Source: an uncultured Pseudomonadota bacterium
GTDB lineage: Bacteria > Pseudomonadota > Alphaproteobacteria > Rs-D84
Assembly (NCBI GenBank): GCA_946613885.1
Contig: CAMOGA010000010.1
Coordinates: 1 to 41,050, forward strand
Direction: 5' to 3'
Length of the DNA: 41,050 nucleotides
Shown here: positions 1 to 41,050 of the stretch, in pieces
Position numbering within the stretch: position 1 is the first letter of the stretch
Layout: each line of letters starts with the position of its first letter
Translations under genes and position numbers: made by a program
Notes under the pieces: model-generated
What the model was told of the DNA's origin: nothing
What the model saw: the letters and a program-made list of their open reading frames with translations, nothing else
Database searches by the model: none

Positions 1-182
1 TGCCCAGATGCCGTAGTATATAGCTTACCAGAATCTGCACGAATTTGAAAATATACATTTCCATCATCGTCATACATCCAACAATGTACGGTCTTATGCC
101 ATAATCCGTTGCGATGAACAGTATCACGAGATTCTGTTCCGATTTTATTCATGTATTCATCATAAACATCAAGATATTCCAT
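1..182 (-). CDS. Nudix hydrolase, YfcD/Idi-like, N-terminal part (runs off the window)
   Basis: The minus strand reads MEYLDVYDEYMNKIG... followed by HRNGLWHKTVHCWMYDDDGN. This is the typical start of YfcD/isopentenyl-diphosphate-isomerase-like Nudix hydrolases: an aspartate-rich first strand, then H-x-x-G-L-W-H-x-T-V-H. About 60 codons are present. The catalytic Nudix box (GX5EX7REUXEEXGU) lies beyond the edge, so the substrate cannot be inferred. The start is set by AAAGGAGA about 5 nt upstream of the ATG at 182. Family placement rests on the N-terminal signature only. Confidence 0.72.
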   Translation of the reverse strand, partial: MEYLDVYDEYMNKIGTESRDTVHRNGLWHKTVHCWMYDDDGNVYFQIRADSGKLYTTASG

Positions 183-532
183 AAAATCTCCTTTGCCCGG
201 TATATGATAATAAAACGGAAAGAAAAATAAAATAAAAAAACACCCTTGGCAATTTTTTTAAAAATTTTAATCTGGCGGATGGTGGAGGGGCGCCTCGATG
301 CGCAATAACAAAAATCTATAAAAATCTTGTTCCTGCGATTTTTATGATTTTTCTAATTGTGTATTCTCGTATTCGCTCGCTCGGCACTGCGTGCCGGCTG
401 TGCGGCAATCGTAACGATTTCACCGCACTCTGTTTGTGAAATCTACTGCTTGTCGAACCCCAGTCCGTGGGTTCTTTTATCCCGAACCATACGTGACAAA
501 AATAAAATGCCCAAAGGGGCATTTTGTTTTTG
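183..532. other. Non-coding interval between Nudix gene and tRNA-Ser
   Basis: No credible gene. It holds the Nudix ribosome binding site, an A/T-rich stretch (200-270), a 12-nt repeat of the tRNA-Ser 3' end at 273-284, a locally GC-rich patch at about 362-480 with small inverted repeats (for example CGGCACTGCGTGCCG near 391), and the terminator following tRNA-Ser. Short ORFs here overlap the tRNA or lack a ribosome binding site. Confidence 0.6.
504..525 (-). terminator. Rho-independent terminator after tRNA-Ser
   Basis: AAAATGCCC / GGGCATTTT inverted repeat with a 4-nt loop, directly downstream of the tRNA 3' end on the minus strand. It has T-runs on both sides, so it could work in either direction. 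Confidence 0.7.
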
Positions 533-622
533 TGGCGGATGGTGAGGGATTCGAACCCCCGGACGAGTTGCCCCGTCAGCGGTTTTCAAGACCGTCGCAT
601 TCGACCGCTCTGCCAACCATCC
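533..622 (-). tRNA. tRNA-Ser (anticodon UGA)
   Basis: On the minus strand the acceptor arm GGATGGT (622-616) pairs with ACCATCC (543-537), followed by discriminator G and an encoded CCA (535-533). The anticodon loop CTTGAAA carries TGA (588-586). A long variable arm (about 559-580) and a GGTTCGAATCC T-arm confirm a class II serine tRNA. Total length is 90 nt including CCA. Confidence 0.96.
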
Positions 623-638
623 AAAACTAAGCACACAT

Positions 639-666
639 ACTTTATATTTTACTGAGGAAAAAGTCA
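639..666 (-). promoter_or_regulatory. Putative sigma-70-type promoter of tRNA-Ser
   Basis: The minus strand shows TTGACT (666-661), a 16-nt spacer, then TAAAGT (644-639). The predicted start is about 10 nt before the mature tRNA 5' end at 622. Consensus match only. Confidence 0.4.
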
Positions 667-700
667 ATTTATTTTTATGGTTTTGAAATACGATTTATGG

Positions 701-706
701 TATAAT
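701..706 (+). promoter_or_regulatory. -10 element of the short LRR/PcfJ-like gene
   Basis: A perfect TATAAT 28 nt before the ATG at 734. No strong -35 is visible at 16-18 nt. The hexamer makes the in-frame upstream ATG at 677 untenable, because it lies before the promoter. Confidence 0.5.
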
Positions 707-733
707 GCGAACGACAAACAAAAGGTGAATATT

Positions 734-1546
734 ATGGCAGATATGCAAAATGGTGAAAATATATTGAATAAAATAATGGTGTTATCCGATGGTTCGGTTG
801 TGTATCAGTTAACAACACCGGAAGCCCTGCGGTTTGAAGATAAAAATCTGCATACAAATACAGCAAGCGCACAATCGCGCATCAAAGATATGATGGCAAA
901 TAAAATTGCTCTGTATTCTATTCACGATGCCGATGGTAAAACAGGGGGGATATTAGAAATAGATGGTAATAATGTAGAATCTTATATTGGACAATCTGGC
1001 AACAAACCAAATCATAAATTTATGTTGGCTGGGCGTGAATTTATCCAAAAAGCAGGTTTTAATATGGGGTTCCGTGGCAAAGAGTTTGGATTTGTATCCA
1101 TAGATGGAAAAAATTACGATGTTTTTAAATTGCCAAACAAATTAACTGTCAGATATGGCATGGATTTACACGACATGAATTTGGAAAAATTACCAGATTT
1201 ACGTCAATGGGAAATTTATGGCGATTTTAATTGTTCGGACAATCAATTAACAAATTTAGAAGGAATGCCTAAACAAATACACGGTAATTTTGATGCCAGA
1301 AATAATGAATTAACCAGTTTGAAGGGTGCGCCAGAAAAAGTTGATGGTGATTTTGATTGTCGCAATAATAAATCATTAACCAACATTGATGATAAACCTG
1401 CGCAAATTGGGGGCAATTTTATGCACGACAATTTAGCATCAAGACAAAAAAACAAAACAGAGATTTTCAAATCGGGTCAGGATACTATTTTAAAAAAAGT
1501 GCAGGCCAATTATGATATTATAAATCGGGGAAATCAAAACAATTAA
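734..1546 (+). CDS. Short LRR/PcfJ-like repeat protein (paralog of the 19.9 kb and 36.9 kb genes)
   Basis: A 270-residue protein of unknown function. Residues around 35-45 (VYQLTTPEALRFE) align with the AYQLTTEEALDFESE segment of the two large paralogs. The IALYSIHDADGKTGGILEI stretch matches their IYSIRDERGEPHATLEV. The paralogs' GHCVG motif is absent, and so are the ~190 N-terminal residues. Next comes the shared YDVFKLPNKL linker, then three ~21-residue repeats (FNCSDNQLTNLEGMPKQIHGN type). A C-terminal helix (TEIFKSGQDTILKKVQANYD) corresponds to the paralogs' EVFRQGIKKIKARVKGLYE. There is no signal peptide. The start at 734 is chosen because AAAGGTG precedes it; a longer reading from 677 overlaps the -10 box. 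It could be a decayed or ancestral short family member. Confidence 0.75.
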   Translation: MADMQNGENILNKIMVLSDGSVVYQLTTPEALRFEDKNLHTNTASAQSRIKDMMANKIALYSIHDADGKTGGILEIDGNNVESYIGQSGNKPNHKFMLAGREFIQKAGFNMGFRGKEFGFVSIDGKNYDVFKLPNKLTVRYGMDLHDMNLEKLPDLRQWEIYGDFNCSDNQLTNLEGMPKQIHGNFDARNNELTSLKGAPEKVDGDFDCRNNKSLTNIDDKPAQIGGNFMHDNLASRQKNKTEIFKSGQDTILKKVQANYDIINRGNQNN

Positions 1547-1572
1547 AAAAATGCCCGATTGGGCATTTTTTA
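1547..1572 (+). terminator. Bidirectional terminator between convergent genes
   Basis: AAAAATGCCC-GATT-GGGCATTTTT hairpin starting immediately after the stop codon of the 734-1546 gene. A/T tracts on both sides allow it to serve the lipoprotein gene on the opposite strand too. Confidence 0.8.
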
Positions 1573-1586
1573 TACTGTTAACGATA

Positions 1587-1736
1587 TTAGCAACCACCAG
1601 TCGCATTACCGATAATTTTAGAAATAGAAATGTCTTTGTGTAACAAGAAATCATATTCACAATTGCCAGATTTATAAGAACCTGTGCATGCAGCCAATGT
1701 TAATACTGCGAACAATGCCAATAAAGCTTTTTTCAT
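1587..1736 (-). CDS. Small lipoprotein (49 residues)
   Basis: The ORF encodes MKKALLALFAVLTLAAC followed by about 32 residues rich in polar amino acids and ending TGGC. The N-terminus is a textbook lipoprotein signal peptide: two Lys, a hydrophobic core and the lipobox L-A-A-C with Cys17 as the lipidated residue. The mature part is about 33 residues, with further Cys at positions 26 and 49. The start is supported by AAAGGAG a few bases upstream. Mature-sequence function is unknown. It resembles the many short entericidin-like or anonymous lipoproteins of Gram-negatives in architecture only. Confidence 0.8.
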   Translation of the reverse strand: MKKALLALFAVLTLAACTGSYKSGNCEYDFLLHKDISISKIIGNATGGC

Positions 1737-1837
1737 AATGTTTCTCCTTTGTTTTATGAAACAGGTGTATTATGAATTAAATCTTAATATTATGCAAGTT
1801 TTTTATTTTTTGTCTTTTTTTTAATACGTCATTTTGT

Positions 1838-1843
1838 TATAAT
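1838..1843 (+). promoter_or_regulatory. -10 element for the structured RNA / InlB-repeat gene
   Basis: Perfect TATAAT (GTTATAATGAC context). It predicts a transcription start near 1850, about 200 nt before the next start codon, so the transcript begins with the structured region 1850-2018. Confidence 0.5.
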
Positions 1844-1849
1844 GACATT

Positions 1850-2018
1850 GTCAGAAAGTGTTTTTCTGATGGGAATTGAAGACCCTTGTCAGTTGCATCC
1901 TTGACGGATGTTAAATATCTCCAACCGTCGGTTGGAGGGTGTGAATATAAAGAATAAACACACAATTTCAACTGAATTGTCTTCAACCTCCAACCACCCG
2001 AATTTCTGGTGGTTTTTT
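1850..2018 (+). ncRNA. Candidate structured RNA or attenuator leader
   Basis: Between a TATAAT box and a rho-independent terminator there is a compact set of complementary segments. TTGAAGAC (1876-1883) pairs with GTCTTCAA (1979-1986), and nested inside it CAGTTG (about 1890-1895) pairs with CAACTG (about 1969-1974). These helices enclose three hairpins: CATCC/GGATG near 1896-1910, CTCCAACC/GGTTGGAG (1919-1926/1930-1937), and GTGTG/CACAC (about 1939-1963). The right arm GGTTGGAGG (1930-1938) can alternatively pair with CCTCCAACC (1987-1995), which includes part of the terminator stem. This allows terminator/antiterminator switching. It matches no RNA family that I recognise. It could be a free sRNA (6S-like in size and closure) or a cis-regulatory leader of the next gene. 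Confidence 0.45.
1992..2018 (+). terminator. Terminator upstream of the InlB-repeat gene
   Basis: AACCACC (1992-1998) pairs with GGTGGTT (2008-2014), followed by a T-run to 2018. It lies 28 nt before the start codon at 2047, as expected for an attenuator or for the end of a separate small RNA. Confidence 0.6.
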
Positions 2019-2046
2019 GTATGATAAAACACAAGGGAGACAGGGG

Positions 2047-2943
2047 ATGTTAAAACGTATATTGATATTATTGATAATGATTATATCGTTGCCATCATTT
2101 GCAACAGATGTCACAGGCGGCGAAACATGTGATACAGATGTATTGAATACAGACACTGGGCCTGTTAATCTGCGTGCAGAATTTGAACCAGAAACAATAA
2201 ATTTAAAATGGTATAATGGCAATAATCAAATAACAGTGCCAACCGCATCAAATTCATGCACATACGATACACCAATATCTTTACCCGCCAATCCCACAAA
2301 ACCAGGATATAAGTTTAAGGGTTGGAAAGTTTTTACCGGCATACCAATTGAATATTTGCAATCCAATGGGGCACCATACATTGATACAGGAATAAAATTA
2401 ACCTCCAATTCTAAAATAGAAACCAAGTTCAAAGTCCCAACATATACAGGTAATTATCCAATATTTGGAGCAAGTAATGGTAAATACTATAATGATGGCG
2501 AAATTTCTTTTTTTTACAACACAAAAGCTTCACAACTAATTTTCGAACCTATAAAACCAACATCTAACACGACCAGTACAGTAGTTTTTCAACCAAATTT
2601 CGTTTTAGATACAGATTACACTGTATCTATGGATAAAAACCTGGTAACAATTAACAACACTTCTTATGCTACCAATTGGTATTCACAATACCAAGGCACG
2701 CGATCCTGCTGGATATTTGGCACTAATCGTAGTGGTAACTGTTATGGTCGGACATCAAGCGCAGGCTGTATTGGTGGTAACACAATAATATATTATTTTA
2801 AAATCTATGACAGTGGCACGTTAATTCGTGATATGGTACCGGTCAAAGATTTATCTGGTGTGGCATGTATGTACGATAAAGTCAGTGGACAATTTTTCTA
2901 TAATGTTGGAACCGGTAATTTTATCGCGGGTCCGGAAATTTAA
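2047..2943 (+). CDS. Secreted InlB-B-repeat (Listeria-Bacteroides repeat) protein
   Basis: A 298-residue exported protein. Residues 1-19 form a signal peptide (two basic residues, a strongly hydrophobic core, SFA cleavage site). Residues ~55-98 are one InlB B-repeat/Flg_new-type module (KWYNGN ... CTYDTPISLP ... KPGYKFKGW), a fold found in surface adhesins. The remainder (IEYLQSNGAPYIDTGIKL onward) looks like a LamG/concanavalin-like beta domain. It ends with a conserved-looking tail (DMVPVKDLSGVACMYDKVSG, then GTGNFIAGPEI). The start at 2047 has GGGAGA about 6 nt upstream; an in-frame ATG at 2017 lies in the terminator and lacks a ribosome binding site. A role in surface attachment or glycan contact is plausible but inferred. 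Confidence 0.75.
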   Translation: MLKRILILLIMIISLPSFATDVTGGETCDTDVLNTDTGPVNLRAEFEPETINLKWYNGNNQITVPTASNSCTYDTPISLPANPTKPGYKFKGWKVFTGIPIEYLQSNGAPYIDTGIKLTSNSKIETKFKVPTYTGNYPIFGASNGKYYNDGEISFFYNTKASQLIFEPIKPTSNTTSTVVFQPNFVLDTDYTVSMDKNLVTINNTSYATNWYSQYQGTRSCWIFGTNRSGNCYGRTSSAGCIGGNTIIYYFKIYDSGTLIRDMVPVKDLSGVACMYDKVSGQFFYNVGTGNFIAGPEI

Positions 2944-2983
2944 TTCGGAATTCGTTCCTGGGGACATTATGTGTTCAATGGTT

Positions 2984-2989
2984 TATAAT
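2984..2989 (+). promoter_or_regulatory. -10 element upstream of the TspO gene
   Basis: TATAAT in the intergenic gap after the InlB-repeat gene, 33 nt before the TspO ATG. No clear -35. Confidence 0.4.
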
Positions 2990-3021
2990 ATTGTTATCTA
3001 ATTTAACCAAAGGAATCAAAA

Positions 3022-3501
3022 ATGTCTTTCTTGAAATTTGTTTTTGCAATGTTTTTATCTTTTATCCCGGGGATTTTGGGTGCGTTTGTGACACCAATGT
3101 CGGGCGGGGAAAATATGTGGTATAACACATTGAATAATTCAGTGTTAACCCCAGCAGGCTGGGTGTTTCCAGTGGCATGGACAATATTGTATTTCTTGAT
3201 TGGTGTGGCATTGTTTTTAATTATGCAGACCAACACTGTGCGCAGAAATTCCGATAAAACCAATGCTTATGTGTATTTTGCAATTAATTTAGTATTTAAT
3301 ACGCTGTGGTCTTTTGCGTTTTTTGGTGCGCAACAGCCCGAGGTTGCATTGTTAATCTTGGTCGCGTTAATCATAGATGTTATTTTTATGGCACGTGCAT
3401 TTTTCAGAATAAATACCACAGCATTTTGGCTAATCATGCCGTATTTAGCCTGGTTATTTTTTGCTTTGTATTTAAACAGTATGATAATTTATCTGAATTA
3501 A
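3022..3501 (+). CDS. TspO/MBR family tryptophan-rich sensory protein
   Basis: A 159-residue integral membrane protein with five predicted hydrophobic helices, the TspO (translocator protein) size and topology. Family marks include the N-terminal helix followed by WYNTLNNSVLTPAGWVFPVAWT, the ILYFLIGVALF helix, FNTLWSFAFFG, and the last helix PYLAWLFFALYLN. TspO proteins bind tetrapyrroles and cholesterol-like ligands and act in porphyrin or stress responses. AAAGGA precedes the ATG by about 8 nt. It converges on the ftsB-like gene, with the two ends overlapping by 4 nt. Confidence 0.85.
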   Translation: MSFLKFVFAMFLSFIPGILGAFVTPMSGGENMWYNTLNNSVLTPAGWVFPVAWTILYFLIGVALFLIMQTNTVRRNSDKTNAYVYFAINLVFNTLWSFAFFGAQQPEVALLILVALIIDVIFMARAFFRINTTAFWLIMPYLAWLFFALYLNSMIIYLN

Positions 3502-3830
3502 TATTTTAATTCTTTGAATTCGGGATTGCCCATATTTAATGTCTGCAATCCCAATTCGTCAATATAATCAGACGAATTATTTGGATGTTGTAATAAATAA
3601 ATATGGTGTTGAATTGTTGCCAATTGTTGTTGCGCAACCGTCAATTCGGCACGTTCATGATTCAATCGCCATGCGTTTATAATAAAACCCTGAACGTTTC
3701 TGGTGCCACAAAACAGGCGCACAAAACAAAACAGTGATAACAGCATTAATATAATTCCCCATTTGCCACGTGGACCCGCCACCCAGGCGCGCGATAAGAA
3801 AGCAAACAAATTTTTGATTTTTTCTTTCAT
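3498..3830 (-). CDS. FtsB/DivIC-like septum formation initiator
   Basis: A 110-residue bitopic membrane protein. It has a basic N-terminus (MKEKIKNLF), one transmembrane helix at about residues 25-41, a short coiled-coil region (about 52-82, ERAELTVAQQQLATIQHHI), then DYIDELGLQTLNMGNPEFKEL. This last segment matches the D-x-[IV]-[ED]-E-x-x-R/L-x-x-L-x-x-x pattern typical of FtsB/DivIC ends. In divisome models FtsB bridges FtsL and FtsQ. The start at 3830 is used because a minus-strand TATAAT ends 7 nt before it, making a leaderless mRNA likely; the ORF open upstream to 3956 would overlap the divergent dus gene and its promoter. Confidence 0.7.
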   Translation of the reverse strand: MKEKIKNLFAFLSRAWVAGPRGKWGIILMLLSLFCFVRLFCGTRNVQGFIINAWRLNHERAELTVAQQQLATIQHHIYLLQHPNNSSDYIDELGLQTLNMGNPEFKELKY

Positions 3831-3866
3831 GTCGTATATTATATCACAAATGTTTGACAATGATAA
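3814..3866. promoter_or_regulatory. Overlapping divergent promoters of the ftsB-like gene and dus
   Basis: Plus strand: TTGATT (3814-3819), 17 nt, TATTAT (3837-3842), then 7 nt to the dus ATG at 3850. Minus strand: TTATCA (3866-3861), 17 nt, TATAAT (3843-3838), then 7 nt to the ATG at 3830. The two -10 boxes occupy almost the same bases on opposite strands, so RNA polymerase binding should be mutually exclusive. Neither start codon has a Shine-Dalgarno sequence. Confidence 0.55.
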
Positions 3867-4767
3867 AAAAATTTTTGCGGCACCACTGGCGGGAATCACA
3901 GATAAACCGTTTCGTACAATTTTGCGCGAATTTGCGCCATATGCATCAATGGTCACAGAAATGATTTCTTGCCATTCGTTGGTTGAACAACATAAAAATT
4001 GTATCCGTAATTTTGATAACTATGCCGATGAAGGCAACATTGGTGCACAAATATTCGGTGCCGATTCATATTTAATGGGCGAAGCCGCCAAAATATTGGC
4101 TGATGCCGGCGCAAAATGGATTGATATTAATATGGGATGTCCTGTGCCAAAGGTGGCAACGCGTTCTGGGGCAGGTGCACATTTAATGCGTGATCATAAA
4201 TTAGCAGGCGAAATAATTCAATCTGTGGTTAAATCGGTTAAAATACCTGTGTCAATAAAAACACGTCTGGGTTGGGATGAATCACATCAGGATTGGATTG
4301 ATTTAATCCGAATCGCCGCAGATTGTGGCGCATCTTTTGCAACAATTCATGGACGGACGCGTGCCCAGGGGTATTCTGGACAATCAACGTTGCCAAATAA
4401 ACCAGATTTGCCAATACCAATTATTGCAAATGGCGATATAAAAAACCTGGCAGATGTGGAACGGGTGCAAAATCTGGGATATGATGGCGCAATGATTGGG
4501 CGCGCGATGTTGGGGCAACCATGGATTATCGGACAAATTTGTGGAACATGCGATAAGCCCGAAAATATTGGTAATGTTGCATTAAAACATTTGGATTTGA
4601 TAATTAATTATTATGGCGAAAAATCTGGCGTTCCAATGTTTCGCAAACATGCCGCATGGTATTCTGCGGGAATGCCAAATTCTGCGCAATTCAGGATTCG
4701 TGTTAATCAAATTACTGATGCGGAACAATTAAAATATTTAATAAAAGAATTTTGGTCGATTAATTGA
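3850..4767 (+). CDS. dus: tRNA-dihydrouridine synthase, DusB-like
   Basis: A 305-residue FMN enzyme that reduces uridine to dihydrouridine in tRNA D-loops. The (beta/alpha)8 domain shows the N-terminal APLAGITDKPFR, the catalytic segment DINMGCPVPKV (Cys97), the substrate/FMN residues in KTRLGWDE and IHGRTRAQGY, and the phosphate-binding IPIIANGDI ... GAMIGRAMLGQPWI. The C-terminal helical domain binds tRNA. The pattern best fits the DusB/NifR3 branch. The start at 3850 follows a TATTAT box by 7 nt with no ribosome binding site (likely leaderless); an in-frame ATG at 3829 would precede the predicted transcription start. Confidence 0.9.
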   Translation: MFDNDKKIFAAPLAGITDKPFRTILREFAPYASMVTEMISCHSLVEQHKNCIRNFDNYADEGNIGAQIFGADSYLMGEAAKILADAGAKWIDINMGCPVPKVATRSGAGAHLMRDHKLAGEIIQSVVKSVKIPVSIKTRLGWDESHQDWIDLIRIAADCGASFATIHGRTRAQGYSGQSTLPNKPDLPIPIIANGDIKNLADVERVQNLGYDGAMIGRAMLGQPWIIGQICGTCDKPENIGNVALKHLDLIINYYGEKSGVPMFRKHAAWYSAGMPNSAQFRIRVNQITDAEQLKYLIKEFWSIN

Positions 4768-4792
4768 CAATTGGTTATTTGTGGCTTAACAT
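4764..4792 (+). promoter_or_regulatory. Promoter of the rodZ-like gene
   Basis: TTGACA (4764-4769), 17-nt spacer, TAACAT (4787-4792), with the ATG at 4814. The -35 box overlaps the TGA stop codon of dus (4765-4767). Confidence 0.5.
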
Positions 4793-4813
4793 TATCGTAC
4801 AAAGGATTTAATT

Positions 4814-5689
4814 ATGAACGAACAATCGGAAACAATTATAACAACACCAAACATGACAGCCGGTGAAATGCTGAAAACTGCGCGTACCACAGGACGCAGA
4901 AAACGCGAGATTTCTACAATTTCAAAATTGTTGTGTATTCGTGAAGAATTTTTGACCGCTTTGGAAGAGGGCAATTATCGTGTTATTCCCGAAGATGTTT
5001 ATATTTTGGGCTTTGCACGCAGTTATGCTGTGGAATTGGGACTGAATCCGGATGAAGTTATTTTACAATTGAAAAAAGAACTGGGTATTATCAAAGAAGA
5101 AAAAAAAGAAGATAAAAAAGATAAAGAAGAAGATTCAGAACCAAAAATCGTTGTTCAAAAAAAACAACCAAAATTTAATCGTGAATCTGTCATGGCGTGG
5201 ATTCGTGGCGCAACAGAATATGTCAAAAAACATTGGAAATGGTTTGCGTGTGGGTTGGCTGCGTTTATATTGTTAATCGTGATTGTTGTATTATTGGCAT
5301 CCAATAAATCAACCCCAGAACAACCAGTGGTTGAAACACCTGTGGAAAATGTTGCAACAGTAAAAGAACCAGATTTTAGATATCCAATACATGAAAAATT
5401 TGATTCTAAAAATGCCAAAGATGCCCGTGTGGTATTACAGGCAGAAAAAGAATCTTGGGTAAAAATCGAAGATGCCCGTGGCAGCAGCGTTTTTTCACGT
5501 GTCTTGGTTCCAGGCGATGTGTATTATATGCCGTTGGGTGACAAATACAAGGCGACATTTGGTAATGTTGGTGCAATTGATGTTTGGGTTGATGGTCAAT
5601 TAATTAAAAAATTAGGGCCGGCAAATACCAAAAAAACTGGTATTTCAATGGTACCTGATGCATTGAAAGCCGTCGGTTTTGCAGAATAA
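4814..5689 (+). CDS. RodZ-like cell-shape protein (HTH plus membrane anchor)
   Basis: A 291-residue bitopic protein. Residues ~15-90 are a helix-turn-helix (HTH_25) domain with the RodZ-type GEMLKTARTTGRRKREIS and GNYRVIPEDVYILGFARSYA segments. A highly charged K/E/D linker (95-120) follows, then an amphipathic/basic juxtamembrane region and one transmembrane helix at about 144-163. The periplasmic beta-rich domain (residues ~205-285, DARVVLQAEKESWVKIEDA ... VPGDVYYMP) corresponds to DUF4115. RodZ links MreB filaments to the elongasome. The ribosome binding site is AAAGGA, 7 nt before the ATG. Tandem with dus and uvrA but with its own promoter. Confidence 0.82.
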   Translation: MNEQSETIITTPNMTAGEMLKTARTTGRRKREISTISKLLCIREEFLTALEEGNYRVIPEDVYILGFARSYAVELGLNPDEVILQLKKELGIIKEEKKEDKKDKEEDSEPKIVVQKKQPKFNRESVMAWIRGATEYVKKHWKWFACGLAAFILLIVIVVLLASNKSTPEQPVVETPVENVATVKEPDFRYPIHEKFDSKNAKDARVVLQAEKESWVKIEDARGSSVFSRVLVPGDVYYMPLGDKYKATFGNVGAIDVWVDGQLIKKLGPANTKKTGISMVPDALKAVGFAE

Positions 5690-5708
5690 TTTTTTTACGC
5701 ATCCGATA

Positions 5709-5736
5709 TTGATTTTTGTGAATTTATAACTATGTA
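5709..5736 (+). promoter_or_regulatory. Putative uvrA promoter
   Basis: TTGATT (5709-5714), 16 nt, TATGTA (5731-5736), then 6 nt to the uvrA ATG. The lack of a Shine-Dalgarno sequence is consistent with a leaderless transcript. No recognisable SOS box (CTG-N10-CAG or GTTC-N7-GTTC) is seen here. Confidence 0.3.
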
Positions 5737-5742
5737 TTTGTT

Positions 5743-8631
5743 ATGTCTGGAAATATAAAAATTCGTGGTGCACGCGAAAATAATCTTAAAAATATTGATT
5801 TAGACCTGCCAAAAAATAAATTGGTGGTGTTGACTGGCGTATCTGGGTCTGGAAAATCATCTTTGGCATTTAATACCATTTATGCCGAAGGTCAACGCAG
5901 ATACGTTGAATCTTTATCTTCATATGCGCGTCAATTTTTAGATATGCAAAAGAAACCAGACGTTGATTTAATCGAAGGTTTATCCCCGGCAATTTCTATT
6001 GAACAAAAAACTACTTCGAAAAATCCACGTTCTACGGTTGGGACTGTGACGGAAATCTATGATTATTTGCGTTTGTTGTGGGCGCGTGTGGGGATACCAT
6101 ATTCACCTGTGACAGGTTTGCCAATAAAATCGCAAACAATTGCAGAAATGGTTGAATGGACACTAAAAATCCCCCATGGTGTTAAATTTTTCATAATGGC
6201 ACCCATGGTTCGCGATCGCAAAGGTGAATATAAAAAAGAAATCGCTTTTTTAATTAAACAGGGTTATCAGCGCGCAATTGTTGATGGAACGGTATATGAT
6301 TTATCGTCTGTGCCACCATTGGACAAGAATAAAAAACACAATATCATGGTTATAATTGACCGTGTTGCAATGCCAAACGACGATTTGTCGGGTGATGATT
6401 TGGATGAATTTAAATCACGCCTGTATGCATCGTTCGAGGCATCTTTGCGTTTGGTTCCTGGCGCGGTTATTGTCCACAGGTTAGACACAAACGAAGATTC
6501 TTTGTATTCACAAGAATACGCGTGTCCTGTATCTGGGTTTACCGTACCAAAGATTGAACCACGTTTGTTTTCTTTTAATGCACCAATTGGCGCATGCAGC
6601 GAATGCGATGGTTTGGGTGTTCAAATGAATATATCGCCCGATTTGGTTGTCCCAGACCCATCAAAATCTATATTGGGTGGCGCAATCGCACCATGGTCAC
6701 GTGGCGGTATGTTAAGTCAATATGATAATGTATTGGATGCTTTACATAAAAAATATAAAATTCCATTGTCTAAACCATGGCATACCTTATCAGACCAAGA
6801 TAAACATATTGTATTGTATGGTACTGGTGACGAACCAATTCGTATAAATTGGAATGGGTATATCTATGAAAAACCGTACGAAGGCGTAATTCCAAATCTG
6901 GAACGCCGTTTACGTGAATCGGAATCTGAATCAACACGTGCAGAATTATCAAAATATCAATCTGAAAAACCATGTCCGGCATGTCATGGTAAACGTCTGA
7001 ATATTCAGGCATTATGTATCAAAATAAACAACTGTGATATTATGGATGTATGCGATATGAGCATTGATGAATCTTTGCGCTGGTTCACGGATTTACCAAA
7101 TCATTTAACCAACAAAGAAAACGAAATCGCATCAATGGTATTGCGTGAAATAACCTCGCGTTTGTTTTTCTTGCAAAACGTGGGTTTGGGTTATTTGACT
7201 CTGTCACGTATGGCAGGAACGTTGTCTGGGGGCGAAGCGCAACGTATCAGATTGGCATCCCAAATCGGCAGTGGTTTATCCGGGGTTTTATATGTATTGG
7301 ACGAACCGTCTATTGGATTACATCAAAGTGATAACGACAAATTAATCGATACATTAAAGATGTTGCGTGATAAAGATAATACTGTGATTGTCGTTGAACA
7401 CGATGAAGATATGATGCGTGCCGCAGATTATTTGGTTGATATTGGACGTGGTGCGGGTATAAACGGTGGTAATGTTATTGCACATGGAACACCAGCCCAG
7501 GTCATAAAAAATCCTGATTCTTTAACAGGTCAATATTTATCGGGAAAGCGAAAAATAGAAGTTCCCAAGAAACGCAGACCTGGAAACGGTAAATTCATCA
7601 GAATCGAAGGTGCGCGTGAAAATAATCTGAAAAATATTAATGTCGATTTTCCGTTGGGTAAATTTATCGCATTGACGGGTGTGTCTGGGTCTGGAAAATC
7701 CACGTTGTTATTAGATACACTATATCCGGCAATTATGCGTGTGTTATATAATTCAAAACTGGAAATGGGCGCACACGATATTATACGTGGTATGGAAAAT
7801 ATCGACAAAGTCGTAGATATAGACCAATCCCCAATTGGACGCAGTCCACGCAGTAATCCTGCAACGTATGTGGGGGTGTTTAATAATATTCGTGATTTCT
7901 TTGCAAATTTACCAGAAGCCAAAACACGCGGATATGACGCAGGACGTTTTTCGTTCAATGTCAAAGGCGGCAGATGCGAGGCATGTCAGGGTGACGGTCA
8001 AATCAAAATTGAAATGAATTTCTTGGCAGATATCTATGTTGAATGCGATAAATGCCATGGTCAGCGTTATAATGACGAAACGTTGGCTGTAAAATACAAA
8101 GGTAAATCAATCGCAGATGTATTGAACATGACGGTTGAAGAGGCATATCGTTTCTTTATTAACGTCCCACAAATTGCGCGTAAATTGGAATTGTTAAAAC
8201 GTGTTGGTTTGGATTATATTAAATTGGGACAGAGTTCTTTGGATTTATCAGGTGGCGAAGCACAACGTATAAAATTATCCAAAGAATTGGCGGCACGCAG
8301 TACCGGACAAACAATATATATTTTGGATGAACCAACCACCGGATTACATTTTGAAGATATAAAATCGTTGCTGTCTGTGTTGCACGAATTTGTTGACCAA
8401 GGAAACACTGTTATTGTTATCGAACATAATCTGGAAGTTATTAAAACAGCCGATTGGATTATCGATTTGGGACCAAATGGTGGTGCCGGCGGTGGACGTG
8501 TTGTTGCCACTGGAACCCCAGAAGATATTGTTAAAAACCCAGAATCTTTGACTGGAAAATATTTGAAAAAGTATCTGGACAAACCAGAAAAACCAAATAA
8601 AATAAAAACTAAGGCCAAAACAGAAAAATAA
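5743..8631 (+). CDS. uvrA: Excinuclease ABC subunit A
   Basis: A 962-residue UvrA, normal length. It is the damage-scanning ATPase of nucleotide excision repair and loads UvrB at lesions. Visible features: N-terminal REN-NLKNI then Walker [10 protein letters not shown] (residues 32-40); the UvrB-binding/insertion domain; a first zinc site made of CSECDGLGV and CPACHGKR; the signature [12 protein letters not shown] and Walker [15 protein letters not shown] of ATPase I; the second Walker [12 protein letters not shown]; a second zinc module [16 protein letters not shown] ... CDKCHGQRY; and [11 protein letters not shown] with [13 protein letters not shown]. No motif is missing. It is followed 11 nt later by the M-domain gene, probably in one transcript. 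Confidence 0.97.
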
Positions 8632-8642
8632 AGGAGTAAGAA

Positions 8643-9164
8643 ATGTTCGGATTCATAAAAAAGAAAAAAGCAGAAACAACAAGTCAACAAAATAATGAAA
8701 TGGCAGATTTGGAAAAAGAAGCCGCAAAAATGCCATCTGGTATGAAGGAATTGACAGAACGCATGATGTCTGGACAATTTGATATGAACGATATGTTGGC
8801 ACAATTGAAACAGATTAAAAAAATGAGTAATTTTAGTGGCTTGTTAAAAATAGTTCCGGGTATGTCTGGTGCGGTCGCCGCCATGAAGGAAAAAATCAAA
8901 GATGGCAGTGTTGATGCACAAATTAAAATACTGGAAGCCATGACAACAGAAGAACGCGCAGACCCAGAAAAGATTTTTGCCAATGCGAAAAATCGTATCG
9001 CAGAAACCGCAGGTTGCACAGTGCGCGATGTTGAACATATTATAAAACAATATTTAAATATGAAACGTCAAATGGCGATGATTCAACGTATGGGGGGAAT
9101 GGAGGCCGTCATGCAACGTATGCAACAACAGGGTGGATTTCCAGGAACACCGGGGGCAAAATAA
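8643..9164 (+). CDS. Stand-alone SRP54/Ffh M-domain protein (no GTPase domain)
   Basis: A 173-residue protein resembling only the C-terminal methionine-rich M domain of Ffh. Residues ~36-60 (ERMMSGQFDMNDMLAQLKQIKKM) match the Ffh linker/first M helix. Later segments match the 4.5S RNA-binding helix-turn-helix (MTTEERADPEKI, then AKNRIAETAGCTVRDVEHIIKQY), followed by a Met/Gln-rich tail (about 136-165). The NG GTPase domain that should precede it is absent: the upstream DNA is intact uvrA. The start has a strong AAAGGAG ribosome binding site. It may be one part of a split Ffh or an accessory SRP-RNA or signal-sequence binder. Its stop overlaps the next ATG (TAATG), implying translational coupling. 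Confidence 0.8.
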   Translation: MFGFIKKKKAETTSQQNNEMADLEKEAAKMPSGMKELTERMMSGQFDMNDMLAQLKQIKKMSNFSGLLKIVPGMSGAVAAMKEKIKDGSVDAQIKILEAMTTEERADPEKIFANAKNRIAETAGCTVRDVEHIIKQYLNMKRQMAMIQRMGGMEAVMQRMQQQGGFPGTPGAK

Positions 9165-9523
9165 TGAAAAAGGCAACACCAATATCTGTGTCTGATTGTA
9201 TTGAGGTATATGATGCCCAGGGTCATTATATCGGGGAATCACAAGTGATTGTCGAGTTTCGTGGCAGATGTATTCCGCGTATGATTTTTGGTGATACGTA
9301 TGTTTCTTTACCACGTGTGCGTGGGGGAAATATTTATCATATAAATTATATGCACGATTCAGATATATCAGTGATTGACTACAGATTTAATAATACACTG
9401 TTTAGAAACCGATTAAAAACCAGTGAAAGATTTAGAAACAAAATATTAAAACAGATTATGAAACAAGAAATCAAAGATGCTGTTTCCACAATCAAGAGCA
9501 AATACAATGAAAAACAAAAATAA
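9164..9523 (+). CDS. Hypothetical protein, tandem paralog A
   Basis: A 119-residue protein I do not recognise. It begins MKKATPISVSDCIEVYDAQG, has a central beta-rich part with basic residues, then DISVIDYRFNNTLFRNRL and a Lys-rich helical C-terminus. There is no signal peptide or membrane segment. It starts inside the stop codon of the M-domain gene (TAATG) and its 3' end overlaps the next gene by 17 nt. The opening (SVSDC-x-x-VYD) and the later ISVI-[DE]-Y block recur in the downstream neighbour, so the two are diverged tandem duplicates. Confidence 0.7.
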   Translation: MKKATPISVSDCIEVYDAQGHYIGESQVIVEFRGRCIPRMIFGDTYVSLPRVRGGNIYHINYMHDSDISVIDYRFNNTLFRNRLKTSERFRNKILKQIMKQEIKDAVSTIKSKYNEKQK

Positions 9524-9920
9524 AATAAATCCGATACCTGTTTCTGTATCACACTGTATGCCTGTTTATAACAAGGGTAAAATAAAAGGGTGGAACGTTT
9601 ATTTGAAATACAGTGGTAATTTATCTATAAATTCAGAAAATATACAAAAATGGCAGGATTTGTTTGATAAAAACCCGTCGTTATTACAAAAAAATCCTTT
9701 TTACTATAATATGTTGCATCCTGTATTAGATAAAGATGTTATTCTGCCAGATTCAAAACATCTGACCGGATGTTTCAAATATGACCCAGAAAATAATATA
9801 TCGGTTATTGAATATGGATGGCGTGACGGCATATTTGGTTGTGGCGCAGAACGTGCGTGGAATTTTAGATTAAAAATGTTAGGCCTGATAAACAAAAAGC
9901 AAAATGAAAATATTAAATAA
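9507..9920 (+). CDS. Hypothetical protein, tandem paralog B
   Basis: A 137-residue protein of unknown function related to the preceding gene: IPVSVSHCMPVYNKGK corresponds to ISVSDCIEVYDAQGH, and NNISVIEYGWRDGIFG to SDISVIDYRFNNTLFR. It has an inserted ~40-residue stretch (NIQKWQDLFDKNPSLLQKNPF). The start at 9507 is preferred to an upstream in-frame ATG (9477) because it is preceded by AAGAG and gives alignment with the paralog. It overlaps the upstream gene by 17 nt and the downstream rlmE also by 17 nt, so the block uvrA to rlmE is probably a single operon. Confidence 0.7.
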   Translation: MKNKNKINPIPVSVSHCMPVYNKGKIKGWNVYLKYSGNLSINSENIQKWQDLFDKNPSLLQKNPFYYNMLHPVLDKDVILPDSKHLTGCFKYDPENNISVIEYGWRDGIFGCGAERAWNFRLKMLGLINKKQNENIK

Positions 9921-10557
9921 GAAAATTGCATCGCATAAATCTTCTGCTGCCTGGATTCAACGTCAGGCAGATGATCCATATGTGGCGCGTGCGCATCGTG
10001 ATGGTTATCGTGCGCGTGCAGCATACAAGATTATCGAAATGAACGAAAAATACCATTTTTTCAAAAATGGTCAGGTTGTTGTTGATTTGGGGGCTGCACC
10101 GGGTTCTTGGTCGCAATATGTGGCGCGTGAATTTCCAAAATCAAAAATTTTTGCGATGGATTTATTAGAAATCAAACCAATTGTTGGTGTTGAATTTTAT
10201 CAGGGGGATTTTACATCTGATGTGGCATTACAATGGTTAAATGAAAAGTTAAATTTAACCGATGAATCTGGCGGCACAGTTGATGTAGTAATGTCTGATA
10301 TGGCGCCAAACACGGTTGGACATAAAAAAACAGACCATTTACGTCAAATGGTATTGTTGGAATATGCGCTGGATTTTGCATTGCATGCCTTAAAGATTGG
10401 CGGAACATTTGTTGCTAAATCTTTTACTGGCGGTACAACAAACGATTTAGTAAAACAAATCAAAGAACATTTTACAGATGTGCATTATATCAAACCGCCG
10501 TCTTCACGCAAAGATAGTGTGGAAATGTTCGTTGTTGCAACAGGATTTCGGGGATAA
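9904..10557 (+). CDS. rlmE: 23S rRNA (uridine-2'-O)-methyltransferase RlmE (FtsJ/RrmJ)
   Basis: A 217-residue Rossmann methyltransferase, standard length, that methylates the 2'-O of U2552 (E. coli numbering) in the ribosomal A-loop. The RAAYKIIE segment carries Lys42. The SAM-binding motif is VVVDLGAAPGSWSQ (58-71). MSDMAPN holds Asp132, AKSFTGG holds Lys172 and SVEMFVVATGF holds Glu207, completing the K-D-K-E tetrad. It overlaps the preceding small gene by 17 nt. In many bacteria rlmE neighbours ftsH; that is not the case here. Confidence 0.95.
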   Translation: MKILNKKIASHKSSAAWIQRQADDPYVARAHRDGYRARAAYKIIEMNEKYHFFKNGQVVVDLGAAPGSWSQYVAREFPKSKIFAMDLLEIKPIVGVEFYQGDFTSDVALQWLNEKLNLTDESGGTVDVVMSDMAPNTVGHKKTDHLRQMVLLEYALDFALHALKIGGTFVAKSFTGGTTNDLVKQIKEHFTDVHYIKPPSSRKDSVEMFVVATGFRG

Positions 10558-10595
10558 GAGAGAGAATAATTTTAGAACCGAAAAAGGATTAAGTC

Positions 10596-11144
10596 ATGAA
10601 AAAATTTTTATATAATTTAAGAATAAATATGTTGAACAGATTGCTGGCAAAAATACAAAAAGATGCACCCAATCAGCAAGATTTTGAAAATGTTATTCCA
10701 GATAATTCTGAAAACGCAGTAATTGCATGGGATAAAGTCACAAAATTATCAGAAGAATTAAATGATTCCAGATGGAATTTCCCAATATACACAGATACAA
10801 CAAAACTGTTGCCTGGATTTATAGTTTACGTTGTTGGTAAACGGGCACCAACTGCGGAAAAACCATATGTCACATATAAACCAGAACCACGTGTTGTTTC
10901 ATCAATTCATGACAGTGGTGTTAACGGTGGAACCGTGTTTTTCACATACACACATCAGGTTGTTAAACAAATGAGTTTTAACAATAAAAACGAACCTGAA
11001 TTTGAAATCGTTTCCGAAGAAGATGTTATTAATTCACCACTTACCAAAGGTCATGCGGAATATATTTGTAATTTGTTAAATCTACAATCAAAACGCTTGT
11101 ATGAAAAACAATTGGCTAAAATGAACAAAACAAGACAAAAATAA
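10596..11144 (+). CDS. Hypothetical protein (182 residues)
   Basis: I do not recognise this protein. It has a basic N-terminus (MKKFLYNLRINMLNRLLAKI), an acidic/asparagine-rich stretch, then a beta-rich middle (LLPGFIVYVVGKRAP ... VVSSIHDSG) and a helical, Lys-rich C-terminus. There is no lipobox and no convincing transmembrane helix. AAAAGGA lies 8-9 nt upstream of the ATG. It is 38 nt downstream of rlmE and probably the last gene of that operon, because a strong terminator follows directly. Confidence 0.65.
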   Translation: MKKFLYNLRINMLNRLLAKIQKDAPNQQDFENVIPDNSENAVIAWDKVTKLSEELNDSRWNFPIYTDTTKLLPGFIVYVVGKRAPTAEKPYVTYKPEPRVVSSIHDSGVNGGTVFFTYTHQVVKQMSFNNKNEPEFEIVSEEDVINSPLTKGHAEYICNLLNLQSKRLYEKQLAKMNKTRQK

Positions 11145-11167
11145 AAATGCCCAACTGGGCATTTTTT
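11144..11167. terminator. Bidirectional terminator between convergent genes
   Basis: AAAATGCCC-AACT-GGGCATTTT hairpin with a T-run. It separates the 182-residue ORF from rnhA and can act on both strands. The same ATGCCC/GGGCAT stem is reused after tRNA-Ser and after the 734-1546 gene. Confidence 0.8.
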
Positions 11168-11596
11168 TTATTTATACGATTCTGCCGCCCCACGTGCCAA
11201 ATCATCAACGCGTTCATTAAATTCTTCGCCATTATGACCGCGAACCCAAACCCAATGAATTTTCTTTATTGATACTAATTCGTCCAATTGTTGCCATAAT
11301 TCCACGTTTTTCACAGGTTTTTTATCGGCAGTTTTCCAACCATTTTTTTTCCAGTTTTTTATCCAAGATTGCATGCCGTTTTTTACATATTGGCTGTCAG
11401 TATGTATTTCAATTTCATCGTGCTTTTTCGCAGCGGTCAATGCGCGAATAACAGCGGTTAATTCCATTTTATTATTTGTAGTATTTTTTTCACCGCCACA
11501 ACGTTCTGCGATGTTTTTCCCATCTGTTGCCAAAAAACCCCAACCACCGGGGCCAGGATTTCCTAAACAACTGCCATCTGTCCATATTTTTATCAT
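11168..11596 (-). CDS. rnhA: Ribonuclease HI
   Basis: A 142-residue RNase HI, which cleaves the RNA strand of RNA/DNA hybrids. The start MIKIWTDGSCLGNPGPGGWG carries Asp7. The other carboxylates are Glu45 (NKMELTAVI), Asp67 (IHTDSQYV) and Asp131 (NERVDDLAR); with His121 in the flexible loop (VRGHNGEEFNE) the D-E-D-D site is complete. It includes the basic handle region KNWKKNGWKTADKK. Length matches the family once the upstream codons to 11653, which run into the divergent promoter, are dropped. AAAAGGA sits about 11 nt before the ATG. Confidence 0.95.
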   Translation of the reverse strand: MIKIWTDGSCLGNPGPGGWGFLATDGKNIAERCGGEKNTTNNKMELTAVIRALTAAKKHDEIEIHTDSQYVKNGMQSWIKNWKKNGWKTADKKPVKNVELWQQLDELVSIKKIHWVWVRGHNGEEFNERVDDLARGAAESYK

Positions 11597-11618
11597 TTTT
11601 TTATGAATCCTTTTGTGA

Positions 11619-11624
11619 TATAAT
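11619..11624 (+). promoter_or_regulatory. -10 element of the transketolase gene (leaderless)
   Basis: GATATAAT only 8 nt before the ATG at 11633, with no Shine-Dalgarno sequence. The same TGTGATATAAT string occurs upstream of the ftsB-like gene (minus strand) and of the 14152 gene. Confidence 0.45.
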
Positions 11625-11632
11625 ATCATAAA

Positions 11633-13408
11633 ATGAAATTTAATGCCAAACAATTACAACAGATGTCTAACACAGTGCGCGCAAACGCATTGGGTGCGGT
11701 GTTATCTGCACATTCTGGACATGTTGGAATCATTTTAGACGCATCAGAAATAATAACATGCATCTTTGCAAACCATTTGCGTCGTGGAATTGACCGATTC
11801 GTTTTATCGTGTGGACATGGTTCGGCATTGTTATATTCGGTGTTAAAATTGGCTGGATATAAAATTGGTAAATTGAATACATTTCGTAAATTTGGTGGAT
11901 TGCCCGGACATCCTGAATATGGAATTGATGGCGTTGACGCAACAACTGGGCCGTTGGGTTTGGGGGTTGGCAATGCGGTTGGTTTGGCATTATCCCAGAA
12001 AATTCGTGGTATTCGTGCGCACACATACACTATTGTTTCTGACGGCGATTTGATGGAGGGCGTATCATTTGAATCCTTGGCATTTGCCGGCCGATACAAT
12101 TTGAATAATTTAATAATATTATGGGATGATAATCGGTTGTCTATTGATGGCATTGCCCAAACAGATATTGATATAAACGCGCGTATGCGTGCAATGGGAT
12201 TTAATGTAATGTCTGTGCGTGGAAATGATATCGCTTCAATTGAACACGCACTGGAACGTGCAAAAAAATCAAACGCCCCCGTGTTTATTCAATGCAGAAA
12301 TATTTTGGGGCGCGGTTCATCTTTGGCGAATAATTCACGTGCGCATGGTTTTGCGTTATCTGATACAGAGATGTTGGAATTAATTTCAAAGAACACAAAT
12401 TCTGACGGTTTACATTTATGGAATTTGGTTGGAAAACGTCCAATTGCCCAGAAAATATGTGCGGTACCTGTATTGCCACGTGTAAAAATTCCAAAGATAC
12501 CAGATAATATTTCTACGCGTGAATTGTCTGGAATATATCTGGATTTATTAATGCGCGCAGGTGTTGATTTAATTACTGGGTCGGCAGATTTGGCGGATAA
12601 TACACGGGTAAAAACATCTGTATCGCGTGATATAACATCAAAGAATTTTGATGGAAATTATATAAATTATGGTGTGCGCGAACATGCAATGGCGGCAATA
12701 ATGAACGGTATGGCGGCGGATGGATTACGCGCGGTGGGTTCTACATTTTTAGTATTTTCAGATTATATGCGCCCATCAATCAGGATTGCGGCAATGTCTG
12801 GATTACCAGTGATTTATGTTTTTTCACACGACAGTGTTTGTGTTGGTCAAGATGGGCCAACGCATCAACCGATTGAACAGTTGCCATCTTTGCGTTTGAT
12901 ACCCGAATTAAATGTTTTTCGGCCGTGTAATATGGCTGAGGTTGCGTATGCATGGAATACAGCAATTTGTGATATAAAACATCCATCTGCGATAATTTTA
13001 TCGCGTCAGAAATTCAGACAAATTCAATCGCCAAACGATTCAGAAATGGACCGCGGCGGGTATGTTATTTATCCGGCACGTTCAGGTCGTGCAAAAACAA
13101 CAATTATTGCCACAGGGGCTGAGGTTTCATTGGCGGTGGAAATCGCATCACGTTTTAAAAATGTTCAGGTTGTATCCATGTTAAATGTTTCACAATTCCG
13201 TGCCCAGGACAATGTCTATAAAAACAAAGTTTTGCGCGGATGTGTTGTCGCGATTGAGGCTTCATCTCCATCGCCATGGTTTGAATTTGCGGATGCAGTA
13301 ATCGGAATTGATAAATTTGGTGCATCTGGGGATGGTGATGTTGTTTACAGAGAATATGGATTTAATATTGATAAAATAATAAATGAAATAAAAAATTACA
13401 TACAATAA
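11633..13408 (+). CDS. Transketolase (compact, divergent)
   Basis: A 591-residue thiamine-diphosphate enzyme that transfers two-carbon ketol units in the non-oxidative pentose phosphate pathway. The N-terminal half shows the HSGHVG site (canonical NSGHPG), VLSCGHGSALLYS, GLPGHPEYG, TTGPLGLGVGNAVG, and the TPP/Mg motif VSDGDLMEG ... LIILWDDNRLSIDG. The central Pyr domain has GVREHAMAAIMNGMA (catalytic Glu) and SVCVGQDGPTHQPIEQ, and the C-terminal domain ends in AIEASSPSPW ... DKFGASG. It is about 70 residues shorter than typical transketolases, but all cofactor motifs are present. It could also be a related DXS-like enzyme, though TKT fits better. Stop and next ATG overlap (TAATG). Confidence 0.85.
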   Translation: MKFNAKQLQQMSNTVRANALGAVLSAHSGHVGIILDASEIITCIFANHLRRGIDRFVLSCGHGSALLYSVLKLAGYKIGKLNTFRKFGGLPGHPEYGIDGVDATTGPLGLGVGNAVGLALSQKIRGIRAHTYTIVSDGDLMEGVSFESLAFAGRYNLNNLIILWDDNRLSIDGIAQTDIDINARMRAMGFNVMSVRGNDIASIEHALERAKKSNAPVFIQCRNILGRGSSLANNSRAHGFALSDTEMLELISKNTNSDGLHLWNLVGKRPIAQKICAVPVLPRVKIPKIPDNISTRELSGIYLDLLMRAGVDLITGSADLADNTRVKTSVSRDITSKNFDGNYINYGVREHAMAAIMNGMAADGLRAVGSTFLVFSDYMRPSIRIAAMSGLPVIYVFSHDSVCVGQDGPTHQPIEQLPSLRLIPELNVFRPCNMAEVAYAWNTAICDIKHPSAIILSRQKFRQIQSPNDSEMDRGGYVIYPARSGRAKTTIIATGAEVSLAVEIASRFKNVQVVSMLNVSQFRAQDNVYKNKVLRGCVVAIEASSPSPWFEFADAVIGIDKFGASGDGDVVYREYGFNIDKIINEIKNYIQ

Positions 13409-14112
13409 TGTCTGCTGAAAATGTTTTTACTTTATCAAACGGGGAACAAATACCGGTAATAATTGAAAACCGCCGTGGTGTTCGTAATGTGACTTTGCGA
13501 CCTAAATTAAATCCTGTGCGTGAAATACATATATCAAAGCCATGGTTAACATCAAACAGTTTTGTTTTGAAATTTTTAGAATCCAAACGTAAATGGATAG
13601 AACATATTTTTGATAAAGCCCCAACCAAAGAAAAAATAAAACCGGATATGACAATTGAAATATTGGGACGAAATGTCAAATTGATTCATGATACAACAAT
13701 GCGTGGGAATTGTTATGTTAATGAAGAAAAAACAATTTTATGTATTGGGGGCGGGGCAGATATGTTTGAACGCCGCGCGCGTGATTTTATAAAAAATGAA
13801 TTATTAACAGAAATTAAAAAGATTATAAAAACCACACCACGTAAATATTGGCCGACACGAATAACATTGCGTGATACAACTTCGCGATGGGGGTCATGTT
13901 CAACAACAGGCAATATGTCTTTTTCGTGGCGATTGGCATTTGCACCATACGAAGTAATGCGATATGTCGTTATGCACGAATTATCACATCGTGAACATAT
14001 GGATCATTCGGCTGAATTTTGGGCGACAGTATCAGAACTGTATGGATTTGGTGTAGAACGTGCAAAAAGATGGTTAACAAAAAACGGTCAACATTTGCAT
14101 AAATACTTTTAA
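13408..14112 (+). CDS. YgjP/WrbP-type zinc metallopeptidase (DUF45)
   Basis: A 234-residue protein of the YgjP family (PF01863-type). The N-terminal beta region has RGVRNVTLRPKLNPVREIHI, followed by the SKRKWIEHI segment typical of this family. The conserved block RDTTSRWGSCSTTGNMSFSW precedes the gluzincin motif H190-E-L-S-H194, and His200 in MDHSAEFW is the third ligand. Most members are cytosolic; some are UTP pyrophosphatases or accessory to restriction systems, so the substrate is unclear. The ATG overlaps the transketolase stop codon, implying coupled translation. Confidence 0.85.
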   Translation: MSAENVFTLSNGEQIPVIIENRRGVRNVTLRPKLNPVREIHISKPWLTSNSFVLKFLESKRKWIEHIFDKAPTKEKIKPDMTIEILGRNVKLIHDTTMRGNCYVNEEKTILCIGGGADMFERRARDFIKNELLTEIKKIIKTTPRKYWPTRITLRDTTSRWGSCSTTGNMSFSWRLAFAPYEVMRYVVMHELSHREHMDHSAEFWATVSELYGFGVERAKRWLTKNGQHLHKYF

Positions 14113-14123
14113 TGTGATATAAT
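14095..14123 (+). promoter_or_regulatory. Promoter of the first secreted Cys-rich gene
   Basis: TTGCAT (14095-14100), 17 nt, TATAAT (14118-14123). The -35 lies within the end of the YgjP-like gene. A good ribosome binding site (AGAAAGGAAAC) precedes the ATG at 14152. Confidence 0.55.
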
Positions 14124-14151
14124 AACAATATTGTAAGAAAGGAAACGAGAA

Positions 14152-15468
14152 ATGAAAAGAACAATTTTATATTTAACTATTGCTGTTGGTTTTTTTGCAT
14201 GGAACGTTGATGCACATGCGCGTGGGCTTGCGTATGATGAGAATTCTTTTCCTGAAGATTTTGGGGCGACCAGTTTTTGCAGTGCTGAATTAGATTCCGA
14301 TGGTGCTGTTTGCGGACGATATGGCACAGGTGGGGATGTGGAACAGACAGCGTGCAGGACAGATCAAAATAATGGCTGGCGGAAAAAAGATGCACCTTGT
14401 AAAGTTACCGGATCCAGTGTTGCGCGTTGTTTTCCACAAAAAAATCGTGCCGGTGATTGGGTGTCTTCATGTGCTGCATGGGAATGTCAATCGGGGTATT
14501 TATTGTGGACAAGATTATATAATAAAAAAGATGGCCTAGAAATAATTGGCGATACCACACGTCGTGTTGTATCAATGGGGGCGTGCAAATTGAAAAGCAG
14601 ATTACAGGCACGTTGTGATGCGGGGTGTGGTTGTGAACCTGATGAAAAATGTGTGTTAAATGAGGTTGTAGTAAGAAACCATGGCAAAAATGTTGCTGCG
14701 TTTATTGGTGATGAAATGTGCGTATGTAAAAAATCTGGTGCACCGGTCATCCCAGAAACGTGCGAAACGAAATACGCCGGATATCCACGTGCGATTGATT
14801 GTTGTAATGCCGAATTGGCTGGCAAAAATGTCAAATGGATTGGCGATAAAGCAGCCGGATATTGTAAATGTAATGATGAAAATAAAATTTGGGATGAAGC
14901 GACAAAACAATGTATTGAAAAAGACAATAATGCTGAAATCGAATGTTGGTACACGTTAAATGTCGCAATACAATGTAAAAACGGAAATTATTTTAATAAA
15001 AATGTATTGGTAAAATTGGCTGAATCAAAAGTAAAACAGGAATCATGTGAATTGTTAAAGAAAGATATGCAGAATCTGGAAAGATTGGTGACTGTATCTT
15101 CTGGTGAAATAAAATCGTATTCAAATTTGATAAAATCTGTTTGTGGTGATAATTCTACATCAATTCTTCCATACAGCGAGGCTGATTTAAAGGCGGCACG
15201 TGAAACGTTAAAAAGTTTCTTTGCGAACGCAAATGAAAATGCCAGTGTGTGGAAAACCGAAGCAGGTAATTTTAACGGTGCGCGTTTGGCATCTGATTTG
15301 ACGGCTGGTGTTGTGTTGGGAACGGTTGGTGGTGTTGTTTCCAGTAAAGTTATTAAAAAGAAACAAATTGAAAAAGGATTCGAAGTATTGCATTGCACGA
15401 TTGGCGGACAAACCGCTGCGGATTGGGGTGATACATTTACTGTCGGTCTGAATAAATATAACAATTAA
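14152..15468 (+). CDS. Secreted Cys-rich protein A
   Basis: A 438-residue exported protein of unknown function. The signal peptide covers residues 1-23 (MKRTILYLTIAVGFFAW..., AHA cleavage). The exported part holds over 25 Cys in EGF-like spacing, including CDAGCGCEPDEKC and a module CETKYAGYPRAIDCC ... YCKCNDENKIWDEATKQC. The C-terminal ~110 residues start at CGDNSTSILPYSEADL. They contain a Gly/Ala-rich hydrophobic segment (LASDLTAGVVLGTVGGVV) followed by basic residues (SSKVIKKKQIEK), probably a membrane or pore-type helix, and end after TIGGQTAADWGDTFTVGLN. This tail is nearly identical to that of the next gene. Disulfide formation in the periplasm or on the surface is inferred from the Cys pattern. 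Confidence 0.7.
   Translation: MKRTILYLTIAVGFFAWNVDAHARGLAYDENSFPEDFGATSFCSAELDSDGAVCGRYGTGGDVEQTACRTDQNNGWRKKDAPCKVTGSSVARCFPQKNRAGDWVSSCAAWECQSGYLLWTRLYNKKDGLEIIGDTTRRVVSMGACKLKSRLQARCDAGCGCEPDEKCVLNEVVVRNHGKNVAAFIGDEMCVCKKSGAPVIPETCETKYAGYPRAIDCCNAELAGKNVKWIGDKAAGYCKCNDENKIWDEATKQCIEKDNNAEIECWYTLNVAIQCKNGNYFNKNVLVKLAESKVKQESCELLKKDMQNLERLVTVSSGEIKSYSNLIKSVCGDNSTSILPYSEADLKAARETLKSFFANANENASVWKTEAGNFNGARLASDLTAGVVLGTVGGVVSSKVIKKKQIEKGFEVLHCTIGGQTAADWGDTFTVGLNKYNN
15139..15453 (+). repeat. 315-bp direct repeat, copy 1 (3' end of secreted gene A)
   Basis: From GTTTGTGGTGATAATTC to GTCGGTCTGAAT. It aligns without gaps with 16801-17115, and I count about nine base differences, most of them at third codon positions. 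Confidence 0.9.
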
Positions 15469-15498
15469 AAAAAACTTTTTTTATGTTGACATTTATGA

Positions 15499-15504
15499 TA
15501 AAAT
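15499..15504 (+). promoter_or_regulatory. -10 element of the second secreted Cys-rich gene
   Basis: GATAAAAT at 27 nt before the ATG at 15532. A TTGACA at 15486-15491 is too close to be its -35. AGAAAGGGTG follows as ribosome binding site. Confidence 0.35.
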
Positions 15505-15531
15505 ACAAACATTGAAAGAAAGGGTGTAGAT

Positions 15532-17118
15532 ATGAAAAAAATCATGTTGTGCTCATTAACGGCATTGGTTGCATGGGGAATGGTTGTTGATGGATGCTGG
15601 GCGGTAGATAAGGTTATTACAGATCCTAATTATATAGGTGATGGTACGTGGATCTTTGCTCCCGGAAAGGCGGTTAGATGTGGAACCCGTGATGAGCATG
15701 TTCAAAATCAACATTATGTTACTAAATTTGGTGGATATAATAATAATCAAGAGCATGAGTTTCAAACAAGAAAATGTCTTGCTCATGGAAACGATCAGTT
15801 TATAAAAGCAGATACACCAAAATGTGGATCAGGAAAATATTGGTGTGTGGATATGTCAAAAGCATATGAACTTTGCAGTCCTATTAATGATATGATTACT
15901 TTAAGTTCTGATTATAATGTTTACGAATCTGCTGGGCATATGTGTTGGGATTGTATTAAAGGGTATAGTACCCCAGATAAAGATTATACTATCCCAAGTG
16001 CCCAATGTACAGGATCTGTGTGTAAGATCACTACAAGAATGTGTGTTCCAGATGATATGGTAAATTGTTTTAAAGCAGCAGCAGCAGGTCAGCCCGCGAA
16101 CTGGAATGGTACCAGTTGTAATTGCGGTAGTGTAGACGGGATAATTTATACGTGGAAGAACGGTAAATGTGTAAAGACAAACAGTACTGACGACAAAAAT
16201 AAACCTGACGACAATAACAACCAGAAAGATGATAAGAAAAAGAAAGACGGTGGTAACGACATATCGTGTAAACAAAGTCGTACCACGGAAGAAGGTAAGG
16301 CATGTTGCGATTTGGCATCAGCTGTTGCGAAATGGGATGGACAACATTGTAATTGTACCGGTGGTAAGCAATTTAAAATTGTTAACGGTCGTGGAACTTG
16401 TACAATTAACGAAACATGCGAAACAAAATATGCCGGAAATAATGAAGCCATTGCATGTTGCAATTTATCAAAAACAACAGGTGAAGCCACGTGGGTTGAA
16501 GGCATGAACAGATGTGTTTGCAATGATGAAAGCAAAACATGGGATAAAAAAACATTTACGTGTGTTGATGGTGGTGCGTCCAATCCTGTCGTGCCTGTAT
16601 CAGAATGTCGGTATACATTAAATATAGATATCCAATGTAAAAACGGTAATCATTTCAGCAAAAACGCATCTGTTAAATTGACAAATGAACAAGTGACTGC
16701 GGCACAATGCGATACATTGAAACAAAACATGCAAAGCATTGAAAATATGCTGAAATCAACTAAAAATGAAGTCAGTACATATGCAGAAATTATCAAAACG
16801 GTTTGTGGTGATAATTCTACATCAATTCTTCCATACAGCGAAGTTGATTTAAAGGCAGCACGTGAAACGTTAAAAAGTTTCTTTGCAAACGCAAATAAAA
16901 ATGCCAGTGTGTGGAAAACCGAAGAAGGTAATTTTAACGGTGCGCGTTTGGCATCTGATTTGACGGCTGGTGTTGTGTTGGGAACGGTTGGTGGTGTTGT
17001 TTCCAGTAAAGTTATTAAGAAGAAACAAATTGAAAAAGGATTCGAAGTATTGCATTGCACAATTGGCGGACAAACCGCTGCAGATTGGGGTGATACATTT
17101 ACTGTCGGTCTGAATTAA
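15532..17118 (+). CDS. Secreted Cys-rich protein B
   Basis: A 528-residue exported protein, paralog of its upstream neighbour. The signal peptide is residues 1-24 (MKKIMLCSLTALVAWGMVVD..., CWA cleavage). The N-terminal half is Cys-rich and unlike protein A. A charged linker (about 218-242, DDKNKPDDNNN then KDDKKKKDGG) leads to two repeated modules with the pattern C-C-(x)n-W-(x)n-C-x-C-(x)n-C: ACCDLASAVAKWDGQHCNC and ACCNLSKTTGEATWVEG...CVC. The C-terminal ~160 residues align with protein A, and the last ~105 are almost identical, including the Gly-rich hydrophobic helix followed by KKKQIEK. Function unknown; surface or envelope location is inferred. Confidence 0.7.
   Translation: MKKIMLCSLTALVAWGMVVDGCWAVDKVITDPNYIGDGTWIFAPGKAVRCGTRDEHVQNQHYVTKFGGYNNNQEHEFQTRKCLAHGNDQFIKADTPKCGSGKYWCVDMSKAYELCSPINDMITLSSDYNVYESAGHMCWDCIKGYSTPDKDYTIPSAQCTGSVCKITTRMCVPDDMVNCFKAAAAGQPANWNGTSCNCGSVDGIIYTWKNGKCVKTNSTDDKNKPDDNNNQKDDKKKKDGGNDISCKQSRTTEEGKACCDLASAVAKWDGQHCNCTGGKQFKIVNGRGTCTINETCETKYAGNNEAIACCNLSKTTGEATWVEGMNRCVCNDESKTWDKKTFTCVDGGASNPVVPVSECRYTLNIDIQCKNGNHFSKNASVKLTNEQVTAAQCDTLKQNMQSIENMLKSTKNEVSTYAEIIKTVCGDNSTSILPYSEVDLKAARETLKSFFANANKNASVWKTEEGNFNGARLASDLTAGVVLGTVGGVVSSKVIKKKQIEKGFEVLHCTIGGQTAADWGDTFTVGLN
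16801..17115 (+). repeat. 315-bp direct repeat, copy 2 (3' end of secreted gene B)
   Basis: Gapless match to 15139-15453, about 97% identical by eye. The flanking coding sequence is much less similar, so the boundary is sharp at the 5' side. Confidence 0.9.
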
Positions 17119-17132
17119 AAAACAACAAAAAT

Positions 17133-17159
17133 AAAAAACCGCCGTTTGGCGGTTTTTTT
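17133..17159 (+). terminator. Terminator after secreted gene B
   Basis: AAAAAACCGCC-GTTT-GGCGGTTTTTTT, 15 nt after the stop codon. Strong stem and T-run. Confidence 0.85.
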
Positions 17160-17442
17160 GGTGCAATAGACGAGAATAAATTCGCCCCCAGTGGGGGTAA
17201 TTCTGCCCCATGGGGGAAGTGTCCGCGCAGCGGACAAAGGGGGTAAAAACTCACTACGACATTACCGAAAAATCTGTTGCTTTTTCACAAATCTGTATTA
17301 AAATATAAATCATAATGATTACAAAAAATATATCTTTGACACATCGTTTTCATCACGCGGCGCGTGCCGTGTGTTTCTAGCTATCTTTCTATTTTTATGT
17401 TATAATGCCGTCATGGCGAAAAAATAATTTATCAACCACAGG
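17160..17442. other. Intergenic region with clustered GC palindromes upstream of hisS
   Basis: No gene seen. It holds a run of G+C-rich inverted repeats: CCCCCAGTGGGGG (about 17185-17197), CCCCATGGGGG (about 17206-17216) and TGTCCGCGCAGCGGACA (about 17220-17236). A TATAAT at 17401-17406 is a plausible hisS -10. A four-codon ORF (ATGGCGAAAAAATAA, 17413-17427) lies between this -10 and hisS, with no evident function. Confidence 0.6.
17401..17406 (+). promoter_or_regulatory. -10 element of the hisS-prfA operon
   Basis: TATAAT about 45 nt before the hisS start codon. The -35 is not convincing. Confidence 0.4.
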
Positions 17443-17451
17443 ATGAAAAAA

Positions 17452-18741
17452 ATGGATTTAAAACCAACAAAACCTTTAAGCGGATTTATAGAATTGTTGC
17501 CGGCGCAACAACGTTGTTTTGATTATTGTGCAAACAAAATGCAAAATGTTTTAAGAAATTGTGGGTATTCTAGATTGGATTTACCGGCAATCGAACGTGC
17601 CGAGGTTTTAACTGATAAAGATAATTGGGATGAAATAGAAACGCAAATCTTTTTGTTTCAAAAAGGCGATACAAAAATGGGGTTGCGCTATGATGGTACT
17701 GTCGGGTTGTCGCGCTTTGTCGCAGGACATTTAACTGATTTAAATTTTCCATTTTATACGTATCAATTTGCACGCAATTATCGTGGCGAGCGTCCTCAGC
17801 GTGGTCGTTATCGTGAATTTTGGCAATTAGATATTGATATTTTGGGTGTTCAAAACTTGTCTTTGAATTATGATGCAGAAATTGTATCAACATTGATGAA
17901 AATGTATGAATCTATTTCTGATATTGTTGGCGGTGTTCGTGCTAAAATTGGCAATCGTCGTTTTTGGAACGCAATGTTCGCCTATTTAAATTTAAATGCA
18001 GACCAGGCACGTGCCGCGTTTGTTTTGATTGACAAACGTGACAAGATTTCTGATTTCTTCGAAGGTTTGGTTGAAACCGTTGGTGAATATGCGGCCAAAG
18101 AAATCGATGCAGTATTTACAAACGGATATCGTTCTTTTGTTGGAAAAACAGAAGAATTAGATGCGGCGATTTCTGAAATGGATAAATTTATGACGCTGTT
18201 GAACGCTATGGGTGTTAAAAATGCAGAAATAGATGTTTCGATAATGCGTGGACATTCATATTATACTGGGATTGTGTTTGAATTTTTCTCGATAGATTAT
18301 CCTGATTTGCCGGCGGTTGGTGGTGGTGGTCGTTATGAAGATTTGGTTTCTAAATTTTCTAAGACAAAAATTGTTGGCGTTGGGGCATCAATTGGGGTAT
18401 CCAGATTACTGGTTGCGTTAATGGAGGCAGGCAAAATCGATTTAACCCGTTTTTCAAAACCTGTTGATGTTGCAGTATTGGTTATGGGCGATGATAATTT
18501 GGCATACGCGATGCAGGTATTAAATACTTTGCGTGGCGAAAACATCCCATCGGTTGCATATTTGGATACTGATAAAAAATTCAAGAATCAAATTGAATAT
18601 GCCGATAAAATCGGTGCGCGTTTCAGTGCGATTATTGGCGAAACAGAAACTGCAAATAATGTTATTGCGTTAAAAAATATGGAATCTGGAAACCAAGAAT
18701 CTGTATCGTTGTCAGATGCGATTAAAATTATAAAGGGATAA
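17452..18741 (+). CDS. hisS: Histidine-tRNA ligase
   Basis: A class II aminoacyl-tRNA synthetase of 429-432 residues that charges tRNA-His. Numbering here is from the alternative ATG at 17443. Motif 1 region is LPAQQRCFDYCANKMQ. Motif 2 is YQFARNYRGERPQRGRYREFWQLD (about 107-130). The HisA histidine-specific motif is RGHSYYTGIVFEF (269-281), and motif 3 is GASIGVSRLL (314-323). The canonical RGLDYYTG is altered to RGHSYYTG, although the catalytic Arg remains. The C-terminal anticodon-binding domain is present. ATG 17452 has AGGA at an ideal 8-nt distance; ATG 17443 is only 0-1 nt from the same AGG. It is followed by prfA after 3 nt, so it is an operon. Confidence 0.93.
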   Translation: MDLKPTKPLSGFIELLPAQQRCFDYCANKMQNVLRNCGYSRLDLPAIERAEVLTDKDNWDEIETQIFLFQKGDTKMGLRYDGTVGLSRFVAGHLTDLNFPFYTYQFARNYRGERPQRGRYREFWQLDIDILGVQNLSLNYDAEIVSTLMKMYESISDIVGGVRAKIGNRRFWNAMFAYLNLNADQARAAFVLIDKRDKISDFFEGLVETVGEYAAKEIDAVFTNGYRSFVGKTEELDAAISEMDKFMTLLNAMGVKNAEIDVSIMRGHSYYTGIVFEFFSIDYPDLPAVGGGGRYEDLVSKFSKTKIVGVGASIGVSRLLVALMEAGKIDLTRFSKPVDVAVLVMGDDNLAYAMQVLNTLRGENIPSVAYLDTDKKFKNQIEYADKIGARFSAIIGETETANNVIALKNMESGNQESVSLSDAIKIIKG

Positions 18742-18744
18742 TTT

Positions 18745-19809
18745 ATGATTGTTGAACAAAAATTATTAGACATTAAATCACACGCCAAAGAAATCGAAGA
18801 AAAAATGAATTCTGGCGATGTGTCTGGTGATGAATTATCTAAATTATCCAAAGAATATTCGCAACTTAGCGAAGTTTTGCCATTGATTGATAAATATCTG
18901 CAAACGCAAAACGGCATCAAAGATGCGCGCGAAATGTTAAATGACCCTGAATTAAAATCTATTGCTGCGGAACAATTGGATGAATTAAATCATGCGTTGC
19001 CAGATTTAGAACGCGATTTACAAATTGCTTTGTTGCCACGTGATGCCGCAGATGATAACAGCGTTATCATGGAAATTCGTGCCGGTGTTGGTGGGGAAGA
19101 ATCTGCATTATTCGCGGGTGATTTGTTTAATCAATATAAATCTTATGCGCTGCGCCGCGGATGGAAAATTGAAATTATCGAAGAAAATGCAACCTCATTA
19201 CGTGGATACAAAGAAGTTATTTTTAAAATTGACGGGGTGGGGGCATACGCGCGTATGAAATTCGAATCTGGGATTCATCGTGTGCAACGTGTCCCAGAAA
19301 CCGAGGCCGCCGGTCGTATTCATACATCTGCGGCATCTGTTGCTGTTATGCCAGAGGCAAAAGATATCGATGTTGTTATCGAAGACAAAGATATTCGTAT
19401 TGATGTTTATCGTTCGTCTGGGGCGGGGGGACAACATGTTAATAAAACAGATTCCGCAATTCGTATAACCCATTTCCCCACTGGTATAGTTGTCACGTGT
19501 CAAAACGAACGTTCACAATTACAAAACAAGGCAACGGCCATGGCGGTTCTGCGTGCGCGTTTATATGAAAAACAACGCAACGAACAAATGAACGCATCAA
19601 ATGCATCACGGCGCAGTATGGTTGGGTCTGGTGATCGCAGTGAAAAAATTAGAACCTATAATTTTCCAGAACAACGTGTCACCGACCATCGTATCAAATT
19701 AACATTATATAAATTGGATGATATTTTGGCGGGCGGACCAGGTTTGGATGAAATGATAGATGCCTTGATTTCTGCCGACCAACTGGAACGCCTTGCCGCG
19801 ATGGAATAA
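18745..19809 (+). CDS. prfA: Peptide chain release factor 1
   Basis: A 354-residue class I release factor that reads UAA and UAG. Visible are the N-terminal coiled-coil domain, the RF1-type tripeptide P-E-T (184-186) in [19 protein letters not shown], and the GGQ motif (228-230) in [20 protein letters not shown] that triggers peptidyl-tRNA hydrolysis. The ending [17 protein letters not shown] is typical. Only 3 nt separate it from hisS. The usual partner prmC, which methylates the GGQ glutamine, is not adjacent. Confidence 0.96.
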
Positions 19810-19849
19810 TTTAATACCGTATATGTTTTTTGTTTATTTTTGCTGTTTG

Positions 19850-20558
19850 TTTATGATATAATGATACCATATCAAGGAAAGGTTTTTTACAAATGGCATT
19901 AAATTTATTAAACGACAAAGATTTTAACGATTATCTGACAGATATTACTTATCAGGGTGCGACTGTACCAAAACAGCAAAATTTTCAGGGTGAATTTGAA
20001 AGTGCCGATTATGTGTTTCAACATCGTGATGAAATTGTTAAGGGGATATTAAATCAATACATTAAATTACGTGTTCGTGAATATTTATTAAATCAAAATA
20101 ATGAACCTGCATTTATACCGGTGGATAAAAACAGAACTGATTTGCCTGGTTGGGCATACAGGGTATTTGAACGTGGTGAAAACATATACCAATTTGATGG
20201 TTCAAAAATGTCAAACAAATTACGTGAAGATATTATAACTGTGCGTGATTATCTGTATGATTTTGCGGGACAATATGTTGATAAAGTAATAGAAACAGCC
20301 AAAAAAACAGAAAAAAAGCCAAAAATAAGATACGATTTTTTAAAAACAACCAATGAATACGATACTTTTGATAAGGCATTAACTGCTGCAAAAAATTGGC
20401 ATGAACACATGTCAGAAGAATTGGCAAAGCGCAATCGTGGTCGTGAATTGTTTGAAAAATCGTTAAAGGGTGCAAAATACGTGATGGATTTACCGGACAA
20501 TATGTTTGCATATCAATTAACCACCGAAGAAGCGTTAGATTTTGAATCTGAATATATG
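19850..20558 (+). repeat. ~709-bp inverted repeat, copy 1
   Basis: From TTTATGATATAATGATACC just upstream of the -10 box through codon ~222 of the repeat-protein gene. The reverse complement of 36304-37012 matches every segment I compared and encodes identical residues 1-227. Divergence begins immediately after the GHCVG codons. Confidence 0.85.
19857..19862 (+). promoter_or_regulatory. -10 element of the large LRR/PcfJ-like gene, copy 1
   Basis: GATATAAT 31 nt before the ATG, followed by a strong AAGGAAAGG ribosome binding site. The -10, leader and ribosome binding site are shared exactly with copy 2, but the -35 region is not. Confidence 0.5.
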
Positions 20559-22325
20559 GGGCATTGTGTGGGCAGTGGCGGTTATGATGCCGGTGTAAAA
20601 AAAGGTTCGATAAAGATATATTCGATACGTGATGAACGTGGTGAACCGCATGCCACATTAGAGGTACGTGGGAACGAAGTTCATCAAATCAAAGGTAAGC
20701 AAAATAAAGCGCCAATTCGTAAATACATTCCTGCGATTAAACATTTTTTAGAAACACAAAAATTAGATGTGGTTCATGATTTAAAAAATCTGAAGTTAAT
20801 AAAACAGGATGGTAAATATTATGATATATTTAATTTGCCAAAGGGCTTTGTTGTTAACGGAAATTTAGATCTGAGTTATATGGAATTAACAGAATTACCA
20901 GACCTTAGTGATGTTGTCGTGCGGGGAAATTTCAATTGTTCCCAAAACCAATTAACCAGTTTACAGGGTGCCCCAAAAACAGTCGGGGGGGATTTCCGTT
21001 GTTCCCAAAACCCATTAACCAGTTTACAGGGTGCGCCACAAACAGTCGGGGGGGATTTTGATTGTTCCAATAAACAATTAACCAGTTTACAGGGTGCCCC
21101 ACAAACAGTCGGGGGGGATTTCAATTGTTCCCAAAATCAATTAACCAGTTTACAGGGTGCACCACAAACAGTCGGGAGGGATTTTAATTGTTCCCGAAAC
21201 CAATTAACCAGTTTACAGGGCGCACCACAAAGTGTTGGGAAGGATTTCAATTGTTCCCGAAACCAATTAACCAGTTTACAGGGTGCCCCACAAAAAATTG
21301 AGGGAAATTTCGATTGTGGCGGCAATCAATTAACCAGTTTACAGGGTGCCCCACAAACAGTCGGGAGTTTCTATTGTTCCGACAACCAATTAACCAGTTT
21401 AGATGGTGCCCCACAAACAGTCGGGATGGATTTTTATTGTTCCGATAACCAATTAACCAGTTTAGATGGTGCCCCACAAACAGTCGGGGGGGATTTTTAT
21501 TGTTCCTACAACCAATTAACCACTTTACAGGGTGCCCCACAAACAGTCGGGAGGGATTTCAATTGTTCCTACAATCAATTAACCAGTTTACAGGGTGCCC
21601 CACAAACAGTCGGGTGGGATTTCAATTGTTTCAATAACCAATTAACCAGTTTACAGGGTGCCCCACAAACAGTCGGGCTGGATTTTGATTGTCGCAATAA
21701 CCAATTAACCAGTTTACAGGGTGCCCCACAAAAAATTGGGAGGAGGTTCGAGTGTTCCAATAACCAATTAACCAGTTTAGATGGTGCCCCACAAACGGTC
21801 GGGGGGGATTTCCGTTGTTCCAGCAATCAATTAACCAGTTTACAGGGTGCCCCACAAACAGTCAGGGGGGATTTCCGTTGTTCCAGCAATCAATTAACCA
21901 GTTTACAGGGTGCCCCACAAACAGTCGGGAGTTTCTATTGTTCCGACAACCAATTAACCAGTTTAGATGGTGCCCCACAAACAGTCAGGGGGAATTTTGA
22001 TTGTTCCAATAATCAATTAACCAGTTTACAGGGTGCCCCACAAACAGTCGGGGAGAATTTCAATTGTTCCGACAACCAATTAACCAGTTTAGATGGTGCC
22101 CCACAAACAGTCGGGGGGAATTTCAATTGTTCCGACAATCAATTAACCAGTTTACAGGGTGCCCCACAAAAAATTGAGGGGAGGTTCGATTCTTCCCATA
22201 ACCAATTATCTGAACAGCAAACTGGCAATAGTGAGGTTTTTCGCCAAGGAATTAAAAAAATCAAGGCAAGGGTAAAGGGTTTATACGAATTGTTAAAAAA
22301 CAAAACAACAAATAATGAACAATAA
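19893..22325 (+). CDS. Giant LRR-like repeat protein with PcfJ-like domain, copy 1
   Basis: An 810-residue protein without signal peptide. Residues 1-195 are an unrecognised helical domain. Residues ~200-290 (AYQLTTEEALDFESEYMGHCVG, IYSIRDERGEPHATLEV, then VHQIKGKQNK) resemble the PcfJ-like domain of plasmid-associated proteins, including a His-Cys pair (H224, C225) and a G-K-x-N element. After a bridging strand (residues ~320-346), 20 repeats of 20-21 residues (consensus FNCSxNQLTSLQGAPQTVGGD) run from 20931 to 22184. A shortened cap (FDSSHNQLSEQQTG) and a basic C-terminal helix (EVFRQGIKKIKARVKGLYELL) follow. The repeats resemble phage and IpaH-type LRR solenoids. I infer a protein-protein recognition module; the activity is unknown. 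Confidence 0.8.
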   Translation: MALNLLNDKDFNDYLTDITYQGATVPKQQNFQGEFESADYVFQHRDEIVKGILNQYIKLRVREYLLNQNNEPAFIPVDKNRTDLPGWAYRVFERGENIYQFDGSKMSNKLREDIITVRDYLYDFAGQYVDKVIETAKKTEKKPKIRYDFLKTTNEYDTFDKALTAAKNWHEHMSEELAKRNRGRELFEKSLKGAKYVMDLPDNMFAYQLTTEEALDFESEYMGHCVGSGGYDAGVKKGSIKIYSIRDERGEPHATLEVRGNEVHQIKGKQNKAPIRKYIPAIKHFLETQKLDVVHDLKNLKLIKQDGKYYDIFNLPKGFVVNGNLDLSYMELTELPDLSDVVVRGNFNCSQNQLTSLQGAPKTVGGDFRCSQNPLTSLQGAPQTVGGDFDCSNKQLTSLQGAPQTVGGDFNCSQNQLTSLQGAPQTVGRDFNCSRNQLTSLQGAPQSVGKDFNCSRNQLTSLQGAPQKIEGNFDCGGNQLTSLQGAPQTVGSFYCSDNQLTSLDGAPQTVGMDFYCSDNQLTSLDGAPQTVGGDFYCSYNQLTTLQGAPQTVGRDFNCSYNQLTSLQGAPQTVGWDFNCFNNQLTSLQGAPQTVGLDFDCRNNQLTSLQGAPQKIGRRFECSNNQLTSLDGAPQTVGGDFRCSSNQLTSLQGAPQTVRGDFRCSSNQLTSLQGAPQTVGSFYCSDNQLTSLDGAPQTVRGNFDCSNNQLTSLQGAPQTVGENFNCSDNQLTSLDGAPQTVGGNFNCSDNQLTSLQGAPQKIEGRFDSSHNQLSEQQTGNSEVFRQGIKKIKARVKGLYELLKNKTTNNEQ
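20931..22184 (+). repeat. In-frame 63-bp tandem repeat array (20 units)
   Basis: Eighteen units of 63 bp and two of 60 bp. In each unit the core AACCAGTTTACAGGGTGCCC followed by CACAAACAGTCGGG is almost invariant even at third positions. Variation is concentrated around the GG-N-GATTTC-NAT-TGTTCC-NNN window, and a second unit type uses TTAGATGGTGCC or CAAAAAATTGAG in place of the core variants. Confidence 0.9.
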
Positions 22326-22352
22326 AACTGACGCAATCGCGCCAGTTTTTTT
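22323..22352 (+). terminator. Terminator of large LRR gene copy 1
   Basis: AAAACTGACGC-AATC-GCGCCAGTTTT plus T-run, starting at the stop codon. The same sequence (inverted) follows copy 2. Confidence 0.8.
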
Positions 22353-22397
22353 TATTTTACATGGGTAAATTTTTTATTGTTTTAATTCTGTTTTTTT

Positions 22398-22403
22398 TAT
22401 AGA
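22398..22403 (+). promoter_or_regulatory. -10 element of aroK
   Basis: TATAGA, 9 nt before the second in-frame ATG (22413) and overlapping the region of the first (22404). No ribosome binding site at either, consistent with a leaderless start at 22413. Confidence 0.3.
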
Positions 22404-22994
22404 ATGCCAAACATGAGAAATAAAAAACAAATTGATTTAGATAAACCGATTGTTATGGTCGGCCTGATGGGGGCGGGCAAAACCAGTATCGGGCGCGCGT
22501 TGGCACGTCATTTGGGAATACCATTTGTTGATTCTGATAAAGAAATTGAAAAAATTTCTGGATGCAGCGTGGTTGACTTTTTTTCTATGTATGGCGAAAA
22601 AGAATTTCGCAGGGTCGAAGAAAAAGTTATTGAAAGATTAATTGATACCCCCCCATTGGTCAAGGTTATTTCCACCGGCGAGGGCGCATTTATAACCGAC
22701 ACTGTGCGCAAAATTGTTTTAGAACGCGCGTTAACAATTTGGTTAAAGGCAGACCTAGAACTGCTTGTAAAAAGGACAAATTTTCGTCATACCCGTCCGC
22801 AATTATTGAACACGGATTCGCGTAAAATATTGGCGCAATTAATTTCCGAACGTTATGATATCTATGCGTTGGCAAATATTGCTGTGGAAACACGTGATGA
22901 AAATATTCATAAAACACTTAACAAAGTGTTAAATGCAATCGAACAAACTAACAAACAAAAAAAACAAGGAGAACAAAATGAAAATCATAAATGA
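22404..22994 (+). CDS. aroK: Shikimate kinase
   Basis: A P-loop kinase of up to 196 residues that phosphorylates shikimate in chorismate biosynthesis. The Walker A is GLMGAGKTSIG (20-30). The shikimate-binding residues are in FVDSDKEIEKISGCSV and FFSMYGEKEFRRVEEKV, followed by VISTGEGAFI (canonical GGG replaced by GEG). The lid region is RTNFRHTRPQLL, and the adenine-binding segment follows. The start is 22404 or, more likely if leaderless, 22413. It overlaps mscL by 17 nt. The usual partner aroB is absent. The GGG-to-GEG change is a noteworthy deviation in the shikimate-binding loop. Confidence 0.88.
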   Translation: MPNMRNKKQIDLDKPIVMVGLMGAGKTSIGRALARHLGIPFVDSDKEIEKISGCSVVDFFSMYGEKEFRRVEEKVIERLIDTPPLVKVISTGEGAFITDTVRKIVLERALTIWLKADLELLVKRTNFRHTRPQLLNTDSRKILAQLISERYDIYALANIAVETRDENIHKTLNKVLNAIEQTNKQKKQGEQNENHK

Positions 22995-23541
22995 ATTTAA
23001 AGCGTTTATTAACAAAGGCAGCGCCATCGATATGGCTGTCGGTATTATCGTTGGGTCTGTGATGACCAGTGTTGTTAATTCTTTGGTCAAAGATATTATT
23101 ATGCCACCTGTTGGGATGCTGGTCGGTGGTATCGATTTTTCACAGTGGTTTTATGTTTTGGGCGGCGGCGAACCTGGGGTGCATTATACAACAATGGCGG
23201 CGGCAACCGCAGCAGGCGCAACCACTTTGAATATCGGAACATTTTTAAATACTATAATCAGTTTCTTGATTACAATGTTTGCAGTATTTATAATTGTCAA
23301 GGTTGCAAATTCTGCGCGTGCTAAGGGGCCTGTCACTACACGTGCGTGTCCGTATTGTCAACAATCTATCAGTAAACTGGCAACAAAATGTCCGTATTGT
23401 TGTTCTGCTGTCAAAGCAGAAGAAATTGGTGCCGCAGAAGAGGCGGAATTAACCAAAGGTTTGAAATCTTTGACTAAACGTGTTAGCAAGGTTGCAGATG
23501 TTGCAAAAGACGCTGCCAAAAAGGCCACAAAAATTAAATAA
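22978..23541 (+). CDS. mscL: Large-conductance mechanosensitive channel with C-terminal zinc ribbon
   Basis: A 187-residue MscL that opens under membrane tension to release osmolytes. The amphipathic N-terminus MKIINEFKAFINKGSAIDMAVG and first helix VGIIVGSVMTSVVNSLVKDIIMPP are textbook, followed by the periplasmic loop and second helix TFLNTIISFLITMFAVFIIVKVAN. The usual ~25-residue cytoplasmic helix is replaced or extended by CPYC-x10-CPYC (Cys 124, 127, 138, 141), a zinc ribbon, and a Lys-rich tail. The start at 22978 has CAAGGAG 7 nt upstream; an in-frame ATG at 22933 would lie deep inside aroK. The gene overlaps aroK by 17 nt. Confidence 0.93.
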   Translation: MKIINEFKAFINKGSAIDMAVGIIVGSVMTSVVNSLVKDIIMPPVGMLVGGIDFSQWFYVLGGGEPGVHYTTMAAATAAGATTLNIGTFLNTIISFLITMFAVFIIVKVANSARAKGPVTTRACPYCQQSISKLATKCPYCCSAVKAEEIGAAEEAELTKGLKSLTKRVSKVADVAKDAAKKATKIK

Positions 23542-23559
23542 ATAAAATGCTGTAAAATA

Positions 23560-23590
23560 AAAAAACCGCCCGAAAATGGCGGTTTTTTTT
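23560..23590. terminator. Bidirectional terminator after mscL
   Basis: AAACCGCC-CGAAAAT-GGCGGTTT with A-tract and T-tract flanks. The T-run touches the stop codon of the convergent gene. Confidence 0.8.
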
Positions 23591-24335
23591 AACGTGTGTG
23601 CGTTTCAATTCCGTTAAGTATAATTGGTTCTGTTTTTTTAGACAATAATCGTTTTAATTCTTTTAATTCTTCTTCTTTGTTTTTTACAATAGGGTATTGT
23701 TGATTTAAATTATAATCAACCACCACGTCAGTTGGTTTGAATTGTGATATATAAACACTTCTGGCGGTCAACCAATCTGTTTGGTGTGGATAATAATCCA
23801 GTATTCTTAATGGGATATCTGGGGATAGTTGTTTTATATCACATTTTTGTGTTTTATAAGATTCATCAAATCTGCCATAGGTCTGTGGATAATAAAATCT
23901 TGCAACCGGGACGTTATCCGCCAGAAAAAAGGCGGTTCCTTTTTGTGGAATTTCCAGCATTTTACAAATGTTTGTCGGATATATTAATTGCGGGGCGGTG
24001 TTTATATAAAATACAGTTTCACCACCATGAAAATAGAAACTTTTATCTTGTTCTTTGTGGTCTGGCATTTTTTGTGCGGTAATTTTTATATACGGTTCGC
24101 GTTTGACACACACTTCCAGAGTTCTTTTGCCAAATGTAGTGTCATCAAAAACATCTTTTTGTACAGAGTGTTTTATAAATTCCATTAATGCAGATGTGGT
24201 TAGATGTGTTGCGGTAAATTGATTTTTTGCATTAATTCCATTTATATATTTAAAATCTCGCCATAGTTCGTGTTTTTGATTTTGGAAATAATATTCACCA
24301 TGAATTGAAAAAAGTACCCCGGTTTCTATATTCAT
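23589..24335 (-). CDS. Hypothetical protein (248 residues)
   Basis: I do not recognise this protein. There is no signal peptide or transmembrane helix. The sequence is rich in aromatic residues and beta-prone (GVLFSIHGEYYF, FYFHGGETVFYI, VPVARFYYPQTYG) and ends in a Lys/Glu helix (NKEEELKELKRLLSKK) and ILNGIETHTR. AAAAGGA precedes the ATG by about 8 nt. It converges on mscL, sharing a bidirectional terminator, and is transcribed in the same direction as tRNA-Lys behind it. Confidence 0.65.
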   Translation of the reverse strand: MNIETGVLFSIHGEYYFQNQKHELWRDFKYINGINAKNQFTATHLTTSALMEFIKHSVQKDVFDDTTFGKRTLEVCVKREPYIKITAQKMPDHKEQDKSFYFHGGETVFYINTAPQLIYPTNICKMLEIPQKGTAFFLADNVPVARFYYPQTYGRFDESYKTQKCDIKQLSPDIPLRILDYYPHQTDWLTARSVYISQFKPTDVVVDYNLNQQYPIVKNKEEELKELKRLLSKKTEPIILNGIETHTR

Positions 24336-24428
24336 TTTGAATTCCTTTTTCTTATATATTGCGGCATGTATTGTTTTTTTTTATCATACAATACAAATCA
24401 GAACTGTCAAGCATATAAAAATAAAAAA

Positions 24429-24446
24429 ACACCAGATTTCTGGTGC
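24429..24446 (-). terminator. Terminator after tRNA-Lys
   Basis: CACCAGA-AA-TCTGGTG hairpin followed on the minus strand by a T-run (plus-strand A-run 24422-24429). Confidence 0.75.
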
Positions 24447-24454
24447 TTTATCTT

Positions 24455-24530
24455 TGGTGGAGGCACAGGGACTCGAACCCTGGACCCAATGATTAAAAGT
24501 CATTTGCTCTACCAACTGAGCTATGCCTCC
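24455..24530 (-). tRNA. tRNA-Lys (anticodon UUU)
   Basis: The minus strand has acceptor GGAGGCA (24530-24524) pairing with TGCCTCC (24465-24459), discriminator A and an encoded CCA (24457-24455). D-arm is TAGCTCAGTTGGTAGAGCA. Anticodon loop CTTTTAA carries TTT. T-arm is GGGTTCGAGTCCC. It is 76 nt including CCA, a standard class I tRNA. Confidence 0.97.
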
Positions 24531-24729
24531 AAAACTGAACTTTTCAAAGGTTCGCGGAATATTTTGACATAAAAAAAACATAAAATCAAGAAAAAAATAG
24601 AATTTTGTCAAAATTTTTTCACCATTATCACGATGGGGCTGTATAAAAATCGTAACCTGTTGTTTGTAATTGCTTTTTGCTGAATTTTTTGGTATTATCA
24701 CGGCAGGTAATGAACAAAAGGAAAAACAA

Positions 24730-25275
24730 ATGGCAATCATCCCAAATACAGAATATATCACTGTAAAACGTGACAGAGCAGGCAAAATTGATATTTTTGT
24801 CGGCGGTAAACCAACGACGATTTATCATGGGTGTCAAATGGAAAACCCGGAACATTTAAAAAATAGATTTGAGGATATGCAAAAATTAAACCCAGAAGTG
24901 GAAGAATATCATATTGGTGCGTTTGATTCCTTTGGTAAATTTACACAAGCAGGTAACCCGTCTGGTAAAATTGGTCAATACGTATGGTGTCGTGTAAAAC
25001 TAAAGGGTGTTCCTGTGAGTTCTAATTGGGTTTGCTTGGAAGATATGTCCAGGACGATCCTGTCCAGCTTGGATGATTATGCATCCAAATGTACACTGTT
25101 TGCGGAGCGTGGCATTTCGGGCGACAATATAACCAATCGTATATATCGTTCTGCCGATTTTCGTTCGGCGTTGTTTGCAGCGGCCACGCAGGATACGAAC
25201 CGTAACACAAAAAACGACAAATCAAATGATTTAAACAAATACAGAATCATGATTGAAAGAAATCAAAAACAATAA
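24730..25275 (+). CDS. Cytoplasmic GQYxWCR-domain protein
   Basis: A 181-residue protein of unknown function. The N-terminal part is a small beta domain (IPNTEYITVKRDRAGKIDIFVGGK). The C-terminal part, GQYVWCRVKLKGVPVSSNWV ... YASKCTLFAERG ... ADFRSALF, shares its pattern with the end of the InlB-repeat protein at 40.4-41 kb (GQYCWCRAT ... TPWIYISES ... NRNCVSRCG). Unlike that protein this one lacks a signal peptide. The start at 24730 has AAAAGGA 6 nt before it; an ATG at 24670 lacks one. It stands alone between tRNA-Lys and an AT-rich gap. Confidence 0.65.
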   Translation: MAIIPNTEYITVKRDRAGKIDIFVGGKPTTIYHGCQMENPEHLKNRFEDMQKLNPEVEEYHIGAFDSFGKFTQAGNPSGKIGQYVWCRVKLKGVPVSSNWVCLEDMSRTILSSLDDYASKCTLFAERGISGDNITNRIYRSADFRSALFAAATQDTNRNTKNDKSNDLNKYRIMIERNQKQ

Positions 25276-25304
25276 TAAAAAACAAACAACATATAAAAAT
25301 ACGA

Positions 25305-25333
25305 TAAAAACCGCGGTTTTTCGCGGTTTTTTT
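25305..25333 (+). terminator. Terminator after the GQYxWCR protein gene
   Basis: AAAAACCGCG-GTTTTT-CGCGGTTTTTTT, strong stem and T-run, about 30 nt after the stop codon. Confidence 0.85.
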
Positions 25334-26229
25334 CATGTTTGTTATAGGTTTTTTTATAATAAAAATGTAAAAAATCATGTTAAATCAAATAGATATGTGT
25401 ATTAAAATGGGCAGGGTGATTATTGCAAAATTTTATAATGTAAAAAATATAATTTTTAATAAAAAATATGATCGTATGATATATGGTGCACAAAAACATA
25501 TTTGCACAGACAATAATATCATAATAATTATTATAAGTTTATAATGATACAAACGTGTTTATTTAAAAGTGGCGAAAAACCGCGGGGCAGCGGTCAAAAA
25601 TAGGATACACAAAAGGCGCATAATGTATATTATGTATAGTTTAGTATATAATAAGATGTGTTTTGGGCTAACTTTGCAGATATTGTTTGGTTGATTGTTT
25701 GCTGAAATATTTTATTAAAATAATTGAATTGATTTGTAATCGTGTTTTGTGTTTTTGATTTTGTTTTGCTTTGCAAAGAAAGTTAGATTTTTTTTGATAT
25801 GTTTTTTTGTTTGTGGTGTTGTGTTGCATAATGGTTGATTTGTTTTGGATTGTGATAAATATGTTGTTTGATTGGTTGTTTGTGCGTTTTTGCTGACAAG
25901 CGCCCTGTTCTTTACGATTTTTTGGTGGTTTTTTGCGGTTTTTGCGCGGTTTTCTGCGGTTTTTCCTTGTTTTTGTATGTTTTTGTGTAAAAAATAAACA
26001 AAATTGAATATACTTGTATAAAAAATATGTTATTTTTATGGCGTTGAACATGCAAAACTATACATAATCCATAAGGTACATATTAAAAAACAGAGTATTT
26101 GAGTATTGTTAAAACAATTTATTACAAAAAATTTTTAGTTTTTTGTTTTTACGCAATATTTTAATTTTTTATATTTTTTTATAAAATGCTTATTTATGCG
26201 TAAAAAACGTTTTTTTGTCGGGTATTTTG
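25334..26229. other. AT-rich gene desert (~0.9 kb), strand-asymmetric
   Basis: No credible gene. The plus strand is very rich in T and G from about 25660 to 26000, so the minus strand is A/C-rich. Small inverted repeats occur: GTGCA/TGCAC (about 25488-25509), CATAAT/ATTATG (about 25618-25633) and TTTTTACGCA/TGCGTAAAAA (26146-26155 and 26197-26206). A 127-codon minus-strand ORF is Lys/Asn/Gln low-complexity with no homology features and no ribosome binding site that I accept. Confidence 0.6.
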
Positions 26230-27180
26230 CTATCGCTGATTTACCAAATTTCTGTCGAACATATTCCGAATGTTAAACATTTCCATTGCTTCTGCGTGCG
26301 CAATAGAATCCGCTAATTCAGATTCTTTTTTGTATTTTACAATGGCGATGTTGTGGATGTCGGCGGCAAATGCCTGTGATGTGGGCCATGTATTTAATTC
26401 AATCGCAGTGTGTTCGGCGTTATAAGAACAACAGATGGCTGTGCCGTTTGCATCTGGTATAAAATCGCCATTTTTCACTTTTCCTTGTCCCAGATACATT
26501 ACGGCGTGTCCAGAATTAACAATGATAATTGTTCCAGGGTTCAATGTGGTGGCGCAAAAATTATTTTTCGCAAATTTTTGAGTTAATTCAGCACGCAAAG
26601 AATTTGCCTTTGTTGCATCTGTTTTTCGCATATTGACCCTTAAATACCTATTTAACGCGCGTTCGTATTCTTGGCGTGTGACATACAAATGACCACGGTA
26701 TAATGCATTTTTATATTCGGGGCCGCTGTATAATTTTGTCATTTGATCAATAAATGTGGACGAAGCTTGATGTGCGTTATTTGTTTTTGGAATTATTTGA
26801 ATTGTGTCGTTTAATTCGTTTAATGCGCGATTTAATTGAGTGGATTGTCCGTATAAACAATGCCATGTATGTCCGGGGGTGCGTGGTGCGCCCGGCAATT
26901 CAGATTGTACAGCGTGGACATAATTTTTGTGTTTTTTATCTTGCATTATTCTTTGTGCACCAGATACCGCTTTGTTAACATACAAATTTGTCAGCGTCAT
27001 TGCACGTATCTCGTTTCTATCGTTATATGTATATGGACTGGTTATTTTTGTTTTGTTTGATGATTGTGTGTCCGCTGAAGAAAGTGCATTTGCATCATGT
27101 TTGTTAGAATGTACGCCGACTAAAAAAAACAAGGAAAAAGGGATATAATAAGATAACAGTTTTTTTAATGGTTTTTTCAT
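26230..27180 (-). CDS. Secreted protein, possibly a CHAP/NlpC-like cysteine peptidase
   Basis: A 316-residue protein with an N-terminal signal or anchor (KKPLKKLLSYYIPFSLFFLVG). A Cys in TPGHTWHCLYGQSTQLNRAL is followed about 110 residues later by NPGTIIIVNSGHAVMYLGQG. That segment has the G-[TD]-hhhh-x-S-G-H-A/V-hhYLG pattern of CHAP/NlpC-P60 catalytic His strands. Such enzymes cut peptidoglycan peptides. The Cys-His pairing is inferred and no full domain match can be shown. The start at 27180 has GGAGAACGCT before it (AAAGGAG); the ATG at 27201 lies upstream of this site. A long, hairpin-rich leader precedes it. Its 3' neighbour is the AT-rich gap. Confidence 0.6.
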   Translation of the reverse strand: MKKPLKKLLSYYIPFSLFFLVGVHSNKHDANALSSADTQSSNKTKITSPYTYNDRNEIRAMTLTNLYVNKAVSGAQRIMQDKKHKNYVHAVQSELPGAPRTPGHTWHCLYGQSTQLNRALNELNDTIQIIPKTNNAHQASSTFIDQMTKLYSGPEYKNALYRGHLYVTRQEYERALNRYLRVNMRKTDATKANSLRAELTQKFAKNNFCATTLNPGTIIIVNSGHAVMYLGQGKVKNGDFIPDANGTAICCSYNAEHTAIELNTWPTSQAFAADIHNIAIVKYKKESELADSIAHAEAMEMFNIRNMFDRNLVNQR

Positions 27181-27345
27181 AGCGTTCTCCTTTGCAATCA
27201 CTTCGGCGCAAAATGCACCCTTGTTAAACTCGAGATTGGTTTATCGCAAACGCATCAAATTGCGATATACATTCAAGTGTTTTTCAACACCCCGGCACGC
27301 CATATTAATTTTCTTCGGCAGCCCGCCCTGCTTCTCAGGGAACCA
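27181..27345 (-). ncRNA. Candidate structured 5' leader of the secreted peptidase-like gene
   Basis: Between a minus-strand TATAAA (27355-27350) and the gene lie about 160 nt, locally more GC-rich than their surroundings, with three clear hairpins. These are CCCTG/CAGGG (27326-27340), GTGTT-GAAA-AACAC with a GNRA tetraloop on the minus strand (27290-27277), and TATCGCAA/TTGCGATA (27267-27242). An AAAGGAG ribosome binding site follows at its end. I do not recognise a known riboswitch; no transcription terminator is seen inside it, so any control would act at translation. Confidence 0.4.
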
Positions 27346-27452
27346 AAGGTTTATATCATATTTTTAATATATGAAAAAATCGGTTGTTGTCAAGTGGTAA
27401 TTTGTCGTTTTTTTTCAAAAAATACAGGTTTTTACATTTTTGGATAAAAAAC

Positions 27453-27481
27453 TTGAATTTGATAGTGTTTGTTTGTAAAAT
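27453..27481 (+). promoter_or_regulatory. leuS promoter
   Basis: TTGAAT (27453-27458), 17 nt, TAAAAT (27476-27481), 35 nt before the ATG. AAGGA serves as ribosome binding site. No T-box-like structure is evident. Confidence 0.55.
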
Positions 27482-27516
27482 TACAGAGCATTTTATACAA
27501 AATTAAGGACTAACAC

Positions 27517-29916
27517 ATGACTGACAATATGCAGAAAGTTAAAAATCGTGAATTAAAATGGCAAAAACGCTGGCGTGATACGCGTGCATTTGTGCCAAAA
27601 AATGATGGCAAGAAACAAAAATATTATAATTTGATTGAATTTCCTTTTCCGTCTGGTTCTGGATTGCATGTTGGTCATATGTTGCCTTATACAGGGATGG
27701 ATGTTATGGCGCGCTTTAAGCGTATGCGTGGTTTTGATGTTTTGTATCCAATTGGATATGATTCCATGGGGATATCGTCTGAAAAATACGCTACCAAGAT
27801 TGGCAAACATCCCAGTGAATCTGTGGCGGAATTAATCAAGATTTTTGAAAATGATATTTCTATAATGGGGTTGTCGTTTAACCCAGAATCAAAATTGGCA
27901 ACATCTGATCCAGAATATATAAAATGGACACAATGGATGTTTCAACAATTTTTTAAAAATGGTTTGGCATATAAATCTGAATTGCCAATGAATTGGTGTC
28001 CAAATTGTAAAACAAATTTAACCAACGAAGAATTGGAAGATGGTTGTTGTGAACGTTGTCATGGACCTGTTGAAAAAAAGATGAAATTGCAATGGAATTT
28101 GGCAATTACAAAATATGCAGACCGTTTAATCGATGATTTGGCATTGGTCGATTATCCTGACCAGGTCAAAGTACAACAAATAAACTGGATTGGGCGTTCG
28201 TATGGTGCAGATGTTGACTTTCGTGTTGGTACAGATATAATGACTGTTTACACGACACGTGTTGATACAATATTTGGTGTGACGTTCTGTGTTATTGCGC
28301 CAGAACACAAATTGGTGCGCAAATGGTTAAACGAAAATCGAATTGTTAATCGTGATGCGGTGGAACAGTATATTGCTGAATCTGTGGCAAAATCTGAAAT
28401 TGAAAGAACTGACAATACCAAGGATAAAACAGGTGTTAAATTGGATGGTGTTGTGGCAACAAATCCATTTAATGGGCGTGAAATTCCAATATTTATATCT
28501 GATTATGTGTTGGCAGATTATGGTTTTGGGGCAATTATGGCGGTGCCGGCACATGATGGACGCGATTGGGATTTTGCAAAAAAATTTGGCTTAGAAATAA
28601 TTCCTGTATTGGCGGGCGGTGAACCTGATGCTGTGTATGAAGGCGATGGGGAACATATAAATTCGTCTTTCTTGGATGGTATGGATAAAGAGACCGCAAT
28701 TGCGGCGGCAATAAAATACGGAACAGAACGTGGCTTTGTGCGTGCTGCAAAAAAATACAAATTAAAAGATTGGGGTTTTTCGCGTCAAATGTATTGGGGT
28801 GAACCTATTCCACTTGTTTATTGTGAAAAATGTGGGTGGCAATGTGTTCCGGAAGATGAACTGCCAGTGCTGCAACCATTTATGACAGATTATAAACCAA
28901 CAGACAATGGGGAAAGTCCTTTGGCGCGTGCAACCGATTGGGTGAATACAACCTGCCCTAAATGCGGTGGACATGCAAAACGTGAAACAGATACTATGCC
29001 ACAATGGGCTGGTTCATCATGGTATTTTATGCGTTATCTGGATTCTAAAAATGACAAAGAATTTTGTTCACGTGAACAATTAGATAAATGGATGCCTGTG
29101 GATCATTATAATGGCGGTATGGAACATACAACGCGCCATTTGCTTTATTCGCGTTTTTGGTACAAGGCATTATCTGATTTTGGTTTTGTCCCTGGGGTTG
29201 AACCATACAAAAAACGTACCAGCAACGGTTTGATTATGGGGTCAGATGGTCAAAAAATGTCTAAATCTCGTGGCAATGTTGTTCCATCATCAGATGTTGT
29301 AAATCGTGCCGGTGCAGATGCATGTCGTTTGACTGTTTTGTATCTGGGGCCGTGGGATTTAAATGCGAATTGGTCCGAAGATACATTACGTGGTGTTCAA
29401 AGATTTTTAAGTCGTATTGAAAATATGTCGGATAATTTAACAGATGAACCTTTGACACAAAAACAACAGGTTCTGTTAAACCGTTTAATTGCAGACGTGA
29501 CAGAACGTATTGAAAATATGAAATTTAATACATCTATATCTGCGATGATGGAATTTATCAACGAATTTCCGGGTGGTAAAATGCCCCGCTCTGCCTATGA
29601 GGTGTTGATTCAATTATTAAATCCATTTGCACCGCATTTAACAGAAGAAATGTGGGAAAAATTGGGGCATAAAGATATGTTGGTCTTTGAACCATGGCCG
29701 ACATTTGATGCAACAAAATTGGTTGAAAATGAAATGACAATTGTTGCCTCGGTAAACGGAAAGCGTGTTAAAGATTTTGTTGTTCCAACAAATATTTCTG
29801 AAAACGATTTGATTGAACGTGCAAAATTGGTCGCAGAAAAACAATTAACTGGCGCAACGATTATAAAAACGATTGTTGTTCCGAACAAATTGGTAAATTT
29901 TGTTGTGAAAAAATAA
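27517..29916 (+). CDS. leuS: Leucine-tRNA ligase (divergent, ~800-residue type)
   Basis: A 799-residue class I synthetase. The HIGH motif is HVGH (51-54) in FPFPSGSGLHVGHM. The usual GWDAFGLPAE segment reads GYDSMGISSE, which is unusual. There is a zinc-binding element WCPNC ... CCERCHG. The CP1 editing domain is present (VYTTRVDTIFGVTF, YVLADYGFGAIMAVPAHDGRD with the conserved Asp). A second CxxC pair (YCEKCGW and TCPKCGG) lies near the catalytic core. TMPQWAGSSWYFMRYLD and KMSKS (580-584) are intact, and the anticodon-binding and C-terminal domains are complete. Bacterial LeuRS is commonly 800-880 residues, so nothing is missing. Confidence 0.96.
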   Translation: MTDNMQKVKNRELKWQKRWRDTRAFVPKNDGKKQKYYNLIEFPFPSGSGLHVGHMLPYTGMDVMARFKRMRGFDVLYPIGYDSMGISSEKYATKIGKHPSESVAELIKIFENDISIMGLSFNPESKLATSDPEYIKWTQWMFQQFFKNGLAYKSELPMNWCPNCKTNLTNEELEDGCCERCHGPVEKKMKLQWNLAITKYADRLIDDLALVDYPDQVKVQQINWIGRSYGADVDFRVGTDIMTVYTTRVDTIFGVTFCVIAPEHKLVRKWLNENRIVNRDAVEQYIAESVAKSEIERTDNTKDKTGVKLDGVVATNPFNGREIPIFISDYVLADYGFGAIMAVPAHDGRDWDFAKKFGLEIIPVLAGGEPDAVYEGDGEHINSSFLDGMDKETAIAAAIKYGTERGFVRAAKKYKLKDWGFSRQMYWGEPIPLVYCEKCGWQCVPEDELPVLQPFMTDYKPTDNGESPLARATDWVNTTCPKCGGHAKRETDTMPQWAGSSWYFMRYLDSKNDKEFCSREQLDKWMPVDHYNGGMEHTTRHLLYSRFWYKALSDFGFVPGVEPYKKRTSNGLIMGSDGQKMSKSRGNVVPSSDVVNRAGADACRLTVLYLGPWDLNANWSEDTLRGVQRFLSRIENMSDNLTDEPLTQKQQVLLNRLIADVTERIENMKFNTSISAMMEFINEFPGGKMPRSAYEVLIQLLNPFAPHLTEEMWEKLGHKDMLVFEPWPTFDATKLVENEMTIVASVNGKRVKDFVVPTNISENDLIERAKLVAEKQLTGATIIKTIVVPNKLVNFVVKK

Positions 29917-29959
29917 CAATTTTATGCCCTGTTATTTTTGTATTGTTAATATATAAATA

Positions 29960-29988
29960 TTGACAAAACAAAAAATATGTATTAATAT
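29960..29988 (+). promoter_or_regulatory. Promoter of the YcgN-like gene
   Basis: TTGACA (29960-29965), 17 nt, TAATAT (29983-29988). The start would fall around 29995, inside the left arm of the following hairpin. Confidence 0.6.
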
Positions 29989-29990
29989 TA

Positions 29991-30018
29991 CTCCGCAAGC
30001 ACAAGGCGGAGTTTTTTT
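29991..30018 (+). terminator. Hairpin with T-run directly before an ATG (leuS terminator / SD-bearing leader)
   Basis: CTCCGC pairs with GCGGAG, followed by seven T and then the ATG at 30019. It looks like a terminator for leuS, but the right arm GGCGGAG also sits at Shine-Dalgarno distance (7-8 nt) from the start codon. Confidence 0.55.
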
Positions 30019-30510
30019 ATGAAAAACAAAAGAAATATTATTGAAGGAACCCCAGAATGGGAAAATATTTGTGAACAATGCGGTTTGTGTTGTTTGTTGA
30101 AATATTGTGATAATTTGGGCAATATATATTTGACAAACGTTAGATGTGCCGCATTAAATAAAGAAACACGTAAATGTGATTGTTATGCACCAGATATGAA
30201 TAATCGAGATTCTGGGTGTAATAATTGTATTGCATTGGGCGGAATGCGTGTCACGCGTGAAACATTGAATAACGAATACCCTGTCCCGTCATTTTGTCCG
30301 TATGTAAAAAATTTTTGTAAAAACCCTGTTGCCAAACGCGCACAGCATCGACCATATATAGATTTTTCCAAAACTATTTCAGAAACAGAATTACAAGAAA
30401 ACGATACTATTTCAAATCATGTGATACCTGGTTCAGATAAATATTTCAGATACAATCCACATATAAATAAAAAAATTCATGATACGTTAAAAAAACAACA
30501 AACGCGGTAG
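30019..30510 (+). CDS. YcgN/YkgJ-family CxxCxxxC protein
   Basis: A 163-residue protein of the UPF0260/YcgN type. Conserved elements are W-E-N-I-C-E-Q-C-G-L-C-C (residues 14-25), IYLTNVRCAALN, RKCDCY, NRDSGCNNCI, the LGGMRVTRETLNNEYPVP segment, SFCPYVKN and the end GERISVRH-like HRPYIDFSKTISE ... NHVI. The Cys clusters probably bind zinc or an iron-sulfur cluster; biological role is not established. It has its own promoter and is the next gene downstream of leuS. Confidence 0.8.
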   Translation: MKNKRNIIEGTPEWENICEQCGLCCLLKYCDNLGNIYLTNVRCAALNKETRKCDCYAPDMNNRDSGCNNCIALGGMRVTRETLNNEYPVPSFCPYVKNFCKNPVAKRAQHRPYIDFSKTISETELQENDTISNHVIPGSDKYFRYNPHINKKIHDTLKKQQTR

Positions 30511-30514
30511 TTTG

Positions 30515-31135
30515 TTATTGTTTGTGTCTGGTCAATTTTTTGCGGGTTGTGTATCCTGTGGCATAGAACCAATCGTCTATCATTGACAGTGTTGTTTCCA
30601 AATATCTGGCGATTTCGCGTTGTGAATTATTATATTTGATTTCGTTTAATATCTGATTTAATTCTTGTGCGATAAAAGACAAAATTTGTGTGTGTTGTGG
30701 ATCTAGAACTTCGATTTTGTCCGATTTATACAGTATATCTTCCAACATATTTAATTGTTTTCGTATTCCGCGCACATATTTTTTATCCAGATTTAATTTT
30801 TTATAATTCAAATTAATATCTTGCATAGGGACTTCAATACGGGGTAAACCAATTATGTTTTTGATAAAAGCCAATATTTTAAACAAATGGTCGTCCAGTG
30901 CATTTATAACATTAGTGTGCTGATGTTTGTGAACGCGACGTGTGATTAAATAATTAGAGTAATCATAAAATAAAAATACTAGCGGGATTGCCAATAAAGA
31001 TGCGGCTACGTTATCCATTAAATCTATCCAGCCCGGATCATGCAGATATTGTTGTGAAAAATCAAAGACAAAAATACCACCGGCGATAGATAGAACATAA
31101 GGGACAGATTTTAAAATAATATTTACCAAATTCAT
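30515..31135 (-). CDS. Small membrane protein of unknown function
   Basis: A 206-residue protein with two predicted transmembrane helices (about residues 9-26 and 43-60), then a soluble C-terminal region rich in helices (residues ~75-205, NALDDHLFKILAFIKNIIGL, KKYVRGIRKQLNMLEDILY). I do not recognise the family. The ATG at 31135 is chosen because a minus-strand TATAAT (31148-31143) ends 7 nt before it. A GTG at 31171 would add 12 Lys-rich residues but lies upstream of that promoter and has no clear ribosome binding site. It converges with the YcgN-like gene with a 4-nt gap. Confidence 0.6.
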   Translation of the reverse strand: MNLVNIILKSVPYVLSIAGGIFVFDFSQQYLHDPGWIDLMDNVAASLLAIPLVFLFYDYSNYLITRRVHKHQHTNVINALDDHLFKILAFIKNIIGLPRIEVPMQDINLNYKKLNLDKKYVRGIRKQLNMLEDILYKSDKIEVLDPQHTQILSFIAQELNQILNEIKYNNSQREIARYLETTLSMIDDWFYATGYTTRKKLTRHKQ

Positions 31136-31142
31136 GTCAGGA

Positions 31143-31148
31143 ATTATA
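31143..31148 (-). promoter_or_regulatory. -10 element of the membrane-protein gene (leaderless)
   Basis: TATAAT on the minus strand, 7 nt before the ATG at 31135, with no Shine-Dalgarno sequence between them. Confidence 0.4.
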
Positions 31149-31204
31149 AGTTTTTTTATTTTTTTAACCACAGGAACAAAACCCTGAAAACACTACCTGT
31201 CCCC

Positions 31205-31233
31205 TTGAAAGCATAACAAAAAAGTGCTATAAT
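31205..31233 (+). promoter_or_regulatory. Promoter of the 842-residue protein gene
   Basis: TTGAAA (31205-31210), 17 nt, TATAAT (31228-31233), 35 nt before the ATG, which is preceded by AAGAGG. Confidence 0.6.
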
Positions 31234-31268
31234 ATATTGGGTAAGACGACAAAGCAAGAGGTTGCGGT

Positions 31269-33797
31269 ATGGATAAATTTTTAAAGAAATATTATAAGCA
31301 GTTGCATTTTAATTCTATGCCGGCTGAGGTTCGTGCGCGTTTTTATGATTGGGTCAAACAGGGGACTTTGACCAATGATATGAAAAATTGGGTGCGTGAT
31401 TATTTAGAACATGACCCGGCACGAACTTATTCAGAAGAAAACCCAGCTGCCAGTTTGATTGTTCGTAACGGCCAATATGTCCAAAAAGCATTACCAGATC
31501 CTGCGGATAATGCACAATTGTCTGATGAAGATGCGCGCAAATTATTTATTGCGTTTCAAAATGCTTTTGCAGGTATGGCATCGGATTTATCTAGTTTTCA
31601 AGACAATGACCATCAATCGCGTGATTTTGTTAATCAATATTTTGGTGCAGGCAAATTGTTTAAAACCTCGCCTGCAAAAACAGAGTGCAGAAATGGAATT
31701 AACAAGATTCTTGATTTGTTAAATCGGCATTCAAATTTAAAAAATTATATTGTAAAAAATACACAAAATTCAGAAGGAAAACCTGTTTTCGAATCTGATA
31801 GTAAATTAAATGAATTATTAACTAAATGTAGTAACGGACAATATGATACAGATGCATCTGTGCAAAAAAAGATTCGTGCGGTTGCAGAAACATTATCTAA
31901 TGTTGTGGGCTGGTATTCATCTATTGATCAAAATTCCCAAGAATATCAGGCGATATATGCCATTAAAAATGATTTGGATAATGTTTTGGCCAAAGATGCG
32001 TTTGCTATGGATGCCGCCAGTATACCTGCAACTGCGCTATCTAATTTCAGATCTGTTTATGCAAAGGAAAATAAAACTGGGCTGTTGCAAACTTTATATT
32101 TTAATAAAACTATTCGTGACAGATTTGGTAAATACGATAATGGTACAATTACTGGGCCAATTAACAAGGCCGAAGAAGCTGTCAATTGGCAGGATAAAAG
32201 CAAGGATAATTATGTTGATCCGAAAATTTCTGATGTATTAACGCCTTTACAGCGTTTGGAAGAATGGGCATCTGATACTTATGCGGACACTCTTAAAAAA
32301 TATGAACAACTGCGTGGTGCCCCAATATTTCGCAGGCAAGAAGCCAAAGATATTTTTAAGGCCATAGATAAAAATAAAATCAAACCAGTTGACGGTTTGG
32401 ACGGTTTGTTAAAAAAGAAAGCAGATATAGAAGGTAAATTAAATAACCCTGTGGCGCGTCAACATTTTAAATGGTTTGTGGAAACTATGGAACCAATCGC
32501 TGCAAAAATGCCAAAAGCTGTCGCAGGCGCATGGAAAAACGCAAGGCAAATGAAAGGTGTTGTTGAACAGATTATATTACGAGCAACAGACCCGAGCAAT
32601 AATGATCCGCAAGCAATAGAAAAAGCGGAAACCGCTATGGAAATTATGACTGCTATGAAATACGGCATGATGACCAGCAAAATTATGGATGCAATGCGCA
32701 GTACAGATTTTAATATTTTTTCCGATGGGCAATTATCTTGGAATAAAAACGAAGGAATTAAATTTGTTACGACAGCATTTGATAAAAGTATCAAGTTGGC
32801 TTTTGAAGGTGTCGGGTATGGTGTAACGATTCTTGGAAATACAATAAGGATGTCTGGCAGACAATTCAAAAATAAAAACAATCAAAACGGCAGATTGGCC
32901 GAACGTTTTAACGCGGAAAATACAGACGAGCAAAATGCTTTACGCAATCAAAATACTGCGGATACTAATACTATCACGGCAAAAAACAATGAGATAAATG
33001 CCCTTAATACTGGTGCAACACCTATTAATGCTGGTAATTTATCGGCACGCGAAACCCAACGGGATAATATATATAACAGAATGCAGCAGCACGATCAAAT
33101 CAGACAAAATAACCAGGCGGGTTTTGATGCATATAATGCCGGACAAAATGTTGTAAATGAACATAACAACAACATGACCGAATTAAGAAGTTTAGATGCC
33201 AGATTAAAAGATCCTGTAAATGGGTTAAATAAACAGGTTGCCGATAAAGAATCCGAATTTAGAAATCCTGCTACGTATGCAGGGATGCCGCCCGCAGTTG
33301 CAAATGCTTTGGCGATGCAATTGCAACAAGAATTATCGCAATTAAAACAACAACAACAGGAAGCGAATCAGGAATACCAAAATAAACTGCAAAGTTTACG
33401 TGATCCACAATATCAACAATCTTTAAGAAATGCCCGTTCAGATATGACGGCAAACCAAACGGCATACAATGATTATAATGCTGCGGATGCCGCATATAAT
33501 GCAGATGCCACTGCGTATAATGATTTGAATGATAGAATCACACAATTTAATAATGCGACCCAAGAAATTCAAGAATTGAACGAATCTATTGATAGACGTA
33601 ATTATGCCTTGTCACACTGGCAAGAAAAAAATACAAACATGGTTTTATATTTGGAAAATTATTGGAATTTCTTACAAACTGGGCAAACCAGAACGTTCAG
33701 ATTAAGTACAAAAGCGGCACAAAATAAATTTAATCGAAAAAATATGAACGATGCTTTGTTGATGCAACATATTGGTCGGCATAGTTTGGCTGCGTAA
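31269..33797 (+). CDS. Large hypothetical protein, helical and Q/N-rich
   Basis: An 842-residue protein I do not recognise. There is no signal peptide. Residues 1-430 are mixed helical (MDKFLKKYYKQLHFNSMP...), with Asp/Lys-rich stretches. A short hydrophobic segment near residue 520 (KLAFEGVGYGVTILGNTI) may be a buried or membrane-associated helix. From ~545 to ~790 it is low-complexity and coiled-coil-like, rich in N, Q and A (for example MQLQQELSQLKQQQQEANQE and AYNDYNAADAAYNADATAY). The composition recalls cytoskeletal, phage tape-measure-like or secreted effector proteins, but nothing decides between them. It has its own promoter and terminator, so it is a single-gene unit. Confidence 0.7.
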   Translation: MDKFLKKYYKQLHFNSMPAEVRARFYDWVKQGTLTNDMKNWVRDYLEHDPARTYSEENPAASLIVRNGQYVQKALPDPADNAQLSDEDARKLFIAFQNAFAGMASDLSSFQDNDHQSRDFVNQYFGAGKLFKTSPAKTECRNGINKILDLLNRHSNLKNYIVKNTQNSEGKPVFESDSKLNELLTKCSNGQYDTDASVQKKIRAVAETLSNVVGWYSSIDQNSQEYQAIYAIKNDLDNVLAKDAFAMDAASIPATALSNFRSVYAKENKTGLLQTLYFNKTIRDRFGKYDNGTITGPINKAEEAVNWQDKSKDNYVDPKISDVLTPLQRLEEWASDTYADTLKKYEQLRGAPIFRRQEAKDIFKAIDKNKIKPVDGLDGLLKKKADIEGKLNNPVARQHFKWFVETMEPIAAKMPKAVAGAWKNARQMKGVVEQIILRATDPSNNDPQAIEKAETAMEIMTAMKYGMMTSKIMDAMRSTDFNIFSDGQLSWNKNEGIKFVTTAFDKSIKLAFEGVGYGVTILGNTIRMSGRQFKNKNNQNGRLAERFNAENTDEQNALRNQNTADTNTITAKNNEINALNTGATPINAGNLSARETQRDNIYNRMQQHDQIRQNNQAGFDAYNAGQNVVNEHNNNMTELRSLDARLKDPVNGLNKQVADKESEFRNPATYAGMPPAVANALAMQLQQELSQLKQQQQEANQEYQNKLQSLRDPQYQQSLRNARSDMTANQTAYNDYNAADAAYNADATAYNDLNDRITQFNNATQEIQELNESIDRRNYALSHWQEKNTNMVLYLENYWNFLQTGQTRTFRLSTKAAQNKFNRKNMNDALLMQHIGRHSLAA

Positions 33798-33816
33798 TAA
33801 AAATAATTTTTACTCG

Positions 33817-33840
33817 GGCGACACTTTGTCGCCTTTTTTT
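33817..33840 (+). terminator. Terminator after the 842-residue protein gene
   Basis: GGCGAC-ACTTT-GTCGCC plus a seven-base T-run, about 20 nt after the stop codon. Confidence 0.85.
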
Positions 33841-33943
33841 ATTGACCCCTGCCCGTTTGTTTGCTATTGTTGGTGGCGTAAAAAATAATCCCCCTTCGCT
33901 GAAGCTGTGGGGACAGGTCTTAAAAATAAAAGGAGATACAAGT

Positions 33944-35185
33944 ATGTACATATTAGCTTTGAATTGTGGGTCTTCTTCCCTTAAATATCAGGTTTTTGAC
34001 GCGGACAGTCGCAAAGTTATCGTTGGTGGAAATGTTGAAAAAATCGGGTTGCCAGATTCTTTTATTACCCAAAAATATCCTGATGGAAAAAAAGACAAGA
34101 AAGTCGTTGAAATGAAAAATCATAACGAGGCATTGGGTGTGGTTATGAATATGTTACGCGATGCGTCTGTTGATATGAACGAAATCGGTGGCGTTGGACA
34201 TCGTGTTGTTATGGGTGGTGCAAAATATGCATCGTCTGTGGAAATTGATGATGAAGTTATGCGTGCAGTATCTGAATGGAAAGATTTAATGCCTTTACAT
34301 ATTCCTGCATCGTTAATGGGAATCGAAAGCGCGCGTCAAATGTTGCCAAACGCAAAACAGGTTGCTGTGTTTGATACTGCGTTTTTACAAACCATGCCAG
34401 AAGAATCATATCGTTATGCAATTCCAGAAGCATGGTATAAAAATCTGGGAATACGTCGTTATGGTTTCCATGGGACATCACATTTATACGTTTCTAAACG
34501 TGCGGCGGCGATGCTGGGTAAACCTGCGGATAAATGCAATTTAATCACTATGCATATTGGGTCTGGGGCATCGGGTGTTGCAATTAAAAACGGACGTGCG
34601 GTTGATACAACATTAGGTATGACACCAACTGCGGGTTTAGTTATGGGAACACGCCCAGGCGATGTTGATGCGGCGGCTATGTTGTATGTTATGGAACAAT
34701 TGCATTTGACACCAGAACAAATGACAAAACATTTGAACAAAGATTCTGGTTTGATGGGCATTACACAATGTTTTGCAGACCGTCGTGATGTTGAAGCAAA
34801 CAAAGACGAAAATCCATTATGCAAATTGGCTATTGATATGGAGGTTCATACCGTCAAAAAATACATCGGTGCGTTTATGGCGGAATTGGGTCATACTGAT
34901 GCGATAGTGTTTACTGCTGGGGTTGGCGAAAACGATGATTATTTGCGTGAACAATTCTGCAGTGGATTGGAAGAATTGGGTGTAAAATTGGATGTTGAGG
35001 CAAACAAAAACGCCCTGGCCCGCAAAGGTGTTGATGAAGCGGTTATCAGCACACCTGATTCTAAGGTCAAGATATTGATGATTGCGACAAACGAAGAATT
35101 GGTTATTGTCGAAGACACAATCGCAATTATGAACGGTACGTATAACGCCGATCATTTGAAAATGGATTATTCGTTTTCAAAATAA
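33944..35185 (+). CDS. ackA: Acetate kinase
   Basis: A 413-residue enzyme of the ASKHA fold that interconverts acetate + ATP and acetyl phosphate + ADP. Motifs are LALNCGSSSLKYQVF (Asn7), GHRVVMGG (substrate Arg), DLMPLHIPASL, AVFDTAFLQTMP, RRYGFHGTSHLYV, ITMHIGSGASGVAI, DTTLGMTPTAGLVMGTRPGDVD and FTAGVGEND. Start at 33944 is set by AAAAGGAGAT; an in-frame ATG at 33842 belongs to the region downstream of the previous terminator and would add an unrelated N-terminus. The usual partner pta is not adjacent. No clear promoter in the 100-nt gap. Confidence 0.96.
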   Translation: MYILALNCGSSSLKYQVFDADSRKVIVGGNVEKIGLPDSFITQKYPDGKKDKKVVEMKNHNEALGVVMNMLRDASVDMNEIGGVGHRVVMGGAKYASSVEIDDEVMRAVSEWKDLMPLHIPASLMGIESARQMLPNAKQVAVFDTAFLQTMPEESYRYAIPEAWYKNLGIRRYGFHGTSHLYVSKRAAAMLGKPADKCNLITMHIGSGASGVAIKNGRAVDTTLGMTPTAGLVMGTRPGDVDAAAMLYVMEQLHLTPEQMTKHLNKDSGLMGITQCFADRRDVEANKDENPLCKLAIDMEVHTVKKYIGAFMAELGHTDAIVFTAGVGENDDYLREQFCSGLEELGVKLDVEANKNALARKGVDEAVISTPDSKVKILMIATNEELVIVEDTIAIMNGTYNADHLKMDYSFSK

Positions 35186-35200
35186 ACAAATTTGCGAGTA

Positions 35201-35228
35201 AAAAAACTGGCGCGATTGCGTCAGTTTT
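35201..35228. terminator. Shared terminator of ackA and large LRR gene copy 2
   Basis: AAAACTGGCGC-GATT-GCGTCAGTTTT inverted repeat, the reverse complement of the terminator that follows copy 1. It overlaps the extended 3' end of the copy 2 coding sequence. Confidence 0.75.
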
Positions 35229-36969
35229 GTTGTTCATTATCTGTTGTTTGGTTTTTTAACAATTCGTATAAACTCTTTACCCTTGCCTTGATTTTTTTAA
35301 TTCCTTGGCGAAAAACCTCACTATTGCCAGTTTGCTGTTCAGATAACGGGTTATTGGAATAATCGAGAATTCCCCCGACTGTTTGTGGTGCACCATCTAA
35401 ACTGGTTAATTTGTTGTGGGAACAATCGAAACTCCAGACTGTTTGTGGGGCACCTTGTAAACTGGTTAATTGGTTGTGGGAACAATAGAATTGCCCCCCG
35501 ACTGTTTGTGTGGCACCCTGTAAACTGGTTAATTGATTGCCGGAACAATCGAAATCCCCCTCAATTTTTTGTGGGGCACCCTGCAAACTGGTTAATTGGT
35601 TTTGGAAACAATAGAAATTCCCCCTGACTGTTTGTGGGGCCCCCTGTAAACTGGCTAATTGGTTGCCGGAACAATTGAAATTCCTCTCAATTTTTTGTGG
35701 AGCCCCCTGTAAACAGGTTAATTGGTTTTTGAAACAAAAGAAATTCCCTCTGACTGTTTGTGGCGCTCCCTGTAAATTGGTTAATTGGTTATTGGAACAA
35801 TTGAAATCCCCCTCAATTTTTTGTGGGGCACCCTGTAAACTGGTTAATAGGTTGTGGGAACAATAGAAACTCCCCCCGACTGTTTGTGGGGCCCCCTGTA
35901 AACTGGTTAATAGGTTGTCGGAACAATTGAAATCCCCCCGCACAACAACATCACTAAGGTCTGGTAATTCTGTTAATTCCATGGAACCCAGATCTAAATT
36001 TCCGTTAACAACAAAGCCCTTTGGCAAATTAAATATATCATAATATTTACCATCCTGTTTTATTAACCCCAGATTTTTTAAATCATGAATCACATCTAAT
36101 TTTTGTGTTTCTATAAAGTGTTTAATCGCAGGAATGTATTTTCTAATTGGCGATTTATTTTGCTTACCTTTGACTTGATGAACCTCGTTCCCACGAACCT
36201 CTAATGTGGCATGTGGTTCACCACGTTCATCACGTATCGAATATATCTTTATCAAACCATTTTTTACACCGGCATCATAACCGCCCTTACCCACACAATG
36301 TCCCATATATTCAGATTCAAAATCTAACGCTTCTTCGGTGGTTAATTGATATGCAAACATATTGTCCGGTAAATCCATCACGTATTTTGCACCCTTTAAC
36401 GATTTTTCAAACAATTCACGACCACGATTGCGCTTTGCCAATTCTTCTGACATGTGTTCATGCCAATTTTTTGCAGCAGTTAATGCCTTATCAAAAGTAT
36501 CGTATTCATTGGTTGTTTTTAAAAAATCGTATCTTATTTTTGGCTTTTTTTCTGTTTTTTTGGCTGTTTCTATTACTTTATCAACATATTGTCCCGCAAA
36601 ATCATACAGATAATCACGCACAGTTATAATATCTTCACGTAATTTGTTTGACATTTTTGAACCATCAAATTGGTATATGTTTTCACCACGTTCAAATACC
36701 CTGTATGCCCAACCAGGCAAATCAGTTCTGTTTTTATCCACCGGTATAAATGCAGGTTCATTATTTTGATTTAATAAATATTCACGAACACGTAATTTAA
36801 TGTATTGATTTAATATCCCCTTAACAATTTCATCACGATGTTGAAACACATAATCGGCACTTTCAAATTCACCCTGAAAATTTTGCTGTTTTGGTACAGT
36901 CGCACCCTGATAAGTAATATCTGTCAGATAATCGTTAAAATCTTTGTCGTTTAATAAATTTAATGCCAT
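35221..36969 (-). CDS. LRR-like repeat protein with PcfJ-like domain, copy 2
   Basis: A 582-residue protein. Residues 1-227 match copy 1 exactly, and the PcfJ-like region then shows scattered changes (GHCVGKGG versus GHCVGSGG, IETQKLDVI versus LETQKLDVV). It carries only nine 21-residue repeats plus a cap, with more divergent units (FFCFKNQLTCLQGAPQKIERN, FYCFQNQ...) that alternate APQTVRGN and APQKIEGD types. The C-terminal helix is shared. The stop codon of copy 1 (TAA) reads CAA here, so translation continues for two codons to a TGA inside the terminator stem. Activity unknown. No signal peptide. Confidence 0.8.
   Translation of the reverse strand: MALNLLNDKDFNDYLTDITYQGATVPKQQNFQGEFESADYVFQHRDEIVKGILNQYIKLRVREYLLNQNNEPAFIPVDKNRTDLPGWAYRVFERGENIYQFDGSKMSNKLREDIITVRDYLYDFAGQYVDKVIETAKKTEKKPKIRYDFLKTTNEYDTFDKALTAAKNWHEHMSEELAKRNRGRELFEKSLKGAKYVMDLPDNMFAYQLTTEEALDFESEYMGHCVGKGGYDAGVKNGLIKIYSIRDERGEPHATLEVRGNEVHQVKGKQNKSPIRKYIPAIKHFIETQKLDVIHDLKNLGLIKQDGKYYDIFNLPKGFVVNGNLDLGSMELTELPDLSDVVVRGDFNCSDNLLTSLQGAPQTVGGSFYCSHNLLTSLQGAPQKIEGDFNCSNNQLTNLQGAPQTVRGNFFCFKNQLTCLQGAPQKIERNFNCSGNQLASLQGAPQTVRGNFYCFQNQLTSLQGAPQKIEGDFDCSGNQLTSLQGATQTVGGQFYCSHNQLTSLQGAPQTVWSFDCSHNKLTSLDGAPQTVGGILDYSNNPLSEQQTGNSEVFRQGIKKIKARVKSLYELLKNQTTDNEQQN
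35368..35931 (-). repeat. In-frame 63-bp tandem repeat array (9 units) in copy 2
   Basis: Nine units (eight of 63 bp, one of 60 bp) of the same consensus as in copy 1, but with a more mixed pattern: OTVRGN/KIEGD endings alternate, and two units carry Phe in place of the usual Ser after Cys. Confidence 0.85.
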
Positions 36970-37012
36970 TTGTAAAAAACCTTTCCTTGATATGGTATCA
37001 TTATATCATAAA
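36304..37012 (-). repeat. ~709-bp inverted repeat, copy 2
   Basis: Reverse complement of 19850-20558 by segment-wise comparison. It runs from just upstream of the -10 element (TATAAT at 37005-37000) to the GHCVG codons. The -35 region outside the repeat differs between copies. Confidence 0.85.
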
Positions 37013-37037
37013 TATTACAATATTTCATGGTTTTTTA

Positions 37038-37066
37038 TTGAATTAAATAAAGATTTTTTGTTAAAT
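37038..37066 (+). promoter_or_regulatory. recG promoter (leaderless start predicted)
   Basis: TTGAAT (37038-37043), 17 nt, TTAAAT (37061-37066), then 7 nt to the ATG at 37074. No Shine-Dalgarno sequence precedes this ATG. Confidence 0.5.
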
Positions 37067-37073
37067 TTATATC

Positions 37074-39140
37074 ATGAACAAGGAAATCTTTGATATTTTT
37101 AATACTGATTTACAATTTATTCATGGGGTTGGGCCTGTGCTGGCGACCAAGTTTAATGATGTTTTGGGCGGACGGCGTGTTCTGGATTTTTTGTTGCATA
37201 TTCCGTCATATGTTCGACCACGTGAAATTCTGGATTCTGTGACAAATGCACAAAATGGGGATACGATAACTGTTTCTGTTATGGTGAAATCGCATAAACG
37301 TGGTGGGGTTTTTCGTGGGCGCAGGCATCCGACACAAATCATTTGTGCTGATAAATTTGCTGCACCAATAACACTGCAATTTTTCAATACTAAATTTTTA
37401 GATTATTGGATTGAAAAATTACCGATTGGTCAATGGCGTATTGTCAGTGGAAAATTGGATTATTCGCAACGCAGTGGTGCAATTATAAATCATCCTGATT
37501 TTATAGAATTACCTGAAAACGCGTCCAAAATTCCAACGCACCAGGCGGTATATCCATCTGGCGAAGGTTTAACCCAAAAAACATTTGCAAACGTGCGTGA
37601 CCAGATTTTTAAAATAATACATGAACGTGTTTCCGTACAAAATACAGATGAAAATTTAATGGAATTTATTGATGCACTGACTCATGTTCATTTTCCAGAA
37701 TCTAATGATGATTTGGTACCAAATGGAACGTATGTTGCAAAATTGGCATATTGTGAATTATTTGCCCATCAAAGCGCGATTGCTATTAATCGGCGTATTC
37801 GTAAATCAAAAACAAACACGCGACCAATACGCGCAAAAAAACATGATTTGATAAATAAATTCTATGAAATATTACCGTTTGCACTAACTGGCGCACAACA
37901 ACGCACGATTGACGAGATATTTGCGGATTTTAATCGCCCCACCCCGATGATGCGATTGGTTCAGGGGGATGTTGGCTCTGGCAAGACCATGGTGGCGATG
38001 GCTGCAATGGTAAAAATGGCAGAATCTGGCGCGCAATCTGTGTTATTGGCACCAACAGACGCTTTGGCGCAACAGCATTTTGCGAAACTAAAACCAATGT
38101 GTGATAAATTGGGTCTGGTTTGCGATGTTCTGACTGGTCGGGACAAAGGTGTTGCAAGACGTGAAAAATTGATATCTTTGAAATCTGGGCGAACCAAGAT
38201 AGCAATCGGAACGCATGCATTGTTTTCAACAGATGTAGAATATAAAGATTTGGGTTTGGTTATTATTGACGAACAACATCGGTTTGGTGTGGCACAACGA
38301 ACCGCTATGCGTACCAAGGGAAATAATCCAGATATGTTGGCATTGTCTGCGACACCTATTCCACGAACTTTATCAATGACGGTATATGGCGACATGGATA
38401 TATCCATTATAAATGAAAAACCCGCAGGACGTATTCCAATCAAAACAACTAAATTACCGATTGAACGTGTCGGTGCATTGATTTCGCGTATTGCACCCCA
38501 GGTTCAATCTGGGGCTAAGGTTTTTTGGGTGTGTCCATTGGTGGCGGAATCTGAAATATCGGATATGGTCGCTGCACAATCGCGATTTGAAGATTTGAAA
38601 AAATATTTTCCAGAAACAGGTCTTTGTCATGGTCAAATGGATAAAAAAGAACGTGATAAAGTAATGAACGAATTTGCGGATGAAAATTCTAAAATGCGTA
38701 TTTTGGTTTCAACCACAGTTATCGAGGTTGGCATTGATGTTCCGTCTGCTACAATCATGGTTATTGAAAATGCAGAACGTTTTGGATTGGCGGCATTACA
38801 TCAATTACGTGGTCGTGTCGGTCGCGGCAATTCGCAATCGTATTGTGTTTTGTTGTATGGCAATAACGTGTCGCCAGATGGATTAAAAAGATTGGACGTT
38901 TTGTGTGAAACAGATGATGGATTTGTCATCGCAGAACAAGATTTAATGATGCGTGGTGTTGGCGAATTGTTGGGAACAAAACAAAGTGGTTGGATACAAT
39001 ATCACTTTGTAAATTATCGTGAACATCGGGATTTATTCAAATTGGCACAGACCGCATCCATGGATGATAATATTTCTGAAAATGTTTGGGCAAAGCAATT
39101 ACGTCAAATATTTGATTGTTCAACAATCGCGGGGGCATAA
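37074..39140 (+). CDS. recG: ATP-dependent DNA helicase RecG
   Basis: A 688-residue RecG, normal length, which regresses stalled replication forks and branch-migrates Holliday junctions. The N-terminal wedge domain holds the OB-fold (residues ~60-155, FIHGVGP...). Helicase domain 1 has Walker A GDVGSGKT (298-305), LLAPTDALAQQHF, and the DEQH box (399-402), with LALSATPIPRTL as motif III. Helicase domain 2 has MRILVSTTVIEVGIDVP and HQLRGRVGRGNSQSYC. The C-terminal TRG-like hairpin region (GFVIAEQDLMMRGVGELLGTKQSG) is present. Stop codon TAA overlaps the ATG of the next gene. Confidence 0.96.
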   Translation: MNKEIFDIFNTDLQFIHGVGPVLATKFNDVLGGRRVLDFLLHIPSYVRPREILDSVTNAQNGDTITVSVMVKSHKRGGVFRGRRHPTQIICADKFAAPITLQFFNTKFLDYWIEKLPIGQWRIVSGKLDYSQRSGAIINHPDFIELPENASKIPTHQAVYPSGEGLTQKTFANVRDQIFKIIHERVSVQNTDENLMEFIDALTHVHFPESNDDLVPNGTYVAKLAYCELFAHQSAIAINRRIRKSKTNTRPIRAKKHDLINKFYEILPFALTGAQQRTIDEIFADFNRPTPMMRLVQGDVGSGKTMVAMAAMVKMAESGAQSVLLAPTDALAQQHFAKLKPMCDKLGLVCDVLTGRDKGVARREKLISLKSGRTKIAIGTHALFSTDVEYKDLGLVIIDEQHRFGVAQRTAMRTKGNNPDMLALSATPIPRTLSMTVYGDMDISIINEKPAGRIPIKTTKLPIERVGALISRIAPQVQSGAKVFWVCPLVAESEISDMVAAQSRFEDLKKYFPETGLCHGQMDKKERDKVMNEFADENSKMRILVSTTVIEVGIDVPSATIMVIENAERFGLAALHQLRGRVGRGNSQSYCVLLYGNNVSPDGLKRLDVLCETDDGFVIAEQDLMMRGVGELLGTKQSGWIQYHFVNYREHRDLFKLAQTASMDDNISENVWAKQLRQIFDCSTIAGA

Positions 39141-40435
39141 TGAAGAAATTTTTTGTCATTTTGTTTTCTGTATTTGTTATGTGGGGCGCAAACGGTGCAA
39201 CAATTATTAATGATACAGAAATTGAACGTGGCATAACAAATATTATTATGCCGGTGGCACGCGCAGCAAAAATTCCGGAAAACCGTCTAAAAATATATAT
39301 AGTTAACGATAATGATTTTAATGCCTTTGTTCGTGGTGGCGAAGATGTTTTTGTTTATACTGGTCTGTTAAAGCGAATAAAAAATCCGAACGCATTGCGT
39401 GCGGTTGTTGCCCACGAATTGGGACACACAATCGGTGGGCATATGGTTCAAATTTCTGACCGTATGCACGATGAAATGGTTCGCACAATGATTATTCAGG
39501 CATTGGGTGTTGGATTGATGGTGGCTGGGGGTAATCCAACTGCTGGGGTTGGTGTGATGGCTGGCGCAACCGGAATTGCACAACAATCAATGTTGTCTTT
39601 TTCGCGTGATGAAGAACGCATGGCGGACGATATGGCTGTTGATTTGATGGTTGATGCAAATCAAAATCCAAATGGATTGATAGAAGTTTTTGAACAAATG
39701 CGTGAAATCACTGGTGAATTTGAATCACGTGTTAATCCAAATCGTGTGAATCATCCATTGACAACCGAACGTATCAATAATGCCAAAACAAAAATTGGTA
39801 AATTAAAAAAAATACCGACAAAATCTGCATCTGAAATCGCACATGAAAACAAAGATTATGAAATGTTAAGGGCAAAATTAATTGGCTATCTGGACGGTGA
39901 AAAAAATGTTATTGCCAGTTATCCTTATTCTGACAAAAGCGATGCCGCCATTTATGCGCGTGCGATTGCAAATATGAAATCTGGCAATTTGGCAGCCGCC
40001 AAAACAGGAACCCAAACATTGATAAAACGTAATTCTAATAATCCATATTTTTATGAATTATTGGGCGATATTGAATATCAATATGGCGCGTATGATGACA
40101 GTATAAACGCATACGAACACGCGTTAAAATTAACGAATAATGCACCACAAATTGAAACAGCATTGGCATTGGTATTGTCTGAAAGAAATCGCAATAACGA
40201 TACAGCACGCGCAACCGAATTGGCAAAATCTGTAATATTAACAGACCCATCCCCATTGGCATATTGGATATTGGCACGTGTGACGGATGGCGGTGAATCT
40301 GATTGGGCAATGGCAGAATATTATAATATGAACGGTGATAATAAAAACGCAAAAAAATATGCTAAATCTGCCCAAAAGAAATCCAAAAAAGATTCCCCAG
40401 AATATATTAAATCCGGGGACATATTAAAGAAATAA
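39140..40435 (+). CDS. BepA/YfgC-like periplasmic M48 metalloprotease with TPR repeats
   Basis: A 431-residue exported protease and chaperone. Signal peptide residues 1-20 (MKKFFVILFSVFVMWGANGA). The M48 domain has a FNAFVRGGEDVFVYTGLL stretch and the zinc motif H92-E-L-G-H96, followed by a third ligand in SRDEERMADDMAVDL (Glu159). The MIIQALGVGLMVAGG segment is the membrane-apposed helix of the family. Residues ~280-420 hold degenerate TPR-like helices (NPYFYELLGDIEYQYGAYDDSINAYEHALKL). BepA-type enzymes control outer-membrane assembly (LptD, BAM). The start is fixed by the recG TAA/ATG overlap (TAATG). Confidence 0.88.
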   Translation: MKKFFVILFSVFVMWGANGATIINDTEIERGITNIIMPVARAAKIPENRLKIYIVNDNDFNAFVRGGEDVFVYTGLLKRIKNPNALRAVVAHELGHTIGGHMVQISDRMHDEMVRTMIIQALGVGLMVAGGNPTAGVGVMAGATGIAQQSMLSFSRDEERMADDMAVDLMVDANQNPNGLIEVFEQMREITGEFESRVNPNRVNHPLTTERINNAKTKIGKLKKIPTKSASEIAHENKDYEMLRAKLIGYLDGEKNVIASYPYSDKSDAAIYARAIANMKSGNLAAAKTGTQTLIKRNSNNPYFYELLGDIEYQYGAYDDSINAYEHALKLTNNAPQIETALALVLSERNRNNDTARATELAKSVILTDPSPLAYWILARVTDGGESDWAMAEYYNMNGDNKNAKKYAKSAQKKSKKDSPEYIKSGDILKK

Positions 40436-40439
40436 ACGT

Positions 40440-41050
40440 CTAGTTATTGGATTGACCGAATAATCTTAGTCGTACCGTCTCATTAGATATAATACGGATT
40501 CCGCATCTGCTTACACAATTTCTGTTGCATACACCATATGCTTCATCTGATGATTCTGATATGTATATCCATGGTGTGTTTAATTTTGGTGCGTATAATA
40601 CATTTGATGTTATTAATCCTGTCGCGCGACACCAACAATATTGACCACTTGATTGTTGTTCGTTTGGTAAACCTGTTGTAATATCGTTTGCCCCCTGTGT
40701 TGAACTGCATAATGCCATACCATAAATTGTTCCATAAATGAAAGACACCTTCCATTCCATACGATTGATATCCGAAAACATAACATCGCTACATGGTGTT
40801 GCAATACCACCATCAAACCAACATATATCAGTATTATTTGTTGCGATTACACCGCGACCATATCTGTGGTCACCATTTGTTGTCGCATCTAATGTTGAAA
40901 AATCGTATTCTGGGCGCATACTCCAACCTTTAAACTTATATCCTGGCTTAACTGGTGGGTCGGCTGGTAAATTTATTGCTGTATCATAGGTACATGTATT
41001 TGAATTTGTTGATGTTGTATCTAATAATGTATTGTTGTTATACCAACGTA
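40440..41050 (-). CDS. InlB-B-repeat protein with GQYxWCR domain, C-terminal part (runs off the window)
   Basis: The minus strand is open from the window edge to the TAG at 40440 (203 codons). It reads RWYNNN ... CTYDTAINLP ... KPGYKFKGWSM, a single InlB-type module like that of the 2047-2943 gene. A C-terminal domain follows with NTDICWFDGGIATPC, SGQYCWCRATG, TPWIYISESSDEAYG and NRNCVSRCG. The N-terminus is outside the window, so a signal peptide cannot be seen. It converges on the BepA-like gene with only 4 nt between the stop codons and no terminator between them. Confidence 0.75.
   Translation of the reverse strand, partial: RWYNNNTLLDTTSTNSNTCTYDTAINLPADPPVKPGYKFKGWSMRPEYDFSTLDATTNGDHRYGRGVIATNNTDICWFDGGIATPCSDVMFSDINRMEWKVSFIYGTIYGMALCSSTQGANDITTGLPNEQQSSGQYCWCRATGLITSNVLYAPKLNTPWIYISESSDEAYGVCNRNCVSRCGIRIISNETVRLRLFGQSNN

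Follow-up and report, generated by a model that had tools for sequence, protein, structure and literature searches.

A probable recombination-diversified family of exported proteins with a constant tail and exchangeable heads in the order of Candidatus Enterousia

Organization of the locus

The window, the whole stretch of 41,050 nucleotides that was analysed, contains two Cys-rich genes, A and B, which follow each other in tandem with a YgjP-like gene on the left and hisS on the right (Table 1). The product of gene A has 438 amino acids, 25 of which are cysteines, and that of gene B has 528 amino acids with 33 cysteines. Both have a hydrophobic N-terminus. The variable N-terminal portion of each protein is called here the head and the common C-terminal portion the tail. 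The number of promoter-like sites (17) does not clearly exceed the chance expectation of 12.3 (standard deviation 3.7). The gap between gene B and hisS holds short C- and G-runs at 17185-17247 (CCCCCAGTGGGGG and a near copy), possibly a small repeat element.

Table 1. Features of the two tail genes and of the conserved site S1 in the window
Feature	Position	Strand	Basis
YgjP-like metallopeptidase gene, left flank of site S1	13408..14112	+	Pfam, synteny
Gene A, with signal peptide, Cys-rich head of family F9 (present too in L087 and L124) and common tail	14152..15468	+	ORF
Region of A homologous to B but diverged, with the CETKYAG and C-YTLN modules, adjoining the tract on its 5' side	14752..15138	+	
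Homogenised tract, A copy (315 bp; 97.1% identity with the B copy)	15139..15453	+	
Hydrophobic Gly-zipper segment (GxxxGxxxG) in the tail of A, LTAGVVLGTVGGVVSSKVI; basic KKKQIEK comes next	15298..15354	+	
Gene B, with signal peptide, modular Cys-rich head containing an Asn/Asp/Lys-rich linker, and common tail	15532..17118	+	ORF
Diverged homologous region of B, counterpart to that of A	16408..16800	+	
Homogenised tract, copy in gene B	16801..17115	+	
Terminator-like hairpin 3' of gene B	17133..17158	matches on both strands	consensus match only
hisS, right flank of site S1	17443..18741	+	Pfam, synteny

Repeat-bearing genes are present elsewhere in the window. Those at 19893-22325 (plus strand) and 35221-36969 (minus strand) align at 93.1% in inverted orientation over 1.6 kb of their 5' parts; their arrays of CSxNQLTSLQGAPQTVGGDF-type repeats differ in length, and their 3' ends match again. 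A third, diverged gene with similar repeats lies at 677-1546. Near the contig end (40440-40919, minus strand) is a small Cys-containing ORF, head-like and with no tail in view, which may be a cut gene.

The 315-bp tract and its edges

The original prediction, that the tandem Cys-rich genes share a 315-bp block at about 97% identity, proved exact. At an offset of 1662, the two copies differ at 9 of 315 bases, with the edges where they had been placed. The nearest mismatches outside the tract are at 15138 before it and at 15454 after it, and the edges are therefore sharp on both sides. Gene A runs five codons beyond the end of the tract, and gene B stops there.

Of 381 codon-aligned sites in the stretch directly 5' of the tract, 164 differ between A and B, compared with the 9 of 315 inside it (Fisher p 4e-40). 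Inside the tract, dN is 0.012 and dS is 0.088; in the homologous stretch directly upstream, the values are 0.53 and 1.51, respectively. The homology starts at about residue 200 of A and consists of the CETKYAG Cys module and then the C-YTLN module, with a nucleotide identity of about 57%. Farther upstream, blastp of the two heads gives only chance-level pieces. The N-terminal parts, which had been predicted to be unrelated, are indeed unalignable before about residue 200 of A, but they are homologous after it. Gradual fading of similarity across the whole genes, the pattern that the prediction had set against itself, is absent. For the window's A/B pair and the pair of genome G003, no shared 5' homology was detected.

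The shared tail

The tail is about 95 residues long and is built of a helix, a glycine-zipper hydrophobic segment, a basic patch and the motif CxVGGQxVAxWGDxFxVG. An alignment of 87 tails contains 19 invariant columns (GxFN..RL.SD, the glycine zipper, KK.Q, G, C, Q and D) preceded by a near-invariant W, and the glycines of the hydrophobic segment are invariant or near-invariant. The KD19 value of this segment is 1.61 in the window (mean 1.64 over 104 proteins), a marginal value near the usual threshold for a membrane helix, and the net charge is more positive after the segment than before it in 73 of the 104 proteins. The tail would most likely anchor the protein in a membrane through its Gly-zipper helix. 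When modelled alone, it folds poorly (AF2 pLDDT 57), and a fold search with this poor model matched nothing. No family match for the tail was found in Pfam, NCBIfam or the PDB (0 matches in a profile search of the latter), and neither A nor B has a credible match in Pfam or NCBIfam, or an OmpA-like domain.

When the tail half was used as a single query, 23 of 40 genomes matched, all from the window's genus: 23 of 24 genomes of that genus, the window's own included, and 0 of 16 others. A tail profile matched 168 of the 201 genomes searched in the order to which Ca. Enterousia belongs, in 13 of 23 genera (110 of 126 among the good-quality genomes of the order). Across the class the profile matched 5 of 385 genomes, all 5 from this order. 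A search of the genome for additional genes with this tail had been proposed together with the prediction; the window's own genome (91% complete) holds two tails only. The Candidatus Enterousia intestinigallinarum record is one genome of the window's genus; locus L158 of genome G043 lies within L110. Among IMG/VR viral contigs, 121 stretches fit the patterns and none of these encodes a relative, which therefore gives no support to a phage origin. In the literature on Enterousia/Rs-D84, reduced genomes and variable surface genes that was consulted, no description of the tail or its locus was found.

Several tail genes depart from the common plan. The gene at 2070-4841 of L043 encodes a 924-residue protein, unlike the others, in which the tail motif is internal (residues 660-743) and is followed by about 180 residues. 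A diverged C-terminal relative at 3-425 of L046 (genome G013) has a Gly-rich segment and then HCYVGGQLVGDFGD, which suggests a wider tail superfamily in the order. Tail-only remnants, or contigs that break inside the tail, are found at L195 (5553-5756), at L197 (3401-3631) and at the contig ends of L072 and L073, and point to partners that may have decayed and to contigs interrupted at the repeat during assembly.

The heads and their location in the envelope

The head of A is modelled with an AF2 pLDDT of about 90 over most of residues 81-255, and Foldseek gave no PDB match to the model of A at E 0.001. Heads were grouped into families by single-linkage clustering, F1 being a loose family. The head of A resembles that of the second gene of L087 (38%) and that of L124 (37%) over about 150 amino acids. 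The heads differ in kind: Pfam assigns 6 of 102 proteins to OmpA, 7 to DUF5874 and 2 to CarboxypepD_reg, while in NCBIfam up to 10 of the 102 match one OmpA-type model and 3 match SMC-like coiled-coil models. Cysteine exceeds 4% in 72 of 101 heads. A search of the window's own genome with protein B matched only A and B itself.

Omp85 is present in 13 of 13 genomes, and LpxC and LptD in 12 of 13 each, the window's own genome included in every case. Judged by these genes, the window's genus keeps its outer membrane, and heads anchored in the inner membrane would therefore sit in the periplasm. Loss of the outer membrane, which would have exposed such heads, was considered and rejected on the same gene content. 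The predicted arrangement of variable extracellular heads on a membrane tail is retained in part: heads are replaced in relatives, the membrane location is read from one marginally hydrophobic segment (KD 1.61), and the heads may be periplasmic if the tail anchors in the inner membrane, an outer location being the alternative.

Replacement of heads at fixed chromosomal sites

In the window's clade, the tail genes are found between YgjP and hisS (site S1), where 14 loci with both anchors comprise 10 single and 4 double ones. In other clades they are found between gyrB and dnaA. The latter site is represented by 49 loci: 41 have a single gene, 2 have a tandem pair and 6 have two genes back to back, the second member being a tail-only remnant in one of these six (L195). 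In the stretches fetched, there were no tail matches near dnaA in 4 of 4 genomes of the window's clade, and none between YgjP and hisS in 4 of 4 genomes of other clades. The two sites look mutually exclusive.

Single-gene gyrB-dnaA loci were compared by GyrB identity, using a blastp cut-off of 1e-8 for the heads. At a GyrB identity of at least 95%, the heads have no match in 38 of 66 locus pairs, and the median tail identity of the same pairs is 0.89. The heads are without a match in 348 of 412 pairs at 90-95% GyrB identity and in 322 of 342 pairs at 85-90%.

Closer comparisons of relatives, with one genome per species, locate the replaced segment. A flank block with a nucleotide identity of 84% or more is present in 25 locus pairs. 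The tail is at least 90% aligned in 24 of these; the head is less than half aligned in 18 and half or more aligned in the other 7. Among the 4 pairs whose flanks are 95% identical or more, the head is replaced in 3. In L083/L095, L080/L083 and L084/L088, the flanks are about 96.5% identical, the signal peptide is conserved and the tail is near-identical, whereas the heads are distantly related or unalignable at the DNA level. In L195/L205, the flank and the tail are 92.6% identical and the 5' region 82.5%, with 1.1 kb between them unaligned.

Inversion and movement of heads

Divergent pairs carry their tails as inverted repeats. Genomes G003 and G165 both have gyrB on the left, and their flanks are collinear and 78-80% identical, but a segment of 536 columns containing the head and the start aligns in reverse. 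The heads have swapped sides, as recombination between inverted tails would do. Similar heads are also found in different clades and at different sites: the head of L076, a YgjP-hisS locus, is 54% identical over 158 amino acids to that of the right-hand gene of G143 at gyrB-dnaA, with tail cores only 58% identical, and the heads of L076 and L084 are 47% identical over 159 amino acids, with tails at 64%.

Homogenisation of tails and the histories of head and tail

From 106 genes, 103 tail cores of 192 nucleotides were obtained; L046, which has no anchor motif, and two incomplete cores were left out. The median identity of in-genome pairs is 0.776 (n=54) and that of between-genome pairs is 0.672 (n=5199; 95th percentile 0.760). 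An identity of at least 0.90 is reached by 14 of 54 in-genome pairs compared with 8 of 5199 between-genome pairs, where the multi-copy genomes were hand-picked among the matches listed and the in-genome counts are not a random sample. The cores are identical in three in-genome pairs (G143, G153 and G165), and the other side of the distribution is that 40 of 54 in-genome pairs fall below 0.90 and are not homogenised. Some tails group by orthologue and not by genome (G013/G015 and G023/G173). In most of the 17 in-genome pairs that were profiled, the tract starts 30-120 nucleotides before the FNxxRL motif and ends near the stop; the exceptions include G143 and G165, which have longer tracts, and L087, which has no recent tract.

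A and B form sister branches of the tail tree (100/99). The AU test rejects a grouping of A's tail with the tails of L124 and L087 (p 9e-5) and with that of L124 alone (p 5e-5); the tested group was defined from heads, at a time when an earlier tail tree had already been seen. On the evidence of these trees, A's tail did not descend together with A's head. The gene conversion or modular exchange originally proposed is supported by this result, by the contrast in dS (0.088 against 1.51) and by the replacement of heads in relatives.

Alternative explanations

One alternative is that the pair arose by a recent tandem duplication and that positive selection then drove the heads apart very quickly, without any segments being exchanged. 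Such a history is consistent with the tandem adjacency of the genes and with the homology of part of the region upstream of the tract. However, dS too, not dN alone, jumps from 0.09 to 1.5 at the boundary, the nearest full-head relatives of A are in other species and those of its tail are not, and tracts of similar extent recur in other genomes, all of which makes duplication very improbable. Preservation of an essential anchor by strong purifying selection or by constraint on its codons, with which the order-wide conservation of the tail protein is consistent, is if anything less credible still: the eight closest tails of other genomes are at dS 0.53-1.04 from A's tail, compared with 0.07 for A and B over the same 64 codons, and synonymous sites of the tail are therefore unconstrained. 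No better than duplication is the proposal that two strains were merged at the repeated tail in metagenome assembly. The named records are metagenome-assembled or come from uncultured organisms, and contigs do break at tails (L197 of G157, and G011); but a single 41-kb contig contains both of the window's copies, which differ at nine bases, and the same pattern is seen again in numerous separate assemblies, among them loci that have only one tail copy.

Two further alternatives involve recombination of a particular kind. A programmed inversion that switches heads, with the inverted tails as recombination sites, would fit the second, inverted tail in 6 of 49 gyrB-dnaA loci (one of them the L195 remnant), the swapped heads of G003 and G165, and the order of the loose families, which is F2/F1 in G153 and F1/F2 in G065. 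It is nevertheless improbable, since 41 of 49 loci hold one gene, the two genes of the window point in the same direction, and inversion of divergent genes with their own starts need not alter expression. Horizontal transfer of heads from other species or sites, by crossovers at the conserved ends and with in-genome shuffling playing a minor part, is a serious possibility to which we give somewhat less than an even chance. Similar heads are found at different sites or in different clades with unlike tails (L076/G143, L076/L084), and protein B matched only A and itself, so that no archive of B's head is seen in its own genome. The inversion and the converted tails show in-genome recombination as well, and the two routes are compatible.

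Proposed mechanism

At the level of sequence, comparison of the genomes demonstrates that tails are homogenised, that heads are replaced while their flanks stay collinear, that one inversion has taken place and that the fixed sites are clade-specific. The explanation that we consider probable is a family of exported envelope proteins, diversified by recombination, with swappable heads and a constant tail, and confined, as searched, to the order of Ca. Enterousia; the part played by recombination is very likely. Each protein would consist of a signal peptide, an exchangeable ectodomain (the head) and a constant C-terminal anchoring tail. The conserved ends would serve as anchors for homologous recombination, either within the genome or with DNA of relatives. 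Recombination would replace entire heads at a fixed locus and would homogenise the tails of adjacent copies by conversion, the 315-bp block being one tract of this kind. Where two copies sit back to back, it would invert head segments. We infer that the agent is RecA-type recombination (RecA is present in 12 of 13 genomes, the window's own included), and diversifying selection on the head would presumably be the driver. The most likely function would be that of an envelope receptor or adhesin in which the head confers specificity and the tail provides the anchor, although the chances for and against a recognition or adhesion role appear to us evenly balanced.

Comparison with known systems

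The BabA/BabB/BabC adhesins of Helicobacter pylori have near-identical N- and C-terminal ends and a divergent middle, and their chromosomal loci change occupants by gene conversion (PMC4552749). Two traits of this kind are found here: a near-identical 3' end with low dS that is common to paralogs and, in relatives, a variable part that is replaced at a fixed locus between collinear flanks. The Bab proteins, according to the same account, are outer-membrane proteins (PMC4552749), whereas the tail family has a different sequence and one hydrophobic segment. Unlike in Bab, its variable part is the whole ectodomain and belongs to unlike classes (Cys-rich, OmpA-like and coiled coil). By analogy, the tail family would be Bab-like in process and unrelated in sequence.

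Variable proteins likewise result from gene conversion at an expression site in the Msp2/P44 system of Anaplasma and the VlsE system of Borrelia. These systems use arrays of silent donors, and here a search with protein B found no silent copy of it in its own genome. The sapA genes of Campylobacter fetus, which encode S-layer proteins, have homologous ends and undergo exchange and inversion; their conserved end and secretion route presumably differ from those of the tail family. OmpA/Pal-type peptidoglycan-binding domains are matched by about a tenth of the scanned heads. They represent one head class among several, A and B have no such match, and the tail is not OmpA.

Biological significance

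The group to which the window's bacterium belongs has reduced genomes and a likely dependence on partners, and hypothetical membrane-bound proteins may mediate transport or contact (PMC12306168). A more specific reading, which we think unlikely, is a genus-wide recognition system of partner-dependent gut bacteria, with one or a few envelope receptors per cell at one privileged site, beside gyrB/dnaA in most species. The whole binding head would then be exchanged as a cassette between species, sites and strands, while the Gly-zipper tail with its conserved end would couple the heads to the same machinery, and the heads would set the specificity for a partner, a phage or kin.

With genomes of about 1 Mb or smaller, these bacteria probably depend on partners. 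A head that is replaced while its surroundings remain unchanged makes the protein a strong candidate for a molecule under selection at the partner interface. The constant tail makes it easier to list the head repertoire of the order, and would allow metagenomes to be used for testing whether the head changes with the host animal, the partner or the phage.
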